Origin: Candidatus Manganitrophaceae bacterium
GTDB lineage: Bacteria; Nitrospirota; Nitrospiria; SBBL01; Manganitrophaceae
Length of the DNA stretch: 64,000 bases
Direction: 5' to 3'
Assembly: GCA_016200325.1 (NCBI GenBank)
Contig: JACQEZ010000011.1
Coordinates: 62,001 to 126,000 of the forward strand
Positions 1 to 64,000 of the stretch are shown here, one piece after another. Both the position numbers and the translations under genes were made by a program. The notes below the pieces were generated by a model. It saw nothing but the letters and a program-made list of their open reading frames with translations, did not search any database and was not told where the DNA came from. Each line of letters opens with the position of its first letter. Position 1 is the first letter of the stretch.

Positions 1-735
1 CTCTTGTCGAATCCTCAGCTCCTGATCCCCTCCGTAGAGCCGGGCGGAGAGCTCGCGATCCCAAGGCGCGTTCTCCGGCACATCGGTATCCATCAGATAG
101 AGACGCACCCGTCCGACACGGACTTCCCAGACCGCGATGTAGACCGATCGCGGCCCGACCGGAACCTCAACCAATTTCTGGCCGGTCGGGAAGGTCGTCG
201 GCCGGATCGCCACCGCGTTCAGGTCCAGCGGACGGTAGGTTGCCTCCTGCCATCCGTCGGCTTGGATCTTCTGATGGAAATAGCCCTGCGGATAGAGAAA
301 GCCGACCCCGACGAGCGGGATTCCGAGATCCCCCGCCTCCTTGCAATGGTCTCCCGCCAAGAGGCCCAGCCCGCCGGAATAAATTGGAAGCGAGTTATGG
401 AGGCCGAACTCGGCTGAAAAGTAGGCGATCGACGCCCTCGCCAAGTCCGGAAATCGTTGGCCGAACCAGGTCTCCCGCTGGCCGAGATCGCTGTCAAGCG
501 CCTTTAGTACGGCGTCATAACGGCGGAGAAACGTCGGGTCTTCCGCCGCCTCCGCCAGCCGTTCCGAAGACACCCCGGCCAATACCTTTACGGGATTGTG
601 GTTTGTCTGCTTCCACAGGGGGCGATCGATCGCCTCAAAGAGGGCCCTTGCTTCCGGATGCCAGCTCCACCAAAGATTATAGGCCAACTCCTCCAATCGA
701 CTGATCCGCTGCGGAATTTGCAACCCCTGCTCCAT
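1..735 (-). CDS. glgP: Alpha-glucan phosphorylase, N-terminal part (cut by window edge)
   Basis: Reading leftward from the ATG at 735, 245 codons stay open to the window edge, so only the N-terminal third is present. The product would release glucose-1-phosphate from glycogen or maltodextrin in the cytoplasm. Residues 19-33 (YNLWWSWHPEARALF) are typical of the DUF3417-type N-terminal domain of bacterial alpha-glucan phosphorylases. Residues 104-129 carry the AYFSAEFGLH and PIYSGGLGLLAGD motifs that open the phosphorylase fold. The ATG is preceded by an AAGGAA-like ribosome site. The PLP lysine and active site would lie beyond the window. The family assignment is secure; preferred substrate length is not determinable. 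Confidence 0.9.
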   Translation of the reverse strand, partial: MEQGLQIPQRISRLEELAYNLWWSWHPEARALFEAIDRPLWKQTNHNPVKVLAGVSSERLAEAAEDPTFLRRYDAVLKALDSDLGQRETWFGQRFPDLARASIAYFSAEFGLHNSLPIYSGGLGLLAGDHCKEAGDLGIPLVGVGFLYPQGYFHQKIQADGWQEATYRPLDLNAVAIRPTTFPTGQKLVEVPVGPRSVYIAVWEVRVGRVRLYLMDTDVPENAPWDRELSARLYGGDQELRIRQE

Positions 736-970
736 TGAACGCCGTTCCTTTCGTTAAGAGAAACCCGCGCCTGTCCCTGACGGCTCAGGCATTCGAAATC
801 TGAAAAATGCCACCGTTGCCAGCTTAACAAAATCGGGATGAAAGATCAATGAAAGAGCGGAAAATAGAATCGCCGAAGCGCAGGTGAATAAAGACAAAAT
901 TGTCTCCTTTTTTGGAAACTTATTGATCTTGTCTTCCGGCTTCGTGTTGGCTTTTCGGGTCAAATCGGTT

Positions 971-1813
971 ATGATGTCGCCCATGACCGAGCGCCCCCCC
1001 GAGATTCGTCCGATTTTCGTCGTCTCCGATGCGACGGGAGAGACCGCAGAGAAAATCTGTCAAGCGGCCCTCTCTCAATTTGCCGATGAAAAGATCGTAC
1101 TCGCCCGTCGGCATTACATCCGCTCCGAATCCCAAATCGAGGAGGTTCTTCAAGAGGCAAAGGCGCGCAAGGGCCTTATTATCTTTACTTTTGTCTCCGA
1201 GTCCCTTCGTCTCAAGATACGAGAAGGGGCGCTGCAATCGGGGCTGCTGGCCGTCGATCTCCTCGGACCGTTGCTGACCGCCATGAGCCACTTCCTCAAG
1301 AGCCGTCCCCGCTCCGAGCCGGGTCGGCTCCACCGGATCGACACCGACTATTTTAGTCGTGTAGAGGCGGTGCAGTTCACCGTAAAACATGACGACGGTC
1401 AGAACCTTCAAGGGGTCCGCCAGGCCGACATCGTTTTGGTCGGCCCCTCCCGGACCGCCAAGACTCCGTTGTCGATCTACCTCGCGCAGTTCGGATATAA
1501 GGTGGCGAACATCCCGATCATCCTCAACATCCCCCTTCCCAAGGAGATCAAAACCATCGATCCGGTCAAAATTGTCGCGCTGATTATCGATCCGCAGCGA
1601 TTGATGGAAATCCGCGAAGCGCGCCTGACCCGTCTGAACCGCCGCGTCGCAGGATATGCCGACATGGAGGCGATTATCCAGGAGCTGAACTACTGCCGCG
1701 AAATCTATCGCCAGAATCCGCAATGGGGAATTATCGACGTCTCCGGACGCGCCGTTGAAGAGGTGGCGACCGATATCATGGGATGGATCCGTCGGGGCGA
1801 CCCCTTTCAATAA
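971..1813 (+). CDS. ppsR: Pyruvate, phosphate dikinase/PEP synthase regulatory protein (DUF299)
   Basis: This family controls PEP synthase or pyruvate phosphate dikinase by ADP-dependent phosphorylation and Pi-dependent dephosphorylation, and so sets flux at the PEP/pyruvate node. The N-terminal VVSDATGETAE motif and the central P-loop-like VGPSRTAKTPLS motif are diagnostic, and the length of about 276-280 aa is normal. Three candidate ATGs (971, 974, 983) lie together and none has a strong ribosome site; in-frame sequence further upstream looks non-coding. The partner dikinase is not in the window. Function is from family knowledge. Confidence 0.9.
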   Translation: MMSPMTERPPEIRPIFVVSDATGETAEKICQAALSQFADEKIVLARRHYIRSESQIEEVLQEAKARKGLIIFTFVSESLRLKIREGALQSGLLAVDLLGPLLTAMSHFLKSRPRSEPGRLHRIDTDYFSRVEAVQFTVKHDDGQNLQGVRQADIVLVGPSRTAKTPLSIYLAQFGYKVANIPIILNIPLPKEIKTIDPVKIVALIIDPQRLMEIREARLTRLNRRVAGYADMEAIIQELNYCREIYRQNPQWGIIDVSGRAVEEVATDIMGWIRRGDPFQ

Positions 1814-1887
1814 ACCGCTCTGAAAAGGGACGAGAATTAACATGACGCATCGGTATGCTACAATAAGCTAAACAGGGAAAGCACCCA

Positions 1888-2742
1888 ATGGCCGCTCCAT
1901 GGATCGACGAAGCAACTGAGAGCAATTTCGAAGCGCGGGTGATTACCGCATCGAAGACGCAGCCGGTGTTGGTCGATTTCTGGGCCCCTTGGTGCGGTCC
2001 TTGCCGGCTCCTCGGCCCGACGCTGGAGCGGGTGGTCGAGGCCTACGGCGGAAAAGTCCGGCTGATCAAGATCAACACCGATGAAAACCCCACCCTCGCA
2101 TCCCGATATCGAATTCAGGGAATCCCGGCGGTCAAGGCGTTCCTCGACGGTCAGATCGTCGATGAATTCGTCGGCGTCCTCCCCGAGCGCCAGATCCGCG
2201 AGTTCGTCGACAACCTTGTTCCAACCCAAGCCGACCTGTTGGGACAACAAGCGCGCGCGATCGAGGGAACACCGCTGGAGGCACTGAAACTTTACGAAGA
2301 AGGCCTCCGGGGGGAGCCTCAACATCCCCCTTCACTGCTCGGCAAGCTGAGACTGCTGCTGGCGCTCGACCGGGTGGAGGAAGCCCGGGACCTCTTCAAT
2401 CATCTTCCGGCCCCGCTTCAATTCCATGAGGAGACCCGCCGGCTTCAGATCCGACTCGATCTTGCCCTCTCCAAACAGCACGGCCCCTCGCTCGAGGAGC
2501 TGCGCGCCCGGGTGGGGCAGGAGCCGGAGAACCTTCAGGCCGCATTCGATCTGGCTCACCGGCTGGCCGCCGACGGAAACCACGAGGAGGCGCTCGAACG
2601 CTACCTCGCCATCCTCCGGAAAGATCGCCGATTCAAAGACGACGGCGCACGGAAGGCGATGCTCCAGCTCTTCGAAATCGTCGGCCCCCGCTCTCCGCTT
2701 GCCGAGAAATTCCGAGAAAAATTGGCCGAGATTCTTTTCTAA
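1888..2742 (+). CDS. Thioredoxin-TPR protein, CnoX/YbbN-like co-chaperone
   Basis: A protein of 284 aa with an N-terminal thioredoxin fold (about residues 5-110) holding an intact WCGPC redox motif near residues 35-39, followed by a helical TPR-like region rich in paired helices. This is the architecture of CnoX (YbbN), a holdase that protects clients from oxidation and hands them to GroEL/DnaK. Unlike E. coli CnoX, which lacks the full CxxC, both cysteines are present here, so it may act as a reductase as well. No signal peptide is seen, so it is cytoplasmic. The start ATG lies shortly after a purine-rich stretch. Confidence 0.85.
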   Translation: MAAPWIDEATESNFEARVITASKTQPVLVDFWAPWCGPCRLLGPTLERVVEAYGGKVRLIKINTDENPTLASRYRIQGIPAVKAFLDGQIVDEFVGVLPERQIREFVDNLVPTQADLLGQQARAIEGTPLEALKLYEEGLRGEPQHPPSLLGKLRLLLALDRVEEARDLFNHLPAPLQFHEETRRLQIRLDLALSKQHGPSLEELRARVGQEPENLQAAFDLAHRLAADGNHEEALERYLAILRKDRRFKDDGARKAMLQLFEIVGPRSPLAEKFREKLAEILF

Positions 2743-2761
2743 ACCCGCCGGGAACTCTCTT

Positions 2762-3685
2762 TTAAGCCCGCCGGGCTCCCTCCGGCCCCGGCCGGTTGAC
2801 CATCCAGACGCTGACCAAAATCAATCCCATCCCGATGAACTGTTTGATCGAGATCGACTCCGAGAGAAGCAGCACACCCAACAGCAGCGCCGTCACCGGA
2901 ATCAGGTTACTGAAAACGGAGGCCCGGGTCGGTCCCACCGCCTGCAGGCCGATGTTCCAGGCAAAAAAAGCAATCACCGACGCAAAAACGATCAGATATG
3001 CGAGCGCGCCCCAGGCCGAATCGGGGATCGGGTTTTGCTGAGCCGACTCCCATAACGCGAAGGGGAGGACCATCAGGGTGCCGATGGAGAACGTCGCCAT
3101 CGTCAGCGCGAGCGAGGAGTGATTTTTTAAAATCAATCTCGCCAAGAGGGTATACAACACCCAGGAGAGGACGCCGAGACAGACCAGCAGATCCCCCTGC
3201 CAGGAAGCGATTGTCTCCCCGCGGGGAAGACGAGCGACGACCAGGACCACCCCGGTGAAAGAGAGGAGGCATCCGACCGTTCGTCGCCGGGTCAACGGCT
3301 CGCGCGACGGCCCGCGCGACGGCCCGCGAAAGAGGAGGGAGGAGAGGAGAACGGTCAATACCGGCGTCGATCCCATGATGATCCCCGCCTCCGAAGCGGG
3401 AATCGTCCTCAGGCCGTAATAGTTTGAGAGTTGATTTCCGATCATCGATAGAAAGGCGAGAAGAAAAAGGAGAGGGAACTCTTTTCGATCGAACCGCCGG
3501 ACGCGATCGTCGGCCTTCAACCAAAACGGCAGGAGACAGAGGATCGCGCCGCCCCCGCGGAGCAGCGCCAGGCGCAGCGGCGGAAAGTAGGTGACCCCCC
3601 ACTTCTGAGCGATCACCGACCCTCCCCAGAGCAAGGCGGCCAGCATCAGCAAAAGAGCGGCGGTGCGGTGCGAGACCGGTTTCAT
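2762..3685 (-). CDS. EamA/DMT family transporter
   Basis: A 307-aa, strongly hydrophobic protein with about ten membrane segments arranged as two EamA halves. The N-terminal half opens with a first helix (LLLMLAALLWGGSVIAQKWG) typical of the family, and the second ends near ALLLGVLLLSESISIKQFIGM. Members export metabolites or amino acids; the substrate cannot be told from sequence. Its start overlaps the stop of the DUF5069 gene by 4 bp (ATGA), so the two are translationally coupled. A short direct repeat coding GPSRGPSREP near residues 122-131 is an odd local expansion. Confidence 0.88.
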   Translation of the reverse strand: MKPVSHRTAALLLMLAALLWGGSVIAQKWGVTYFPPLRLALLRGGGAILCLLPFWLKADDRVRRFDRKEFPLLFLLAFLSMIGNQLSNYYGLRTIPASEAGIIMGSTPVLTVLLSSLLFRGPSRGPSREPLTRRRTVGCLLSFTGVVLVVARLPRGETIASWQGDLLVCLGVLSWVLYTLLARLILKNHSSLALTMATFSIGTLMVLPFALWESAQQNPIPDSAWGALAYLIVFASVIAFFAWNIGLQAVGPTRASVFSNLIPVTALLLGVLLLSESISIKQFIGMGLILVSVWMVNRPGPEGARRA

Positions 3686-4131
3686 CTCGTTGGGATCCGC
3701 CCCTCATCCCTGTCGATCCGATCCAGAACATTGATTGCGCCGAGATCGACCGGGGCAGCCAGCTCGGGATAGAGCCTCTTTCGATATTCGGCGATCTCCG
3801 GGGTGAGGCGAGCGGCTTCGATCGCCTTGACCCACGCCTCTTTCTCATCGGCGGGATGGAGGGGCGCATGCTGCTCTATCCAAGCGAGGACCGCCCCCTC
3901 ATCCCGTGCGGCCAGAATGGCTCCTCGCAGCTTCTCCCCCTCCAAGCCGGTAAACGAGAGAAACCGGCCGTCGACGGTCTCTCCGGTGTTCTTAAGAAGA
4001 TTGCCGAGATACTCGGCTGGGAGCGCCCCCTTCGCATGGAGCCGCGCTTTGTCGATGAGCCGGGGAAGGAGGAGATAACCGCCGAGCCGCTCGCGGGGAG
4101 ATCGGATCGATGGACGATCGGCCACGCTCAC
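3682..4131 (-). CDS. DUF5069 domain-containing protein
   Basis: A 149-aa soluble protein that fits DUF5069 from its opening pattern (SPRERLGGYLLLPRLIDKAR) and from the AEYRKRLYPELAAPVDLGAI stretch. The molecular function of the family is unknown to me. It sits inside a leftward gene run: the upstream GNAT gene ends at 4128 and overlaps this start by 4 bp, and the downstream transporter overlaps its stop by 4 bp. There is no signal peptide or membrane segment. The small size and tight packing suggest a co-transcribed accessory protein, but this is inference. Confidence 0.8.
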   Translation of the reverse strand: MSVADRPSIRSPRERLGGYLLLPRLIDKARLHAKGALPAEYLGNLLKNTGETVDGRFLSFTGLEGEKLRGAILAARDEGAVLAWIEQHAPLHPADEKEAWVKAIEAARLTPEIAEYRKRLYPELAAPVDLGAINVLDRIDRDEGRIPTR

Positions 4132-4562
4132 TGCTTCTCCTTCTCTTCCTGCCGCCGCACGAAGATCATTGCGGCATAGCCCCGCTCTTCGCTTGTGACA
4201 AAACCGAGCTTCTCATAAAAGGGTCGCTTGTCGCTCGTCAACAGGTGGAAGACCGGCACTTTCTTCAAAGAAGGGTGTGTCAGAACCTTATAGATCAGCG
4301 CGCGGCCGACCCCTTTTCGCTGCACATCGGGATGGACAATCACATCGTAGATCGCGGCGCGGAAGAGGAAGTCGGTCAAAACCCGCGCGAAGGCGACCAG
4401 GCGCGGCCCCTCCCAAAGGGAAAAGACACCACTCGACTGGGCAAGGACCTGCCGGGTCTCCTCCAGCGTCCGATCTTTGGACCAGTTTGCATAGCGGTAG
4501 AGCGCCAAGACCTCTTGCGGATCAATTTCTCGGCTGTCGCTGAATTGGAGCGGCGTTTTCAT
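4128..4562 (-). CDS. GNAT family N-acetyltransferase
   Basis: A 144-aa protein covering one GNAT domain. The acetyl-CoA binding motif A is seen as VIHPDVQRKGVGRALIYKVL, followed by FYEKLGFV, the usual beta6-beta7 end of the fold. GNAT enzymes move an acetyl group from acetyl-CoA to an amine; the acceptor here is unknown. I start it at the ATG at 4562 because homology begins there, while a longer in-frame reading runs into the end of the methyltransferase gene and gives Arg/Ser-rich non-natural sequence. It lies 28 bp after the methyltransferase stop and overlaps DUF5069 by 4 bp. Confidence 0.87.
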   Translation of the reverse strand: MKTPLQFSDSREIDPQEVLALYRYANWSKDRTLEETRQVLAQSSGVFSLWEGPRLVAFARVLTDFLFRAAIYDVIVHPDVQRKGVGRALIYKVLTHPSLKKVPVFHLLTSDKRPFYEKLGFVTSEERGYAAMIFVRRQEEKEKQ

Positions 4563-4590
4563 TACGGCGTGATCTCTTTCATCGGCAGAA

Positions 4591-5448
4591 TTAAACCGGC
4601 TTGCGCGCGACCACGATTCGGATGGCCATCGGTAGAGCGATCTCCTCCCCCTTACGATACTGCTCGACCGCCTCTTTAATCTGACGCTCCGCCTCTCCCC
4701 GATCTTTTTGGGAAAGCTTGGCAAAGAGCGGCTGGAGCGGCGCGGCCATATCCAAAAGGTTCGTCCAATAGGTCTCGGCCGAATTGTAGAGCGAGTCGGC
4801 TTGGAACTCCTCATCGGTCAGCTTCTGCAGCTCGGCTCGCTCCGCCATTCCCGAAAGATCTCCCGGCTTCGCCAGCCGGAAAATCCCCGGCTGGTCGGAA
4901 GAAGGAGCGGGGAGCTCCATAAACCGCCTGAGGACATCCATCGGAAGTCGAATGAACGGATTCCGATCGGGTCCCGACCAGACCGCCGCCGCCAGATAGC
5001 CGCCGGGCTTTAGGACCCGCGCAATCTCGGACACCGCCATCGGAACGTCGGGAAGAAACATCAGACAAAAGCGGCTGATCACCGCATCAAACGATTCATC
5101 CCCTTCCGAAAGACGGGTGACATCGGCGACGCGAAAATCCAAATTGAAAAGTCCCAAGCCGTACGCCTTGCGCTTGGCGCGATCGAGCATCTCCTCCGAG
5201 AGATCGAGGCCGATCACCTCTCCCTGGTTTCCCACCGCATCGGCGGCGACAATCGCCGGGTAGCCGGTTCCGGAGCCGAGGTCCAACACCCGCTGGCCCG
5301 GCCGAATTCGGGCGTCTCCCACCAAACGGTAATTGAGGAAGGAGAGATTTTGATGGAGGAGCGGGTCCCACTTCTCCCACGCCGGGGCGACCCGGCTCCA
5401 GTCTTGCCGTTGTTGATTAATGATCTCTTCGGGACTCATTTGCGCCAT
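4591..5448 (-). CDS. Class I SAM-dependent methyltransferase
   Basis: A 285-aa protein with the Rossmann-type methyltransferase core in its first two thirds. Motif I (VLDLGSGTGYPAIVAAD) binds the SAM methionine end, the acidic strand end follows at GLDLSEEM, and the post-II motif is DAVISRFCLMFLPDVP. The order matches the Methyltransf_11/25 group acting on small molecules such as quinones or lipids. No membrane anchor is seen. It is the first gene of the leftward four-gene run ending with the DMT transporter. Substrate is unknown. Confidence 0.88.
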   Translation of the reverse strand: MAQMSPEEIINQQRQDWSRVAPAWEKWDPLLHQNLSFLNYRLVGDARIRPGQRVLDLGSGTGYPAIVAADAVGNQGEVIGLDLSEEMLDRAKRKAYGLGLFNLDFRVADVTRLSEGDESFDAVISRFCLMFLPDVPMAVSEIARVLKPGGYLAAAVWSGPDRNPFIRLPMDVLRRFMELPAPSSDQPGIFRLAKPGDLSGMAERAELQKLTDEEFQADSLYNSAETYWTNLLDMAAPLQPLFAKLSQKDRGEAERQIKEAVEQYRKGEEIALPMAIRIVVARKPV

Positions 5449-5512
5449 AGAGACTCCTCTTCCAGAAAATGCAATGATGGTCCGACAGAGAGACCTCTCG
5501 CCGGAACCTCAT

Positions 5513-6199
5513 CTACAATTGATCGGCATGGGATGTCGATTCGATCGCCTCGTGCCACCGGCCGATTGCTTTGAACCGGCTCGGAACAACATTGTGTCCG
5601 CTGAACATGTAGTTCCCTAAAATACCGGCGAGGTCGAAATCGACGAATCGAGGCCGCCGATCGATCAGGAAGGGAGCGGCTTGAAGCATCTGATCGATCG
5701 GGACCAGAAGCGCTTCGAGCTCCCCTTGCAACGGCTCTTTTTGCCGACGCCACGCATCGACGCAGCCGGCGCCGAACTTTCGCTCTTTGTGGCGGAGAAA
5801 CATTGCACGATCATACGGGTCGGGCAGCCAGGAAAGGTAGTGGATGTCATTCAGCTTGAAGCCGACCGATTCGAGATCGTTCTCGATGTACCGGGCCAGA
5901 ATCGCCTGAATTCCTTCCAGGTTCGGAGGAAAGAGGCCGAGATCAAATTTCCGATCGAGATAACGCGCGATCTCCTGACCGAAATCGGTCCGATCCCAGA
6001 CGACCTGATCCCCGTCTTCCAAGAGGGGAATCTTGTAAGATTGGCCTTGGCTCTTCTCGACGATCAGCCGCCGGTCGGAATAGGGAATATGAACGATCTC
6101 GTGCGGGATCTTTCCCCACGTTAAGATCATACCGATCGTAACGCAGAAGGGGCTCACCGGATGTTGATAGAGCTTGATCTTGTCGGCGCGATCGTTCAT
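5513..6199 (-). CDS. Glutathione S-transferase family protein
   Basis: A 228-aa protein with an N-terminal thioredoxin-like GST domain (residues 7-85) and an all-helical C-terminal part. The SPFC segment near residues 16-19 sits where many GST-like proteins carry their catalytic Ser or Cys, and the IPLLEDGDQVVWDR stretch contains the cis-Pro and the glutathione-binding loop of the family. Likely a cytoplasmic conjugating or dehalogenating enzyme; the thiol substrate is unknown. It is convergent with nothing and lies 64 bp upstream of the methyltransferase on the same strand. Confidence 0.85.
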   Translation of the reverse strand: MNDRADKIKLYQHPVSPFCVTIGMILTWGKIPHEIVHIPYSDRRLIVEKSQGQSYKIPLLEDGDQVVWDRTDFGQEIARYLDRKFDLGLFPPNLEGIQAILARYIENDLESVGFKLNDIHYLSWLPDPYDRAMFLRHKERKFGAGCVDAWRRQKEPLQGELEALLVPIDQMLQAAPFLIDRRPRFVDFDLAGILGNYMFSGHNVVPSRFKAIGRWHEAIESTSHADQL

Positions 6200-6323
6200 C
6201 GTGGCGGAAATTTATCACAAGCGCCGGTCCAAATCAATGAACGCCCGGTTTGCCGTTGAATTGCCGGGGCATTTCCATTATTCTGGCTATGAGAATGGGG
6301 CGGGGTTTCACGGCGGAGTTTTC

Positions 6324-7055
6324 ATGATCGATCTGAAAGAGAAAGTCGTCCTGATCACCGGCGGGGGGCGCGGCATCGGCCGGGCGGCGGCGGAGCGGTT
6401 TGCCGCCGAAAGAAGCCGGGTGGCCATCTGCGCCCGGACCGAAGGAGAGGTCATTGGGACGGCCAAAGAGATCGAAGCGGCGGGCGGGGTGGTTCGGCCG
6501 TTTCGGATCGATCTCTCCTCTCGTCGGGAGGTCCAACGGATGGTGGCCCAGATCGTCTCCGAATGGGGGATGATCGATCTGTTGATCAACAATGCGTCGG
6601 TCTTAGGCCCCTCCGAGCCGATCGCCACCTATCCGGCGGAAGCGTGGGAAGAGGTGATCCGGATCAACATCAACGGCACCTTCTACATCACCCAGGCGGT
6701 CGTCCGGACGATGATCCCCCGCCGCGCCGGGACGATCCTCTCGGTGACATCGAGCGTCGGGAGGCGGGGACGGGCGACCTGGGGGGCCTACTCGGTCTCC
6801 AAGTTTGCGCTGGAGGGGATGATGCAGACGCTCGCGGAGGAGGTCGCCCCCTTTGGCCTTCGGGTGATCACCCTCAATCCCGGCGGCACACGGACCCGAA
6901 TGCGCGCCGCCGCCTATCCGAAAGAAGATCCGGCCCGGCTTCAAGACCCGGCCCGCGTCGCCAAGGCGCTCCTCTTCCTCGCTCGCGTCGCCGCCGACCG
7001 CGACCTGCATGGAAAGTCGGTCGATATGGCCGATCTTTCAACAGAGACGTCGTAA
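6324..7055 (+). CDS. Short-chain dehydrogenase/reductase (SDR)
   Basis: A 243-aa classical SDR. The NAD(P)-binding TGGGRGIG motif lies near residues 12-19, the NNAS structural motif is in the middle, and the catalytic Ser-Tyr-Lys set is visible as SVTSS followed by YSVSK. Such enzymes oxidise or reduce alcohols and ketones using NAD(P)H; the substrate is not predictable. I choose the ATG at 6324 because it has a GGAG ribosome site and because residues upstream do not look like SDR sequence. The phosphotransferase gene starts 25 bp downstream. Confidence 0.9.
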   Translation: MIDLKEKVVLITGGGRGIGRAAAERFAAERSRVAICARTEGEVIGTAKEIEAAGGVVRPFRIDLSSRREVQRMVAQIVSEWGMIDLLINNASVLGPSEPIATYPAEAWEEVIRININGTFYITQAVVRTMIPRRAGTILSVTSSVGRRGRATWGAYSVSKFALEGMMQTLAEEVAPFGLRVITLNPGGTRTRMRAAAYPKEDPARLQDPARVAKALLFLARVAADRDLHGKSVDMADLSTETS

Positions 7056-7080
7056 TCACCTTCCTCCCTCAAGGAACCAG

Positions 7081-8064
7081 ATGACCGCCGACCCACAGCA
7101 GCCGATCGATCTCTCCCTCGCACGGGAGATCTGCCATCGGCTCGGCATCGGCCGGCCGGTCTGGGTCTCCGAGCCGCTCGGCGGGGTGGTCAATGAAAGT
7201 TATCTCTTCCTGATGGACAACGGTCGCCGCTGGGTCTGTCGGATCAATGTCCATGATCGGCATCTCGATAAAATCGCCCGGGAGACGAAGACCTACCGCT
7301 GGCTTCACCAGGTCGCCCCCGACCTGCCGCTTGCGCTCGATTATCTCCCCGACTGCTCCAAAGCGCTGCTGCCGTTTGACTATGCGTTGATCCCTTTCTT
7401 GGAAGGACACGGCGTCGGCGATGCGATCGAGTCGCTTCCGGCCGAGAAGCGATCGATCCTTCTGGAGGAGATCGGGCGACTGCTGCGACGGTTCCACCGG
7501 ATTCGGATTCCTCTCTTCGGAAACCGACCCGACGATCCTCAGGTGTTTCCAAAGGAGGACTCCTGGCGGGATTATCTTGAAGGGCGATTTGACGCAGGGC
7601 TCTCACGCTGCGAACGGTCCCTCGGCGATCCACCGACTTGGAAAGAGACATTGACCCGCCGCTTTGCCGAGGCGCTGCAGGGGGTTCCCGATCGGATCGA
7701 GCCGGTCTTCCTCCACGGCGACTTCCATTATGATAATCTTGTCTTTGTGGAGGCCTCCGGCGCGCCCCGGATCTCGGGAGTCTTCGATCTGGAATGGGCT
7801 TGGTGGGGGGATGCGGTCGCCGACCTGCTCCATCTCGAAGAGGCCTTTTTTTTCTACCCTCAAGACCGCGCTCCGTTTTTGGCCGGCTATGGGGAAGCCG
7901 CCTGGCCTATGGAGTCGCTGAAGGTCTATCGCACCCTTCATTCACTCCGTGCGCTCGCCGTCGGATACGAATCCGCACCGGAGCCTGACTGGGGCCTGAT
8001 CGCCCGACATGAAGAGCGGCTTCGCCTCTTGGCCGAGGGGAAAAATCCGATGGAGCCATTTTGA
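7081..8064 (+). CDS. Aminoglycoside/choline kinase-like phosphotransferase (APH family)
   Basis: A 327-aa kinase-fold protein. The catalytic loop HGDFHYDN carries the Asp base and the metal-binding Asn, and the downstream DLEWAWWGD is the family's metal-binding DxD-like motif. The N-terminal lobe shows GGVVNESYLF, the usual nucleotide-loop region. APH-fold enzymes phosphorylate small molecules (choline, homoserine, aminoglycosides, fructosamines). Nothing here points to a resistance gene, and housekeeping small-molecule phosphorylation is likelier. The ATG at 7081 has an AAGGAA ribosome site; longer starts upstream overlap the SDR gene and are rejected. Confidence 0.85.
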   Translation: MTADPQQPIDLSLAREICHRLGIGRPVWVSEPLGGVVNESYLFLMDNGRRWVCRINVHDRHLDKIARETKTYRWLHQVAPDLPLALDYLPDCSKALLPFDYALIPFLEGHGVGDAIESLPAEKRSILLEEIGRLLRRFHRIRIPLFGNRPDDPQVFPKEDSWRDYLEGRFDAGLSRCERSLGDPPTWKETLTRRFAEALQGVPDRIEPVFLHGDFHYDNLVFVEASGAPRISGVFDLEWAWWGDAVADLLHLEEAFFFYPQDRAPFLAGYGEAAWPMESLKVYRTLHSLRALAVGYESAPEPDWGLIARHEERLRLLAEGKNPMEPF

Positions 8065-8095
8065 TTTCATTCGGATCTTGAACGAACCTTCATTA

Positions 8096-8177
8096 CGTCA
8101 TTCCCGAAACGTTTAATCAGGAATCCAGTTCACTGAATATTCAGCGCTTCTGGATTCCCGCTTTCGCAGGAATGACG
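8096..8177. repeat. 82-bp dispersed inverted-repeat element
   Basis: Outer arms CGTCATTCC (8096-8104) and GGAATGACG (8169-8177) are perfectly complementary. Inside them lie GGAATCCAG (8120-8128) and CTGGATTCC (8150-8158), and in the centre the palindrome CTGAATATTCAG (8133-8144). The whole element can fold into one long hairpin on either strand. A second element with the same outer arms is at 55396-55472. Such CGTCATTCC-type palindromes are common as REP/MITE-like elements in many bacterial genomes. It separates two co-directional genes and might act as a transcription or mRNA-stability barrier. Confidence 0.8.
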
Positions 8178-8202
8178 CGCTGAACAAAGGGGGACAACCC
8201 AA

Positions 8203-9237
8203 ATGAAAGCGGTCCGCTTCCATCGGTTTGGAGGGGTCGATACCCTCATCTATGAAGAGGTCCCGGCGCCGAAGGCCGGCCCGGGAGAGGTGGTCATTCA
8301 AGTAAAAGCATGCGCCTTGAATCACCTCGACCTCTGGATCCGCCAGGGGGTCCCGGCCTACAAGATCTCGCTCCCGCACATTCCCGGTTCCGATGTCGCC
8401 GGGGTGGTGGCGGAGGTCGGACCCGGCGTTGAAAATCTGCCGCTCGGCCGGCGGGTCGTTGTGGCGCCGGGACTCTCCTGCTTTCACTGCTCCTATTGTC
8501 TTTCGGGGCGGGACAACCTCTGTGATCACTACCGAATGTTCGGCGCCGGCCCGGGCACGGAGGGGGGCTATGCCGAGTTTGCAAAAGTGCCGGCGATAAA
8601 CCTCCTCCCGATCTCCGATGCGATCTCATTTGAGGAAGCGGCCGCCTTTCCGATCACCTTCGTCACCGCCTGGCACATGCTGATCACCCGCGCCGCGCTC
8701 CAGCCGGGACAGGACCTTCTCGTCCTCGCCGGGGGAAGCGGCGTCGGAAGCGCCGCCATTCAGATCGGAAAGCTGGTCGGGTCACGGGTGATCGCAACCG
8801 CCAGCACGCAGGAAAAACTCGACCGGGCCCGGCGGCTGGGGGCCGATCTTTTGATTCACTACACCGAGCGTGATTTCGCAAGAGAAGTGATGCGAATGAC
8901 CCAAGGCCGCGGGGTCGATGTCGTCTTCGAACATGTCGGCCCGGCGACCTTCGGCAAAAGTGTCGTTTCGCTGGCGAGAGGGGGGATCATTGTGACCTGC
9001 GGGGCGACGACCGGGCCGACGACCGAGCTCGATCTTCGCCACATTTTCTGGAAAGACCTCTCCATCTTGGGAGCACGGGTCGGCACCCGCGCGGAAATGG
9101 AGATTGTCACCCGCCTGATCGGCGCGCGAAAGCTCACACCGATCATCGACTCGATCTATCCTCTTGAACAGGCGCGCGAGGCGCAAGAAAAGATGCAGTC
9201 GCGCGATCTCTTCGGGAAGGTCCTCTTGACCCCGTAA
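8203..9237 (+). CDS. Zinc-type alcohol dehydrogenase/quinone reductase (MDR superfamily)
   Basis: A 344-aa medium-chain dehydrogenase. Residues 93, 96, 99 and 107 are the four cysteines of the structural zinc lobe (CxxCxxC then C). Cys37 and His59 stand where catalytic zinc ligands are expected. The Rossmann motif GGSGVGSAA is near residues 177-185. It should oxidise or reduce an alcohol/aldehyde or enone with NAD(P)(H). A GGGG-type ribosome site precedes the ATG. It follows the inverted-repeat element and is probably transcribed on its own. Confidence 0.88.
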   Translation: MKAVRFHRFGGVDTLIYEEVPAPKAGPGEVVIQVKACALNHLDLWIRQGVPAYKISLPHIPGSDVAGVVAEVGPGVENLPLGRRVVVAPGLSCFHCSYCLSGRDNLCDHYRMFGAGPGTEGGYAEFAKVPAINLLPISDAISFEEAAAFPITFVTAWHMLITRAALQPGQDLLVLAGGSGVGSAAIQIGKLVGSRVIATASTQEKLDRARRLGADLLIHYTERDFAREVMRMTQGRGVDVVFEHVGPATFGKSVVSLARGGIIVTCGATTGPTTELDLRHIFWKDLSILGARVGTRAEMEIVTRLIGARKLTPIIDSIYPLEQAREAQEKMQSRDLFGKVLLTP

Positions 9238-9273
9238 TCTATTGGATTTGGCTCGCGGATTGGACTCGGTAGT

Positions 9274-9927
9274 CTAGCGAATAAAGTTGAGCAGCGGATT
9301 GTAGAGGGCAAAGAGGCCGTTCGGGTTGGGATACCAGACCCACGCCGACATGACCCAGAGATCGGGGTGCCAGAAGGCGAGCGGCGCCTTGGTCAGCGGA
9401 TGCTCCTTGGGGCATTGATCTTCTTTGGCGAGATTCAAATTGGTTCCATCTTGGAAGTGGCACATCATCGGATGTTTCATGAACTCGGCGTCCCGAAAGG
9501 GGAGAGACTTGCCGGGGTTTCGGTCGATCGGGGTGACGAACATCACGCCGATCAGCTCCCATCGTCCGTCCCGCTCGTCATAGATTAGAATCGGAGGATG
9601 GCGGAGATCAAATCCCGAGAAGAGCTTCGGGTTCGCAAATTGGTATCCCATATTCGGGATATAACCGGTAAAGCGAAAATAGCCGTCGGCTTGCGCCTTC
9701 TCGACATCCCGGTATTTCTCCGTCGCCAGGCGGATCTCATACACCTGGCGCCCCGCCTCGGGGCTGACCGAAGGCGCGGCGCGCCGTCCGAAAGAGGAAC
9801 ATCCGCCGGCCAGAAGGGCCAAGAGAAGCAGCCATGGGCCGCCCCGAAAAAAAATTCGGCCGAGCCATGGGAAAAGGAGTGCAGATTGCCGAAACGGTCC
9901 TTTCATTCGATCATTCCTCTCCGTCAT
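9274..9927 (-). CDS. Predicted lipoprotein of unknown function
   Basis: A 217-aa protein with an N-terminal hydrophobic stretch and a lipobox (LLALLAGGC, Cys near residue 43), so it is probably an outer- or inner-membrane-anchored lipoprotein facing the periplasm. The mature part holds several aromatic residues, two Cys (in HPMMCHF and EDQCPKEH) and a WHPDLWVMSAWVWYPNPNGLF ending, which recalls small haem- or ligand-binding lipoproteins, but I do not recognise the family. Its start shares one base with the Rieske stop (TAATG). A second ATG at 9906 has a better GGAGAGG ribosome site. Confidence 0.75.
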   Translation of the reverse strand: MTERNDRMKGPFRQSALLFPWLGRIFFRGGPWLLLLALLAGGCSSFGRRAAPSVSPEAGRQVYEIRLATEKYRDVEKAQADGYFRFTGYIPNMGYQFANPKLFSGFDLRHPPILIYDERDGRWELIGVMFVTPIDRNPGKSLPFRDAEFMKHPMMCHFQDGTNLNLAKEDQCPKEHPLTKAPLAFWHPDLWVMSAWVWYPNPNGLFALYNPLLNFIR

Positions 9928-10232
9928 TAGGGAAGGCCGATGAAGATCTGATCTCCCTCGCGCTGGACCGGGTAGGTCTTCAGCTTCAGCTTGGGGCTCA
10001 ACGGAGACGTCCCATCTTTAATGTTGAAGCGCCAATAGTGCCAGGGACAGACCACCTGTTCCCCTTCGATTTTTCCCTCCGAGAGCGGCCCCGCCTGATG
10101 GAGGCAGAGATTCGATGTCGCATAAAACTCATCCCCGAGCCGAAAGAGGGCAATCTCCAGGTTGTTGATCTCTATTAGTATAGCCGATCCCGGCGGGATC
10201 TGGTTCGCGTTTGCGACCGGTGTAAATGTCAT
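9927..10232 (-). CDS. Rieske [2Fe-2S] ferredoxin-like protein
   Basis: A 101-aa single-domain Rieske protein. The cluster ligands are Cys43 and His45 (CLHQAGPL) and the CPWH pair around residues 62-65, with normal spacing. There is no signal peptide or membrane anchor, so it is a soluble cytoplasmic ferredoxin of the kind that feeds electrons to oxygenases or the NirD-type reductase subunits. It is coupled by a TAATG overlap to the lipoprotein gene that follows. Its redox partner is not obvious in the window. Confidence 0.9.
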   Translation of the reverse strand: MTFTPVANANQIPPGSAILIEINNLEIALFRLGDEFYATSNLCLHQAGPLSEGKIEGEQVVCPWHYWRFNIKDGTSPLSPKLKLKTYPVQREGDQIFIGLP

Positions 10233-10407
10233 TTCAACCTCACGCTAAAGATCCGGCGCCATTATATAGAAACAGCCATGGAGGGTCAACATTCGGACAG
10301 CCGACACCGCGTGCGGAACCGGCGCTCGGCCGATCGGTCCCGGTCCGCCTCTTCTTTTTTGACAACCCCTTTTTTCCTCGTTATAATTCCGGCCGGAGGG
10401 AAGAAGC

Positions 10408-12372
10408 ATGTCGATCGTTTCTAAATTAGGGTGGGCAGGGGTCGCCACGCTCACGGCGGTCGCTTTTGCATTTGTGACAGGCGTTTTCAATCCGGGGGAG
10501 AAGGTCAACGCCCTCTGGCTGGTGGTCGCCGCCGCCTGTTTCTATGCGCTGGCCATCCGATTTTACGGCCGATTCCTCTCCACACGGGTCGTTCAGCTGG
10601 ACGACCGGCGGATCACCCCCGCCCATCGGCTTCGCGACGATCACAATTTTCAGCCGACGAACCGATGGGTTCTCTTCGGCCATCATTTTGCCGCAATCGC
10701 CGGCGCGGGGCCGCTCCTGGGACCGGTCTTGGCGGCGCAGTTCGGTTTTCTCCCCGGATTCCTCTGGATCGTCATCGGCGCGGTGGTTGCCGGCTCGGTC
10801 CAAGATTTCGTCATCCTCGTCGCCTCGATGCGCCGGAACGGCCGGTCGCTTCCCCAGATCGCCCAGGACGAGATCGGTCCGGTGACCGGTCTCGCCACGA
10901 TGGTGGCGGTCCTCTTTATCGTCGTGGTCGCCTTGGCCGGGCTGGGGCTCGCCGTCGTCAACGCCCTTTATCATAACCCCTGGGGAACGTTCACCCTGGC
11001 GATGACAATTCCGATCGCCCTCTATATGGGCTTTCACCTTCAGAAGTTCCGGCCGGGCCGGGTCGGCGAGGTGTCGGTCATCGGGGTGGCGCTGCTCTTC
11101 CTCGCCGTGATTGGGGGACAATCGGTCGCCGGAACCCCGCTCGGCGCCGCTTTCGATTTTGACCGAAATACGCTCGTCTGGCTGCTCGCCGGGTATGGTT
11201 TTCTCGCCTCGGTCCTGCCGATTTGGATGCTCTTGGTTCCGCGCGATTACCTCTCGACTTTCATGAAAGTGGGGGTCGTCTGCCTCCTGGGGGCCGGGGT
11301 GATCCTGATGGCCCCGACGATCGAGATGCCGAGACTCACCGGCTTTATCTATGGCGGGGGGCCGGTCATTCCGGGAAAGCTCTTCCCCTTCGTCTTTATC
11401 ACGATTGCGTGCGGGGCGATCTCCGGCTTCCACTCGCTTGTCTCTTCCGGAACGACGCCGAAGATGATCTCCTGCGAGTCCCACGCGACGATCGGCTATG
11501 GCGCGATGCTGATGGAGAGCTTCGTCGGGGTGATGGCGCTGGTGGCCGCTTCGATTTTGATTCCGGGAGATTATCTGGCGATCAACACGAAATTGACTCC
11601 CGAGGCGCTCGCGGCGATCGGCTATCCGGTCAGCCAGATCCAGGCGCTCTCGCAATTGGTGGGGGTTGATGTGGCGGGGCGCCCCGGCGGCGCGGTCTCG
11701 CTGGCGGTCGGGATGGCTTCGATTTTCTCGTCGCTTCCGGGAATGCGCGCCCTAATGGCCTATTGGTATCAGTTCGCCCTCCTCTTTGAGGCGCTCTTTA
11801 TCCTGACCACCATCGACGCCGGCACCCGGATCGCCCGTTATCTGGTTCAAGAGATGGGGGCAAAATTTTATGCGCCCCTCCGGGAGATCAACTGGCTGCC
11901 GGGGGTCTTTGCCACCAGCTTTCTGGTGGTTTTCTCGTGGGGGTATCTGATCTCCACCGGAAGCATCGCCACAATCTGGCCGATGTTCGGAGCGGCCAAC
12001 CAGCTCCTGGGTACGCTGGCGCTCTGCGTCGGAACGACGATTCTGATTAAGATGGGAAAGGGGAGATATATCTGGGTAACGGCGCTGCCGATGCTCTTCG
12101 TCGGGGCGGTCACTTTAAGCGGAAGCTGGCAGCTCTTCTGGAGATTTCTGGATCAAGCCGGCAAGGCGACAACCTCGGCCGAAACCTTCTCCCTATATCT
12201 GAATACGGGGCTGGTGGCAACCATCGTCCTGTTGGCGATCGTGATTCTCACCGATTCGGCGATCAAATGGTATGGTTATCTCATCCTGAATCGCCCCTAT
12301 ACCACGAGCGAAGTCGCCTCCGACCTGGCTCCAGCACCGATCGTTCAACCGATTTCAAATATTAGACAATAA
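10408..12372 (+). CDS. cstA: CstA-family carbon starvation/pyruvate transporter
   Basis: A 654-aa polytopic membrane protein with many transmembrane helices. The segment GHHFAAIAGAGPLLGPVLAAQFG is a hallmark of CstA, as is the ISGFHSLVSSGTTPKM stretch. In E. coli, CstA and its relative BtsT take up pyruvate and peptides during starvation. The length is close to the family norm (about 690-720 aa). The AGGGAAGAAGC stretch before the ATG is the ribosome site. The 3' end overlaps the convergent helix-turn-helix gene by 11 bp. Confidence 0.93.
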   Translation: MSIVSKLGWAGVATLTAVAFAFVTGVFNPGEKVNALWLVVAAACFYALAIRFYGRFLSTRVVQLDDRRITPAHRLRDDHNFQPTNRWVLFGHHFAAIAGAGPLLGPVLAAQFGFLPGFLWIVIGAVVAGSVQDFVILVASMRRNGRSLPQIAQDEIGPVTGLATMVAVLFIVVVALAGLGLAVVNALYHNPWGTFTLAMTIPIALYMGFHLQKFRPGRVGEVSVIGVALLFLAVIGGQSVAGTPLGAAFDFDRNTLVWLLAGYGFLASVLPIWMLLVPRDYLSTFMKVGVVCLLGAGVILMAPTIEMPRLTGFIYGGGPVIPGKLFPFVFITIACGAISGFHSLVSSGTTPKMISCESHATIGYGAMLMESFVGVMALVAASILIPGDYLAINTKLTPEALAAIGYPVSQIQALSQLVGVDVAGRPGGAVSLAVGMASIFSSLPGMRALMAYWYQFALLFEALFILTTIDAGTRIARYLVQEMGAKFYAPLREINWLPGVFATSFLVVFSWGYLISTGSIATIWPMFGAANQLLGTLALCVGTTILIKMGKGRYIWVTALPMLFVGAVTLSGSWQLFWRFLDQAGKATTSAETFSLYLNTGLVATIVLLAIVILTDSAIKWYGYLILNRPYTTSEVASDLAPAPIVQPISNIRQ

Positions 12373-13135
12373 GATCACGCAATCTGTCCCGTCCGATCTG
12401 GCCGGCGCGCCGCCGCGGCGGCGGGATTCCTTGCTCCCCTCGAAAGTGATCGATCGAACCCCAGAGCTTTCGAATCTGGATCGAAAGCGATCGGACCGAT
12501 TCGATCCGCTGCATCTCCGTGGTGGTCGGATGGTGACCCAACCTGCAAACGAGCGCGCCATACCGCTCCAGGCAGCTGATCTTCTTCTCACCGATTCGGA
12601 TCTCTTTTAGATTTGCATCGGTGATCTGATGCTGTCTGAGAAGCCAATTCAGGTGTGAGATCGAGACCCGATTCGCCTGAGCCACCCCTTGCAGGCTCAG
12701 ACAGCGCCGATAATCCTCTAAGAGCCTCTCCCGGGGGATCAAGACGGCGGCGGTCGGCTTATAGTCGAAGAGACCGATCTGCGTCCCCTTCACCAAAAGT
12801 TGGCGAACCCGCTCTCGGGTTAAACCGACCTGGTCCCCCACCGCTTGAAGGGTTCTCAATTCCGTGTAAAGGCGGTGAACCTCCAAAAGGCGCTCGACAC
12901 TCGACTGCCGCCGATTGAACAAAGACGGCGCTGCATGTCCCTCCAGCACCGAACCGATCTTCCGCCGAATGAACCGAGAGATCGGTCCACCCGCTAGAAT
13001 CCGGCGGAGGGTTGCGGGGGCAACCCCCCAACGAGAGGCCACATTGATCAGATCAACATGGCTGCCGATAAGCCGCTTGAGCCGAGAAAGAAGCGGATGC
13101 GATTCGACTCGGAAAGGATATGGAAGCGATGACAT
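12362..13135 (-). CDS. Tandem helix-turn-helix protein of unknown role
   Basis: A 257-aa basic protein that I do not recognise as a named family. At least three helix-turn-helix-like units are visible: about residues 28-48 (VDLINVASRWGVAPATLRRIL), 93-115 (QAVGDQVGLTRERVRQLL, close to sigma-70 region 4.2) and 146-168 (SLQGVAQANRVSISHLNWLL). A fourth stretch, 192-232 (LGHHPTTTEMQRI ... RKLWGSIDHF), resembles homing-endonuclease-associated repeats. No nuclease or ligand domain is seen. The ATG has a perfect AGGAGG ribosome site. It is likely a DNA-binding protein; it lies directly downstream of the chlorite dismutase family gene and overlaps the cstA tail by 11 bp. Confidence 0.7.
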   Translation of the reverse strand: MSSLPYPFRVESHPLLSRLKRLIGSHVDLINVASRWGVAPATLRRILAGGPISRFIRRKIGSVLEGHAAPSLFNRRQSSVERLLEVHRLYTELRTLQAVGDQVGLTRERVRQLLVKGTQIGLFDYKPTAAVLIPRERLLEDYRRCLSLQGVAQANRVSISHLNWLLRQHQITDANLKEIRIGEKKISCLERYGALVCRLGHHPTTTEMQRIESVRSLSIQIRKLWGSIDHFRGEQGIPPPRRRAGQIGRDRLRDLIV

Positions 13136-13283
13136 TCGTCGTTCCTCCTAAATGAGAGAGCCCGGGATCGACCGGGAACCCCCTTGTCCCGAAGAGGACG
13201 CTCTTGTTACAAGCATTCCTGATCGCCCTGAAACGGTTTCACTTTCTCCTTCATTTTACCCGGCGGACCGGTTCAGTTCAGCC

Positions 13284-13997
13284 TCACCCCACCGGACCGC
13301 AGCTCGAAGGACTGCAAATCCGACCCTCACTGAGCGGCGCCCTGGGGGGAGGGGATTTCGCCATCCAAACTTCACATTCGAAATCGACATAGAGCCACTC
13401 CGGATTTTTTCGGATATCGCGCAACTCCGAGAGAAGCGATCTGAAATCGGCGGTATGAGACGATTCAAATTCAAAATAGGTGATGAAGTCATACGGGGCG
13501 GCGGGGTGAACATATCGCGCATGGTATAACCTTCGATAAATCCGGTCGGCATACCGGTACCCGATGTTGCGGTGGCCTTCGTGTCGGGCGGTCTTTTGAA
13601 AAAGAACCTGCCGTTCATCTTGAGCCATCTTCCACCAGGCCTCCGATTTCCCGACCAGAATCAGCACGGTGATCATCTCTCCTGACAGCCCCGGCTCCGG
13701 CCGGGAAACCCGCTCCAGATCTTCCCGCTCCGCTCGACCTGTGTAATGAAGATGTTGCATTACCCCCTGCAGGTGAAGCGGGATTAATCCTTCCGCAGCG
13801 ATGTCATCCCCCGAAAACCGGACCGGCGAGCCTGTTTCAATTCGGACCAGCTCGGCCCCGCGCCGCAGCGCGAAAGGGGATTCTCCCTGAACCGGGATGA
13901 CCTCCTGGACCCGATACCAATCGATCCGCCAGAGTCCCTCCATCGAAAACCAGGCCGGAATTCCCGCCCCCGAAAAAAAATGAACCCACGTCGTCAT
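13284..13997 (-). CDS. Chlorite dismutase family haem protein
   Basis: A 237-aa Cld-fold protein. Against what I recall of the Nitrospira defluvii enzyme, Lys117, Trp121 and Trp122 (GKSEAWWKM) match its K141/W145/W146 region. His139 or His142 (RHEGHRN) falls at the proximal haem ligand, and Arg155 (IYRRLYH) at the distal Arg needed for chlorite turnover. No signal peptide is seen, so it is probably cytoplasmic. Family members decompose chlorite or act in haem synthesis (HemQ), and the conserved Arg favours the former. The C-terminal 20 residues (after VWMAKS) are Pro/Ser-rich and unlike the fold. It is last in the cyanate block reading leftward. Confidence 0.82.
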   Translation of the reverse strand: MTTWVHFFSGAGIPAWFSMEGLWRIDWYRVQEVIPVQGESPFALRRGAELVRIETGSPVRFSGDDIAAEGLIPLHLQGVMQHLHYTGRAEREDLERVSRPEPGLSGEMITVLILVGKSEAWWKMAQDERQVLFQKTARHEGHRNIGYRYADRIYRRLYHARYVHPAAPYDFITYFEFESSHTADFRSLLSELRDIRKNPEWLYVDFECEVWMAKSPPPRAPLSEGRICSPSSCGPVG

Positions 13998-14084
13998 CGA
14001 TCCTCCTGGTCGCCTATCGACAATAGATTAAAACCAACCCTCGTTACGCGAGGATCACTTGTCCATTAATTCTCTGTAACAACC

Positions 14085-15446
14085 CTAAAAAATCACATTG
14101 ACCATGGCATAGCCCCACACCGGATCTTTATCCGGCGCAATCCGGCCGAGCAGCTCCATTCCTTTTTCAGAAAAGAATTTGGAGTAGCCGATCAGAACCG
14201 ACGTCACCTTATTCACCTGAGCGAGGAAGGTCAGATCGATCTCAGTCCCGAGATCTTTCTCTCCGCCGATCCTCTTTTCTAGGGTGAACTGATGGACATC
14301 GAGGGCAAGTCCTCCCCGCTCCCAGGGGGTGACATGGAGCCGGACGAACCCGTCTCGAAGCCCTTTCCCCTGCATGTCGGCGGGGATGTTGAGGAAATAA
14401 TCCATGTAGCCATAGTAGAGATGGTTTGTCGCATAAAGAGTATCGAAGGCGCCGTAGTGGCCGGCCGTGAGGCTGTCGTCGCCGGAGAGAACTTCCCATC
14501 CGACCAGGACCATCGGCCGGGTTGGAAGATCAAACCGGTATCCGAGCCGGAGCGCATACATAAAGGCATCGATCTCTTGTGTGCCGGTCCGGTTCCCCCA
14601 CTGTTTATAATATTCCCCCCGCCAGATCGGACCGGTGAGGGAGGAGATGAATGCCAGCGGCGGCAGCGGCGGGATTTGCTCGATCTTGACGCCGGCTGTA
14701 AACCGCTTGGAATCGGGAAGGCCGGGAAGCCGCCGATCGTTGATGAAGGTCAATTCGGTCTGGCTCCTCGGGACAAGCGCGGTGGAGAAATAAGCGCCAA
14801 AAAGATGGGTGTCCGAGTCCCTATCCCCGGTCGGCAGGGGACCGCTCTCTACCTCTCCGGTCAATTTAAATGCAAAGAGAGAGAGGGTTCCGGCTGCCGG
14901 AATCGCATAGCCGATCTGTGCCCCATCGAAGGAGCGGGCCCGCTGGCTCCAATCGAAATTCCCGATCAAGCGATGCCCGCCGATGATATATTCGAATCGG
15001 CCGAGCCGAATGTTCAGCGGCGCCCCGCCGACCTGCTTGAAGTCAAGGTAGCCTTGATGCAGCGTGAGGTCTCCTGTCCCCGTTCCGCTGCCGGTGGCCG
15101 GGTTCACCTGAACCGATGTCAACGCCACGTCGGTTCCAGCCCCCGTCTCTCCATTTCCCCACACCCCCACCTTCTGCGGCTGTAGAAAAAAAGAGACCCC
15201 ATCGATCACGGTCACGTCGACATTCAGTCGAAAGCGGTAGTTGGTGAAGAAGTCGGTTTCATTCTTCGGCGGCGCCGGGAATGACTGATACCGAATCCGT
15301 CCCTGTCCTCCGATATTAATTTGCTTGGCGGCGGTCGTCACCGAAGGGAGTTCGACAACAGGCTCTTCAGCATAAACCAGATTCGAAAATAAGCAGACAA
15401 ATAGAAAGAACGCAGCATGCCTCCAAGTGGATCTCAAATCTTTCAT
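14085..15446 (-). CDS. Alginate-export-family outer membrane porin
   Basis: A 453-aa protein with a signal peptide of about 26 residues (hydrophobic AAFFLFVCLFSNLVYA, then EEP). The mature chain alternates polar and aromatic residues in strands typical of a beta-barrel (for example GQGRIRYQSF, INIRLGRFEYIIGG, LRLGYRFDL) and ends in an aromatic residue (YAMVNVIF), the usual assembly signal. This fits the alginate_exp porin family. Lying 66 bp after cyanase, it may bring cyanate or another anion across the outer membrane; that is inference. Confidence 0.83.
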   Translation of the reverse strand: MKDLRSTWRHAAFFLFVCLFSNLVYAEEPVVELPSVTTAAKQINIGGQGRIRYQSFPAPPKNETDFFTNYRFRLNVDVTVIDGVSFFLQPQKVGVWGNGETGAGTDVALTSVQVNPATGSGTGTGDLTLHQGYLDFKQVGGAPLNIRLGRFEYIIGGHRLIGNFDWSQRARSFDGAQIGYAIPAAGTLSLFAFKLTGEVESGPLPTGDRDSDTHLFGAYFSTALVPRSQTELTFINDRRLPGLPDSKRFTAGVKIEQIPPLPPLAFISSLTGPIWRGEYYKQWGNRTGTQEIDAFMYALRLGYRFDLPTRPMVLVGWEVLSGDDSLTAGHYGAFDTLYATNHLYYGYMDYFLNIPADMQGKGLRDGFVRLHVTPWERGGLALDVHQFTLEKRIGGEKDLGTEIDLTFLAQVNKVTSVLIGYSKFFSEKGMELLGRIAPDKDPVWGYAMVNVIF

Positions 15447-15511
15447 TCTCCCCCCTATTGTATGTTTGATTCGTCGGCGTTAATTTCTCTCTCATCAAAA
15501 TAGGTCCCCGG

Positions 15512-15952
15512 TTACCACTTTTTGTAGGGGAGAAACTTTCCGTTCATCATCACCTTCACACGGTCTCCCTTCGGGTCCTCCACCTTTTCAACATGCATCG
15601 TAAAGTCGATGGCGCTCATGATCCCATCGCCGAATTTTTCATGAATCAGCGCCTTGAGGGTGTCGCCGTAGACCTGGACGATCTCATAAAAGCGGTAGAT
15701 CAGCGGATCGGTCGGAATGACCTTCTCTGTTCCCTTGTAGGGAGGCTCCTGCAGGGCGGCGGAGACTTCGGGCCCGAGATGAAGGACTTTGCAGAGTCGA
15801 TCGGCCACTTCCTTCGGCATGCTGTTTTGGCCCAAACAGGCCGATGTCGTCCAGACAGGAGACATGCCGACCTCCCCTGCAATCTGCTCCCAAGTTATTT
15901 TCTTGTCGGTTTTTGCCAGGATAATCGCCTCGGCGGCTTCGAGCTTGTCCAT
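15512..15952 (-). CDS. cynS: Cyanate hydratase (cyanase)
   Basis: A 146-aa protein that converts cyanate plus bicarbonate to carbamate and CO2, with carbamate breaking down to ammonia. The N-terminal 70 residues form the helical bundle, and the C-terminal part is the highly conserved catalytic domain. Arg87, Glu90 and Ser113 stand for the E. coli catalytic Arg96, Glu99 and Ser122 (YRFYE ... GDGIMSAI). The length is close to the E. coli protein (156 aa). It is downstream of an NrtABC-type transporter, the usual cyn arrangement. The start ATG is preceded by GGAGAAAAAGG. Confidence 0.97.
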   Translation of the reverse strand: MDKLEAAEAIILAKTDKKITWEQIAGEVGMSPVWTTSACLGQNSMPKEVADRLCKVLHLGPEVSAALQEPPYKGTEKVIPTDPLIYRFYEIVQVYGDTLKALIHEKFGDGIMSAIDFTMHVEKVEDPKGDRVKVMMNGKFLPYKKW

Positions 15953-16043
15953 CCTTTTTCTCCTCTTTTATATGCAGGGCCTGCCCTGGAGTGCGTCTGT
16001 TGAATTTGGATCTCCCCAGCCGGTGCGCCCCTGCCCCTACCTC

Positions 16044-16748
16044 CTAAACCCTCCGTATGTTGAAGCTCTTCGCATGGTCCTCCGGTTTGTTGTAGTCGAA
16101 GACCTTGTTCATGATGGTGTGGCTCTGGTAGGTCGACGCGGGGGGAGGGTAGCCGATCTCTTTCATCTTCCCGCCGCACTCCGAGGCGAGATAAACCTGC
16201 TCCGCAATGGTTTTGTAATCGACCTCCCCTTTGACATACCCCCACCGTTTCATTTGGGTCAGAATCCAGACCGCAGCGGCATCGGGGTTAACATCTGTTC
16301 GGCGTCATACTCTTTGATCAACGCCTTGTCCCGCATGACGGCCCAGCCGGCGGTCTTCACCAGCTCGACGTCCAACCCATATTTGCTGTAAAAACCGATC
16401 GGCCCGGCCATGATAATCGGCGTGGCACAGGTGATCGGGACAAATCCGATCTTCAATCCATTCTTCTCCAGTGGACCCGGCTTCTCTTTGACCGCCGCCT
16501 TCACCGCTTCGAGCGGGAGAAGCTTTAAGAAGACCGCCGCGACCGCCCCGGCGCCGGCTGACAGACGCATGACCCAAGACGGCCCGTACAATCGTTTCTT
16601 CGGCCGCTCGGTCGAGGATCTCTTCAGGGTCGGCGGAACGCGACCGTCCGGCCGCCCGATTCCCACGATCGGAGATCGCCTCTAATGAATCAGTCAACAT
16701 CGATCGGCCGATCAGTCGGTTTTGCGGGTGATCCCCGTCTTTTTTCAT
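16044..16748 (-). pseudogene. Second NrtA/CmpA-type substrate-binding protein, broken by two lesions
   Basis: Pieces of one nitrate/cyanate-type binding protein appear in different frames. From about 16748, one frame gives the N-terminal DPEEILDRAAEETIVRAVLGHAS. Near 16545-16560 the reading jumps frame to AGAGAVAAVFLKLLPLEAV and continues through LKIGFVPITCATPIIMAGPIGF to KEYDAEQMLTPMP. At 16275-16287 the middle of the protein is missing and a new frame resumes with NPDAAAVWILTQMKRWGYVKG and the C-terminus. Normal family length is about 400-450 aa, so roughly 200 codons are lost. Both junctions lie at short direct repeats, as in slippage or microhomology deletion. It sits between the ATPase and cynS. 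Confidence 0.85.
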
Positions 16749-16752
16749 TCTT

Positions 16753-16768
16753 TCACTTCTTGAAGTGA
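16753..16768. promoter_or_regulatory. Small inverted repeat between ATPase gene and broken nrtA-like gene
   Basis: TCACTTC and GAAGTGA form a perfect 7-bp inverted repeat with two bases between them, filling the short gap just before the start of the broken binding-protein gene. It could be an mRNA hairpin that tunes expression inside the operon or a protein site. There is no T-run, so it is not a terminator. Confidence 0.35.
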
Positions 16769-16771
16769 TAT

Positions 16772-17683
16772 TTATTGATGATCGGTCACGGAAGCGAGCG
16801 CGGGCCCCTTTGATCCCCCTTTCTGGAGATCACCCGCAGACACCCCTCGCTTCAATTCGTCATCGCCGTCATCGCCGTAAAGAAATTCGAGGATTTCCCC
16901 CTTCCAATGTTGATATCCGGACTGTCGGACAAGCTCCATTCGCGAGCGCGGACGGCGAAAAGGAATCGGAACAATCCGACCGATCGTCGCCCCCGGTCCC
17001 TGCGTCATCATGACGACCCGGTCTGAGAGAAGCAGCGCCTCATCGACATCATGCGTCACCATCAACACGGTGGTTCCAAACTTCTCCCAGAGCCGCAAGA
17101 GCTCATCCTGAAGGTGTCCGCGGGTGAGCGCGTCGAGCGCGCCGAACGGCTCATCCAGCAAGAGCACTTTGGGCCGGATTGAAAGGGCCCGGGCGATCCC
17201 GACCCGCTGGCGCATCCCGCCGGAGAGCTCCGCCGGTCGCTTCTCCGCCGCGTCGGTCAACCCGACCATATTCAGGAAATGAGCCACCCTCTCTTTCTGC
17301 TCCGCGCGGGTCATCCCGGGGAAAACCGCCTCGACCGCCAGGGCGATGTTCTCCGCACAGGTGAGCCACGGCAATAACGCATGACTCTGAAAAACTACCC
17401 CCCGGTCGGGTCCCGGCCCGTCGATCTCCTTCCCTTCGAGGACGATGACCCCTTCGCTCGGCGCGATTAAGCCGGCCACGATCGAGAGCAGCGTGCTCTT
17501 TCCACAACCGGAGTGGCCGATGAGGGTGACGAACTCCCCTTTTCGGATCTTGAGGTCGATTGCATGCAGCGCCGGATAAATTCCGGTCGCCCCCTCGAAG
17601 GTCTTGCTTACCCGGCTGATCTCGAGATAATTCGTCTCAATCCTCTTGATTAAATCTTGGCCGACCGCCTCATCGCATTTCAT
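16772..17683 (-). CDS. NrtC/NrtD-type ABC transporter ATPase (cyanate/nitrate-type uptake)
   Basis: A 303-aa ABC ATPase that powers the transporter. Walker A is GHSGCGKST (about residues 56-64), the Q-loop follows at VVFQSHALLPW, the signature is LSGGMRQR, and Walker B is VLLLDEPF, with the switch His in VTHDVDEA. It belongs to the nitrate/sulfonate/taurine group. The ATG at 17683 has a GGAGG site seven bases upstream and is preferred over a TTG two codons earlier. It overlaps the permease stop by 14 bp. About 50 C-terminal residues beyond the ATPase core are of unknown use. Confidence 0.92.
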   Translation of the reverse strand: MKCDEAVGQDLIKRIETNYLEISRVSKTFEGATGIYPALHAIDLKIRKGEFVTLIGHSGCGKSTLLSIVAGLIAPSEGVIVLEGKEIDGPGPDRGVVFQSHALLPWLTCAENIALAVEAVFPGMTRAEQKERVAHFLNMVGLTDAAEKRPAELSGGMRQRVGIARALSIRPKVLLLDEPFGALDALTRGHLQDELLRLWEKFGTTVLMVTHDVDEALLLSDRVVMMTQGPGATIGRIVPIPFRRPRSRMELVRQSGYQHWKGEILEFLYGDDGDDELKRGVSAGDLQKGGSKGPALASVTDHQ

Positions 17684-18560
17684 AATCAAACCTCCTTCCC
17701 AAACGAGCCATCATCCCATCCAAAATCAGGCCGACCAGACCGATGACAAAGATCGCCAGGATAATATGTTCCAGGCTGAGGTTGTTCCATTCATCCCAGA
17801 CGAAGAAGCCGATCCCGATTCCGCCGGTCAGCATCTCCGCCGCCACGATGACGAGCCAGGCGATCCCCACCGAAATCCGCAACCCGGTGAAGGTGTAGGG
17901 AAGGGTCGCCGGCAGGAGGATCTTGGTAAACCGCCGCCAGGGAGAGAGCTTTAAGACCCGCGCAACGGAGAGGTAATCGGCCGGGATCTTCTGAACCCCG
18001 AAGGCGGTGTTCAAAATAATTGGCCAGATCGCGGTGATAAAGATGACGAAATAGGCGGCCGGGTTGGCCGCTTTGAATGTAGCAAGACCGATCGGAAGCC
18101 AAGCGAGCGGCGAGATCGGCCGCAAAATCTGAATCAATGGATTCAACGCCCGATGAAACACCGGCACCGCCCCGATCAGAAACCCGACCGGGATGCCGAC
18201 CGCCGCAGCCAGGCTGAATCCGACCGCCACCCTCCTCAAGCTGTACAACAATTGCCAGCCCAGCCCTTTATCGTTGGGACCGCGATCGAAAAAAGGGTTG
18301 CGGATCAGATCCCAACTCTTGATTGCGGTCTGGGCCGGCCCGGGGAGCATCGGCGCGACGGTCTGACTGGTCGCCTGCCAGACGGCGAGCGCGATAAGAA
18401 AAACCAGGAGCGGAGGAAGCAGCCGATCGAGGCGAAGAAAGCGATACCGGCGTTCGGAGGCCATCCCCGCCGGACTTTTCTTTGATCTTCTCTCCGATCC
18501 CTCAACCTCTTTTTCTACTTCTACGGTTCGGAATCCCACCTCCATCTCTACCTTCTCCAT
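17670..18560 (-). CDS. NrtB-type ABC transporter permease
   Basis: A 296-aa inner-membrane permease with about six membrane segments and the binding-protein-dependent EAA loop region (around LKLSPWRRFTKILLPATLPYTFTGLRIS). This places it with NrtB/CmpB/CynB permeases. The first 30 residues form a charged cytoplasmic tail (EVEKEVEGSERRSKK). It starts immediately after the binding-protein stop and overlaps the ATPase gene, so the three are one transcript. With cyanase nearby, cyanate is a likely cargo; nitrate or nitrite cannot be excluded. Confidence 0.92.
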   Translation of the reverse strand: MEKVEMEVGFRTVEVEKEVEGSERRSKKSPAGMASERRYRFLRLDRLLPPLLVFLIALAVWQATSQTVAPMLPGPAQTAIKSWDLIRNPFFDRGPNDKGLGWQLLYSLRRVAVGFSLAAAVGIPVGFLIGAVPVFHRALNPLIQILRPISPLAWLPIGLATFKAANPAAYFVIFITAIWPIILNTAFGVQKIPADYLSVARVLKLSPWRRFTKILLPATLPYTFTGLRISVGIAWLVIVAAEMLTGGIGIGFFVWDEWNNLSLEHIILAIFVIGLVGLILDGMMARLGRRFDYEMR

Positions 18561-18562
18561 CC

Positions 18563-19843
18563 TTAGATCCTCCGAATCTTAAATTGACGGGCATACCCTT
18601 CCGGATCGGCCGGATCGAACGGAATCCCGTCGAAGAGCGTCTCCTTCTTGTATTCTTCCTTCGGCACCGGAATGCCGAGGGCTTTCGCCGCGTCCCGGTA
18701 GAGGTCGGTTCGGTTGACCTGATCGACGACTTTCTTGTAATCGATCGGCTTGTCGATGAACCCCCATCTTCGGTGCTGCGTCAGGAACCAGAGGCCGTGC
18801 GATTTCCAGGGATACGTCACCTCGCCGTCGCGATAGAACTTCATATAGTCGGGGTCATCGGTCACCTTGCCGTCGCCGTAATCGATCTTCCCCTGCATCC
18901 GCCCCAAAAAAGTTTCCAAGGGAGCGTTGACATACTCCTTTCTAGAGATCACCTCGGCGACCTTCGCCCGATTCTCCATCTGGTCGAGATATTGCGACGC
19001 TTCGATGATCGCCATCAGGAGCGCCTTGACCGTCTTCGGGTTTTTCTCGGCGAACTCCTTCGTCATTCCCAAGACCTTCTCGGGATGATTTTTCCAGAGC
19101 TGCTGGGTCGTCACGACGGTCCAGCCGATCCCGTCGGAAATCGCCCGCGCCCCCCACGGCTCGCCGACGCAGAAGCCGTCCATGTTCTCGATCCGCATGT
19201 TGGCGACCATCTGCGGCGGGGGAATCGTGATCAGCTTGATGTCGTTGTCCGGATCGATCCCCCCCGAGGCCAGCCAGTAGCGGGTCCACATCGCATGGGT
19301 CCCGGGAGGAAAGGTCATCGCGAAGGTATAGACCCGCTTTCCTTTGTCGGCGTCGATCTGTTTTTTCAGGTCGGCCAGCGTCTTCACCCCTTTTTTCTTG
19401 AGATCCGCGCTCAGTGTAATCGCCTGGCCGTTCTGGTTAAGCGCCATCGGGATGACCATCTCTTTCTTCTGTCCTTCGGCGCCGGTGATCCCGAGGGTCG
19501 AGGCATAGGGCATCCCATAGAGGATGTGCGAGGCATGAAGGTCGCCGATCGCCAGCTTGTCCCGAACCGCCGCCCAGGAGGCTTCTTTTGAGACCGTGAC
19601 CTCCAGGCCATATTTTTTGTAAAATCCGAGCTCATACGCCATCACCACCGAAGCACAATCGGTTAAGGGGATAAATCCGACCTTCAATCGGGAGATCTCC
19701 GGCGTCTCTCCAGTGCCGGCGAAGAGGCCGCCGGTGAGGGGAGGGAGCCCCGAGAGGAGGACCCCCAGTGTCGAAAGGCCGGCGGCACCGAGAAAGCGCC
19801 GCCGGGTGATCTTGTTCTGTTTCCGATCCGAAAATGCTGTCAT
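18563..19843 (-). CDS. NrtA/CynA-type periplasmic substrate-binding protein, Tat-exported
   Basis: A 426-aa binding protein with a twin-arginine signal (KITRRRFLGAAGLSTLG) followed by a hydrophobic stretch ending near residue 45. The mature domain opens with LKVGFIPLTDCASVVMAYELGF and carries GMPYASTLGI and PPPQMVANMRIENMDGFCVGEPW, all typical of the NrtA/CmpA family. It would catch the anion and deliver it to the permease. The ATG at 19843 follows a GAAGGGGGG ribosome site; a TTG nine codons upstream is less likely. This is the intact copy; a broken paralogue lies further downstream in the same operon. Confidence 0.92.
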   Translation of the reverse strand: MTAFSDRKQNKITRRRFLGAAGLSTLGVLLSGLPPLTGGLFAGTGETPEISRLKVGFIPLTDCASVVMAYELGFYKKYGLEVTVSKEASWAAVRDKLAIGDLHASHILYGMPYASTLGITGAEGQKKEMVIPMALNQNGQAITLSADLKKKGVKTLADLKKQIDADKGKRVYTFAMTFPPGTHAMWTRYWLASGGIDPDNDIKLITIPPPQMVANMRIENMDGFCVGEPWGARAISDGIGWTVVTTQQLWKNHPEKVLGMTKEFAEKNPKTVKALLMAIIEASQYLDQMENRAKVAEVISRKEYVNAPLETFLGRMQGKIDYGDGKVTDDPDYMKFYRDGEVTYPWKSHGLWFLTQHRRWGFIDKPIDYKKVVDQVNRTDLYRDAAKALGIPVPKEEYKKETLFDGIPFDPADPEGYARQFKIRRI

Positions 19844-19860
19844 CTTCCCCCCTTCTTTCG

Positions 19861-20283
19861 TTAACCCCAAAACCCTTCGTTGGTCAGACCCAACCCTCCG
19901 ATCCAGCCTCGCAAAACATCATGTCGCGTCACCGAGCCGACGAGGTGGTTCTCTCCATCCACCACCGGAATCCGAAACAAACGGAGCTCCACCATGTAAT
20001 TCGCCACCTCTTCCAGGGACGTCGTTTGGTCGATCACGACGGGACAAGACCGCATCACCTCCGCTGCCAGCACCTTCTCCAGATCTTTTCCTTCAATAAG
20101 CGCCTTGAGCAGATCGACCTCACTTACCTTTCCAACCACCCTGTCCTCTGAATTGAGGATCGGCATCCCATGTAAACCGGACTCCAGCAGGGCCAAGGCC
20201 ACCTGGTAAGCGGGTGTCTCCTCTCGTGCCGACAAGGTATTGGTCTTTTTGATGTTTCCCACGGTTGCATAGTGTGGTTTCAT
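19861..20283 (-). CDS. Two-CBS-domain protein, first gene of the cyanate transport operon
   Basis: A 140-aa protein made of two CBS motifs (about residues 10-65 and 77-132). Each shows the IPVVD/MPIL strand and the G-V-S-x-x-D-L/V helix start (VGKVSEVDLLKAL, VGSVTRHDVLRGW). Such stand-alone CBS pairs bind adenosyl nucleotides and act as energy sensors. It has a GGAGGGAG ribosome site and lies 17 bp before the binding-protein gene. A close paralogue sits at 29708-30157. Its target is unknown; by position it may gate the transporter. Confidence 0.85.
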   Translation of the reverse strand: MKPHYATVGNIKKTNTLSAREETPAYQVALALLESGLHGMPILNSEDRVVGKVSEVDLLKALIEGKDLEKVLAAEVMRSCPVVIDQTTSLEEVANYMVELRLFRIPVVDGENHLVGSVTRHDVLRGWIGGLGLTNEGFWG

Positions 20284-20319
20284 CTGGACTCCCTCCGTTG
20301 ATCAACAATGTAAAGACCA

Positions 20320-20372
20320 TAAAAAAAGCGCTCTCCCCATGAAGACTCCATGTCCGCATGGAAGAGAGCGCC
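20320..20372 (-). terminator. Attenuator-like terminator hairpin in the leader of the CBS-nrt-cyn operon
   Basis: On the minus strand, GCGCTCTC (20371-20364) pairs with GAGAGCGC (20335-20328) and is followed at once by a run of seven T, the form of an intrinsic terminator. Inside the loop a second hairpin, CCATG-CGGA-CATGG, can form. The structure lies in the 5' leader, about 40 bases before the CBS gene, with no gene upstream that needs terminating. Leader terminators of this kind control nitrate-assimilation operons through ANTAR antiterminators (NasR, NasT). Confidence 0.7.
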
Positions 20373-20699
20373 CTTGCTTCCTTCAGAATACAACGCTGTA
20401 TCTGTCCCGACATAAAGCAAAGACAATGCCGCTCGAACGAAGCCGGGACAAAAAGATTAAACAGTTGTTTTTAAATTGTTTTGAGATGCTTATCGTCTCA
20501 TTCTAACGAGGCGACCCTACGACGGAATTGTCTGGTTTGTGACAAGAGGGGTGAGGTTGGGAAAAACGGGATGCGTCGATACTGATCAAAAACGAAGAGA
20601 GGAAGAGAGAATGATGAGTCGAATCCGTCGGCGCGATGGAGCGGTTTCGTCAAATAAAACAATCGGTGAATCTCTTCTTCGAGATGGCCAGCAGATACC

Positions 20700-20728
20700 T
20701 TGACTCATTATAATCATTACTGTATAGT
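20700..20728 (+). promoter_or_regulatory. Sigma-70-type promoter of luxR
   Basis: TTGACT (20700-20705) and TATAGT (20723-20728) are separated by 17 bases, near the ideal for a housekeeping promoter. Transcription would begin near 20735 and give a leader of about 110 bases before luxR. No lux box overlaps it, suggesting luxR is expressed constitutively. Confidence 0.72.
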
Positions 20729-20843
20729 GCCGTTCACGGGGAGATCCAATCAACGCTCAGGGATATACCGCTTCAAACCCACTGCATCCCCTTCAGTGTT
20801 CAGTTTGTGTCTAGAAATCTAAGAGACACGGAAACGGATAGCA

Positions 20844-21830
20844 ATGCGAGTCCCTTCCGATCTGACCAAACATGAACTGATTACCATCCTAGAGCTGATC
20901 CATGCCTCGCTGAACATCAGCGAGGAAGAAACCTTCAAAACCCTCCTCTCCCGTGTCGAAACTTTAATCCCTTGTGCTCACACCATCATCGTTCTTGGCA
21001 GGATAGACGCATACACCCGCTTTCAGGGCTTTCTGAAGATGGTGAATCTCAGCTATCCGCTCGACTGGGTCGACCTCTATATGAGAGAAGATTACGCGTC
21101 GGTCGACCCGATTCTTCGATCCCATTTCGGCCGATTCTCAACCCAGCTTTGGTCGGAAACCTATCAGCAGGCCGTTTCTCCCGGCGAGCAGAAGTTTATC
21201 AGAAGCGCCGAGGCATTCGGGTTATCGGATGGAATCACCCTCGGGGTCGCCTCCCAACGTCAGGGGGTCGGAAGTGTTTTCTCATTCGCGGGTCGATCGA
21301 TATCGGATCACGCCCGCCATGCAACGGTTCTCGAATATATCCTTCCCCACCTCCATGTGGCACTCATGCAAACCCTTTCCCCTTCCCCCACCCCCGATTC
21401 CAACCTCTCACACCGTGAGCGGGAGGTCCTCGATTGGATGAAGGAAGGGAAGACCAGCTGGGAGATCTCCCAGATCCTTCACATCAGCGAACGGACAGTG
21501 AATTTTCATGTCCAGAATATTTTGGCAAAACTGCAGGGGGGGAAGGCATTTTCCCTGTCCGATCGGTGTCGAGAGAAATCCCATAAATTGAAGCACGCGC
21601 CAAAAGCGCTTCTCGACTTCGAGGTAGGCATACCGTATTTCATTGACCACCGACCATTGATAAAGTCCTTTGAGCAGGATGCTCAAGTAACGCGAGGACA
21701 ATCCCTTCCCCTTGGAAAAGGGGGTGATGGTCAGCCGGGTGATTTCAACGGTGTCCGCCTCCTTTCGAATCCGATAGCCTGGGGCGACCAGGTCGGAGAA
21801 CTCACTCTCCAGCATAAACGGCTGACTTGA
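20844..21830 (+). CDS. LuxR-family acyl-homoserine-lactone receptor, natural 3' end apparently lost
   Basis: The first 231 residues form a normal LuxR. Trp75, Tyr79, Asp88, Pro89, Trp103 and Gly126 match the signal-binding residues of the family, and residues 187-230 are the GerE helix-turn-helix (LSHREREVLDWMKEGK, ISERTVNFHVQNILAKL). After Gln231 (about 21536) the frame runs on for 97 codons that are the exact antisense of luxI, so this tail is not LuxR sequence; about 20 normal C-terminal residues are missing. The protein would bind an AHL and then DNA. A sigma-70 promoter is present upstream. Whether it still works with the altered tail is unknown. Confidence 0.85.
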   Translation: MRVPSDLTKHELITILELIHASLNISEEETFKTLLSRVETLIPCAHTIIVLGRIDAYTRFQGFLKMVNLSYPLDWVDLYMREDYASVDPILRSHFGRFSTQLWSETYQQAVSPGEQKFIRSAEAFGLSDGITLGVASQRQGVGSVFSFAGRSISDHARHATVLEYILPHLHVALMQTLSPSPTPDSNLSHREREVLDWMKEGKTSWEISQILHISERTVNFHVQNILAKLQGGKAFSLSDRCREKSHKLKHAPKALLDFEVGIPYFIDHRPLIKSFEQDAQVTRGQSLPLGKGGDGQPGDFNGVRLLSNPIAWGDQVGELTLQHKRLT

Positions 21831-22064
21831 GGGAAGCAGGCGGATTAATCCCAGAAGGGCATTCTCTTCCGAGAAGAGTCCGACCGAGGTTGCAAAAGAG
21901 TCATAGCGGTCGATTTCTAGGCCGGTCGGGTTCGGCGGGACCCAACCCAAGATATCGCAATAGACCTGATGTCTCAACCGATATGCCAGTAAAAGCTCCT
22001 CCTCCGACTCGATGGACCGGACCTGACAGCCCTCTTCATAAAGATGAATCGCTTGATCGTTCAT
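21408..22064 (-). CDS. LuxI-family acyl-homoserine-lactone synthase, 3' end fused into luxR antisense
   Basis: A 218-aa reading frame whose first 175 residues fit the LuxI/GNAT acyl-transferase fold. Arg29, Trp41, Asp52, Asp55, Arg75, Glu107 and Arg110 fall at conserved positions (AYRLRHQVYCDILGW, GLEIDRYD, LGLIRLL, EITRLTI). It would join an acyl chain to S-adenosylmethionine to make an AHL signal. From about residue 176 (near 21540) the sequence is antisense to the luxR helix-turn-helix, so the true C-terminus is lost. An AGGAGG site precedes the ATG and a lux box lies 84 bp upstream. A related exosortase-associated acyltransferase is the alternative, less likely beside luxR and a lux box. 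Confidence 0.83.
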   Translation of the reverse strand: MNDQAIHLYEEGCQVRSIESEEELLLAYRLRHQVYCDILGWVPPNPTGLEIDRYDSFATSVGLFSEENALLGLIRLLPSSQPFMLESEFSDLVAPGYRIRKEADTVEITRLTITPFSKGKGLSSRYLSILLKGLYQWSVVNEIRYAYLEVEKRFWRVLQFMGFLSTPIGQGKCLPPLQFCQNILDMKIHCPFADVKDLGDLPAGLPFLHPIEDLPLTV

Positions 22065-22119
22065 GTTTTCCTCCTGTTTTAGGTCGATTAAAATGGTTTA
22101 AGGTATGCATGCGAGAAAA

Positions 22120-22125
22120 TCCTAC
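22120..22125 (-). promoter_or_regulatory. Candidate -10 element of the luxI promoter
   Basis: Read leftward, TAGGAT sits 35 bases from the centre of the lux box, which places the start site near 22113 and the lux box at about -44. This is the usual class II arrangement in which LuxR bound at the box replaces the -35 element. Confidence 0.5.
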
Positions 22126-22147
22126 CTGAAATTTAGGAGTCGCGGTG

Positions 22148-22167
22148 ACCTGTCAGAATTGACAGGT
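22148..22167. promoter_or_regulatory. lux box between luxI and the small GerE regulator
   Basis: ACCTGTCAGAATTGACAGGT is a 20-bp dyad with two perfect 8-bp arms and a 4-bp centre. It has the same length and the same ACCTGT/ACAGGT ends as the classical Vibrio fischeri lux box. Symmetry extends outward with one mismatch per side (22145-22170). It lies upstream of luxI on one side and of the small regulator on the other, with plausible -10 elements at near-equal distance on both sides. Confidence 0.85.
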
Positions 22168-22187
22168 GACTTTTTAGTGGCCCGGCT

Positions 22188-22193
22188 TACAAT
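22188..22193 (+). promoter_or_regulatory. Candidate -10 element of the small regulator promoter
   Basis: TACAAT lies 33 bases to the right of the lux box centre. The start site would be near 22200, putting the lux box at about -42.5, the standard LuxR-activated position. There is no good -35 hexamer, as expected if LuxR supplies that contact. Confidence 0.5.
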
Positions 22194-22324
22194 GGTTACT
22201 AAGTTAAAACGCTAGGCGATCGCATAGAGGGGACCGCCGGGCAGTATCTGACCGTACGCGAGAAGCTTCTCCAACCCAAGGAAGGGAAAGGCTTATGTTG
22301 CTCTTGAACCATGAAGGAGGGAAG

Positions 22325-22552
22325 ATGCTTAAAAAGAGACCGCTGACGAAGCGGGAGACGGAGATCGTTCGCCTTGTCTCAGGCGGCCTGAGAAACAAGG
22401 ACGTTGCGAAGACGCTTGGAATCAGCGTCAAAACGGTTGAGACACACCGTGTCAACATTATGAACAAGCTCGCACTCGACAATCTGGCACAGCTGATTCG
22501 ATATGCGGTTCAGAATGGCCTGATCCACATCGAAGTTGAGAAGGCCCAGTAA
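22325..22552 (+). CDS. Single-domain GerE/NarL-type helix-turn-helix regulator
   Basis: A 75-aa protein that is just one GerE helix-turn-helix domain (LTKRETEIVRLVSGGLRNKDVAKTLGISVKTVETHRVNI), with no receiver or signal-binding domain. The ATG at 22325 follows a GAAGGAGGG ribosome site and is preferred over an earlier one at 22295. Stand-alone GerE proteins act as small transcription regulators, some modulating a LuxR partner. Its position across the lux box from luxI suggests it belongs to the quorum-sensing circuit. Targets are unknown. Confidence 0.85.
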   Translation: MLKKRPLTKRETEIVRLVSGGLRNKDVAKTLGISVKTVETHRVNIMNKLALDNLAQLIRYAVQNGLIHIEVEKAQ

Positions 22553-22707
22553 AAACGACTCCGCTCGCTGAGTCAAGAGCTCCTTGCCACCCGAAAGCGG
22601 TATCGGTTTTTCCTTGCAATATGCTTGTAATATGCAAATGAATGGCCCGCGATAAACCGGCCCTGCCCAATCTTCCTTCCTCCGTTCACCCCTTTCCATG
22701 AAACTTC

Positions 22708-22736
22708 TTGACAAGAATGATGAAATCGTGTTTAAT
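22708..22736 (+). promoter_or_regulatory. Promoter of the rplU-rpmA run
   Basis: TTGACA (22708-22713) is a perfect -35 hexamer. TTTAAT (22731-22736), 17 bases further on, is the best-spaced -10. Transcription would start near 22743 and run into rplU at 22776. Confidence 0.7.
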
Positions 22737-22775
22737 ATTTCCTTTCGTAAAGACTAGGAAAATGGGAGAGTGGCA

Positions 22776-23087
22776 ATGCATGCAGTCATGGAAACAGGCG
22801 GCAAACAGTATCGAGTGACCGCGGGCGATATCGTTCAGGTTGAAAAATGTGTCGGCAATGTCGGCGATAAGATTGAAATCCAGTCCCTTTTGCTCCTCCA
22901 AGACGAGCAGGGAGTCTCCCTAGACCGTGAAGCGTTTAAAGCAGCGAAGGTCGTGGCTGAGATTCTCCAGCAGGGCCGGAGTCGGAAGGTGCTCGTTTTC
23001 AAGAAAAAACGGCGGAAGAACTACCGGCGGACGCAGGGTCATCGCCAGGCCTTCACCCGCTTGAAGGTGGTTGAAATCTTAAGATAG
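22776..23087 (+). CDS. rplU: 50S ribosomal protein L21
   Basis: A 103-aa ribosomal protein that binds 23S rRNA in the large subunit. The N-terminal MHAVMETGGKQYRV and the C-terminal KKRRKNYRRTQGHRQAFTRLKV are standard L21 signatures, and the length is exactly typical. The ATG at 22776 has a GGGAGAG site at good distance and matches family starts; a GTG two codons earlier is less likely. It heads the conserved rplU-rpmA-obgE order. Confidence 0.98.
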   Translation: MHAVMETGGKQYRVTAGDIVQVEKCVGNVGDKIEIQSLLLLQDEQGVSLDREAFKAAKVVAEILQQGRSRKVLVFKKKRRKNYRRTQGHRQAFTRLKVVEILR

Positions 23088-23110
23088 GACTCAGATTAGG
23101 AGTTTGAAAC

Positions 23111-23368
23111 ATGGCACACAAAAAAGGGGTTGGCTCTTCCCGAAACGGCCGTGACAGTCAGTCCCAGCGCTTGGGCGTCAAACGGTTCGGCGGCGAGCAG
23201 GTTTTGGCCGGCAACATCTTGATCCGACAGAGGGGAACCCGCATCCATCCCGGACTGAATGTCGGCATCGGCAGCGATGACACCCTCTTCGCTAAGATTA
23301 CCGGCTTCGTCAAGTTCGAACGGGTTGGAAGAGACAAAAAGCGGGTGAGCGTTTATCCCACCTCGTAA
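23111..23368 (+). CDS. rpmA: 50S ribosomal protein L27
   Basis: An 85-aa protein beginning [16 protein letters not shown], the conserved N-terminus that reaches into the peptidyl-transferase centre. It follows rplU by 23 bp, as in most bacteria. The N-terminus shows no extra leader that would need cleavage as in Firmicutes. Length and order are typical. Confidence 0.98.
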
Positions 23369-23456
23369 GCTTCTCGCTTCACCTTTCCTTCCTCACCCTA
23401 CTCGTCTCATGGTCCTCCCTCTCCCGGAGTTCGGTACACTCTAAGTCGGAACCGCT

Positions 23457-24518
23457 GTGTTCATTGATCAGGTCAAAATTTACGTCAAGGCCGGCGACGG
23501 GGGCGATGGATGTGTCAGCTTCCGGCGAGAGAAGTATGTCCCACGGGGCGGCCCCGACGGCGGGGATGGGGGAAAAGGAGGCGATATCATTCTGGAGGCC
23601 TCCTCCAATCTCTCGACCCTCATGGATCTCCGATACCAGCAACATTATATGGTCAAGCGGGCCGAACATGGCAGCGGGCAGAATCGGAGCGGCCACAGCA
23701 GTCCTGATCTCATCATTCCGGTTCCGGTCGGGACGCTTGTACGCAACGCCGAAACCGATGCGGGGATCGCCGATCTGACCGAAGTGGGCCAGCGGGTCGT
23801 CGTCGCGCGCGGCGGCCGCGGGGGACGGGGAAACAGTCATTTCAAATCGCCGACCCGCCAGGCCCCCCGCATCGCCGAACCGGGAGGCAAAGGAGAAGAG
23901 CAATGGCTGCAGCTCGAGCTGAAGCTCCTCGCCGATGTCGGATTGGTCGGCCTTCCGAATGCCGGCAAATCGACCCTCATCTCGGTCGTCAGCGCCGCCC
24001 GACCCAAAATCGCCAACTACCCGTTTACGACATTAGAGCCGAATCTGGGGGTGGTCACTTGGGGGGGAGAGGTCCGCGGTCAGACGCCGCTTCATTTCAC
24101 GATCGCCGACATCCCTGGTTTAATCGAAGGGGCGCATGAGGGAAAAGGGCTTGGGATCCGCTTTCTGAAGCACATCGAACGAACCCTCCTGCTCCTGCAC
24201 CTCGTCGACATCTCGGAAACCGGAACGGAAGACCCACTCCATGACCTGGAGGTGGTCCGCGCCGAATTGGCCGCCTACCACCCCACCCTCGCAGAAAAAC
24301 CGTTTATGGTCGCGGCCACGAAAATCGATATCGCCGGTGACGAAGCGCGCCAGGAACAGCTCCGTCGCTACTGCAAACAGAAGAAGATTCCTTTCTTTGA
24401 AATTTCCGCCGCCACCGGGAAAGGGATTAAACCGTTGGTCCGCACGCTTGGCAATCAGGTCGAGCTTTTGAGAAAGACGAGAACAGCCGTTCCCCCGGCG
24501 GCCGAATCGGAGCCGTAA
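23457..24518 (+). CDS. obgE: GTPase ObgE/CgtA
   Basis: A 353-aa GTPase that acts in large-subunit ribosome assembly and stress control. The glycine-rich Obg domain fills residues 1-158 (KAGDGGDGCVSFRREKYVPRGGPDGGDGG). The G domain follows with G1 GLPNAGKST, G3 DIPGLIEGAHEGKGLG and G4 ATKID. It lacks the C-terminal OCT domain found in some homologues. The start is a GTG at 23457 (read as Met; next residues FIDQVKIYVKAGDGG), which fits family alignments. Its stop shares one base with the proB start (TAATG). Confidence 0.96.
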   Translation: MFIDQVKIYVKAGDGGDGCVSFRREKYVPRGGPDGGDGGKGGDIILEASSNLSTLMDLRYQQHYMVKRAEHGSGQNRSGHSSPDLIIPVPVGTLVRNAETDAGIADLTEVGQRVVVARGGRGGRGNSHFKSPTRQAPRIAEPGGKGEEQWLQLELKLLADVGLVGLPNAGKSTLISVVSAARPKIANYPFTTLEPNLGVVTWGGEVRGQTPLHFTIADIPGLIEGAHEGKGLGIRFLKHIERTLLLLHLVDISETGTEDPLHDLEVVRAELAAYHPTLAEKPFMVAATKIDIAGDEARQEQLRRYCKQKKIPFFEISAATGKGIKPLVRTLGNQVELLRKTRTAVPPAAESEP

Positions 24519-25651
24519 TGTCCTCACCGCGTCGACTCCTTCAGAAACACAGACGGCTGGTAATCAAGATCGGAAGCAGCCTCATCGCCTCGCCCGAAAA
24601 GGGGCTTCGCGAGGAGCGGCTCTCCGAAATTGCCGAGGAGGTCGCCGCACTGCGCGGAGACGGATATGAAATCTTCCTCGTCTCCTCAGGCGCGATCCTC
24701 TGCGGGATGGAGAAGCTCGGCTTGGCCCGCCGACCCAAAACGATCCCGCTGAAGCAGGCCGCCGCCGCCGTCGGACAGAGCCGGCTGATGTGGGCATATG
24801 AAAAACATTTCGAGCCGTATCGAATCAAGGTGGCGCAGGTCCTCCTCACCCGGGAGGATATCGCCGACCGGAAGCGGTTCATCAACGCCCGCAATACCTT
24901 AATGACCCTCCTCGAACACCAGGTCTTGCCGATCATCAACGAAAACGACACCGTCACCATCGACGAGATCAAGCTCGGAGACAACGACAATCTCGCCTCT
25001 CAGGTCACCCATCTGGTCGATGCCTCTTTATTGATTATTCTCTCCGATGTCGACGGCCTCTACACCGCCGATCCGAGAAAAATACCGGATGCGACACTCA
25101 TCCCCCTGGTAGAAGAGGTCACGCCGGCGATCGAACGGATCGCCGGTTCGGCCGGCGCCTCTGGGACCGGCGGAATGGCGACCAAGGTCCAAGCGGCGAA
25201 ACAGGTGGCCGCCTATGGGGTGACCACGTTGATCGTCAATGGGACATTGCGCGGGTCGATGCGGCGCGCCTTTCAAGGAGAAGAGATCGGAACCCTATTC
25301 CTCCCAAAGTCGGTTCGTCTCTCTTCCAAAAAACATTGGATCGCCCACTCCCTGAAGATAAAAGGAGAGGTCGTTTTAGATCCCGGGGCGGTCGAGGCGG
25401 TCCTGAAAAAGGGAAAGTCGCTCCTCCCTTCCGGAATCCGTGAGATCTCGGGGAAATTCGAGGTCGGCGACGCCATCCGCTGCCTGACGCCGGACGGGAA
25501 GGAAATCGCAAAAGGCTTGACGAACTACAGCTCGTCTGAGATGATGCTGATTAAGGGAATCCACTCTTCTCAAATTGAGAAGGTGCTCGGCTATAAATCA
25601 ACCGATGAGGTGATCCATCGGGATAACCTGGTAATCCTCCACGGGGTTTAG
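24518..25651 (+). CDS. proB: Glutamate 5-kinase
   Basis: A 377-aa enzyme for the first step of proline synthesis: ATP phosphorylates glutamate at the gamma carboxyl. The amino-acid kinase domain covers residues 12-260 (VIKIGSSLI, VSSGAILCGM, ENDTVTIDEI, GTGGMATKV), and a C-terminal PUA domain covers about 285-365 (GEVVLDPGAVEAVLKKGKSL). It is translationally coupled to obgE upstream and followed by proA after one base. Feedback inhibition by proline is usual for the family. Confidence 0.97.
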   Translation: MSSPRRLLQKHRRLVIKIGSSLIASPEKGLREERLSEIAEEVAALRGDGYEIFLVSSGAILCGMEKLGLARRPKTIPLKQAAAAVGQSRLMWAYEKHFEPYRIKVAQVLLTREDIADRKRFINARNTLMTLLEHQVLPIINENDTVTIDEIKLGDNDNLASQVTHLVDASLLIILSDVDGLYTADPRKIPDATLIPLVEEVTPAIERIAGSAGASGTGGMATKVQAAKQVAAYGVTTLIVNGTLRGSMRRAFQGEEIGTLFLPKSVRLSSKKHWIAHSLKIKGEVVLDPGAVEAVLKKGKSLLPSGIREISGKFEVGDAIRCLTPDGKEIAKGLTNYSSSEMMLIKGIHSSQIEKVLGYKSTDEVIHRDNLVILHGV

Positions 25652-25652
25652 G

Positions 25653-26924
25653 ATGGCGCTCAAGGACCAACTCAGGGCCCAGGCGACAGAGACAAAAAAA
25701 GCAGCCGGCGCATTGGCCAAGTGCTCCACCGAGATCAAGAACAGAGCGCTCTTGGCGATGGCCGACGATCTGGAACGCCACGCCGATCTGATTCTCGCCG
25801 AAAACGCAAAAGACCTCGCCGCCGGAAAGGAAAAAGGGCTGGCTGGCCCCCTGCTGGAACGGCTGGCGCTCACGTCAAAGCGAATCGGTGAAATGGCGGC
25901 CGGCCTCCGCGAAGTCGCGGCACTTCCCGATCCGGTCGGAGAGGTCTTGAAGATGATCCGGCGACCGAACGGAATTCAGGTCGGCCAGATGCGGGTTCCG
26001 ATCGGCGTCATCGGAATCATCTATGAGTCGCGTCCCAATGTCACCGTCGATGCGGCGGCCCTCTGCATTAAATCAGGAAATGGTGTTCTCCTTCGAGGCG
26101 GATCGGAAGCAATCCACTCCAACACCGCCCTCGCGCGGCAGTTGGAAGAGGCGGGCCGTCGGGCCGGTCTTCCGCCCCATGCCATTACGCTGATCGAGAC
26201 GACCGATCGTCAGGCCATCTTCGACCTCCTCACCTTCGACGATTTGATCGATCTGATCATCCCTCGGGGAGGAGAGGGGCTGATCCGAACCGTCGTCGAG
26301 CACTCTAAAATTCCGGTCATGAAACATGACAAGGGAATCTGTCATACGTTCGTGGACGAATCGGCCGATCTTCGGATGGCGGAAGAGATCTGTCTCAACG
26401 CCAAGGTTCAACGCCCTTCCACCTGTAATGCCATGGAGACCCTCTTGGTCCATCGGAAGGTCGCGGCGACCTTCCTGCCGAAGGTTGCGAAGCGGTTCCA
26501 GGAGTCGGTGGTCGAACTGCGCGGCTGTCCGGAGACCCAGGCGCTTCTCAAGGAGCGCTCCGGGCTGAAAATCGTGCCGGCGGAAGAGACCGACTGGCGG
26601 ACCGAATATCTCGATCTCATCCTCTCTGTGAAGGTCGTCGATTCGATCGACGCCGCGATGGAGCATATTGTTGCTTACGGATCGCAGCACTCCGAGGCGA
26701 TCATCACCCAAGATTACGGCCATGCGATGCGATTTTTGAATGAAGTCGACGCCTCCGCCGTTTTCGTGAATGCCTCCACCCGTTTAAATGACGGCTACGA
26801 ACTCGGCCTCGGCGCCGAAATGGGAATCTCGACCAGCCGGATCCATGCCCGCGGCCCGATGGGCCTTGAAGCGCTCACCTGCACAAAATTCATCATCTTC
26901 GGGGACGGACAGATTAGGAGATAG
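25653..26924 (+). CDS. proA: Gamma-glutamyl phosphate reductase
   Basis: A 423-aa NADPH-dependent enzyme that turns gamma-glutamyl phosphate into glutamate semialdehyde, the second step of proline synthesis. Signatures are PIGVIGIIYESRPNVTVDAA, the catalytic-cysteine region VQRPSTCNAMETLLVH, and ELGLGAEMGISTSRIHARGPMG. It is directly behind proB, consistent with a ProB-ProA complex that channels the labile phosphate. Length is typical. Confidence 0.97.
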   Translation: MALKDQLRAQATETKKAAGALAKCSTEIKNRALLAMADDLERHADLILAENAKDLAAGKEKGLAGPLLERLALTSKRIGEMAAGLREVAALPDPVGEVLKMIRRPNGIQVGQMRVPIGVIGIIYESRPNVTVDAAALCIKSGNGVLLRGGSEAIHSNTALARQLEEAGRRAGLPPHAITLIETTDRQAIFDLLTFDDLIDLIIPRGGEGLIRTVVEHSKIPVMKHDKGICHTFVDESADLRMAEEICLNAKVQRPSTCNAMETLLVHRKVAATFLPKVAKRFQESVVELRGCPETQALLKERSGLKIVPAEETDWRTEYLDLILSVKVVDSIDAAMEHIVAYGSQHSEAIITQDYGHAMRFLNEVDASAVFVNASTRLNDGYELGLGAEMGISTSRIHARGPMGLEALTCTKFIIFGDGQIRR

Positions 26925-26978
26925 TCCTCCAATTTTAGCGCTCAGCCTAAGATGAGATAAGCTGAACGCTGAGAGCGG

Positions 26979-27662
26979 ATGGCTGAAAACGCACCTATGC
27001 GCATCGGTCTTTTGGGCGGCACCTTTAATCCGATCCATAACGGTCATCTGTATATCGCCGAGGCGGTCCGCAAGCGGCTTCAACTCGATCGCATCCTTTT
27101 TATCCCCTCCGGAGACCCTCCCCACAAAAAGGGAGAAGAGCTCCCCGCCGCCGTCCACCGCCTGGAGATGACCCGGCTCGCTCTGCTCGGCCACCCCGAC
27201 TTTCAAACGTGCGATATCGAAGTAACCCGACCCGGCAAGTCGTATTCCATCGATACCGTCTCCGAGCTCAAGCGCCGCTATCCCCATGATTCACTTTTCT
27301 TCATTATCGGGAGTGATGCCTTCTTTGAGCTCTCGACTTGGAGGGAGCCGGAGCGGCTTCTATCGCTCTGCGATTTTGTCGTCACCTCCCGCCCGGACCA
27401 TCCTTTCTCACAGCTTCCGGAGGTCGGTCCCCTCCTCACCCTTGATCGGGCGCCGCTCCTCGACCTCGATCGCCGAGTCGAGGGAATAGTCTGCCTTCCC
27501 CTTCCTTCTGGAAACAGCATTTATTTTCTGGCGATCCCCCCCAGCCCGATTTCGGCCAGCGAAATTAGAAAAAGGCTGGCCTTCGGTCGGGATGTGAAAA
27601 ATCTCTTGCCTGATCCGGTAGCGTCATATATAATTAAAAACAAATTATATGACACTCGGTAG
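26979..27662 (+). CDS. nadD: Nicotinate-nucleotide adenylyltransferase
   Basis: A 227-aa enzyme that joins nicotinate mononucleotide and ATP into deamido-NAD. The nucleotidyl-transferase motif GGTFNPIHNGHL (HxGH) is at the N-terminus, and ISASEIRKRLAFGRDVKNLLP is the second ATP-binding motif near the C-terminus. The start at 26979 follows GAGAGCGG; an ATG six codons later is an alternative. It precedes rsfS, the usual nadD-rsfS pairing. Confidence 0.95.
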   Translation: MAENAPMRIGLLGGTFNPIHNGHLYIAEAVRKRLQLDRILFIPSGDPPHKKGEELPAAVHRLEMTRLALLGHPDFQTCDIEVTRPGKSYSIDTVSELKRRYPHDSLFFIIGSDAFFELSTWREPERLLSLCDFVVTSRPDHPFSQLPEVGPLLTLDRAPLLDLDRRVEGIVCLPLPSGNSIYFLAIPPSPISASEIRKRLAFGRDVKNLLPDPVASYIIKNKLYDTR

Positions 27663-27753
27663 GACAGGCTGGCCGCGACCCACACAGGAATCCGGTCCTT
27701 AACGCCGGAACCGTCGACGATCTGGGGACTTCGGACCACGATAGAGGATCACG

Positions 27754-28191
27754 ATTCTTAAAGATTCCAAGAAACCCCGCTCGAAGAAATCTACTTGGGA
27801 CACCAAGGCGAAGGCGCTTCTGATCGCCGAAGGGGCCCAGTCAAAACATGCTGAGGAAATTGTCATTTATCAAGTCGGCGAATTGACCTCCCTCGCCGAC
27901 TTTTTTATTATCTGCTCCGCGGAATCCGAACCTCAAATCCGGGCCATCGTTGATGCTGTCTACGAATTGCTGTCGAAAAAGGGGTCCAAGCCGCTCGGGG
28001 TCGAAGGCCGAGAGGCCAGCCAGTGGGTCCTGGTCGATTACAACGATGTCATTCTTCATATTTTCAAGAAGGAAGCGCGCGAATTCTACAACCTCGACCG
28101 GCTCTGGGGAGACGCTCCCCAGCTCCCCTTTCCTTCTTCCGAATTGGAAGGTCCGCAGAGCGAAAAGAAAAGGAAAGGGAGGGTCAGATAA
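27754..28191 (+). CDS. rsfS: Ribosomal silencing factor RsfS, apparent ATT start
   Basis: RsfS binds L14 and blocks subunit joining when nutrients run low. The conserved core is clear: KALLIAEGAQSKHAEEIVIYQV, SLADFFIICSAES, ASQWVLVDYNDVILHIF, REFYNLDRLWGDAP. Homology extends upstream of the first TTG (27883) to about 27805, but the frame holds no ATG, GTG or TTG between the stop at 27742 and there. The best start is ATT at 27754, five bases after AGAGGA, giving 145 aa. A CTG at 27820 is the alternative but would cut the conserved N-terminus. The C-terminal Lys/Arg tail is unusual but harmless. Confidence 0.88.
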   Translation: MLKDSKKPRSKKSTWDTKAKALLIAEGAQSKHAEEIVIYQVGELTSLADFFIICSAESEPQIRAIVDAVYELLSKKGSKPLGVEGREASQWVLVDYNDVILHIFKKEAREFYNLDRLWGDAPQLPFPSSELEGPQSEKKRKGRVR

Positions 28192-28194
28192 AAA

Positions 28195-29562
28195 ATGCCT
28201 TTTCTGATCCTCATTTTCTTTGCCTTCATCGGCATCATCGGCTATCTGGCCCAGCTCAACCCTGAAAAGGTCATCTTTTTTGTGACGCGCCAGACCTCCT
28301 TCGAAATGCCGGTGACCGCGCTGATTCTCTTCTCCACCGCCTTCGGCGGTCTTCTGGTCATCCTTTCGGCCGGCATCCGTGAGACCCGAAATCTTTTTCT
28401 AAACTGGAAATATGCGCGGCTTCAAAAAAAGGAAGCTCAGATTGAGACCTACTATACCGAAGCGGTCAACGCCTTCCTTGGGAAACGCTATCGCGACGCC
28501 ACCCTGCTCTTCCAAAAAATTTTAGCGCTCAATCCGAACCACGTCAGCACCCTCCTGCGGCTGGGGAAGATCCATCGGATTGAAAAAAACTTCAATGACG
28601 CCATCAAGCTCCACCGGCGGGCGCGCAGTCTGGATGAGCAGAATATCGAAGTCCTCCTCGCATTGACACGGGACCTGGAAGAGGCGCAACGGTTCGAGGA
28701 GGCGATCCAGCATTTAAAAGAGATCCTCCGCCTCGACGAAACCAATATCGCCGCCCTCGTCCGCCTGCGGGAGCTCTACATTCGGCTGCAGCAGTGGGAA
28801 GAGGCGCATCCGATTCAAGAAAAGATCATGAAACTCCCTCTCTCTTCGGAGGCCGCTCAGAAAGAACGGATTGCCTTTCTTGGAATCAAATATGAGATCG
28901 GACGTCTCTTTTTACAGCGGGACCAGCATGAGGTGGCCCGGCGCTATTTCAAAGGGGGGATCAAGCTCGACAAAGGATTTTTGCCCTCCTATATCGGTTT
29001 GGGAGAAACCCATCTCAAAGAGGGGAAGACCGAATTGGCGGCGGCTCTGCTGGAAAAAGCTTACGACATGACCGGCCACCTGATCCTCCTCCATCGTCTT
29101 GAAGATCTCTCCATCGAAATGGGCGAACCGGAACGGATATTACAGGTCTATCGGAGGGCGATCAACAAAGATCGACATAACATCGCCCTCAAATTTTATC
29201 TAGGCAAGCTTTATTATCGGCTTGAAATGATCGACGATGCCTTCGAAACGCTGGCCGAAATTGATGCCCACGTCGAATACTTCCCCGATCTTCACAAAAT
29301 TTTAGGGAACATTCACATGCGGAGAGGGGAGCCGGAAGCGGCGGTCGAAGCCTTTAAAAAGGGACTCAAACTCAAGAAACGGGTGCTCGTTCCCTATTAT
29401 TGCGATCAGTGCGACTACCATACATCAGAATGGTCGGGTCGGTGTGGACGGTGCGGTCGCTGGAACACGTATCAAGCCAACCCGCTCCTGATCGATAAAA
29501 CGAATAGAAAAGCGCTGTCGGAAACGCCTTACAGCACCCCCCATCCTCGGGAGATCATCTAA
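28195..29562 (+). CDS. LapA-LapB-like fusion: membrane anchor, TPR array and C-terminal zinc ribbon
   Basis: A 455-aa protein. Residues 1-75 hold two membrane helices with the NPEKVIFFV segment between them, as in LapA (DUF1049). Residues 85-395 are a TPR array. The C-terminus carries a rubredoxin-like zinc site, CDQC then CGRC (within PYYCDQCDYHTSEWSGRCGRCG). The TPR plus zinc part is LapB/YciM, which in E. coli controls LpxC turnover and lipopolysaccharide assembly. In E. coli, LapA and LapB are separate adjacent genes; here they are joined. It starts three bases after rsfS, so it is co-transcribed with it. Confidence 0.85.
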   Translation: MPFLILIFFAFIGIIGYLAQLNPEKVIFFVTRQTSFEMPVTALILFSTAFGGLLVILSAGIRETRNLFLNWKYARLQKKEAQIETYYTEAVNAFLGKRYRDATLLFQKILALNPNHVSTLLRLGKIHRIEKNFNDAIKLHRRARSLDEQNIEVLLALTRDLEEAQRFEEAIQHLKEILRLDETNIAALVRLRELYIRLQQWEEAHPIQEKIMKLPLSSEAAQKERIAFLGIKYEIGRLFLQRDQHEVARRYFKGGIKLDKGFLPSYIGLGETHLKEGKTELAAALLEKAYDMTGHLILLHRLEDLSIEMGEPERILQVYRRAINKDRHNIALKFYLGKLYYRLEMIDDAFETLAEIDAHVEYFPDLHKILGNIHMRRGEPEAAVEAFKKGLKLKKRVLVPYYCDQCDYHTSEWSGRCGRCGRWNTYQANPLLIDKTNRKALSETPYSTPHPREII

Positions 29563-29707
29563 TCTCCTCGAAATTGCACCGACCCAACGGTCTTGACGAT
29601 AGAATGTCTCTGACCCATCAATGTCGCCGTTCACGGCGCGCAACCAAGTCGCTGTACTTTATCTGAATTCAGAATAAAAGGGTACTCATAGAAGAACCCG
29701 CGATGGA

Positions 29708-30157
29708 TTAGAACCACCAAGGAGGGGGACTCTCCTTCGACTTTAGATAACCTTGCAGGATATCTCTTCGCGCCACCACCCCGACCAGCGCTCCATTTTT
29801 ATTGACGACCGGAACCCGAATAAGGTGTTTTTCTTGAAGGAGTTGGACGACCGCCTCCGAGAGGGTTTCTTCATTGATGAAAATCGGATCGGGCGTCATG
29901 ATCTCCTCCGCCGTCACCTTCTCCAGCTCCCGCCCATTCATGATCGCCTTCAACAGATCAAACTCGCTGACGATTCCAACCAGCTTCTTCCCCTGATCGA
30001 CGATCGGAACGCTGCCGAACCCCCCCATTGTAATTGCGGTCGCGACCTTGTCACCGGTGGCCGTCTTCGGGTAGTAATAAATATCGGTCTGCATGAAGTG
30101 GGCGGCCGACATCTTCTTAAAATCCTCACCCCCGACCATATAGTCGACGCGTCTCAT
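29708..30157 (-). CDS. Two-CBS-domain protein
   Basis: A 149-aa protein of two CBS motifs (about residues 20-75 and 85-142), with VPIVDQGKKLVGIVSEFDLLKAI and VPVVNKNGALVGVVARRDILQGY as the strand-helix cores. It is a paralogue of the CBS gene at 19861-20283 and shares its GGAGGGAG ribosome site. Such proteins sense adenosine nucleotides. It is convergent with the lapAB-like gene and is read away from the diguanylate cyclase region; no partner domain is fused, so its target is unknown. Confidence 0.85.
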   Translation of the reverse strand: MRRVDYMVGGEDFKKMSAAHFMQTDIYYYPKTATGDKVATAITMGGFGSVPIVDQGKKLVGIVSEFDLLKAIMNGRELEKVTAEEIMTPDPIFINEETLSEAVVQLLQEKHLIRVPVVNKNGALVGVVARRDILQGYLKSKESPPPWWF

Positions 30158-30281
30158 AGTCGCTCCCTCCGTGATTAACGATGTTCATTCTATCAAGTTA
30201 TCGGCCCTAATTAAAGCCCCAGGCCGGAGGCCATTTAGGTTGGATCTGTTTCTTTTCTCGGGAGGGCAATCTTTGGTGAGG

Positions 30282-31229
30282 TTATTGACCGATTTCCTTG
30301 ATCATGGCCGTCTCTATGCAGTTCCTTCCTTGCTTTTTTGCCTTGTAGAGGGCGAGATCGGCACACTGGACGATTTGGTCCATCTCTTTTAAATCGGGAT
30401 CGGGCACCGAGATGATGCCGATGCTGAGGGTGATCCGCTCCCCTTTTTTCATCTCTTTCAACCGGAGTTGGCGGACATTCTTGAGAATGCGTAAGGCGGC
30501 CTTCATCGCCTCGTCTCCCTTTTGCTGAGAGAGAAGCACGGCGAATTCATCGCCGCCGTAGCGGGCCACCGTGTCGACGCCGCGGATTTGGCTCTGAATC
30601 GTCTGGGCCGTCTCTTTTAAGATGAGATCACCGATATCATGACCGTAAGTGTCATTGATATATTTAAAGTGATCGACATCAATCATCATGCACGCCAGGG
30701 GGGTATCGTAGCGTCTGTAGCGTTCGAACTCTTGTGCAAGCATCTCCTCGAAGCGTCGTCGATTAAAGAGACCGGTCACCGGATCGGTGATCGCCATCCG
30801 CTCGAACTTCCGCATCAGCTCTTCATATTCCGCTTTCTTCTTTTCCAGCTGATCCCGGAGCGCCTTTTCACGGAGAACGGCGGCGATCCGTGCCCCGAGC
30901 TCCGCATCGTCGAACGGCTTGATAACATAATCGTTGGCCCCTTCATCCAGGCCGGCAACTCGGTCTTTGATCTCGGTTCGGGCGGTCAGGATGATGATGG
31001 GGATCGACTGCATTTCGGTATTCATCTTCAGACAGCGACAGACCTCGCGGCCCGAAATATCGGGGAGGACGAGATCGAGGAGGATCAAGTCGGGGTGATC
31101 GATCCGCGCCATTTTAATCCCTTGCATTCCATTTTCCGCCACCAAGACCTCATAACCGGCCTTCTGCAACATCACCTTTAAGCGTTTGGTCTCATAAGCA
31201 CTGTCATCCACAACAAGAATTTTTGACAT
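30282..31229 (-). CDS. Response regulator with diguanylate cyclase output (REC-GGDEF)
   Basis: A 315-aa protein. The receiver domain (residues 3-120) has the acidic pair Asp8/Asp9, phospho-acceptor Asp52 and the Lys of YVIKPF. A short helical linker (LRDQLEKKKAEYEELMRKFE) joins it to a GGDEF domain with an intact GGDEF signature. RGVD, five residues before GGDEF, is a product-inhibition (I) site. It should make cyclic di-GMP when phosphorylated. The ATG at 31229 has a GAGG site. No histidine kinase is nearby. Confidence 0.93.
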   Translation of the reverse strand: MSKILVVDDSAYETKRLKVMLQKAGYEVLVAENGMQGIKMARIDHPDLILLDLVLPDISGREVCRCLKMNTEMQSIPIIILTARTEIKDRVAGLDEGANDYVIKPFDDAELGARIAAVLREKALRDQLEKKKAEYEELMRKFERMAITDPVTGLFNRRRFEEMLAQEFERYRRYDTPLACMMIDVDHFKYINDTYGHDIGDLILKETAQTIQSQIRGVDTVARYGGDEFAVLLSQQKGDEAMKAALRILKNVRQLRLKEMKKGERITLSIGIISVPDPDLKEMDQIVQCADLALYKAKKQGRNCIETAMIKEIGQ

Positions 31230-31455
31230 TGATTGCCTCGGGATTAGGTAGGGGCCGACCTGTGCCAAAGATACCATAAGGTCGTGTCCTGTCAAGAAAT
31301 TCAAGCAGGGTCAAAGGGGTCTTCAACCGGCCGGAAAGGGAGACTTTCAACTTTGGCGGCGCTTCTGTATAATCATCCCAGGGAGAGAGCGCACACCGTG
31401 AATCCGGACGGTCTGCGCAAACGCCCACCCGACCCAGTTGAGGCTCAGACCGACC

Positions 31456-33609
31456 ATGCCGAAGATCGACAAAGAAGCCATCCTCCGAGAGCTTGAGAAA
31501 AAATCGGACCACCCTTTTCTGCTCAAAGAATTAATGCAGGCACTCAATCTTCCCAAAGAAGCGCGACGAGAGATAAAGAAGCTGCTGCGTAGAATGATCG
31601 AAGCGGGAGAGATCATCCGGACGCGGGGAAACCGCTACGGCCTCCCACAGAAGATGAACCTGGTTGTCGGACGGCTGAAGGGGCATCGCGACGGGTATGG
31701 GTTCGTGATCCCTGAAACGGAAGGGGAGCCCGACCTTTTCATCGGCGCCAAAAAGATGGAAGAGGCGATGCATGGCGACCGGGTCGTCGCCCGGGTCGAA
31801 GCGACCAAGCCCGACGGCCGTTCCGAGGGACGGGTGATTCGGGTTCTGGAGCGCGCTCGAAAACAGATCGTCGGCCGGTTTGAGAAGGGACGGACGGTCG
31901 GCTTTGTCATCCCCGCCGACAAGCGGATCACCAACGACCTCTATATCGCCCCCGAACATCGCCTCTCGGCCGAAACGGGGGAGATCGTCCTCGCTGAGAT
32001 TCTCGCCTATCCGACCAAAAACCGAAACCCGGAGGGGAAGGTCATCAAGATTCTCGGGAAGATCGATGATCCCCGGATCGATACGGTCATGGTCGTCGAG
32101 TCGTACAACCTGCCGCGCACCTTTCCAGACGACACGCTGCAGGAAGCGGACAAGGTCAAAGAATCAGTCACCGCGCAGATGCGCCGGGGGAGGGAAGACC
32201 TTCGGGAGCTGCCGACGGTCACGATTGATGGAGAACGGGCGCGCGATTTCGACGACGCCATCTCGATTGAGAAAACCCGGTCGGGCTATCGCCTCTGGGT
32301 CCATATTGCCGACGTCTCCCATTATGTCCCGGAAGGGTCGGCGCTCGATCGGGAAGCCTATGAGCGGGGAACCTCGGTCTATTTTCCCGATGCGGTCTTG
32401 CCGATGTTTCCGGAGAAACTCTCCAACGGCATCTGCAGCCTCAACCCGAAAGAAGATCGCCTCACCATGACGGCCGAGATGGTCTTCGACGAGGCCGGCC
32501 GGCGCATCGACTATAAGCTCTATGACAGCGTGATCCGAAGCGATGAGCGAATGACCTACACCGCCGTCCGGCAAATTCTGACCGACCGAGACGAAACGGT
32601 CCGGAAGCGGTATGCCGGACTCCTCCCTCAATTTGAAATGATGGAGCGGCTCGCGATGCAGCTTCGGAAAAACCGGCTGGCGCGGGGGAGTCTCGACTTT
32701 GACCTTCCGGAGCCCGAGATTATTTTGGACCTGACGGGCGAAACGATCGATATCATCCGGAGCGAGCGGAACGTCGCCCATCAACTCATCGAAGAGTTCA
32801 TGCTCGCCGCCAATGAGACGGTTGCCGGGCATATGACCCGCCTGGAGGTGCCGTTCCTCTACCGCATCCATGACCCGCCGACGCCAACCCGGATTTTCGA
32901 ATTTAATGAATTGCTCAAAACCTTCGGTCTGGTCCTTCACGACCTGGAAAAACCTCGGCCTCGGTCGCTCTCGGATATCTTGGATGTCGTGAAAGGACGG
33001 CCGGAGGAGCGTCTGATTCATCAAATCCTCCTCCGCTCGCTGAAGCAGGCAAAATATTCCGCTGAAAATCATGGCCACTTCGGACTCGCCTCCGAGGAGT
33101 ACACCCACTTCACCTCTCCCATCCGGCGCTATCCCGATCTAATCGTTCACCGGCTCCTCAAGAAAGTCATTCACCACCGGATGTCGCAAGAGGAGCAAGA
33201 GGCGTGGGCCGAGCGCCTCCCCGAAATCGGGAAGCAGACCTCGGAGCGGGAGCGCCAGGCGATGGAAGCGGAGCGAGAGGTCATCCAACGGAAGAAGGTC
33301 AAATTCATGTCGGACAAAGTCGGCGAGACCTATGACGGTTTCATCTCCGGCGTCGCCGCCTACGGCCTCTTCATTGAGCTCGGCACCTACTTCGTGGAAG
33401 GACTGATCCACGTCAGCAATCTTCACGACGACTATTATATCTACGACGAGCGACAGCACGCCCTCATTGGAGAGCACCACCGCCGGACCTTCCGACTGGG
33501 TGACCCGATCCAGGTTCGTGTCGAGCGGGTTGATCTGGAGAACTGGCAGATTGATTTTGGGTTGCTGGAGGAAGAGAAGCGGCGCAGCCGGAAACGGCGG
33601 ACCCGATAA
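31456..33609 (+). CDS. rnr: Ribonuclease R
   Basis: A 717-aa 3'-5' exoribonuclease that degrades structured RNA. In order: an N-terminal helix-turn-helix-like segment (residues 1-55), cold-shock/OB domains (to about 220), the RNB catalytic domain with the acidic cluster RARDFDDAISI, and the C-terminal S1 domain (VGETYDGFISGVAAYGLFIELG) ending in a basic tail RRSRKRRTR. The ATG at 31456 is preferred; a TTG six codons earlier lacks a ribosome site. Length is in the family range. Confidence 0.95.
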   Translation: MPKIDKEAILRELEKKSDHPFLLKELMQALNLPKEARREIKKLLRRMIEAGEIIRTRGNRYGLPQKMNLVVGRLKGHRDGYGFVIPETEGEPDLFIGAKKMEEAMHGDRVVARVEATKPDGRSEGRVIRVLERARKQIVGRFEKGRTVGFVIPADKRITNDLYIAPEHRLSAETGEIVLAEILAYPTKNRNPEGKVIKILGKIDDPRIDTVMVVESYNLPRTFPDDTLQEADKVKESVTAQMRRGREDLRELPTVTIDGERARDFDDAISIEKTRSGYRLWVHIADVSHYVPEGSALDREAYERGTSVYFPDAVLPMFPEKLSNGICSLNPKEDRLTMTAEMVFDEAGRRIDYKLYDSVIRSDERMTYTAVRQILTDRDETVRKRYAGLLPQFEMMERLAMQLRKNRLARGSLDFDLPEPEIILDLTGETIDIIRSERNVAHQLIEEFMLAANETVAGHMTRLEVPFLYRIHDPPTPTRIFEFNELLKTFGLVLHDLEKPRPRSLSDILDVVKGRPEERLIHQILLRSLKQAKYSAENHGHFGLASEEYTHFTSPIRRYPDLIVHRLLKKVIHHRMSQEEQEAWAERLPEIGKQTSERERQAMEAEREVIQRKKVKFMSDKVGETYDGFISGVAAYGLFIELGTYFVEGLIHVSNLHDDYYIYDERQHALIGEHHRRTFRLGDPIQVRVERVDLENWQIDFGLLEEEKRRSRKRRTR

Positions 33610-33679
33610 GCTCACGGCGTGAAACCGGTCCGCTGGCCTCTCGAAAGCGGAAACCGCCCCTACGGCAGCCTGTCCCGAT

Positions 33680-34663
33680 TTAGCCGGAAGAGGAATTGAG
33701 CGACACGAAGACGAACGGGACATTGAGCCGAAAATCTTCGCTCATGAAATCGAGGATCGCCTGGCCGTTATAGGTATCGACAAAAAGATCGGCCGACACG
33801 GTGATGAGAATCGGGAATTCCGCATCGTCGGGAATTGAAAGGCGCGATAACCGACAGTATCCGATTCGTCCAGATTAATAAATTGAACCTCGCCGATCGA
33901 ATCGTACCAACGGGTATCGGTGATCTGCTGGTCAAGAAGATTGACCGATTGGCTATCGCTATGAGACGTCCCGCTCGCATCGCGCTGCGTCAGCATCACG
34001 GCAGCGCCCACATTGGACGACGCCTCTCCCCCGTTGCAATCGGAGTTAATCGACAGCCAGCTGAAGCCGTTCATTTGCAAAAAGGTCGTGACATTCAAAA
34101 ACCCATCCCCCGGCGGGGTCCAGACAAAATGCCAGTCGATGCTGACCAAATCGGCTTCGAACGATCCGCCGAGGGAGCCTCCGCCCGACACCTCCGCCTG
34201 GGTCTGGACGAGATTCGCTTCCGGCCCGATGGAGGTCGTCCCCCGGGTGGTAACGATGTCGGTCGCCGATTCGAGATAGGTGGAGACCACCGATGCCGAC
34301 GTCATCGATCCGCGATCCGCGACCCACGACCCGCTCCAGACGAGCCCTTCGCGCGGCGGCGTTCCGCTTCTGCTCCCGATTGATCCTCCCCGATCGCGAC
34401 AGCGCCCCTTGCCTCTGTTTGTCGAAAAACCGCGCGACCGCCTCCCGATCACGCGCTTGCCGTTGCGTGATCGCTTCGGTATCGATCCCCGCTGCCTGAA
34501 GGGCCTGGTCAAATAATTTCTGCTTGAATTTGCCCGCCGCCCGCCGTCGCGTCGCCATAAACGACGCGATCTGCGTTCGTTGCTTTTCTTTATTGGCACG
34601 GCGCGTTACCAGCGCTTTCGTTCCCGCCTCTAAAATGTCCCGCTCTGCTTTCGACCGCTTCAT
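33680..34663 (-). pseudogene. Unknown protein interrupted by two frameshifts
   Basis: From a well-placed ATG at 34663 (GGAGGG site), a basic helical N-terminal region of about 105 residues (KRSKAERDILEAGTKALV ... ARFFDKQRQGAL) is coded in one frame. Near 34340-34350, in a GCC/GCG-rich tract, coding jumps to another frame giving a Ser/Thr/Gly-rich, probably beta-strand region (VWSGSWVADRG ... VSIDWHFVWTPPGDGFLNV ... VQFINLDESDTVGYRAF). Near 33838 it jumps again, as if one A were missing from an A-run, and continues IPDDAEFPILITVSADLF to the stop at 33680. I do not recognise a family. Total about 325 aa if repaired. Confidence 0.6.
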
Positions 34664-34848
34664 CTCAGCACCCTCCCCGTTCAGACCGAATCCGCGTTCA
34701 CCGGATCCGGGTCTTCCGGAACATTCTCCTCCCGCCGATTCGGTCGGACCGCTCTCTTGTTCAGACAAATTGTTATCTATCGGATGAAGGAAAAGCAACA
34801 GCGGCGATTCACGCCTGAACGGATTGCGGTTTTGATTAAGATCGATTA

Positions 34849-35505
34849 TCAAACGCTCGGGAATCCTACGGGAGGGGCGGCCCCTTCATAGTGCGGGAGA
34901 AGGTGCAACTCCTGAAGCTGGCGGCGGCAATCGTCGGCCCCTTGAAATAAGATCGCCTTCATTTCGAGCCGGCGCGCACTTTCCACGTTGGGGAAATGGT
35001 CGTCGATGAACAAACTCTCGGAAGGGATCAATCCATACCGGGTGAAGAGGTGGCGGAAAATCTCGGCGTCCGGCTTGATCATTTGGATGTGCGCCGAGAT
35101 CACAAGCCCTTTAAACTTGCTCCAAAAATCATACTTCTTCTGAAGGTAGGCAAAGACGGCGACCTGCATATTCGACACGCAATAGAGCGCAAGCCCTTCC
35201 TTCGACAGCGCTTCTAGAAGATCGAACGTGGAAGGAATCGGGACGAGCGATTCCCTCACCGCCTGCATGAGCTCCTTCATTTCCGAGAGGGGTCGCTCCG
35301 TCCGCCGATGGAAGAGGTTCACCGCCCCCTCTTCATCGAGCGCCCCTTTGTCCAAGACCAGCCAATCGGGATGCTGAAAGACTTGCCTGTTGACGACCGC
35401 CCGGAGGTCCGGATCGGGGTAAAGCCGAGCTAAGATTTGATCGGGTTTCCACTCCAGCAAAACCCCGCCAAGGTCGAAAACGATGTTATGAATGGACTGA
35501 TCCAT
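34849..35505 (-). CDS. HAD-superfamily hydrolase (YihX-like subfamily IA)
   Basis: A 218-aa phosphatase-like protein. Motif I is FDLGGVLL (the second acidic residue is replaced by Gly, as in YihX-type enzymes), motif II is VSNM, motif III Lys is in MIKPDAEIF, and motif IV is FIDDHFPN. YihX-type members dephosphorylate sugar phosphates such as alpha-glucose-1-phosphate. The ATG at 35505 follows GGAGGGG; a TTG start upstream is less likely. It runs in the same direction as the amidotransferase gene, which ends 30 bp before it. Confidence 0.87.
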   Translation of the reverse strand: MDQSIHNIVFDLGGVLLEWKPDQILARLYPDPDLRAVVNRQVFQHPDWLVLDKGALDEEGAVNLFHRRTERPLSEMKELMQAVRESLVPIPSTFDLLEALSKEGLALYCVSNMQVAVFAYLQKKYDFWSKFKGLVISAHIQMIKPDAEIFRHLFTRYGLIPSESLFIDDHFPNVESARRLEMKAILFQGADDCRRQLQELHLLPHYEGAAPPVGFPSV

Positions 35506-35535
35506 CACCCCTCCATCAATCAAAGTAATGTCGCA

Positions 35536-36234
35536 TTAAATGAACCTTGCCCACCGCCCGAAGACAACGCCCCCGATCTCACGAAGACGCGGGAGATGAT
35601 GGGAAACCTTCCCGAGGATTTCTTGTCCATCCACCCGATTCTCTCTGAGTTCTTCCGAGAAAGTGCTCACCATCTCCCCGATCATCTTCTCGGTGACTTC
35701 CATATGGAATAAAAATCCATAGGCATTGGATCGATAGCGAAAGGCCTGGCGCTCCGTCTGTGCCGACTTCGCCAGCGAAACCGCACCGTCCGGAAGCTGG
35801 AAAATGTCACCATGCCAATGATACGCGGTAAAGGCCGGTTCAATTCCACTCCAGAGCGGATCGGCCTGCGCCGCGGGCAAGAGTTCGACCGGATGCCATC
35901 CGATCTCTTTTTTCTCCCCCGGCGCGACCGCGGCCCCCAACGTCGCCGCCAAAAGCTGGCTCCCGAGGCAGACCCCAAGAACCGGCGTTTCGGCTTTGAG
36001 CGCCTGCTCGATCAGCCGCATCTCCTCTGAAAGAAATGGATATCGGGAATGCTCATAGACCCCCATCGGTCCCCCCATAATAATGAGTCCCGCGGTCTCT
36101 TCCATCGTGTCCGGAATCGGCATCCCCTCGAAGGGTCGAATATACTCCACGGAGCGCTTCGCCGCATCGAGCGCATCGGCAATCGATCCCAACGTCTCAC
36201 AGCCGATGTGTTGAATCACCCTGATCTTCGGCAT
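35536..36234 (-). CDS. Class I glutamine amidotransferase-like protein
   Basis: A 232-aa protein with the GATase1 fold of the GuaA/YfeJ type. The nucleophile motif is GVCLGSQLLA (Cys near residue 99) and the His-Glu pair is GFLFHMEVTE. The oxyanion strand IIMGGPMGVYE is present. Single-domain members hydrolyse gamma-glutamyl or glutamine-like substrates; which one is unknown. An AGGGAGTGG stretch serves as ribosome site. Confidence 0.88.
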   Translation of the reverse strand: MPKIRVIQHIGCETLGSIADALDAAKRSVEYIRPFEGMPIPDTMEETAGLIIMGGPMGVYEHSRYPFLSEEMRLIEQALKAETPVLGVCLGSQLLAATLGAAVAPGEKKEIGWHPVELLPAAQADPLWSGIEPAFTAYHWHGDIFQLPDGAVSLAKSAQTERQAFRYRSNAYGFLFHMEVTEKMIGEMVSTFSEELRENRVDGQEILGKVSHHLPRLREIGGVVFGRWARFI

Positions 36235-36661
36235 CGATCCACTCCCTTTGCTGCCAGGGGTTAAACGCTCTCAGCCGTCATTTTACCCTTTTTGCGGAAT
36301 CACTGCGTTTCTTTTCGCCAGCCCCGTTCCGGCATCAGTATATCCCTCTCGGTCCATCTTAGATCGAAATCTTTAGCACTTCCATATAAAAGCTGCAACC
36401 CTGCTACGATCCAAGGGGGTGTTTCTCCAATCCATCCCCCAGGGATGGGCTATTTCACTTTACTTTAACCCAAACTTGTGTTATGAAGAAAAATATTTCT
36501 TTTTGGTTGGAGGTCTTCCTTTATCTTGTTGATCATGATGGACCGATTCGAAATTCGGGATCGATCCCCCACGCGTCCGGGCAGGGTCTTCCCTTCCCGG
36601 TGGGTCCACCCTTTTCCACTCCAATTCACTGTTTACTGACTGGTCACCTGAGGATGAATAG
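36235..36661. other. 427-bp gap upstream of smc
   Basis: No convincing gene or RNA is seen. It should hold the divergent promoters of the amidotransferase and smc. AT-rich tracts near 36380-36400 and 36465-36510 could be promoter regions, but I cannot pick confident -35/-10 pairs. Short open frames here look like non-coding translations. Confidence 0.5.
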
Positions 36662-39600
36662 ATGCGTCTTAAAAAATTAGAGATCTTCGGATTCAAATCG
36701 TTCTTCGACAAAACCGTCGTCACATTCCAGCCGGGCATCAACGCCGTCGTCGGACCGAACGGCTGCGGCAAGAGCAACATCGCCGACTCCATTCTCTGGG
36801 TCCTCGGCGAGCAGAGCGCCAAGAATCTTCGGGGCGAGCGGATGGAAGATGTGATCTTTAACGGAACCGAGCATCGCAAGCCGCTCGGGATGTCCGAAGT
36901 CTCTTTGACCTTCGGCGATATCAACGGCGCCCTCCCGGAACCGTATGCCCCTTATTCGGAGATCACTGTGAGCCGGCGGCTCTTTCGCTCCGGTGAGAGC
37001 GAATACCTGATCAACAAGACCCCTTGCCGTCTGAAAGACATCCGTGACCTGCTCATCGACACCGGCGCCGGCTACCGCGCCCACACCATCATCGAGCAGG
37101 GAAAGGTCGACGATCTGATCTCCGCCTCTCCGCTGCAGCGGCGGGAGATCGTCGAGGAAGCGGCCGGCATCGCCAAATACCGGCTTCGCAAGGCCGAGGC
37201 GCTGCGTAAGCTGGAGGCGACGGAGCAGAATCTCACGCGGGTTCGCGATATCATCGGCGAGATCAAGCGACAGATCAACTCGCTTGATCGGCAAGCACGG
37301 AAGGCGGAGAAATTTCAAAAAATACGCGAAGAGCTCAAATCGCTCGATTTTTTTGTCGCCCGGGCCGAATGGGACCAGTGGAGCGGAACCCGCGAGGCGC
37401 TCGAGCAGGAAGAGCGGAGCCTGCAGGAGACCGCCTCGGCGCAAGAGAATCAACGGTCGGGACTCGACCTGCGTCAGTCGGAGATCAAGCTCTCTTTGAC
37501 GGAACAAGAGCAAGCATTGGGGCAGCTCAAAACCCAAATCTTCGAGACGGAAGCGAAGATCCAACGGCTGGAAGGGCGGATCGAGACGATCCGCGCCCAA
37601 CGGCGGGAGTGGACCGAGACCGAAACCCGAAACCTGCAAGAGATTGCCGAGATCCGCCAGGCCGAGACGGCCCTTCAAGCGGAAGATCAGGCGCTCGACC
37701 AAGAACAGGAGCAGATCGAGGAGACCCTTCCCGAGCGGGAGCGGCACCTCACCGAGCGGCAGGAGGAGTCAAACCGGATCGAGGCGGCATTGACCGAGGA
37801 GATCGCCCGGCTGGAGCAGGAGAAGGGATATCTCTTCGAGTTGGCCTCCCGTCTCACCCAAGCGAAGAACAACCTGGTCCACCTGCAGCTCCGCAAAGAT
37901 GAACTGATGAAACGCAAAGGACGGGGAGCACAAGAGTTAGAAGAGGTTCAGCGGAAAAAAGAAGAGACCGAAGCGGCCTCCGGACAATTAAAGGCCCAAC
38001 TGGGAGAGATGAAGCGCCAGCTCTCCGAAAAACAGGCCGCACAGGCCGCCGCCGCCACGCAGCTGAAAGAGACCGAGGCGACCCTGCAGGCCGGCACCGC
38101 CCGTCTCTCTCAGGTTAAAGAAGAATGGGGGGTACTGGCCGCCCAGCTCGCCTCCCGCGAAGGGTTCTACCGCGGCCTTCTGGGGCCCGGCACCGAGAAC
38201 CTTCTCACCCAGCTCCAGGGACTCCATGGAATGGTTGCCGACTTCATCGAAGTCCCGGCCCCTTATGAAAAAGCGATCGAGGCGGTGTTGGAGAGCCGGC
38301 TTCGCGGAATCGTCGTCGATGGAGCGGCAGAGATCCGGCAGGGGATCGAGCATCTGCGCGAGGCGCAGCTCGGACGGGGAACCTTCTTCCCCCGCCAACC
38401 CCGGACGCAGTCCCCCCTTTCTTCGACGGAGACAGGCCAGGAGGGGGTGATTGGTCGGGCGCTCGATCTGGTCGGCCACCGCGACGGCTACGAGGCGCTG
38501 ACCCAGGCCCTGCTCTGCGACGTCGTTCTCGTTCGCGATCTCGACGTCGCCTTCGAGCAGTGGGAATTGTCCCCGGCCGCGGTCTATGTGACCCTCCGCG
38601 GGGAGGTGCTCGATCGATCGGGCGCGGTCACCGGAGGAGAGCGGGGAGAGACCGGCCTCCTCGAGCAGAAGCGGGAGATCAAGGCGCTCTCCGATCAGAT
38701 GGCCCATTTGCAGGAAGAGATGCGCCGACAGGAAGAAAAGATCGGAGAGAATCAGGCACTGCTCCAGACGACGCGGCAAGAGATCGAGGCGCTCGGCGGC
38801 GAGATCCGGGCGATCGAGATCCAACACCTTCATGACCTGAAGGATCACAGCGCATCGCTTACCGAGATCGACCGGCTTCAAAACGCCCTCCAGACCGTTC
38901 TCTTCGAGCAGGAAGAGGGAACGAAGGAAGAGATCGAGCTGCTGCGACAGGAGGAGACCGAGCGGAATCAGGTCACCGAGGCGCAGCGGATGAAGGAGGA
39001 GAAAGAAGCGGCGATCACCCAGCAGCAGGAGCAGGTCGAAGCGCTGCGGCAAAGTCTCGGCATCGTGAAAGAAGAGGTCGTCCGGCTGAAAATGGAGACC
39101 GCCTCGCTGAAAGAGCGGCACCGGCACCTGCTGGAAAAACGGAGCCGTGTCGTCCGGGCGAAGGAAGAGCTCGTCCAGCGGTTCCAAGAGAAGGAACGCC
39201 TCGTTGCCTCGCTCCAAGAGAAGCGCCGGGCGGCCGAGGGGGAAGAGGCCGAGACCACCTCCTTCATCCAGCTGGGGGCGGTGGAGCGGGAGGCCTTAAA
39301 TGCCCGGATTCGGGAAAAGACGGAGGCCCATGCAGAGATCCTGGCCCAGCTCCAACAGGTCGATCAGGAGATCCAGCAGTGCCGCGCCCAACTCGACCAG
39401 ACACAGAAGTCGCTTCAGGAGCGTGCGCTCCGAAAGATCGAGGCCCAGATGACGATGGAGAAGGTCCGGGAGACGATCTTCATGAATTATCAGACCGAAA
39501 TCGCCGAGACCCGCCCCGCCCCCCCCGCCTCTCCGGAAGGGGAGGAGATTTCCCTCGACCAGGCCCGCGAGCGGTCCGCCGCCCTTCGGCGGGCCGTCGA

Positions 39601-40255
39601 TGAGATGGGGCCGGTCAATATCGGCGCGATCGAAGAGTATCGGGAACTGGAGAGCCGCTATCAATTCCTCACCTCCCAGGAGACCGATCTGACCACCTCG
39701 ATGGAGAGCCTCCGCCAGGCGATTGCGAAGATCAACAAGACGACACAGAGCCTCTTCACCGACACCTTCTATCTGCTGAACGAAAAGTTCAAAGAGGTCT
39801 TCGTCTCCTTCTTCGGCGGTGGCAAGGCGGAGCTCATCCTCCTCGACGAGAGCCGCCCGCTGGAGTCGGGAATCGAAATGGTGGCACAGCCCCCCGGCAA
39901 AAAACCGCGGAGCATCTCCCTCCTCTCCGGCGGAGAGAAGGCGCTCACCGCGATCTCGCTCCTCTTTGCCACCTTCTTGATTCATCCCAGTCCATTCTGT
40001 CTGCTCGATGAGATCGACGCCCCGCTCGACGAGGAGAACACCCGCCGGTTTACCCAGGCGTTGACCAACATGTCGTCGCAGACGCAGTTCATTGTGATCA
40101 CCCACAACAAGCGGACGATGGAGATCGCCGACGTCCTCTACGGCGTCACGATGGAAGAGATCGGTCTGTCGCGATTGATCTCGGTCGATCTACACGAACG
40201 CCAAGGGACAAACGGCCACCCGGTCGAATCGCCCGTCGTTTCCGATTCGGCTTAA
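36662..40255 (+). CDS. smc: Chromosome segregation ATPase SMC
   Basis: An 1197-aa SMC protein. The N-terminal ATPase half has Walker A GPNGCGKSN (residues 32-40). Two long coiled coils (about 170-500 and 660-1010) flank the hinge (GLHGMVADFIEVPAPYEKAIEAVLESRLRGIVVDG region, about 515-650). The C-terminal half has the signature LLSGGEKALTA and Walker B FCLLDEIDAPLDE. It compacts and aligns newly replicated DNA with ScpA/ScpB, which are not in this window. Length is typical. The ATG overlaps the end of a short upstream reading frame that is not a gene. Confidence 0.97.
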   Translation: MRLKKLEIFGFKSFFDKTVVTFQPGINAVVGPNGCGKSNIADSILWVLGEQSAKNLRGERMEDVIFNGTEHRKPLGMSEVSLTFGDINGALPEPYAPYSEITVSRRLFRSGESEYLINKTPCRLKDIRDLLIDTGAGYRAHTIIEQGKVDDLISASPLQRREIVEEAAGIAKYRLRKAEALRKLEATEQNLTRVRDIIGEIKRQINSLDRQARKAEKFQKIREELKSLDFFVARAEWDQWSGTREALEQEERSLQETASAQENQRSGLDLRQSEIKLSLTEQEQALGQLKTQIFETEAKIQRLEGRIETIRAQRREWTETETRNLQEIAEIRQAETALQAEDQALDQEQEQIEETLPERERHLTERQEESNRIEAALTEEIARLEQEKGYLFELASRLTQAKNNLVHLQLRKDELMKRKGRGAQELEEVQRKKEETEAASGQLKAQLGEMKRQLSEKQAAQAAAATQLKETEATLQAGTARLSQVKEEWGVLAAQLASREGFYRGLLGPGTENLLTQLQGLHGMVADFIEVPAPYEKAIEAVLESRLRGIVVDGAAEIRQGIEHLREAQLGRGTFFPRQPRTQSPLSSTETGQEGVIGRALDLVGHRDGYEALTQALLCDVVLVRDLDVAFEQWELSPAAVYVTLRGEVLDRSGAVTGGERGETGLLEQKREIKALSDQMAHLQEEMRRQEEKIGENQALLQTTRQEIEALGGEIRAIEIQHLHDLKDHSASLTEIDRLQNALQTVLFEQEEGTKEEIELLRQEETERNQVTEAQRMKEEKEAAITQQQEQVEALRQSLGIVKEEVVRLKMETASLKERHRHLLEKRSRVVRAKEELVQRFQEKERLVASLQEKRRAAEGEEAETTSFIQLGAVEREALNARIREKTEAHAEILAQLQQVDQEIQQCRAQLDQTQKSLQERALRKIEAQMTMEKVRETIFMNYQTEIAETRPAPPASPEGEEISLDQARERSAALRRAVDEMGPVNIGAIEEYRELESRYQFLTSQETDLTTSMESLRQAIAKINKTTQSLFTDTFYLLNEKFKEVFVSFFGGGKAELILLDESRPLESGIEMVAQPPGKKPRSISLLSGGEKALTAISLLFATFLIHPSPFCLLDEIDAPLDEENTRRFTQALTNMSSQTQFIVITHNKRTMEIADVLYGVTMEEIGLSRLISVDLHERQGTNGHPVESPVVSDSA

Positions 40256-40293
40256 TACAAAAGGCCGATCGTCCGACGGTCACCTCTCAAAAG

Positions 40294-40335
40294 AAAAAAA
40301 GCCCCGACATCTTATCGATGCCGGGGCTTTTTTTC
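40294..40335. terminator. Bidirectional intrinsic terminator between smc and the htrA-like gene
   Basis: AGCCCCG (40300-40306) pairs with CGGGGCT (40322-40328), with CAT/ATG extending the stem. It is flanked by an A-run on the left and seven T on the right, so it can stop transcription in both directions. It lies between the convergent smc and HtrA-like genes. Confidence 0.9.
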
Positions 40336-40359
40336 TGAATCGCAACCGAACCGTCACCC

Positions 40360-41412
40360 TTAAGGCGCCTCTGCGGGTGTCACCTCCAATATCAGTCGCT
40401 CGATTCCGCGGAGGAGGGTCAACGTCACCGTGCTGCCGATCGGCCACTCGGCCAAGAAACGATGAAGGTCGTCGACGCTCGTGACGATCCGATCGTTGAT
40501 GGAGAGGATCATATCCCCATCGCGGAGACCGGCGCGGGCGCCCGGCCCACCCGCTTCGACCGAGATCACCTCTACCGCCTGGGCTTGATTGAGCTGGAGC
40601 GCCCGCGTCAGCCGACGATCGAGCGGCCGCTGCTGGCCGCCGATCAACAACAGCCCGCGGCGGACGCGGCCATGCGTGAGCAGCTGCGGAATCACCCACT
40701 GGGCGGTATCGATCGGAACGGAGAAGCTGATTCCTTGCGCCATCCGAATGATGGCCGTGTTAATTCCGATCACCCGACCGCGGGAGTCGACGAGCGGACC
40801 GCCCGAGTTTCCCGGATTGAGCGGGACGTCGGTCTGAATAATCTCTTCGATCAGACGCCCCCCCACGCCGCGCAGCGATCGGCCCAATGCGCTGACGACC
40901 CCGGTCGAGACGGTCGATTGGAACCCGAGCGGGTTTCCGATGGCGATGACGAGCTGCCCGACCCGCAGCGAACGGGAGGTTCCAAAGGAGGCGAAGGGAA
41001 GGCCGAAGGCATCGATCCGTATGACGGCCAGATCGGTCGCCGGGTCCTCGCCGATGAGCGTCGCTTGAAGCTGGCGGCCGTCGGTCATCATCACCTCCAA
41101 CCGCTTCGCCTGATGCACCACATGGCTGTTGGTCAAAATATACCCATCGGGCGTGAAGATCACCCCCGAGCCGGAGCCGGTCATCTCCGGCCGCCGGCCG
41201 CGGCCGGCGCCGCCGACCATGACGCTGACCACGGCCGGTCCGACGACATCGACCACGTTGATCACCGCGCGCGAATAGGCGTCGAGGAGCTCCAGGTCGG
41301 AGCTTTCGACCGGATCGGCCGGCGCGCTCACCGCACCGCCGGTGTTCGCTCTGATCGTTCCATCGTTCGTTGTCTCCTGTTCAATCGTGGCCATTTTTTC
41401 TACTTCAATCAT
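40360..41412 (-). CDS. HtrA/DegP-like trypsin-fold protease with PDZ domain, no visible signal peptide
   Basis: A 350-aa serine protease. The catalytic triad is His in TNSHVV, Asp in TDLAVI and Ser in PGNSGGP; a C-terminal PDZ domain (residues 255-340) includes GARAGLRDGDMILSIND. The ATG at 41412 has an AGGAG site seven bases upstream. Unlike usual DegP/DegQ, the N-terminus (MIEVEKMATIEQETTNDG) is hydrophilic with no export signal or membrane anchor, so it may be cytoplasmic. Substrates are unknown. It is convergent with smc across a terminator. Confidence 0.88.
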   Translation of the reverse strand: MIEVEKMATIEQETTNDGTIRANTGGAVSAPADPVESSDLELLDAYSRAVINVVDVVGPAVVSVMVGGAGRGRRPEMTGSGSGVIFTPDGYILTNSHVVHQAKRLEVMMTDGRQLQATLIGEDPATDLAVIRIDAFGLPFASFGTSRSLRVGQLVIAIGNPLGFQSTVSTGVVSALGRSLRGVGGRLIEEIIQTDVPLNPGNSGGPLVDSRGRVIGINTAIIRMAQGISFSVPIDTAQWVIPQLLTHGRVRRGLLLIGGQQRPLDRRLTRALQLNQAQAVEVISVEAGGPGARAGLRDGDMILSINDRIVTSVDDLHRFLAEWPIGSTVTLTLLRGIERLILEVTPAEAP

Positions 41413-41470
41413 CTCATTCTCCTTCCTGCTTCTACGGAGGGATCGACGAACCGCCGCTGACCCCGCGGCC

Positions 41471-42202
41471 TTAAGAGCCGCTCTGCCGGTTCATCTCCCA
41501 GATCAGGATCTCCGCGCCGGCGGCCGGATCGGCCTTCAGCGCCGGGGTTCCGGCGGCGGTCAGTCGAACCGCATCTCCGGTCTCGAGCCGGCCCGCCCCC
41601 TCCAACTCAGCCGTCCCTTTGGCGACAAAGAGGTGGACAAACGGCGCCTCCGGAATCCGGACCGATTCTCCCGGTTTCAACCGTCCTCCCCAGAGCACCG
41701 CCCCTTTTTGACGGATCTGAATCGCCGCCTGGTGTCCCCGTCCCGAGGCGATCGGCACGAGTCCCCCCCGGTCCAACTCCCGGTTGATGTCGAGTTGCTC
41801 GTACGAAGGATCGATCGCCTCCGTATCGGGGAAGACCCACATCTGGACCAGTCGGACCGCCTGATCGCCGCTCGGGTTCATCTCCGAGTGCCAGATCCCC
41901 CGTCCCGCGCTCATCCGCTGAGCCAATCCGGGATAGATGATCCCGGCGTTGCCGAGGGTGTCTTTGTGCTCCAGTTCCCCTTCGAGCACCCAGGTGACGA
42001 TCTCCATGTCTTGATGGGGGTGGGTTTGAAACCCGCTGCCGGGCCGGACGATGTCGTCGTTGTTGACCAAGAGAAGCCCGTGATGGGTATTCTCCGGATC
42101 GTAATGCCGGCTGAAGCTGAAACTGTGGCGCGAGTCAAGCCAAGGGATCTCGGTATGAAACCGCTCTTTATTGCGTCGAATGTCGATATTCGTCCGAATC
42201 AT
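41471..42202 (-). CDS. Pirin-family bicupin protein (YhaK/YhhW-like)
   Basis: A 243-aa bicupin. The N-terminal cupin carries the metal-binding set HPHQDMEIVTWVLEGELEHKD (His, His, Glu, His), and the C-terminal cupin is less conserved. Bacterial pirins such as YhhW have quercetinase activity in vitro and are often redox-related. Its start overlaps the MarR gene stop by 4 bp, so it is co-expressed and probably controlled by that regulator. Confidence 0.92.
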   Translation of the reverse strand: MIRTNIDIRRNKERFHTEIPWLDSRHSFSFSRHYDPENTHHGLLLVNNDDIVRPGSGFQTHPHQDMEIVTWVLEGELEHKDTLGNAGIIYPGLAQRMSAGRGIWHSEMNPSGDQAVRLVQMWVFPDTEAIDPSYEQLDINRELDRGGLVPIASGRGHQAAIQIRQKGAVLWGGRLKPGESVRIPEAPFVHLFVAKGTAELEGAGRLETGDAVRLTAAGTPALKADPAAGAEILIWEMNRQSGS

Positions 42203-42696
42203 CTCTTCCTCCTTTCGGGCCGGCCGTCTGTTTCGGTTTCCCGCGCCGATCCCATCCCAAGTTTTTTACAAAGCCGACCGAGTATCTTCTGCTCGGCGCC
42301 GGTCAGGACGCGCATCTCCTCGACCAGCGCCCCGACCTGCTTGGGAAACACTTTATGAATCAATCGCCGCCCTTCCGCCGTGAGGTGAACGGTCATAAAA
42401 CGGCGGTCTTCCCCCCGCTCCCGCCGGACCAGCCCCCGCCGCTCCAGGTTGTCGACCACCAGGGTGACATTCCCGCCGCTTCGGAGGAGCTTTCTTCCCA
42501 GCTCGCTCTGGCAGAGCGGCCCCAAATGAAGGAGCACCTCCAAGACGCCGAATTGGCTCATCGTCAGCCCCGCCTCCGAGAGCCGGGGGCTTAACCGCGC
42601 TGTCAGCGAATCGGCCGCCCGCATCAGCTTTAGGAAAGTGTTCAGTGCGTCGATCTCTTCCGCCCTTCCCAATGCTCGCGTTTCCTGCGTTTCCAT
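42199..42696 (-). CDS. MarR-family transcriptional regulator
   Basis: A 165-aa winged-helix regulator. The recognition segment is CQSELGRKLLRSGGNVTLVVDNLERRGLVRRE, and the wing follows at EDRRFMTVHLTAEG. The N- and C-terminal helices form the usual dimer. The ATG at 42696 is chosen over a TTG five codons upstream. It is first in a two-gene unit with the pirin and probably represses its own promoter through the AT-rich palindromes just downstream of the start site. No Cys near the N-terminus suggests it is not an OhrR-type peroxide sensor. Confidence 0.9.
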   Translation of the reverse strand: METQETRALGRAEEIDALNTFLKLMRAADSLTARLSPRLSEAGLTMSQFGVLEVLLHLGPLCQSELGRKLLRSGGNVTLVVDNLERRGLVRRERGEDRRFMTVHLTAEGRRLIHKVFPKQVGALVEEMRVLTGAEQKILGRLCKKLGMGSARETETDGRPERRKR

Positions 42697-42708
42697 AAAC
42701 CGACGGTT

Positions 42709-42733
42709 CAAATTTAAATGCTTTAAGCTTAAA
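42709..42733. promoter_or_regulatory. Candidate MarR operator
   Basis: TTTAAGCTTAAA (42722-42733) is a perfect 12-bp palindrome, and CAAATTTAAATG next to it (42709-42720) holds a second AT-rich palindrome, ATTTAAAT. They cover the region from about +7 to +31 of the promoter, where a bound MarR dimer would block transcription. Confidence 0.6.
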
Positions 42734-42742
42734 CTATCTCAG

Positions 42743-42771
42743 ATTATAAGTCCGGCCGCCCCGATTATCAA
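42743..42771 (-). promoter_or_regulatory. Sigma-70-type promoter of the marR-pirin operon
   Basis: Read leftward, TTGATA (42771-42766) and TATAAT (42748-42743) are separated by 17 bases. This is a near-consensus promoter. Start near 42737, leader about 40 bases. Confidence 0.8.
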
Positions 42772-42925
42772 GGGGTGCGATCCATCGGCGTCTTTCGGCA
42801 CGGCCCCAACAAGAGAAAGAGGCTCTTAGCCGCAGATAGTCCTACGTCCTAGGATTGAAGCCTGATGAGAAAAAAGGCGATCTTAATCGGTGTGCTGACG
42901 TTTGAGAGGAGAGGCGGGGCGCGCT

Positions 42926-45040
42926 TTAACGTCCGGCTTTGATCTCGGAGAAAAGGTACTCGGCCTGTCGGACCTCGTCCAAGGAGAAGGCCTGCCCCCC
43001 GAAACGGGCCCCATAATAGAGCTGGGTCAAGCGCCTGATCGCATCGATCGACCGCTCCCCGTTTTGGGCGATCATTTCGACAAACTCCATCGGGGTCTGC
43101 TCCTGTCGCTTCTTGAAGCCCCGTTTGGCCAACAGACGCAGCATCCGCTCATAGAGCAGCGTCGCCCTCTGTTTGGAGGGGGTGCTGCGGAGGCGTTTCC
43201 ATCTGGCCGATCGATAGAAGAACAGCATCACGCCGATCGTGGCGGCCCCCGCCAAGGAGAGACGGAACGGAAACCGGCTCACCCATCGCCTCAAGGTAAC
43301 GATCAATTCACTGATCCGATCCGAAAGACGATCGACCTGATTTCGGGTTCCTTCCAGCAGCGCAAACTGGTCCCGAAGCGAATAACGGATGATATACCGG
43401 TCCCATTTAAACCGCATCCAATCGACATAGGCCGAGACGGCGCCGGCCTTCAGCCGCATCCAATCAAGATAGGCCCCCACCGAGGGGGCCCCCTCCGCCG
43501 GGTCGCCGGACGGCGTCGGATCGAAGGTCAGCCATCGCCCCTCCGGAAAGTAGATCTCCACCCAGGCATGGGCATCGCTCTGCCGGACGAGGTAATATTT
43601 TCCGAATTCGTTCCACTCTCCGGGGAGAAAGCCGGTTACCAATCGGGAAGCGATCCCGACGCTCCGGAGCATCATCACCATCGCCGAGGCATAGTATTCA
43701 CAGTAGCCGCGCTTTTGGAAAAAGAGAAACTCTTCGAGCGGCGGGCGGGTCGAAGGGCTGACGTCCAAACTGTAGGCATACTCCGTTCGGAGGTGACGCG
43801 CGATCGCTTGCGCCTTCTCGTAGACCGTTGGAAAGGGATCGGCGATCGTATGGGCCAGGATGGCCAGACGGGGCTGAACCGGGGTGGAGAGATAGTGGTC
43901 TCGGATGTCGGGGGGATAGTCAATCTGCCGGGCCGACTGATCGGCTTCGGAAGAAAGCGCGGAGGTCGCCGTGACCTCATATTCGGTCCGCTGGAGCGGA
44001 GAGGAGGAGAGGTAGAGGGTCCCCGATAAATCGACCAGCAGAGAAAGAAATCCGCCCCGAACCGTCACCGGCGATCCGACCGTAAACAGGACAGTGCTCT
44101 CCAACGGTTCCAGAAGGATGGTTCGCCGAAGGGATTTTCCTGTCGGCGGGCCGGAACCGATCCGGTCCGAGCCGATTTCACCCGAACTGATTTCAAAGGT
44201 CCGATCAAACGACCTCCGGACAGAGGCCTTCCGCGACAGGGTGTTTCTCCAGGTTCGCCCATCATACGCATCGAACGACATCCCACGGAGGTAAAGCGGC
44301 GCCTCCTTTTCCTTTTCGACGGGGAGGACCCGCATCACCCGGGTAAAATCCCGTTTCACCGGGCCCATCGATCCGAGATCGACCTTCTCGGAAAATCCCG
44401 AGATCTTCTGAGAGGCGGTCTGCTCCCGCTGAAAAAAACCGACCCCCATCCGGGGAAGGAGAAAAAAAATCAGCAGCGTCGGCAAGAGCACCCCAACGGA
44501 GAGGAGATGGATCGACATCATGAAATGCAGGGGGATGACCGATCTAAACGAGCGCGCCGAATTCGCCGGACCGCGCGATTCTTCCTCCCGCTTCAGATGT
44601 TGAACCACCAGTCCCCAGATCAACAGCGCGGAAGAGACGATGAACGAGGGGGCATATCCAAACCCGCTCCCCGCGCCGGCGGCGGCGAGGAGCTGCAAAA
44701 AACAGATCAGATAAAGTTGCAGGTGGTCTTTCGCTTTTTCAAGGTGGAAAAGACGGTAAGCCATGAGGTAGACGAGGAAATGCATGCAGGCCGCCAGGAG
44801 GGCGCCAGAGAAGCGGAGATCGACCAAAAAGATGAGACAAAAGAGGACCGACGCCCCGCGCCAGAAGAACGAAGAGAGCGCCGTCGGGCGTTCGGTCACG
44901 ACGAAGTAGAGCGAGGCGAGGATCAGGCCGAGCCCCGCGACGCTCCAGGTCCAGGCGAATTGATCGTTGGTGATCAGCGCCGAAAAGGAAGCAAGCGCCG
45001 TCAGATGGCTCAGGAACTTTGCCCCTTTAGTGAACGTCAT
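42926..45040 (-). CDS. TgpA-like transglutaminase with N-terminal membrane domain (DUF3488)
   Basis: A 704-aa inner-membrane protein. About six membrane helices fill the first 190 residues, then comes a periplasmic transglutaminase-like domain with Cys in KRGYCEYYASAMVMMLR, His in DAHAWVEIYF and Asp in LTFDPTP. A further helix (FRLSLAGAATIGVMLFFY) and a DUF4129-like tail follow. It is last in a MoxR-DUF58-TgpA operon, a common trio thought to act in envelope-protein handling. The ATG at 45040 has a GAGGAG site and overlaps the DUF58 stop by 14 bp; upstream starts lie inside DUF58. Confidence 0.9.
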   Translation of the reverse strand: MTFTKGAKFLSHLTALASFSALITNDQFAWTWSVAGLGLILASLYFVVTERPTALSSFFWRGASVLFCLIFLVDLRFSGALLAACMHFLVYLMAYRLFHLEKAKDHLQLYLICFLQLLAAAGAGSGFGYAPSFIVSSALLIWGLVVQHLKREEESRGPANSARSFRSVIPLHFMMSIHLLSVGVLLPTLLIFFLLPRMGVGFFQREQTASQKISGFSEKVDLGSMGPVKRDFTRVMRVLPVEKEKEAPLYLRGMSFDAYDGRTWRNTLSRKASVRRSFDRTFEISSGEIGSDRIGSGPPTGKSLRRTILLEPLESTVLFTVGSPVTVRGGFLSLLVDLSGTLYLSSSPLQRTEYEVTATSALSSEADQSARQIDYPPDIRDHYLSTPVQPRLAILAHTIADPFPTVYEKAQAIARHLRTEYAYSLDVSPSTRPPLEEFLFFQKRGYCEYYASAMVMMLRSVGIASRLVTGFLPGEWNEFGKYYLVRQSDAHAWVEIYFPEGRWLTFDPTPSGDPAEGAPSVGAYLDWMRLKAGAVSAYVDWMRFKWDRYIIRYSLRDQFALLEGTRNQVDRLSDRISELIVTLRRWVSRFPFRLSLAGAATIGVMLFFYRSARWKRLRSTPSKQRATLLYERMLRLLAKRGFKKRQEQTPMEFVEMIAQNGERSIDAIRRLTQLYYGARFGGQAFSLDEVRQAEYLFSEIKAGR

Positions 45041-46142
45041 TGCTCCTCTCTTCTTCGGAATCGATGACCGTCGCTTCGGAAGGAATCTCCAGCCCGCGCG
45101 ACTCCGGGTGCCATTGGATGAAGACGACCGGCCTCCCGTCAGGATCAACCGTCCGGAGCGGAGCGGTCCCGAGCGGAAGCGGTTGGATCAAAGAAAAAAC
45201 CCGGAGCATCCGATCGAGATGGGCCGGCCCCGCTCCCGCCTCGATTTCCTGATCGGCGGTCTGCACCGATACCGTCATCCCGGTCCGGATCATCTCCGCT
45301 GCCAGCGAGGCGATCGTCTCGACCCCTCGCTCAAAACGATCCTCCCATCCTTCGGCGTGCGCGGGGGGCGCGACGTTGTTCAACAGCAGCAACACGTCGA
45401 CGCCGCGCGCGTCGCGCTCCCGCTCTTTGAGGATCCATCGACCTTGCCGGGCCGACAGCTTCCAGTGGATTAACCGGCAATCGTCTCCCTGTTGGTACGC
45501 TCGGAATTGATGAAATGCCGCTCCCTGCCCGGTCTGGTGAGAGGAGAAAGCGGATGCGATCCCGAAGGAAGCGGGCCGGACCGGGGATGCGATCGGACGA
45601 AGCCTTGGATAGACCCAGAGCGCCATCGGCTCGCGTCTCGCCGCGGTTTTGATGAAAAACCCAAACGGAAAGGTGGTCGAAAGGGTCACCCCCTCCAATC
45701 GATAACAGCCCCGCTTCGAAAAGGTGATCCGCAACGGCTGCGATTCGGCCGACCGGGGGGCGATGCACCCGAAGCGCGCCCCCTCCGACAGGTAGATGCG
45801 GTCCGACACTTCAGGCGCCGGCACCGGATCGATCCGAAGCGAGAAGGAGGGGAGGCGTTTTTTTTCGTTTCGAAGTTGCACCCAGATCGACACCGGCATT
45901 CCGACTGCGGTCGCTGCGGGGTGAATCGCGGAGAGGGCGAGCTTTCGAAGCGATTGCTCGGAGAGGAGGCCGGAAACGATGATGAGGCTGAGCATGAAGG
46001 CGACCAAGAGGTAGAGAAGATTGTTGCCGGTGTTGACGGCCGCAACCCCGATCCCCAGGGTCAGAATGAGGAAATACCCTCCCTCTCTGGTCGGACGGAG
46101 GGTGCGGGGAAAATAGTTGAACAGGGTGAGTCGGGAAACCAT
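45027..46142 (-). CDS. DUF58 domain-containing protein
   Basis: A 371-aa protein with two N-terminal membrane helices (residues 22-62) and a DUF58/von Willebrand-like domain. The family signature appears as YQQGDDCRLIHWKLSARQGRWILKERE. These proteins are partners of MoxR ATPases. It lies between the moxR-like and transglutaminase genes, 24 bp after the former, in one leftward operon. Biochemical function is not established. Confidence 0.9.
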   Translation of the reverse strand: MVSRLTLFNYFPRTLRPTREGGYFLILTLGIGVAAVNTGNNLLYLLVAFMLSLIIVSGLLSEQSLRKLALSAIHPAATAVGMPVSIWVQLRNEKKRLPSFSLRIDPVPAPEVSDRIYLSEGARFGCIAPRSAESQPLRITFSKRGCYRLEGVTLSTTFPFGFFIKTAARREPMALWVYPRLRPIASPVRPASFGIASAFSSHQTGQGAAFHQFRAYQQGDDCRLIHWKLSARQGRWILKERERDARGVDVLLLLNNVAPPAHAEGWEDRFERGVETIASLAAEMIRTGMTVSVQTADQEIEAGAGPAHLDRMLRVFSLIQPLPLGTAPLRTVDPDGRPVVFIQWHPESRGLEIPSEATVIDSEEERSNDVH

Positions 46143-46166
46143 CGGTCTGCTCCGCCGTTCGCCGGA

Positions 46167-47087
46167 TCAGAGAGGAACCGGAATCGTCCCGAGGATCTGC
46201 ATCATCACCGCATCGGCCTCTTGCCGGGGAGAGACCCCCTTCAAGAGAATGCGGTGGCTGAAGACCAACGGAACCAGCCGCTTGATATCGTCGGGGAAGC
46301 AATAGGCGCGCCCCTCCACAAAAGCAAGGGCCCGCGCCGCCCTTTGGAGGAAGAGCGCCCCCCGGGTGCTGACCCCGAGAGAGAGGTCCCGAAGCCGCCG
46401 CGTCGCCTGAACGATCGCCAGGAGATAATCGATGAGGCTCTCTTCCAGGGTGACCTCCTCTACCTCTTTTTGGAGCAAGATTAACTGATCCCGGGTCAAC
46501 ACCGGCTTTAGGACTTCGGCCGGGGCGGCCGCCCGCAACAAAATCGCTCTTTCGTCCGACGCCTCAGGATAGCCGAGGCGGATGCGCATGGTGAACCGAT
46601 CGAGCTGAGATTCCGGAAGGGGATAGGTCCCCTGATGATCCGATGGATTTTGCGTCGCGATCACCATGAACGGATCGGGAAGCGAATAGGTCTGGTTTTC
46701 CACCGTCACCTGTCCGTCGTTCATCGCTTCCAGAAGGGCGCTTTGCGTTTTGGGGGTCGTCCGATTGATCTCGTCGGCGAGCAGGATGTGGGTAAAAATC
46801 GGCCCGGGCCGGAATTCGAATACATTTTTCTTCGGGTCGAAAATCGGCACGCCGAGGATGTCGCTCGGAAGGAGATCGCTGGTGAACTGGATGCGCTTGA
46901 AGGCGCAATCAATCGAACGGGCGAGGCTCGCCGCCAGCGTCGTTTTGCCGACGCCGGGAACATCCTCGATCAAGAGGTGTCCGCGGCTCAGCAAGGTCAC
47001 CACCGCCATCTTGACCGCTTCCGGCTTTCCCTTAATCGCCTGTTCGATATTCTGCCGCAGGGCTTGAACTTGATCGCGCGATTCCAT
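46167..47087 (-). CDS. MoxR-family AAA+ ATPase
   Basis: A 306-aa AAA_3 ATPase. Walker A is EDVPGVGKTTLA, Walker B is ILLADEINRTTPKTQSALLEAM, sensor 1 is IATQNPSDHQGTYPLPESQLDRF, and a C-terminal lid domain follows. MoxR proteins act as chaperones that assemble or activate partners with VWA domains, here probably the DUF58 protein. The ATG at 47087 is preferred to one further upstream, which adds unrelated residues. Confidence 0.93.
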   Translation of the reverse strand: MESRDQVQALRQNIEQAIKGKPEAVKMAVVTLLSRGHLLIEDVPGVGKTTLAASLARSIDCAFKRIQFTSDLLPSDILGVPIFDPKKNVFEFRPGPIFTHILLADEINRTTPKTQSALLEAMNDGQVTVENQTYSLPDPFMVIATQNPSDHQGTYPLPESQLDRFTMRIRLGYPEASDERAILLRAAAPAEVLKPVLTRDQLILLQKEVEEVTLEESLIDYLLAIVQATRRLRDLSLGVSTRGALFLQRAARALAFVEGRAYCFPDDIKRLVPLVFSHRILLKGVSPRQEADAVMMQILGTIPVPL

Positions 47088-47402
47088 CCGAAGAGTGTAA
47101 CAAAGGGGGCTCAGCCCGTCAATGAAACGGAGCAAACAGCGCGGTTGCAAGGGGTCTCTTTATTTGCAGGCAGCAGTGCCTGAAGGCGTGGGTTTCATCC
47201 CACGACCTTAGATAATAGGTCTGGGGCAAAGCCCCATTCCAAGGCTCTTGATCCTTCTGTAGATCCTCTTCGCACCCGATCCTCCGATGTGCTAAATTTG
47301 CAAAATCGCTTCCAGATCGGGTAAGTTCTGAATGAACCCCTCGGCTTCTTCCGCTCTCTTCGTGATAAAGAGGATTTAAGATGGAGTTATTCGTATCGAT
47401 CG
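47088..47402. other. 315-bp divergent gap between the moxR-like and MFS genes
   Basis: No gene is seen. A cluster of short hairpins lies at 47167-47236 and is listed separately. Both genes should have promoters here, but I cannot assign -35/-10 pairs with confidence. Confidence 0.5.
47167..47236. repeat. Cluster of short hairpins, possible structured RNA or transposon-end remnant
   Basis: Within 70 bp there are CAGGCA-GCAG-TGCCTG (47167-47182), CGTGGG-TTTCAT-CCCACG (47187-47204), ACCT/AGGT (47205-47220) and TGGGGC-AAA-GCCCCA (47222-47236). Such a chain of small perfect hairpins is unusual in this window. Similar hairpins occur at the ends of IS200/IS605 elements, but no transposase fragment is present. 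Confidence 0.55.
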
Positions 47403-49061
47403 ATGAGTGATCCTTCCGGCCACAACACAGAATCTCCCCTTGAAGCGCCTCTCTCTCCCGATCGATCGACCTTCGCCGAAGCATGGGCGCCGCTTCGCCG
47501 ACCGCTCTTTCGTGCGCTCTGGATGGCGACCCTTTTTTCAAACATCGGCACCTGGATGCAGAATGTCGCCGCCGCCTGGCTGATGACGTCGCTCTCCCAT
47601 TCCACCCTCATGATCGCACTGGTTCAAACGGCGACCAGCCTCCCTGTCTTTCTTCTGGTTCTTCCGGCGGGGGCGCTGGCCGATATCGTCAATCGGCGCG
47701 GACTGATTCTCTTTACTCAGGGATGGATGTTGGCGATGGCGGCGCTCCTTGGGCTCTTCACCCTGACCGGACAGGCCTCCCCGGCAACCCTTCTCCTCTT
47801 TACTTTTCTCATCGGCGCCGGCGCGGCACTCAATGCGCCCGCCTGGCAGGCGATCTTGCCCGAGCTGGTACCGCGGAACGAGCTGCCGGCGGCGATCTCC
47901 CTGAACAGCACCGGATTCAATATCGCCCGAGCCATCGGTCCGGCCCTCGGCGGACTGGTTGTCGCAGCCAGCGGACCGGGGGTCGTTTTCTTGCTCAACG
48001 CGGCAACCTTCCTCGGCGTGGTGGTGGTCGTCTACCGCTGGCGCCGCCCTCTCCGGAAGAGCCCGTTTCCACCCGAGCAGATCTTCGAGGCGATCCGGAC
48101 CGGAATCCGTTATGTCCGCTATGCGCCCCCCCTTCAGTGGGTGCTTGTCCGAACCGGCCTTTTTATGTTGGGGGCGAGCGCCCTCTGGGCGCTTCTTCCC
48201 CTCATCGCACAACGTCGACTCGGCCTCGGCTCTTTGGGTTATGGACTCCTTCTCGGCAGCCTCGGCGCAGGGGCCGTGATGGGAGCGGTCTTTCTCCAGG
48301 AGATCCGAAGACGGGTTCCGATCGACCAACTGATGACCGCCGCAACCCTTCTGTTTGCGCTGGTCACGGGGCTCTTCGCACTCTCCCGCTCTTTTCCCTT
48401 GTCAGTCATCGTGATGACGTTCGGCGGCATCGCCTGGATGGTGGAGATGTCGAGCCTCACGGTCTTGGCGCAGACCCTCTCCCCTTCCTGGGTGCTCGCC
48501 CGTTCGTTGGCCGTCTTTCTCCTCGTCCTCCAGGGGGGAATGATGTTGGGGAGCCTCCTTTGGGGAAGTGTCGCGCAGCATGTCGGCATCCCGACCACCC
48601 TGCTCCTGGCCGCAGGCAGCCTTCTCCTCAGCTGGCTGTTCACTGTACGGAAACAGCCGCCGAACAGTGCGGGGCTCGATCTGACCCCTTCTTTACATTG
48701 GGCCGAACCGGTTTTAGTCGGAAAGGCGCTGCCGGAGCAGGGACCGGTTTTGGTGACGGTCGAATACCGGATTGACCCGGAACAGGCCAAGAAATTTACA
48801 GAGGTGATGCTGGAGCTGGCGCAGGTTCGACGGCGCGACGGCGGGATGCGATGGGCCCTCTACCGCGACACCGCCGATCCGGGTCGGTACTTTGAGACCT
48901 TTCTCGTCGCCTCTTGGGCGGAACATCTCCGGCAACACGCGCGGGTAACGATCTCCGACCGAGAGGTGGAGGAGCGGGTTCAAGCCTTCCACATCGGCGC
49001 GATCCCTCCGACCGTCTCTCATTTTATTGACGCCTATGAAATGATGGAGTCAGAACCGTAG
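47403..49061 (+). CDS. MFS exporter (EntS-like) with C-terminal monooxygenase-like domain
   Basis: A 552-aa protein. Residues 1-420 are an MFS transporter of the EntS/DUF894 type with about 11-12 membrane helices (for example PVFLLVLPAGALADIVNRRGLILF, the family's loop 2-3 motif). Residues 440-552 form a soluble ferredoxin-like alpha/beta domain (VLVTVEYRIDPEQAKKFTEVMLEL ... YRDTADPGRYFETFLVASWAEHLRQHARV) that resembles antibiotic-biosynthesis monooxygenase domains. It may export a siderophore or other small product; the role of the tail is unknown. Confidence 0.87.
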   Translation: MSDPSGHNTESPLEAPLSPDRSTFAEAWAPLRRPLFRALWMATLFSNIGTWMQNVAAAWLMTSLSHSTLMIALVQTATSLPVFLLVLPAGALADIVNRRGLILFTQGWMLAMAALLGLFTLTGQASPATLLLFTFLIGAGAALNAPAWQAILPELVPRNELPAAISLNSTGFNIARAIGPALGGLVVAASGPGVVFLLNAATFLGVVVVVYRWRRPLRKSPFPPEQIFEAIRTGIRYVRYAPPLQWVLVRTGLFMLGASALWALLPLIAQRRLGLGSLGYGLLLGSLGAGAVMGAVFLQEIRRRVPIDQLMTAATLLFALVTGLFALSRSFPLSVIVMTFGGIAWMVEMSSLTVLAQTLSPSWVLARSLAVFLLVLQGGMMLGSLLWGSVAQHVGIPTTLLLAAGSLLLSWLFTVRKQPPNSAGLDLTPSLHWAEPVLVGKALPEQGPVLVTVEYRIDPEQAKKFTEVMLELAQVRRRDGGMRWALYRDTADPGRYFETFLVASWAEHLRQHARVTISDREVEERVQAFHIGAIPPTVSHFIDAYEMMESEP

Positions 49062-49146
49062 AGAAAGAACCGAAAAGAGCAAAGACCAATTGTGGAGACC
49101 GTAGAACTGTGTTACCCTGGCGGCTTGTTCAACTGTTGAGAGACAG

Positions 49147-49761
49147 ATGATCTGGGTCGGATTGACTGGGGGGATCGCCAGCGGCAAGAGCACCGTGGCA
49201 CGGCTCTTCCGCAACGCGGGGGCCGCTGTCATCGATGCGGATGACATTGCGCACGGCGTCATCCGAAAAGGGGGACCGGCCTACGCCCCGGTTGTAGAGT
49301 CTTTCGGCGCCGGCATTCTGGATCCCGACGGCGAGATCGACCGGAGACGCCTTGGCGAGATCGTCTTCAAAGATCCCGACCGGCGCGCGCGGCTGAATCA
49401 GCTCGTTCATCCGCATGTCTTTGTGCAGGCGGAGGCAGCGCGGCGGAGCATGGCCGCGGCCGATCCCGATGCCGTCATCCTCTTCGACGTTCCCCTTTTG
49501 ATCGAAACCGGTGCGCATCAGCAGATGGACCGGGTGATCCTGGTTTATGTCGACCGGGCCACGCAGATCGCCCGGCTGATGCAGCGCGATCGTCTCACGC
49601 TGGAGGAAGCGGAGCGGCGAATCGATGCGCAGATGCCGCTGGATGAGAAGCGCCCCTTTGCGGATGAAGTGATCGACACCCGCGCACCGATCGAGGAAAT
49701 CGAACGGGCGGTGAAAGCGCTTTATCAACGCCTGCGTGAGAGGGCGAGCTCAAAGAAGTAA
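49147..49761 (+). CDS. coaE: Dephospho-CoA kinase
   Basis: A 204-aa kinase for the last step of coenzyme A synthesis. The P-loop GLTGGIASGKSTVA is at the N-terminus, the conserved DADDIAH follows, and LFDVPLLIETG is the second signature. Length is typical. It stands alone between the MFS gene and the galU promoter. Confidence 0.96.
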   Translation: MIWVGLTGGIASGKSTVARLFRNAGAAVIDADDIAHGVIRKGGPAYAPVVESFGAGILDPDGEIDRRRLGEIVFKDPDRRARLNQLVHPHVFVQAEAARRSMAAADPDAVILFDVPLLIETGAHQQMDRVILVYVDRATQIARLMQRDRLTLEEAERRIDAQMPLDEKRPFADEVIDTRAPIEEIERAVKALYQRLRERASSKK

Positions 49762-49839
49762 AGACCCATGAATGCGCTGCTTCTGCTTCTAGTTCTTTAT
49801 GATTTCAGGCGGAATGTGTAATTTTTTGGCGCGATTTTC

Positions 49840-49868
49840 TTGACTTCTGTCATATACGTCGATAAAAT
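49840..49868 (+). promoter_or_regulatory. Promoter of galU
   Basis: TTGACT (49840-49845) and TAAAAT (49863-49868) are 17 bases apart in an AT-rich stretch. Transcription would start near 49875, giving a very short leader before the ATG at 49894. Confidence 0.78.
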
Positions 49869-49893
49869 AAATTAGGTGTCTGTGGAGAAACGG

Positions 49894-50766
49894 ATGTCAG
49901 CACGGCGGATTACAAAAGCGGTTATACCAGCGGCCGGATTGGGGACCCGATTCCTCCCGGCGACCAAGGCCTCTCCCAAAGAAATGCTCCCCTTGGTCGA
50001 CAAACCACTCATTCAATATGTCGTTGAGGAAGCGGTCGCCGCCGGCATTCAGCAGATCATCATTATCACGGGGCGCGGCAAGCGCGCCATTGAAGACCAC
50101 TTCGATATCTCCTTCGAGTTAGAAGAGACCCTCAGACAAAACGGAAAGATCGAGCTGATCGAGAGCCTCCGGAAGATCTCCGACATGGCCGATTTTTGTT
50201 ATATCCGTCAGCGGCAGGCGCTCGGACTCGGACACGCGATCCTCTCTGCGAAGAATTTAGTCGGCGACGAATCTTTCGCCGTTCTGCTGGGGGATGATAT
50301 CATCGACCATCGCACTTCCGCCCTTCAGCAGATGATCGATCTTTATCAGAAAAACCCGGCCCCTTTAATCGGCGTCCAGCGGGTCCCGAAAGCCGACGTT
50401 CGCCAATATGGCATCATCCAGGCCGACGCGGCCGTCGATGGACTTTATAAGATCAGAGATCTGATCGAAAAGCCGACCCCGAAGGAGGCCCCTTCCAATT
50501 TGGCCGTGATCGGACGCTATATCCTCACCCCGGAGATCTTCGAGCTCCTCGAAAAAACCAAACCGGGCAAAAACAATGAGATCCAATTGACCGACGCCCT
50601 CAAAGAGCTCGCCCGGATTCGCACGATCTATGGCTATATCATCGAGGGAAAACGCTTCGATGCCGGCGATAAGCTCGGCTTCCTAAAAGCGACGGTGGAA
50701 ATGGGCCTGAAGAACCCCGAACTCGGCAAAGAATTCAAGAAATATCTAAAAGACCTCCCCCTTTAG
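49894..50766 (+). CDS. galU: UTP--glucose-1-phosphate uridylyltransferase
   Basis: A 290-aa enzyme that makes UDP-glucose for polysaccharide and envelope sugars. The nucleotide-binding motif is IPAAGLGTRFLPATKASPKEMLP, followed by VDKPLIQYVVEEAVAAGI, LLGDDIID and the C-terminal VIEGKRFDAGDKLGFLKA. The ATG at 49894 follows GGAGAAACGG; a GTG six codons upstream is an alternative. It has its own promoter and precedes lon. Confidence 0.96.
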   Translation: MSARRITKAVIPAAGLGTRFLPATKASPKEMLPLVDKPLIQYVVEEAVAAGIQQIIIITGRGKRAIEDHFDISFELEETLRQNGKIELIESLRKISDMADFCYIRQRQALGLGHAILSAKNLVGDESFAVLLGDDIIDHRTSALQQMIDLYQKNPAPLIGVQRVPKADVRQYGIIQADAAVDGLYKIRDLIEKPTPKEAPSNLAVIGRYILTPEIFELLEKTKPGKNNEIQLTDALKELARIRTIYGYIIEGKRFDAGDKLGFLKATVEMGLKNPELGKEFKKYLKDLPL

Positions 50767-50935
50767 CCCTTTCCCCAACCCATAAGGCAGCTTGCAGAGT
50801 CGAATCGACCTGTGTAAAATGGGTCGAGACGATCGGTTATCCTCTTATACAGATGCGGCCCACCGACCTCCATCCACATTTTCCTTCATCCGATCGAGGA
50901 TGATCGTCCCGAATCATTTTGATGTAGGAGTGTTT

Positions 50936-53371
50936 GTGCCTTCAAAAAAATCAGAGAAACAGCGCAGTGAAGTTCCGGAGAAGCTCCCGCTTCTTCCGGT
51001 CCGGGATATTGTCATTTTTCCCCACATGGTCCTTCCCCTCTTTGTCGGTCGAGAGATTTCCATCAAGGCCATTGAAGCGGCGCTGGCCGGGAACCGGATG
51101 GTTCTCCTGGCGGCCCAGAAATCGTCGGAGGTGGAAGCGCCGAAGCCCGAGGATATTTATCAGGTCGGGACCGCCGGAACGATCATGCGGATGCTTCGGC
51201 TCCCCGATGGGCGGGTGAAGATTCTGGTGCAGGGGGTGGCCAAAGCACGGGTCCGGTCCTTCCTTCAAACGGCCCCTTATTATGAAGTCGGTGTCGAACC
51301 GCTGACCGATATCGTCTCCAAGGAAGATCCGCTTGAGATCGAAGCCGCGGTTCGGACGGTGAAGGAGCAGATGGGAAAGATCGTCGGCTATGGAAAACTT
51401 CTTGTCCCCGACATCCTCTCCGTCATCGAAAATTTGGAAGACCCGGGCCGCCTTGCCGACATGATTGCCTCCCACCTCGGCCTGAAGGTCGAAACGGGCC
51501 AGACCGTTCTTGAGACGCTCGACCCGGTGAAACGCCTTCGCGAAATCGGCGACCTGCTGACAAAAGAGCTCGATGTCCTCTCGGTGCAGCAGAAAATCCA
51601 GGCCGAAGCAAAGGGAGAGATGGACCGCACCCAACGGGAATACTTCCTGCGCGAGCAGCTCAAAGCGATTCAAAAAGAGCTGGGGGAGACCGATGAGCGG
51701 GTCGAAGAGATTCAGGAATTTCGCACCAAGGTCGCCGACGCAAAGATGCCGGAGAAGGTCGCCAAGGAGGCGGAGCGGCAGGTAAAGCGGCTGGAGAAGA
51801 TGCATCCCGATTCGGCGGAGGCCTCGACCGTTCGGACCTATCTCGAATGGTTGGTGGAGCTTCCCTGGGAGGTCACCACGAAAGACAACCTCGACCTCCA
51901 CGCGGCAAAGAAGGTCTTGGATGAGGACCACTACGATCTGGAGCGGGTGAAGGATCGGATCCTGGAATACCTGGCCGTCCGAAAGATGAAAGAGAAGATG
52001 AAGGGGCCGATCCTCTGTTTCGTCGGGCCTCCCGGCGTCGGGAAGACCTCGCTCGGAAAATCGATCGCCCGCGCGCTGGGACGCGAGTTCGTCCGGATCT
52101 CGCTCGGCGGCATTCGGGACGAGGCGGAGATCCGCGGACACCGGCGGACTTATGTCGGCTCGCTCCCCGGACGGATCATCCAAGGGATCCGCCAGGCCGG
52201 CTCGAACAATCCGGTCTTTATGATGGACGAGATCGACAAGGTCGGGATGGACTTTCGCGGCGACCCCTCCGCCGCCTTGCTGGAGGTGCTCGATCCGGAG
52301 CAAAACCAGAGCTTTTCGGATCATTATCTCGGCGTCCCCTTCGACCTCTCGAACGTCATGTTCATCATGACCGCCAATCAGATCGATCCGATCCCGGCGC
52401 CGTTGCGAGACCGGATGGAAATAATCGATATTTCGGGATATACCACGGAGGAGAAGGTCGGCATCGCGCGAAACTTTCTCATCCCCCGACAGATGTCGGA
52501 GCATGGCGTCCCCGCCGACACCGTTGCCCTCTCGGACAAAGCGGTGGAGTTGATTGCCATGCAATACACCCACGAAGCGGGGGTCCGCAACCTCGAGCGG
52601 GAGATCGCGCATGTCCTTCGGAAGGTGGCCAGAAAGCTCGCCGAGGGGAGAGAGAAGCGCTACCGGATCAGCCCTGCGAACCTCCATCACTACCTCGGCA
52701 TCCCCAAATTTCTTCCCGAAGCCGAACAGGAGAAAGATGAGGTCGGGGTCGCAACCGGATTGGCCTGGACGCCGGCCGGCGGCGACATTATTCGGATTGA
52801 GGCGACGTTGATGAAGGGCCGGGGCGGGCTCACCCTCACCGGGCACCTCGGCGACGTCATGAAAGAGTCGGCCCAGGCGGCCCTCTCCTACATCCGCTCG
52901 ATGGAGAAGGGGATGGGAATCAAAGCCGACCTCTTCTCAAAGAACGACATCCACATTCATGTTCCGGCGGGGGCGATTCCGAAAGATGGCCCCTCGGCCG
53001 GAATTACCATGGCGACCGCATTGGCCTCGGTCCTTACCGGCAAAGCGATCCGCCGCGACGTCGCGATGACCGGCGAGGTGACCCTGCGGGGCCGGGTCCT
53101 TCCGATCGGCGGCCTCAAGGAGAAGCTCTTGGCGGCCAAACGGGCCGGGATGAAGACGGTGGTCCTCCCGAAGCGGAATGAAAAAGACCTCGAAGAGGTC
53201 CCCCGGCATATTCAACGGGGACTCGCTCTGGTTTTCGCCGATCACATGGACACTGTTCTGTCGACCGCCTTTCATCTGAAGAAACCGGCGCCGGAAGTGG
53301 CCAAGGCTCCGGCCAAGGCGGTAAAATCCCGTCGGCGGACCCGGATCGCGCAGACCGTCGCCACCCTCTAG
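50936..53371 (+). CDS. lon: ATP-dependent protease Lon
   Basis: An 811-aa Lon protease. The N-terminal LON domain ([24 protein letters not shown]) covers about residues 15-205, then a coiled coil, the AAA+ module with Walker [10 protein letters not shown] and Walker [12 protein letters not shown], and the C-terminal protease domain with the Ser-Lys pair in [13 protein letters not shown] and [17 protein letters not shown] start it at GTG 50936, which follows GTAGGAG at ideal spacing; the frame extends further upstream but not with Lon-like sequence. It degrades damaged and regulatory proteins. thiL starts 22 bp downstream. Confidence 0.97.
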
Positions 53372-53393
53372 CCAGCCCCTTCAAAGGAACGAC

Positions 53394-54419
53394 ATGGACC
53401 TCCGCCAACTCGGCGAGTTCGGGTTGATTGACCGGATTCAGAAGTGGTTTCCCCCGCCGGCCGCGACCGTGCCACTCGGCATCGGCGATGATGCGGCGGC
53501 GATCCGTACCGACCCCCGGCAATACCTCCTCCTCACCACAGACAGCCAGATCGAAGGGGTCCACTTCGATCTCTCCTTCTCCAGCCTCCAACAGGTCGGC
53601 TACAAATCGGTCATGGTAAACGTAAGCGACATCGCGGCAATGGGGGGAACGCCCCGTTATCTGCTGATTTCGCTCGGCCTCACCGACCGACAATCGGTGA
53701 GAGAGGTCGATCAGCTCTACCGCGGCATCCGGAAAGCAAGCCGTGAGGCGGGGCTCGACCTCCTCGGCGGGAATATCGCCGCGACACCCGGTCCTTTCTT
53801 TCTCTCCCCCACGCTGGTCGGCGAGGTGCCGAAAAAAGAGATGGTCACCCGTAGCGGGGCGCGGGAGGGAGATGCAATCTACGTCACCGGGACGCTCGGA
53901 GAGGCCGCCGCCGGACTCGCCCTCTTGAAAAAAGGGATTGAGGAACGGCGATTCACCCGGCTTCTCGGTCGCCATCGGACACCGCAGGCCCGATGGAAAG
54001 AAGGACGGCTTTTGGCACAAGAGCGGATCGCTTCGGCGATGATCGACCTCTCGGACGGGCTCGCCGCCGACCTTCGCCACCTCACCGATCAAAGCGGCGT
54101 CGGCGCTGAGTTAGAGGCCCATCTTCTGCCCCTCTCCGCGCGCCTGAAGGAAGTGGCTTTACAATTAGGTGCCGATCCGCTAGAGTATGGTTTAGCGGGT
54201 GGTGAAGATTACGAGCTTCTTTTTTCTGTTCCAATCCGGAAGATAAAGCGGCTGGAAGCGCTCATTAACGGTGGGCTGATTCAGGCGCGGCGGATCGGGT
54301 GGACAAGGTCTCGACGGCTCGGTTTGAAGCTAAAAGATTCCCAAGGCCGAACACGCCCCCTTGCTGCCGGCGGATGGGATCATCTCCGAAGGAACGGCGG
54401 GAATAGCGGATGGGATTGA
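53394..54419 (+). CDS. thiL: Thiamine-monophosphate kinase
   Basis: A 341-aa enzyme that makes thiamine diphosphate from the monophosphate. The N-terminal IGDDAAAI and TTDSQIEGVHFD, the middle VNVSDIAAMGG, and the C-terminal IDLSDGLAADLRHL and LAGGEDYELLFSVP are all ThiL signatures. The ATG follows AAAGGAACGAC. Its 3' end overlaps the DUF2062 gene by 10 bp. Confidence 0.96.
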   Translation: MDLRQLGEFGLIDRIQKWFPPPAATVPLGIGDDAAAIRTDPRQYLLLTTDSQIEGVHFDLSFSSLQQVGYKSVMVNVSDIAAMGGTPRYLLISLGLTDRQSVREVDQLYRGIRKASREAGLDLLGGNIAATPGPFFLSPTLVGEVPKKEMVTRSGAREGDAIYVTGTLGEAAAGLALLKKGIEERRFTRLLGRHRTPQARWKEGRLLAQERIASAMIDLSDGLAADLRHLTDQSGVGAELEAHLLPLSARLKEVALQLGADPLEYGLAGGEDYELLFSVPIRKIKRLEALINGGLIQARRIGWTRSRRLGLKLKDSQGRTRPLAAGGWDHLRRNGGNSGWD

Positions 54420-54889
54420 TTTCGAAGGTGAAGGAGCAGGCGCTGCGGGTGCTCTCGTTGAACGACACCCCCCACCGCATTGCCCTCGCCTTTGCCCTGG
54501 GCGTTTTTATCGCCTTCTCTCCTCTGCTCGGTCTTCACTTTTTTCTGGCCTTTTTATTAGCTTGGCTTTTCAATCTCAACCGGGTGGCAATTCTCTTCGG
54601 CGCCTTCGTCAACAATCCCTGGACCTTTACTCCGATTACACTTTCTTCCACCTGGTTTGGGATCGAGCTTTGCTGCAAGGCCCGCGAGATTCCGCCGATC
54701 AATTGGGAGAACATTACGATCTCCAATATGGCGGTGCAGCTGAAATCCTATTTTTTCCCTTTTGTGCTCGGATCGGTGTTGCTGGGACTGCTCTTTTCCA
54801 TCATCGGCTATTTTTTGATGCTTTGGACGATCTCTCAATACCGAAAGATAAAAAAAACGAGATCGGCCGAGTCTTCCAGCACATCATAA
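54410..54889 (+). CDS. DUF2062 membrane protein
   Basis: A 159-aa protein with about three membrane segments. NDTPHRIALAFALGVFIAFSP and LNRVAILFGAFVNNPWTFTPI are the core of DUF2062. The function of the family is not known. It overlaps the thiL stop by 10 bp and so is co-transcribed with lon-thiL. The C-terminus is short and basic. Confidence 0.88.
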   Translation: MGLISKVKEQALRVLSLNDTPHRIALAFALGVFIAFSPLLGLHFFLAFLLAWLFNLNRVAILFGAFVNNPWTFTPITLSSTWFGIELCCKAREIPPINWENITISNMAVQLKSYFFPFVLGSVLLGLLFSIIGYFLMLWTISQYRKIKKTRSAESSSTS

Positions 54890-54929
54890 ACCCCTTTTCC
54901 CTTCCTCATTCGGATTATGTCAGATTGTG

Positions 54930-55193
54930 ATGGATAAGCAATTCGATCAATTTCGCGCCTCCCTTCTCTATTGCAATAAATGCGGCCGTGCCATGCCGGT
55001 TCGCGAGCGGCTCCTCTTGGTCCTTCCCGACGGCGAGCTCTACGATTATCTTTGTCAGGGATGCGGAAGCTCCCTCGGCTCTAAAACCGAGCGGGCCACC
55101 GGCCCGAAGGTCTCGATTGGAAGTACACCACCGCCGCCCCCTTCCCCTCCTGGACCACAGAGAAGACCTCCTCAGCGAAAGCGTAAACCTTAA
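54930..55193 (+). CDS. Small zinc-ribbon-like protein with proline-rich tail
   Basis: An 87-aa protein. Two CxxC pairs (CNKCGRAM near residue 15 and CQGCGSS near residue 42) form a likely zinc ribbon. The C-terminal 30 residues are a Pro/Arg/Lys tract (PPPPPSPPGPQRRPPQRKRKP), probably disordered. The ATG at 54930 follows an in-frame GTG. Function is unknown; the tail may bind nucleic acid. It is the last gene of the lon-thiL run. Confidence 0.72.
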   Translation: MDKQFDQFRASLLYCNKCGRAMPVRERLLLVLPDGELYDYLCQGCGSSLGSKTERATGPKVSIGSTPPPPPSPPGPQRRPPQRKRKP

Positions 55194-55300
55194 AAACCAT
55201 TCATGTCGATAAGCTCAGCACGGAGGTAAAGGGTTTTGTATTTGACGCTCCTGCTTCATGGGGAATTCTATCGACCCGGAAAGGACCTTTGAGTCACTCC

Positions 55301-55325
55301 CCGTTCACCCTGAGCCTGTCGAAGG
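55301..55325. repeat. TTCGACAGGCTCAGG-type dispersed motif
   Basis: Read on the minus strand this is CCTTCGACAGGCTCAGGG followed by TGAACGG, a short motif found in many copies in many bacterial genomes. I see one full copy in this window, so its dispersal here is from general knowledge. Confidence 0.65.
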
Positions 55326-55395
55326 GGCGGTTTTAGCGCTTAGATTTTAGGATTCCCGGCAGTGGTCCATTTGGGCTGAGTGGTTGCTTTGTGGG

Positions 55396-55472
55396 CGTCA
55401 TTCCGCAAAAGCGGAAATCCAGAGATCTTAGAACTAAATCACCGGATCCTCGATGAACCATTCGGGAATGAC
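55396..55472. repeat. 77-bp inverted-repeat element, relative of the element at 8096
   Basis: The outer arms CGTCATTCC (55396-55404) and GGAATGAC (55465-55472) match those of the 8096-8177 element. Inside, TTCCGC-AAAA-GCGGAA (55401-55416) forms a second hairpin. The centre differs from the first copy, so only the ends are shared. Confidence 0.75.
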
Positions 55473-55502
55473 AAAATGAAAACAACCCACTCCCCAATTC
55501 AC

Positions 55503-55898
55503 TCAAGAAGTTGAAACTCTATTCCGTCCCTGCCATCCTGCCGTCAGCAGAAGTGCGCCTAAGACAATAAAGAGAACGGAGAGGTGAAGGTGGGCGGTGG
55601 GATTCGGATCGCTCTCCGGGTGGAGAAGAACCTTGATTGCCCGGAAGCCCCACCAGAGAACGGTGAAGAGCGCCGCGCCGGTGAGAATCGTGTAGTCGCG
55701 CCGCGTCGATTTGCTCCCTCGAATCCCCATGGAGAGAAGAAAGGCGCCGATCGCAAAGGAGATCACCGCGACGGCGGCATGCGGGGTCATGAAGGGATCG
55801 TTTCCCCAGTGAAGGTAGAGAACATAAAGGCGGAATCCCCACGAAAAGAAAATAACGAGGCCGGTGATGATGATGAGTGCACGGACTTTCTTTGACAT
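55503..55898 (-). CDS. Small membrane protein of unknown function
   Basis: A 131-aa protein with four predicted membrane segments (ALIIITGLVIFFSWGF, AVAVISFAIGAFLLSMGI, YTILTGAALFTVLWWGFRA, LSVLFIVLGALLLTAGW). I do not recognise a family. The ATG at 55898 is chosen because residues upstream of it look non-natural; its ribosome site is the purine-rich GAGAAAAAAGAAAG. It stands alone, leftward, after the tautomerase-like gene. Confidence 0.7.
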   Translation of the reverse strand: MSKKVRALIIITGLVIFFSWGFRLYVLYLHWGNDPFMTPHAAVAVISFAIGAFLLSMGIRGSKSTRRDYTILTGAALFTVLWWGFRAIKVLLHPESDPNPTAHLHLSVLFIVLGALLLTAGWQGRNRVSTS

Positions 55899-56005
55899 CT
55901 TTCTTTTTTCTCCAAATTCATAATGAGCGGTGATGACCAGACTCCCACTGAGATCCAAGCCGAATCACACGCAGCCTCCGATCCCTGGCCGAGGCGACTG
56001 CGCGC

Positions 56006-56386
56006 CTACCAACGGACGATTTCTCCGGCATAAAACATCCGGCCGCTGGCGGCCTGTGTCACGTTGATGAAGATATTGTTCTTTGGAATCCTCACCCGCG
56101 CGGCAATGCTGGCGGCGAGACATTCGAGCATTTTCTCGATCCGCTCAGGCGGATCGAAATCGGGAACGAGCAACTCAACGAGGATCGGATGAAGATCGTC
56201 CGGCTGATTGACGGCGGTCCGGCCGGCCACCGCATAGTGCCACGGCTCAAGATATTCCCAGATGGCGATGACCTGCGCAAGGTCGATCCCGACCCCCTCC
56301 GAGAAATCATGGCTTATTCCCGTCAGGATCGCGCCGATCTCTCGGCCCTGCTCGAATGGAAGGGAATTGATCTGGATGAACAGCAT
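56006..56386 (-). CDS. Small protein, possibly tautomerase/MIF-like
   Basis: A 126-aa protein with a pattern recalling the tautomerase fold: an N-terminal strand, a helix, a strand (ILVELLVPDF), a helix (ERIEKMLECLAASIAARVRI) and NNIFINVTQAASGRMFYAGEIVRW at the end. The usual catalytic Pro after the start Met is replaced by Leu, so if the fold is right the classical activity is absent. The next upstream gene is the SnoaL-like protein. Family assignment is tentative. Confidence 0.55.
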   Translation of the reverse strand: MLFIQINSLPFEQGREIGAILTGISHDFSEGVGIDLAQVIAIWEYLEPWHYAVAGRTAVNQPDDLHPILVELLVPDFDPPERIEKMLECLAASIAARVRIPKNNIFINVTQAASGRMFYAGEIVRW

Positions 56387-56411
56387 GGTTGCTTTCGGAT
56401 GGGCGGCAAAC

Positions 56412-56879
56412 TCATGCCGCGCCGGCTTGGGATTTCTCCAAATTCAGATTGCCGTCGATGTACTTGAGGTTAAATTTAAACAGGTCAATTTGCCAGCGTT
56501 CCCGTTTTTTGATCAGATGAAAATCATAGCTCCCGACAAAGGTCCGGGTGTTCCGGCCGCTCGGATTGGGAAGGTAATGCAGGGCGATCGCATAGCAAAA
56601 GGCGGTCGCCTCGTCCCCCGTGACCCGCACGACGAAATTCCCCGCCTGATGGTGGATCGCCTTCAACGGCTTCAGCCCTTTTCTCCAACCATCGACGATC
56701 TCCTTCGGCGTCAGCGTCGCCGGCTTGCCCGGCGCCACCGAGGTCATATCGAAGTAAACCGCCGGCGCAAAACACTTCTTCACCCAAACCCAATCCCGCT
56801 GATCGGTCCCGATAAACAGGGCGTTGATCGTATCGATGATTTTTTCTTTTTCAACGATGTTTTGCAGTTCATCTTGCAT
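56412..56879 (-). CDS. SnoaL/NTF2-like domain protein
   Basis: A 155-aa protein of the NTF2-like cone fold. It opens with an amphipathic helix (EKEKIIDTINALFIGTDQRDWVWVKKCF), followed by strands (VYFDMTS, FVVRVTGDEATAFCYAIALHYL, TFVGSYDFHLIKKRERWQIDLFKFNLKYIDG), which is the SnoaL_4 pattern. Members are small enzymes or binding proteins; no catalytic set is certain. It lies 25 bp upstream of the tautomerase-like gene on the same strand. Confidence 0.75.
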   Translation of the reverse strand: MQDELQNIVEKEKIIDTINALFIGTDQRDWVWVKKCFAPAVYFDMTSVAPGKPATLTPKEIVDGWRKGLKPLKAIHHQAGNFVVRVTGDEATAFCYAIALHYLPNPSGRNTRTFVGSYDFHLIKKRERWQIDLFKFNLKYIDGNLNLEKSQAGAA

Positions 56880-57021
56880 TGCCGAACTCCTTTAACTCTG
56901 GGTAGAGGTAGTGAACCTCTCCTGAAAAAACTTGGCCTTTGACTTTAGTGCCCCTGCGAGGGCGGACGGTTCGGCCAGCCGAATATTGATCTAGCCATTT
57001 CTTGTCAGAAGGTGATCCCCC

Positions 57022-59664
57022 TCAATGCGCCTCGGCCCAATTCGCCGCCACCCCCACATCGACCTTCAACGGCGCTTTGAGCACCATCACCCCCTCCATC
57101 AACGCCGCCACTTTCTCCTTCATCAATGGAATTTCGCTCTCCGGCACCTCGAAGATCAATTCGTCATGCACCTGAAGGATCATCCGGCTCTTCACCTGGG
57201 CCTCCGCCATCCAGCGGGCGATGTCGATCATCGCCTTTTTGATGATGTCGGCGGCGGTTCCTTGAATCGGCGTGTTCACAGCGAGGCGCTCGCCGAGACT
57301 GCGGGTTTGGCTGTTGCGGCTGGAGAGCTCGGCGATTTGACGGCGCCGCCCAAAGAGGGTGGTGACGTAGCCCTGTTGCGTGGCGGTTTCGAGCATCTGG
57401 TCGATGAAGCGTTGGATTCCTTTATAGTTCTCGAAGTAGCGGTCGATGTAGCGCTTCGCCTCGAAGTGCGAGACGCCGAGGTTGGACGCCAGACCGAAGG
57501 GGCTGATTCCGTAGATGACGCCGAAGTTGACCGTCTTCGCGATCCGCCGCATCTCCGGGGTGATGTCGTCTTTGGGAAGGTTAAAGAGCTGGATCGCCGT
57601 CCGGGTGTGGACATCTTCGCCGGTGCGGAACGACTCGGTCAGCACCGGATCGTCCGACATGTGCGCGAGGATGCGCAGCTCGATCTGGTTGTAGTCGGCG
57701 GAGAGGAGCTGATAGCCCGGCTCGGCGGTAAAGGCCTGGCGAATGCGGCGGCCGAGCTCTCCCTTGATCGGGATGTTCTGGAGGTTCGGCTCTTTCGAAG
57801 AGAGCCGGCCGGTGGCGGCGATCGTCTGATTGAGCTGGGTGTGGACCCGTCCCGTTTCGGGATGAATCAGTTTGGGAAGGGCATCGACGTAGGTCGACTT
57901 CAGCTTCATCAGCTGCCGATTGTTCAAGATCTCGGCGGGAAGCTCGTGACGGACCGCCAGCTGGGTGAGCACCTCTTCATCGGTGGAGTAGCCGGTTTTG
58001 GTTTTCCGGATCGGCGGCAGCCCGAGCTTCACAAAAAGAACGTCGGCGAGCTGCTTCGGCGAGTTGATGTTGAACTCCCCGCCGGCGAGCCGGTAGATCC
58101 GCTCGGTCAGCTCGGCGAGCTTGACATCGAGCTCTTTGGAGATGTCGGAGAGGAGCCCGGCATCGACTTTCACCCCGGCCCGCTCCATCTCGGCCAACAC
58201 CGGGACGAGCGGCATTTCCATATCGTTAAAGAGGGCGCTGAGCCCCTGCGCCTCCAGCAGCGGCGGGAGGAGCTCGGCCAACTTCAGGACCGCGTCGGCC
58301 CGCTGACAGAGATAAGGGGCGATCCGCTCGGCGTCGGACTGAAAAAGCGGCTGCGCTTTCGCCTGCTTGTCGCCGCCGGCCGCTTCGACGGCGGTGACCA
58401 ATCGCTCTTTCAGATGCTCGAAGGCGACTGTCTCGAGTGCGTGATCACGGCGGCCGGGATTTAAAAGATACGAGGCGATCATCGTGTCGAACGCCGCACC
58501 CCGCAGGGGGATGCCGCGCCGCCCGAGGACGATCTCGGCCACTTTCAAATCATGACCGACCTTGACCACCTCCTTTGATTCAAGGAGCGCCCGAAGCGCC
58601 GGCGGGAGGGCCTCTCGATCGGCCAGCGGCACGTAGAAGGCTTTCCCCTTTTCCGAGGCGAAGGCGATCCCGACCGACTCGGCCCGCATCGGCTCCTCCG
58701 AGGTGGTCAGCAGCTCGAGGGCGACCCGGCCCTGCTTCTCGATCGCGGCGATCTCTTTCGCCAGGTCGGCCGGCTCGAGAATTCGATAGCCGGCCGCCAA
58801 GGTGGGGGGCGGGAGGGTGAGCCCTTTGAGGATGTTGGAAAACTCCAGCTCGTTGCAAAGGGGGATCAGCCTTTCAAAATCGGGCGACTGCATTTGAAAG
58901 CGCTCCGGATCGAAATCAACCGGGCAGTCGATGTGGATCACCGCCAACGAGCGGGAGAGGCGTGCCGTCTCCGCCTCGGCCTCCAACGTCTGCCGCAGCT
59001 TCGGTTTCTTCACCTGACCGAGGTTGGCCAGCAGGTTCTCGATCGTCCCGAACTGCTGGATCAGCTGGACCGCCGTCTTCTCCCCGATGCCATTCACGCC
59101 GGGAATGTTGTCGACCGAATCGCCCATCAACCCCATGATTTCGACCACCTGGGCCGGCTCCGCGCCGAACTTCTCACGAATTTCCTTCTCCGTATAGCTC
59201 TTCTCTTTCATCGTGTCGTAGACGGTGACGCCGGGCGAGATCAGCTGGAACATGTCTTTGTCGCCGGTCACAATCACCACCCGGAAGCCCTGCTCTTCGC
59301 CTTTCTTAGCGAGGGTGCCGATCAGATCGTCCGCCTCATAGCCGTCTCCCATGACGACCGGGATTCGAAACGCCTCAACCAATCGGTGGATGTAGGGAAC
59401 CTGAAGCGAGAGCGCATCGGGCATCTCCGGTCGGTGGCTTTTATAATCTTGGTAGGCGGTATGGCGGAAGGTCGGGCTCTTTGTATCGAAAGCGATGGCG
59501 AGATAGTCGGGCTTTTTGTCTTTGATGATCTTGAGGAGCATCTGCATGAACCCATAGACCGCATTCGTCGGCAGACCGCTCGAGGTTGAGAGTTCCCGAA
59601 TCCCAAAATAAGCCCGGTAGACGTAGGAACTTCCATCAATAATATAGAAAGTCGGCTTTGCCAT
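57022..59664 (-). CDS. polA: DNA polymerase I, proofreading site apparently lost
   Basis: An 880-aa family A polymerase for repair and Okazaki-fragment processing. The N-terminal 5'-3' exonuclease (residues 1-290) has YLAIAFDTKSPTFRH, GYEADDLIGTLA and MGDSVDNIPGV. The middle domain keeps the fold but not the acidic residues: the DxE of exo I reads ALELLTT and exo II reads HDLKVAEIVL, so 3'-5' proofreading is probably absent, as in Taq and Bacillus enzymes. The polymerase domain is intact (LLSADYNQIELRILAHMSDD, RRIAKTVNFGVIYGISPFGL, LQVHDELIFEVP). An AGGAAAA ribosome site precedes the ATG. Confidence 0.97.
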   Translation of the reverse strand: MAKPTFYIIDGSSYVYRAYFGIRELSTSSGLPTNAVYGFMQMLLKIIKDKKPDYLAIAFDTKSPTFRHTAYQDYKSHRPEMPDALSLQVPYIHRLVEAFRIPVVMGDGYEADDLIGTLAKKGEEQGFRVVIVTGDKDMFQLISPGVTVYDTMKEKSYTEKEIREKFGAEPAQVVEIMGLMGDSVDNIPGVNGIGEKTAVQLIQQFGTIENLLANLGQVKKPKLRQTLEAEAETARLSRSLAVIHIDCPVDFDPERFQMQSPDFERLIPLCNELEFSNILKGLTLPPPTLAAGYRILEPADLAKEIAAIEKQGRVALELLTTSEEPMRAESVGIAFASEKGKAFYVPLADREALPPALRALLESKEVVKVGHDLKVAEIVLGRRGIPLRGAAFDTMIASYLLNPGRRDHALETVAFEHLKERLVTAVEAAGGDKQAKAQPLFQSDAERIAPYLCQRADAVLKLAELLPPLLEAQGLSALFNDMEMPLVPVLAEMERAGVKVDAGLLSDISKELDVKLAELTERIYRLAGGEFNINSPKQLADVLFVKLGLPPIRKTKTGYSTDEEVLTQLAVRHELPAEILNNRQLMKLKSTYVDALPKLIHPETGRVHTQLNQTIAATGRLSSKEPNLQNIPIKGELGRRIRQAFTAEPGYQLLSADYNQIELRILAHMSDDPVLTESFRTGEDVHTRTAIQLFNLPKDDITPEMRRIAKTVNFGVIYGISPFGLASNLGVSHFEAKRYIDRYFENYKGIQRFIDQMLETATQQGYVTTLFGRRRQIAELSSRNSQTRSLGERLAVNTPIQGTAADIIKKAMIDIARWMAEAQVKSRMILQVHDELIFEVPESEIPLMKEKVAALMEGVMVLKAPLKVDVGVAANWAEAH

Positions 59665-60066
59665 AAATTTTCCTAAATTAAAATCTCTTCATCTTACAAC
59701 GCGGCAGAAGAGGTGTCAATTTGAAGGCTGCGGGGATACATCTTTTGGAATAATACCATTGGATTAATTTAGGCATCCTCCTTTTGGTTACGTTGACTCG
59801 CTGTTCCTGAATTCTTTACGATGGAATGAAAGGGATGGATGTTCACTTCTTAGTCTTATTCCACTTCTAACGCAACGCCGCCTCTTAATTTGACCATCCT
59901 CCTTTCAGCTCTAAGTCAGCGAAGGGCCTTCGTGCAGGCCGGGGATCCATCTTTGATGAGGAGGCGTTCCCGGCCCATCATGGCAAGGTCCTTCGCTTTC
60001 CAAATTCAGTTGCAAATCTGGACGACCCTCCGCACCATGATTGTCAGAGGGTCGAAGGAGGCTTCG
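59665..60066. other. 402-bp divergent gap between polA and a membrane protein gene
   Basis: The left end holds the polA promoter. The rest has no gene I can support; an in-frame extension of the membrane protein from 59890 reads Arg/Ser-rich and lacks a ribosome site. The motif CATCCTCCTTT occurs twice (near 59771 and 59895), without obvious meaning. Confidence 0.5.
59691..59719 (-). promoter_or_regulatory. Promoter of polA
   Basis: Read leftward, TTGACA (59719-59714) and TAAGAT (59696-59691) are 17 bases apart. Start near 59685, leader about 20 bases. Confidence 0.75.
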
Positions 60067-60585
60067 ATGACGCCAACCAGAATCCACCCGGAAGACGAAC
60101 CGATTTCACTCCAGGAGGCCACCCTCCCTGGGATGATCAGCGGCCTGATTGGAGCGTGTTTCACGGCGGCAATCGCCGGCCTCTTTGCCGAGACGCAGGG
60201 GGACTTTTGGAGACCGATGAAGGGGGTGGCGGCGACCTTCCTTGGAGACGCGGTGTCGGGCCGCCCCGGATTTCAGCCCGGGCCGGTCATGTTCGGCTTG
60301 ATGGTTCATCTGATCTGGTCGCTGGTGTTGGGCATCTTCTTTGTCTGGCTGGGAGGATACCTCAGCCGCGGCGCGGCCCTCGGGTGGGGCCTTCTTTTCT
60401 CCCTTTCCGTTTGGGTGATCATGCAATTCGGGATTCTCCCGGTGATCAACCCGGCCCTCGCTGCCACCCCGCCGCTCCCATTTGCCGCCGTCCATGTCGC
60501 CTTCGGGATCAGCTTGGGAATCTATCCCCGCTTCTTAAAGACGGCGACAAAAGAGATCCCGGCCATTCACCGGAAAGCGGCATGA
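60067..60585 (+). CDS. Membrane protein of unknown function
   Basis: A 172-aa protein with four membrane segments (LPGMISGLIGACFTAAIAGLFA, FGLMVHLIWSLVLGIFFVWLG, GWGLLFSLSVWVIMQFGILPV, FAAVHVAFGISLGIYPRF). The soluble N-terminus is acidic (HPEDEPISLQE). The ATG at 60067 follows GAAGGAGG. I do not recognise a family. The HAD phosphatase gene starts about 30 bp downstream, so they may be co-transcribed. Confidence 0.72.
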   Translation: MTPTRIHPEDEPISLQEATLPGMISGLIGACFTAAIAGLFAETQGDFWRPMKGVAATFLGDAVSGRPGFQPGPVMFGLMVHLIWSLVLGIFFVWLGGYLSRGAALGWGLLFSLSVWVIMQFGILPVINPALAATPPLPFAAVHVAFGISLGIYPRFLKTATKEIPAIHRKAA

Positions 60586-60616
60586 TCTCTCTATTTTGAT
60601 GATAAAGGTGAAACAC

Positions 60617-61300
60617 ATGGTCCGAGGGGTCATCTCAGACGTCGATGGAACACTGGTCGACAGCAACGATGCGCATGCGAGCGCCTGGGAGGAGGCTTTT
60701 CGTGAGTTTGGCCTCTCCATCCCCTGGGAAGAGATCCGCTCTCAGGTCGGAAGGGGGTCGGATCAGCTCCTGCCGGAATTTCTCTCTCCCGAACAGCTCT
60801 CCTCAATCGGGACACAAATTGACAAAAGGAAAAAAGAGGTCTTCCGAAAAGAATATTTTGACCAGATCAAACCCTTCCCGGGGGTCCTCCCCCTCTTCGA
60901 AAAGCTCTATCGAGACAAGAAGACGATCGTACTGGCCACCTCCGGCAGCGCGAACGAGACGCAGCACTACATTCGCCTCCTCGGAATCGAACGTTTTGTG
61001 CGGGATATCGTGACCGGCGATGATGTCGCCCGAACCAAGCCGCATCCCGATTTGTTTCACATCGCGCTCGATCGCTTCGGCTGGGACCCGGTGGAGGCGG
61101 TGGTCTTGGGCGACACGCCTTATGATATCGAAGCGGCCCAGAAAGTCGATCTTGCAACCATTGCCCTCTTAACCGGCGGCTTTTCAGAAGAAGCCCTCAC
61201 CGCGGCGGGCGCCGCGGAGATCTATCGCTCTCTTCAGACTTTGTTAGAAAATTATGACGTCTCCTATTTGGGTAGAAATCATTCATTCAATGTGAAGTGA
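60617..61300 (+). CDS. HAD-superfamily phosphatase (phosphoglycolate phosphatase/beta-PGM type)
   Basis: A 227-aa HAD hydrolase. Motif I is SDVDGTLVDSN, motif II is LATSGS, motif III Lys is in ARTKPHPDLF, and motif IV is VLGDTPYDIEAA. A helical cap lies between motifs I and II. It removes phosphate from a small metabolite; phosphoglycolate or a sugar phosphate is likely. The ATG at 60617 with AAAGGTG upstream fits best; TTG/ATG starts at 60596 and 60599 are alternatives. Confidence 0.9.
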   Translation: MVRGVISDVDGTLVDSNDAHASAWEEAFREFGLSIPWEEIRSQVGRGSDQLLPEFLSPEQLSSIGTQIDKRKKEVFRKEYFDQIKPFPGVLPLFEKLYRDKKTIVLATSGSANETQHYIRLLGIERFVRDIVTGDDVARTKPHPDLFHIALDRFGWDPVEAVVLGDTPYDIEAAQKVDLATIALLTGGFSEEALTAAGAAEIYRSLQTLLENYDVSYLGRNHSFNVK

Positions 61301-61312
61301 GGAGGTACCATA

Positions 61313-61789
61313 ATGGCGCGCGTATTTGGGTACAGAAGGTCCTTTTTCCCCTCCGTTTTTCCATCACGCACCACCATGTTGTTGGCCGGTCTGACGGTTG
61401 GTATCTTGTTCGCCCCCCGTACCGGTCGAAGCACCCGGGCATTAATTAGCCAGAAATATCAATATTGGATGAGCACCCTCAGCGGCCTGTTGGAACAGCT
61501 CGCAGAGAAAACCCGCACCCAAAGCCGGCTCCAGGGGGTCACCTTCGAGACCCGTGAACGCTCGTTCTTTGAGGAGGCGATCGAGTCCGATGATATCGAT
61601 GATATCCTGGAGCAGCGGGTCAAAGGAGAGCTCGGACGGTTCTTCAACCTCGTCAGCGTCGAGGTGTCGAGCCAGAATGGAATCATCACCCTTCGGGGCT
61701 CCATTCCCAACGAGCAGGAGCGGCAAAGCATCGTTGATATGGCAAAGAAGGTCCGAGGGGTCCGCGATGTAATCAGTGTCTTCTCCTAA
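61313..61789 (+). CDS. BON-domain protein with membrane anchor
   Basis: A 158-aa protein. One membrane helix near residues 20-34 (TMLLAGLTVGILFAPRTGRSTR) is followed by a YtxH-like basic segment. A BON domain fills residues 100-158 (VKGELGRFFNLVSVEVSSQNGIITLRGSIPNEQERQSIVDMAKKVRGV). BON domains bind lipid and occur in envelope-stress proteins such as OsmY. A GAGGAGG site precedes the ATG. It follows the HAD gene by 12 bp. Confidence 0.85.
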   Translation: MARVFGYRRSFFPSVFPSRTTMLLAGLTVGILFAPRTGRSTRALISQKYQYWMSTLSGLLEQLAEKTRTQSRLQGVTFETRERSFFEEAIESDDIDDILEQRVKGELGRFFNLVSVEVSSQNGIITLRGSIPNEQERQSIVDMAKKVRGVRDVISVFS

Positions 61790-61824
61790 GTGACGCCTCC
61801 GTCTCCCTCATTCTCTAAAGGTAT

Positions 61825-61865
61825 GAAGGGGCTCCGTCGTGCTCTTTTTTAGACGGAGCCCCTTC
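61825..61865. terminator. Strong hairpin after the BON gene
   Basis: GAAGGGGCTCCGTC (61825-61838) and GACGGAGCCCCTTC (61852-61865) form a perfect 14-bp stem with a 13-base T-rich loop. There is only a weak T-run after it, so it may act as a terminator or as a 3' mRNA stabiliser for the upstream genes. Confidence 0.75.
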
Positions 61866-61952
61866 GTTTGCCTGCCAGGTTCACCGCAGGCGCATATTGC
61901 AAAAAAGGGAGCTCTATGATATATAAATAACGGAAACTGCGGGGTTTGTACG

Positions 61953-62501
61953 ATGGCCATTTTAAAAGTCGCAAAACTGGGAAACCCGATTCTCCGGAAG
62001 ATTGCAGCGCCGGTCACCGAGGCGGAGAGCCAAGATCCGGCCTTTCAGCGCTTCCTGGAAGACATGGTTGAGACGATGCGCAAGCTCGACGGTGTCGGGC
62101 TCGCCGCGCCGCAGGTTTTCGAGTCGAAACAGATCATTGTCATCGAGGCAAACGCCAATCCCCGCTATCCAGACGCACCCGATCTCTCCCTTTTGATCAT
62201 GCTCAATCCAACCTTGACCCACCTCTCCGACGAAAAGATCGAGGGATGGGAAGGTTGCCTCAGCGTCGAGAACCTTCGCGGTAAGGTCGTCCGGTCGGCC
62301 GGCGTCGGCGTGAAGGGGTTCGATCGTTATATGCGACCGGTTGAAATGGAGGCCGAGGGATTCCTGGCGATCGTCTTCCAACACGAAATCGACCATCTAA
62401 ATGGAAAGGTCTACCTCGATCGAATGAAAGATTTCTCCACACTGACCCACATGGCCGAATTTGAACGGTATTGGATGACCCAACCTGCGGAGGTCGGATA
62501 A
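61953..62501 (+). CDS. def: Peptide deformylase
   Basis: A 182-aa metalloenzyme that removes the formyl group from new proteins. The three motifs are GVGLAAPQV (residues 47-55), EGCLSV with metal ligand Cys102, and QHEIDHL with His144 and His148 and the catalytic Glu145. A GGGG-type ribosome site is weak. It stands alone between the hairpin and the sdhB-like gene. Confidence 0.96.
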   Translation: MAILKVAKLGNPILRKIAAPVTEAESQDPAFQRFLEDMVETMRKLDGVGLAAPQVFESKQIIVIEANANPRYPDAPDLSLLIMLNPTLTHLSDEKIEGWEGCLSVENLRGKVVRSAGVGVKGFDRYMRPVEMEAEGFLAIVFQHEIDHLNGKVYLDRMKDFSTLTHMAEFERYWMTQPAEVG

Positions 62502-62603
62502 TCATTTTTTTTCTTTCCCCCCCTTTTTTTTATATTTTCAGTCCCATCGATTGGCCCGACAACCAGCACGCTTGCAAGCACACACTTTGAGTGATCGAGA
62601 GGC

Positions 62604-63545
62604 ATGCGCGTTAAATTAACGGTCCAAAAGTTCAACCCTGACATCGACCTCAAGCCTCATCCCCAAGATTACTTCGTGGAGACGAGCCGCGGCATGACGT
62701 TGCTCTCGGCCCTGCTTAAGATCAAGGCCGAGACCGACGGCACCCTCACGTTTCGGGCCTCCTGCCGGGCGGCGATCTGCGGCTCCTGCCTGATGCAGGT
62801 CAACGGGAGCCAAAAGCTCGCCTGCAAGGTTGCGATTAAAGAAGAGCTGGAGCATCATGGAAAGATCGAGGTCGGTCCGATGGCGAACATGCCGGTCATC
62901 AAAGACATGGTCGTCCGGATGGACCCCTTTTGGGAGAAGATCCGAGCGGTCACCCCCTATCTGCTGGAAGACGGCGGCAAACCGGTGCCGACCGAGGCGT
63001 TAAAAGACATCCATAAAAAGCTCGATAACGCCGACGCTTGCATCATGTGTATGGCCTGCCTCTCCGCCTGCACCAGCTATGAGGTCTCCCCCGGATTTTT
63101 GGGGCCTGCGGCGCTGGCGAAAGCCTACCGTTTCCAGGCCGATCCGAGGGATCAAGGGCATGTCGACCGTCTTGAAAAGCTCCAGGGGCCGAACGGGATC
63201 TGGGATTGTGTTCGATGTAATTTCTGCGTTCAGGTCTGCCCGAAGGATGTGCAGCCGATGGAGCAGATCATCCGGCTGCGGCGGCGCTCGATCGGAGCCG
63301 GCTTCACCGACTCGGTCGAGGCGAAACATATCACCGAATTTACCAAAGTGGTCGCGGCGGAGGGACGGCTCAATGAAGCCCTCCTTCCCGTCTTAATGAC
63401 TTTGGGAAACATTCGCAAGATGATCCGGATCATCCCGCTCGGCATCAAGATGTTTTTACATGGAAAAACACCCTTCCCCTTTAAACGGGTGCCGGGACGC
63501 CAGGAGATCCGTGCAATCTTCAAGAAGTGGGAGAAGCCAAAATGA
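62604..63545 (+). CDS. Succinate dehydrogenase/fumarate reductase iron-sulfur subunit
   Basis: A 313-aa SdhB/FrdB-type protein. The N-terminal plant-type ferredoxin domain has the 2Fe-2S cysteines (CRAAICGSC then a later Cys in KLACKV). The C-terminal alpha-helical domain has ACIMCMACLSAC and CVRCNFCVQVCP for the 4Fe-4S/3Fe-4S clusters. About 60 extra C-terminal residues beyond the last cluster are unusual. It overlaps by 4 bp an HdrB-like CCG gene, which points to the SdhE-type complex found in archaea and some bacteria, where a CCG subunit replaces the usual cytochrome anchor. Confidence 0.9.
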   Translation: MRVKLTVQKFNPDIDLKPHPQDYFVETSRGMTLLSALLKIKAETDGTLTFRASCRAAICGSCLMQVNGSQKLACKVAIKEELEHHGKIEVGPMANMPVIKDMVVRMDPFWEKIRAVTPYLLEDGGKPVPTEALKDIHKKLDNADACIMCMACLSACTSYEVSPGFLGPAALAKAYRFQADPRDQGHVDRLEKLQGPNGIWDCVRCNFCVQVCPKDVQPMEQIIRLRRRSIGAGFTDSVEAKHITEFTKVVAAEGRLNEALLPVLMTLGNIRKMIRIIPLGIKMFLHGKTPFPFKRVPGRQEIRAIFKKWEKPK

Positions 63546-64000
63546 AGTACGCCCTCTTTCCCGGATGCGCCTCTAAAGGGGCAACCCCCGAGCTCTATAC
63601 CTCGACCATGAAGGTCGTCGGGCGTTTGGGGATCGACATCGTCGAGCTCGAAGCGTTTAACTGCTGCGGGGCCGGTGTCATCACCGAAGCCGATCCCGAC
63701 CTCGCTTTAACCCTCAATGCCCGAACCCTCGCGACCGCCGAGCGGATGGGAATTCAAAATGTCATGACGATCTGCGGCACCTGCCAGGGTGTTTTGGGAG
63801 GAGCCAATAAAATCCTTCAAGAAGACGAGCCGCGGCGGGAACGGATCAATCGGGCGCTCAAGGAGACGACCGGACTGGAATATCAGGGGACGGTGGAGGT
63901 AAAGCATCTCCAGTGGATCTTGATCAAAGATTTCGGGCTCGACGCGCTCGCCAAATTTGTCACCCATCCCCTCAGCGATGTCTCCATCGCCGCCTTTTAC
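63542..64000 (+). CDS. HdrB/SdhE-like CCG-domain protein, N-terminal part (cut by window edge)
   Basis: 153 codons stay open to the window end. The N-terminal FPGCASKGATPELY and the first CCG motif (EAFNCCGAGVITE) match heterodisulfide reductase subunit B; the CGTCQGVLGG segment carries another Cys pair. In HdrB two CCG motifs hold a non-cubane 4Fe-4S cluster; the second would lie beyond the window. Its ATGA overlap with the iron-sulfur subunit gene shows translational coupling. It likely forms the membrane-associated part of an E-type succinate:quinone oxidoreductase. Confidence 0.9.
   Translation, partial: MKYALFPGCASKGATPELYTSTMKVVGRLGIDIVELEAFNCCGAGVITEADPDLALTLNARTLATAERMGIQNVMTICGTCQGVLGGANKILQEDEPRRERINRALKETTGLEYQGTVEVKHLQWILIKDFGLDALAKFVTHPLSDVSIAAFY

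Follow-up and report, generated by a model that had tools for sequence, protein, structure and literature searches.

A Conserved lux Box, the Predicted Site of LuxR, Very Probably Switches on Both luxI and a Small GerE Regulator in Manganese-Oxidising Nitrospirota

Introduction

In the luxR-luxI region of Vibrio fischeri, the 20-bp lux box has the ends ACCTGT/ACAGGT and is centred near -42.5, and the gene divergent from luxI is luxR itself. In Nitrospira from activated sludge, nspI and a divergent gene have a single lux box in common, ACCTGGCGGTTCCGCCAGGT, through which both are activated by NspR1 and C8-HSL (PMC8553950). The box lies 81 bp upstream of nspI, which is activated 14-fold, and 125 bp upstream of the divergent non-luxI gene, which is activated 196.6-fold and has been reported to encode a GGDEF/EAL protein (PMC8553950). 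The gel shift of this lux box required RNA polymerase (PMC8553950).

Here we consider a lux box in a 64-kb stretch of a Candidatus Manganitrophus genome, hereafter the window. A sequence-only reading had proposed that the box forms a symmetric, bidirectional LuxR-controlled promoter for luxI and a small GerE regulator (gerE). Our analysis supports that the box is common to both genes; the proposed symmetry, and the functioning of the circuit in the window genome, are unsupported. We find it rather likely, on the sequence evidence below, that LuxR with its AHL acts through this dyad, as the one high-affinity operator at the Manganitrophus locus, to activate both gerE and luxI, and that in the window genome the switch has recently been disabled by a 151-bp deletion, if the assembly is right.

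Results

The lux Box

The dyad ACCTGTCAGAATTGACAGGT occupies positions 22148-22167, with no strand assigned, and is the predicted LuxR/AHL operator by virtue of its uniqueness, its place in a conserved block and its co-occurrence with luxI. On re-check, the position and the perfect 8-bp arms given by the sequence-only reading were exact, with GAAT as the centre, and the classical lux-box ends noted there are confirmed by 12 of 12 end bases that agree with ACCTGT/ACAGGT. When up to three mismatches are allowed, ACCTGTCAGAATTGACAGGT itself is the sole match in the window, and 0 of 100 dinucleotide shuffles of the window yielded a match by the same rule. The distance from the box to luxI is 83 bp.

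The same dyad could be taken for an intrinsic terminator that halts rightward read-through, antisense to luxI, ahead of gerE. A terminator scan gives a stem followed by GACTTTTTAG, the RNA hairpin has an energy of -12 kcal/mol in the window and -9.8 kcal/mol in one congener (G005), where a C-to-T change still leaves a G-U pair on this strand, and the T5 run is kept in six of six species. We nevertheless regard this explanation as very improbable, since the T run begins three bases past the stem, since the Nitrospira boxes have no T run and yet one of them is proven to bind LuxR, and since the exact lux-box ends and the co-occurrence with luxI would be left unexplained.

Conservation of the Box

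Five congener genomes (G001-G005) were searched, which together with the window genome makes six Candidatus Manganitrophus genomes. Perfect ACCTGT-N8-ACAGGT sites occur exactly once per genome in all six, always upstream of gerE, with luxI diverging on the other side in every genome that has it assembled; in G003 the contig stops just past the lux box. In a box-anchored alignment, the block ACCTGT(C/T)AGAA(C/T)TGACAGGT-GA(C/T)TTTTTAG-N10-TA(C/G)AATG is kept in six of six species, while the flanks have diverged.

A genome-wide search for further copies of the dyad, which the sequence-only reading had suggested as a check, gave no second perfect box in the window genome, and near matches only inside open reading frames. 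Two copies with one mismatch on contig C8 and ACCTGGCGGGTCTGCCAGGT at C11:623890 were considered as extra LuxR targets and rejected, because all lie within open reading frames and because one-mismatch sites are about as frequent in the Manganitrophus genomes as matches to a reversed-pattern control.

The survey was extended to 58 Nitrospiria genomes with a pattern that covers the Manganitrophus and the Nitrospira boxes. The box was found in 22 of the 24 genomes with a luxI locus and in none of the 34 without luxI (Fisher p = 5e-14, or 1e-11 if G032, where the box and the luxI locus are on different contigs, is counted against; the genomes are related, so that p overstates their independence). 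Within g9, the Nitrospira genus with the best sampling, two genomes are without luxI, and the box is missing from both. Fourteen Nitrospira loci have the same type of dyad ahead of luxI, and one of these (L013) carries exactly the published box. Because the box is conserved in six species, co-occurs with luxI throughout the class and has a proven bidirectional counterpart in Nitrospira, the view that the dyad would act like a genuine LuxR-type site common to luxI and gerE is supported.

That the dyad instead serves the small GerE protein for autoregulation, and is not a site for LuxR, is suggested by the dyad-binding habit of GerE-family proteins and by the fact that the box adjoins gerE. There is little to recommend this idea when the box is kept upstream of luxI in Nitrospira and in another relative (G014) with no small GerE gene beside it, and when the many small GerE paralogues of Manganitrophus lack such boxes.

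Two further loci were seen in the course of the survey; region L090 proved unrelated and was set aside. In a class-level relative (L008 in G021), two luxR genes flank luxI, and a span of 1.1 kb contains three perfect boxes (314, 1326 and 1410) with inner bases that differ from one to the next; possibly, this layout reflects two receptors with differing site preferences. At L093 (G014:C64, ~1-4600), a second copy of the lux box stands ahead of a luxI fragment consisting of the first 54 residues only, near IS21-like transposase genes, and this looks like another luxI copy in decay.

Promoter Geometry on the Two Sides

On the gerE side, a promoter core on the plus strand (22166-22193) is identified by a promoter scan and by six-species conservation. 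It consists of GTGACT (22166-22171), a spacer of 16 nt and TACAAT (22188-22193), the latter just where the sequence-only reading had put it, and the elements GTGA(C/T)T and TA(C/G)AAT recur at fixed spacing in six of six species. The predicted transcript start is near 22200, which puts the lux box at the class II position, with its centre near -42.5.

On the luxI side, the -10 candidate TAGGAT is indeed present on the minus strand, but its real place is 22124-22119, one base off the proposed 22125-22120. It is a weak candidate (22119-22124), from which the congeners differ by having TAGTCT or TAGCCT as the counterpart. In the congener alignments, the distance from the box to the luxI-side hexamer varies from 22 to 27 nt, whereas the corresponding distance on the gerE side is fixed at 20 nt. 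From centre of box to centre of hexamer there are ~33 bases on the gerE side, as had been proposed, but ~36 instead of 35 on the luxI side. The proposal that both starts lie near the class II position, with the box at about -42 to -44, fits the predicted gerE start; on the luxI side the distance comes out a few bases greater.

Of the two candidate promoters, the one on the gerE side is good and conserved, and the one towards luxI is weak and lacks conservation. The idea of a symmetric drive of both genes finds no support, in that the gerE promoter alone is conserved and the luxI -10 hexamer is kept in neither sequence nor spacing. As judged from these alignments, the operator is symmetric and the predicted promoter pair asymmetric, with gerE as the better-kept output.

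The Small GerE Regulator

The gene gerE (22325-22552, plus strand; Shine-Dalgarno sequence AAGGAGG at 22314-22320) encodes an HTH-only GerE-type regulator of 75 aa, with a Pfam GerE match covering 2-57 of 57. The best start is ATG 22325; ATG 22295 (85 aa) is an alternative. The product is a NarL-type GerE domain with neither receiver nor ligand domain, and this domain is 84-92% identical between the window protein and its congeners. The window protein is receptor-less, as the sequence-only reading had it, but its HTH-only form is derived: the congener open reading frames have 137-141 aa, with an extra N-terminal segment of about 65 residues. In the window, the gerE leader is shortened (22201-22324, plus strand): to judge from the alignment and the congener open reading frames, about 250 bp are absent, and the protein is without the N-terminal extension. 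In the congeners (L004-L006, L032), a leader of about 210 nt precedes gerE and the ~65-residue segment is conserved and lysine-rich; both are lost in the window, where only a diverged remnant of leader and extension seems to remain.

In the window genome 18 GerE matches were counted, and several of these are short. Ahead of the window, at a distance of about 2.6 kb from its start, a row of genes (L097; G000:C11:57500-62000, 87-2538, plus strand) encodes, in this order, a histidine kinase, a NarL-type response regulator, an HTH-only GerE protein (79 aa) and a receiver-only protein (144 aa). The short GerE proteins form a multi-copy Manganitrophus family that seems to be associated with two-component systems. 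The quorum-linked copy was probably recruited from this family, because it has short GerE paralogues and because the 79-aa copy stands in a row with a histidine kinase and a response regulator.

Several other affiliations were rejected. The small protein scores 55 bits for PedR against a curated cut-off of 120, its domain is GerE and not an RsaL-type HTH, and the PADLOC matches that would place it in a defence family reach no further than the HTH end of CARF proteins. A relationship with the response regulator found in the Nitrospira slot was also discarded, the identity being only 29% over the HTH and no closer than to any GerE domain.

A functional likeness to RsaL is a separate matter. GerE could be induced together with luxI and then repress luxI and itself, so that it would serve homeostasis and not relay. 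This would match the layout of rsaL-lasI, a gene pair that is driven from a single LasR site and repressed, on either side, by its small regulator (PMC10746200). We judge it unlikely, considering that GerE comes from a different protein family and that the congener alignments show, towards luxI, no evident second conserved dyad that could serve as its operator.

A Probable 151-bp Deletion in luxR and luxI

The luxI open reading frame (21408-22064, minus strand) has 218 codons and starts at ATG 22064 behind the Shine-Dalgarno sequence AGGAGG (22075-22070). Its Pfam Autoind_synth domain scores 50.8 bits against a cut-off of 24, and in a genome-collection search its one match with a name was Candidatus Manganitrophus sp. 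GAC4 (73% identical), which makes the source of the window a relative of the manganese-oxidising Nitrospirota. According to Pfam and the congener alignments, residues 1-176 are AHL synthase and residues 177-218 antisense of luxR; the C-terminal part kept in relatives (PPAG...ILDW and beyond) is lost after residue 176. The luxR open reading frame (20844-21830, plus strand; 328 codons, start ATG 20844) is convergent with luxI. It is intact to about residue 230, ending near 21536, and the remainder is antisense of luxI. The Pfam matches are Autoind_bind and GerE 2-46 of 57, compared with GerE 3-57 of 57 in a congener LuxR. The ligand-binding domain and the recognition helix are kept and helix 4 of the HTH is lost, so that the window LuxR lacks a complete four-helix HTH.

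Both truncations come from one deletion of 151 bp, which the sequence-only reading had missed and which by alignment takes the convergent 3' ends of luxR and luxI, and with them about 67 residues of LuxI. The MAFFT alignment with four congeners places its junction, with no strand assigned, in a G7 tract at 21536-21542. In the congeners luxI and luxR are also convergent, and both are intact. The missing LuxI end was searched for in the rest of the window genome, which is 99% complete, and not found there; nor was a second AHL receptor found in this genome, which has a single Autoind_bind protein. The working LuxR control that the sequence-only reading assumed is for these reasons not borne out in the window genome.

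In the remaining coding parts, pairwise dN/dS is low, about 0.08 for luxI and about 0.11 for luxR, and it is about 0.02 for gerE where dS is not saturated. Long-standing pseudogenisation of luxI and luxR is thereby ruled out, and from this follows that the loss, if real, is recent; the low values fit a recent loss and an artefact alike. An assembly or consensus artefact, with the same bidirectional promoter intact and working, is a serious alternative for the disabled state alone, though a somewhat improbable one. It would agree with the low dN/dS, with the full retention of the lux box and the gerE promoter, and with the fact that the deletion is known from one assembly only, all five congeners with a readable sequence here being without it. 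It is harder to reconcile with a precise loss of 151 bp, which is unlike a homopolymer error, and with a genome in which the missing sequence is nowhere else to be found. The decay also appears to be real and local because the same locus has lost the spacer and the GerE N-terminus as well.

If the assembly is right, activator and synthase in the window genome are probably broken. To judge from the GerE fold, loss of helix 4 would disable DNA binding by LuxR; the truncated LuxI, which keeps the catalytic-region residues, might retain activity.

Discussion

The preferred scheme, a LuxR operator with two outputs, can be summarized as follows. In Manganitrophus, we infer, AHL-bound LuxR binds the lux box and activates the rightward gerE promoter in class II fashion, with the box centre near -42.5. 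LuxR would also activate the leftward luxI promoter, probably more weakly. Direct quorum control would then have two branches, an autoinduction loop and GerE, a second regulator that most likely relays the signal onward. In the window genome, the lux box and the gerE promoter persist and helix 4 of LuxR and the LuxI C-terminus are gone; if the assembly is right, the switch is disabled, and gerE expression would be basal or under some other control.

A more far-reaching scheme is put forward tentatively, and we would sooner doubt it than rely on it. Here, everything that LuxR controls directly in Manganitrophus would come down to a single box and its two outputs. Quorum control further downstream would run wholly through GerE, which lacks both receiver and ligand domain and would stem from a genus-level HTH-only family; in Nitrospira the slot is taken by a histidine kinase. 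The window lineage would subsequently have lost the sensor and kept the relay free of the signal.

The second output was thought to be novel. It is not new in kind: rsaL-lasI has a small divergent regulator under one lux box, and in Nitrospira luxI shares its box with another gene that diverges from it. Because the shared box of Nitrospira is proven and rsaL-lasI is analogous, the Manganitrophus box is a variant of an already known arrangement. What differs is the partner gene, an HTH-only GerE here and a HisKA_3 kinase in Nitrospira.

The analysis now places an AHL circuit with a conserved, predicted bidirectional operator in manganese-oxidising autotrophs, and suggests that signalling genes have repeatedly been placed under the luxI box in Nitrospiria. 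With one box and two genes, the locus is a very small network that can be tested. For such work the congeners hold intact genes; the quorum circuit of the window genome is probably broken.

Comparison with Known Systems

In all eight Nitrospira loci that were tested, the divergent gene encodes a HisKA_3 histidine kinase. At L013/L101 (G053), which has the identical box, and at further Nitrospira loci, this kinase is found where a GGDEF/EAL protein was described (PMC8553950); the published annotation may deserve a re-check. In L088, a NarL-type response regulator comes next after the kinase of the lux-box locus.

The closest likeness is to nspI/nspR1 of Nitrospira, from the same bacterial class, where a single 20-bp dyad likewise separates luxI from the gene that diverges from it. 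The box is 81 bp from nspI there and 83 bp from luxI in the Manganitrophaceae window, and the stronger output in the Nitrospira assay was on the non-luxI side, which is also the side of the better-kept promoter (gerE) in the window. The systems differ in the arms of the box (ACCTGGCG/CGCCAGGT in Nitrospira, ACCTGTCA/TGACAGGT in the window), in the divergent partner, which is a HisKA_3 kinase in the one and the small HTH-only GerE in the other, and in LuxR and LuxI, which are intact in Nitrospira and truncated in the window.

With the Vibrio fischeri region, the window box shares length, ends and, on the gerE side, a predicted centre near -42.5. In contrast to that region, luxR and luxI of the window converge, and the gene that diverges from luxI encodes a second regulator, one without a receptor. 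In this last respect the locus resembles rsaL-lasI of Pseudomonas aeruginosa, where a small regulator is divergent from the AHL synthase gene and one LuxR-type site activates both (PMC10746200). RsaL, however, has no GerE domain and represses lasI from an operator of its own (PMC10746200), whereas the regulator in the window is a GerE domain.
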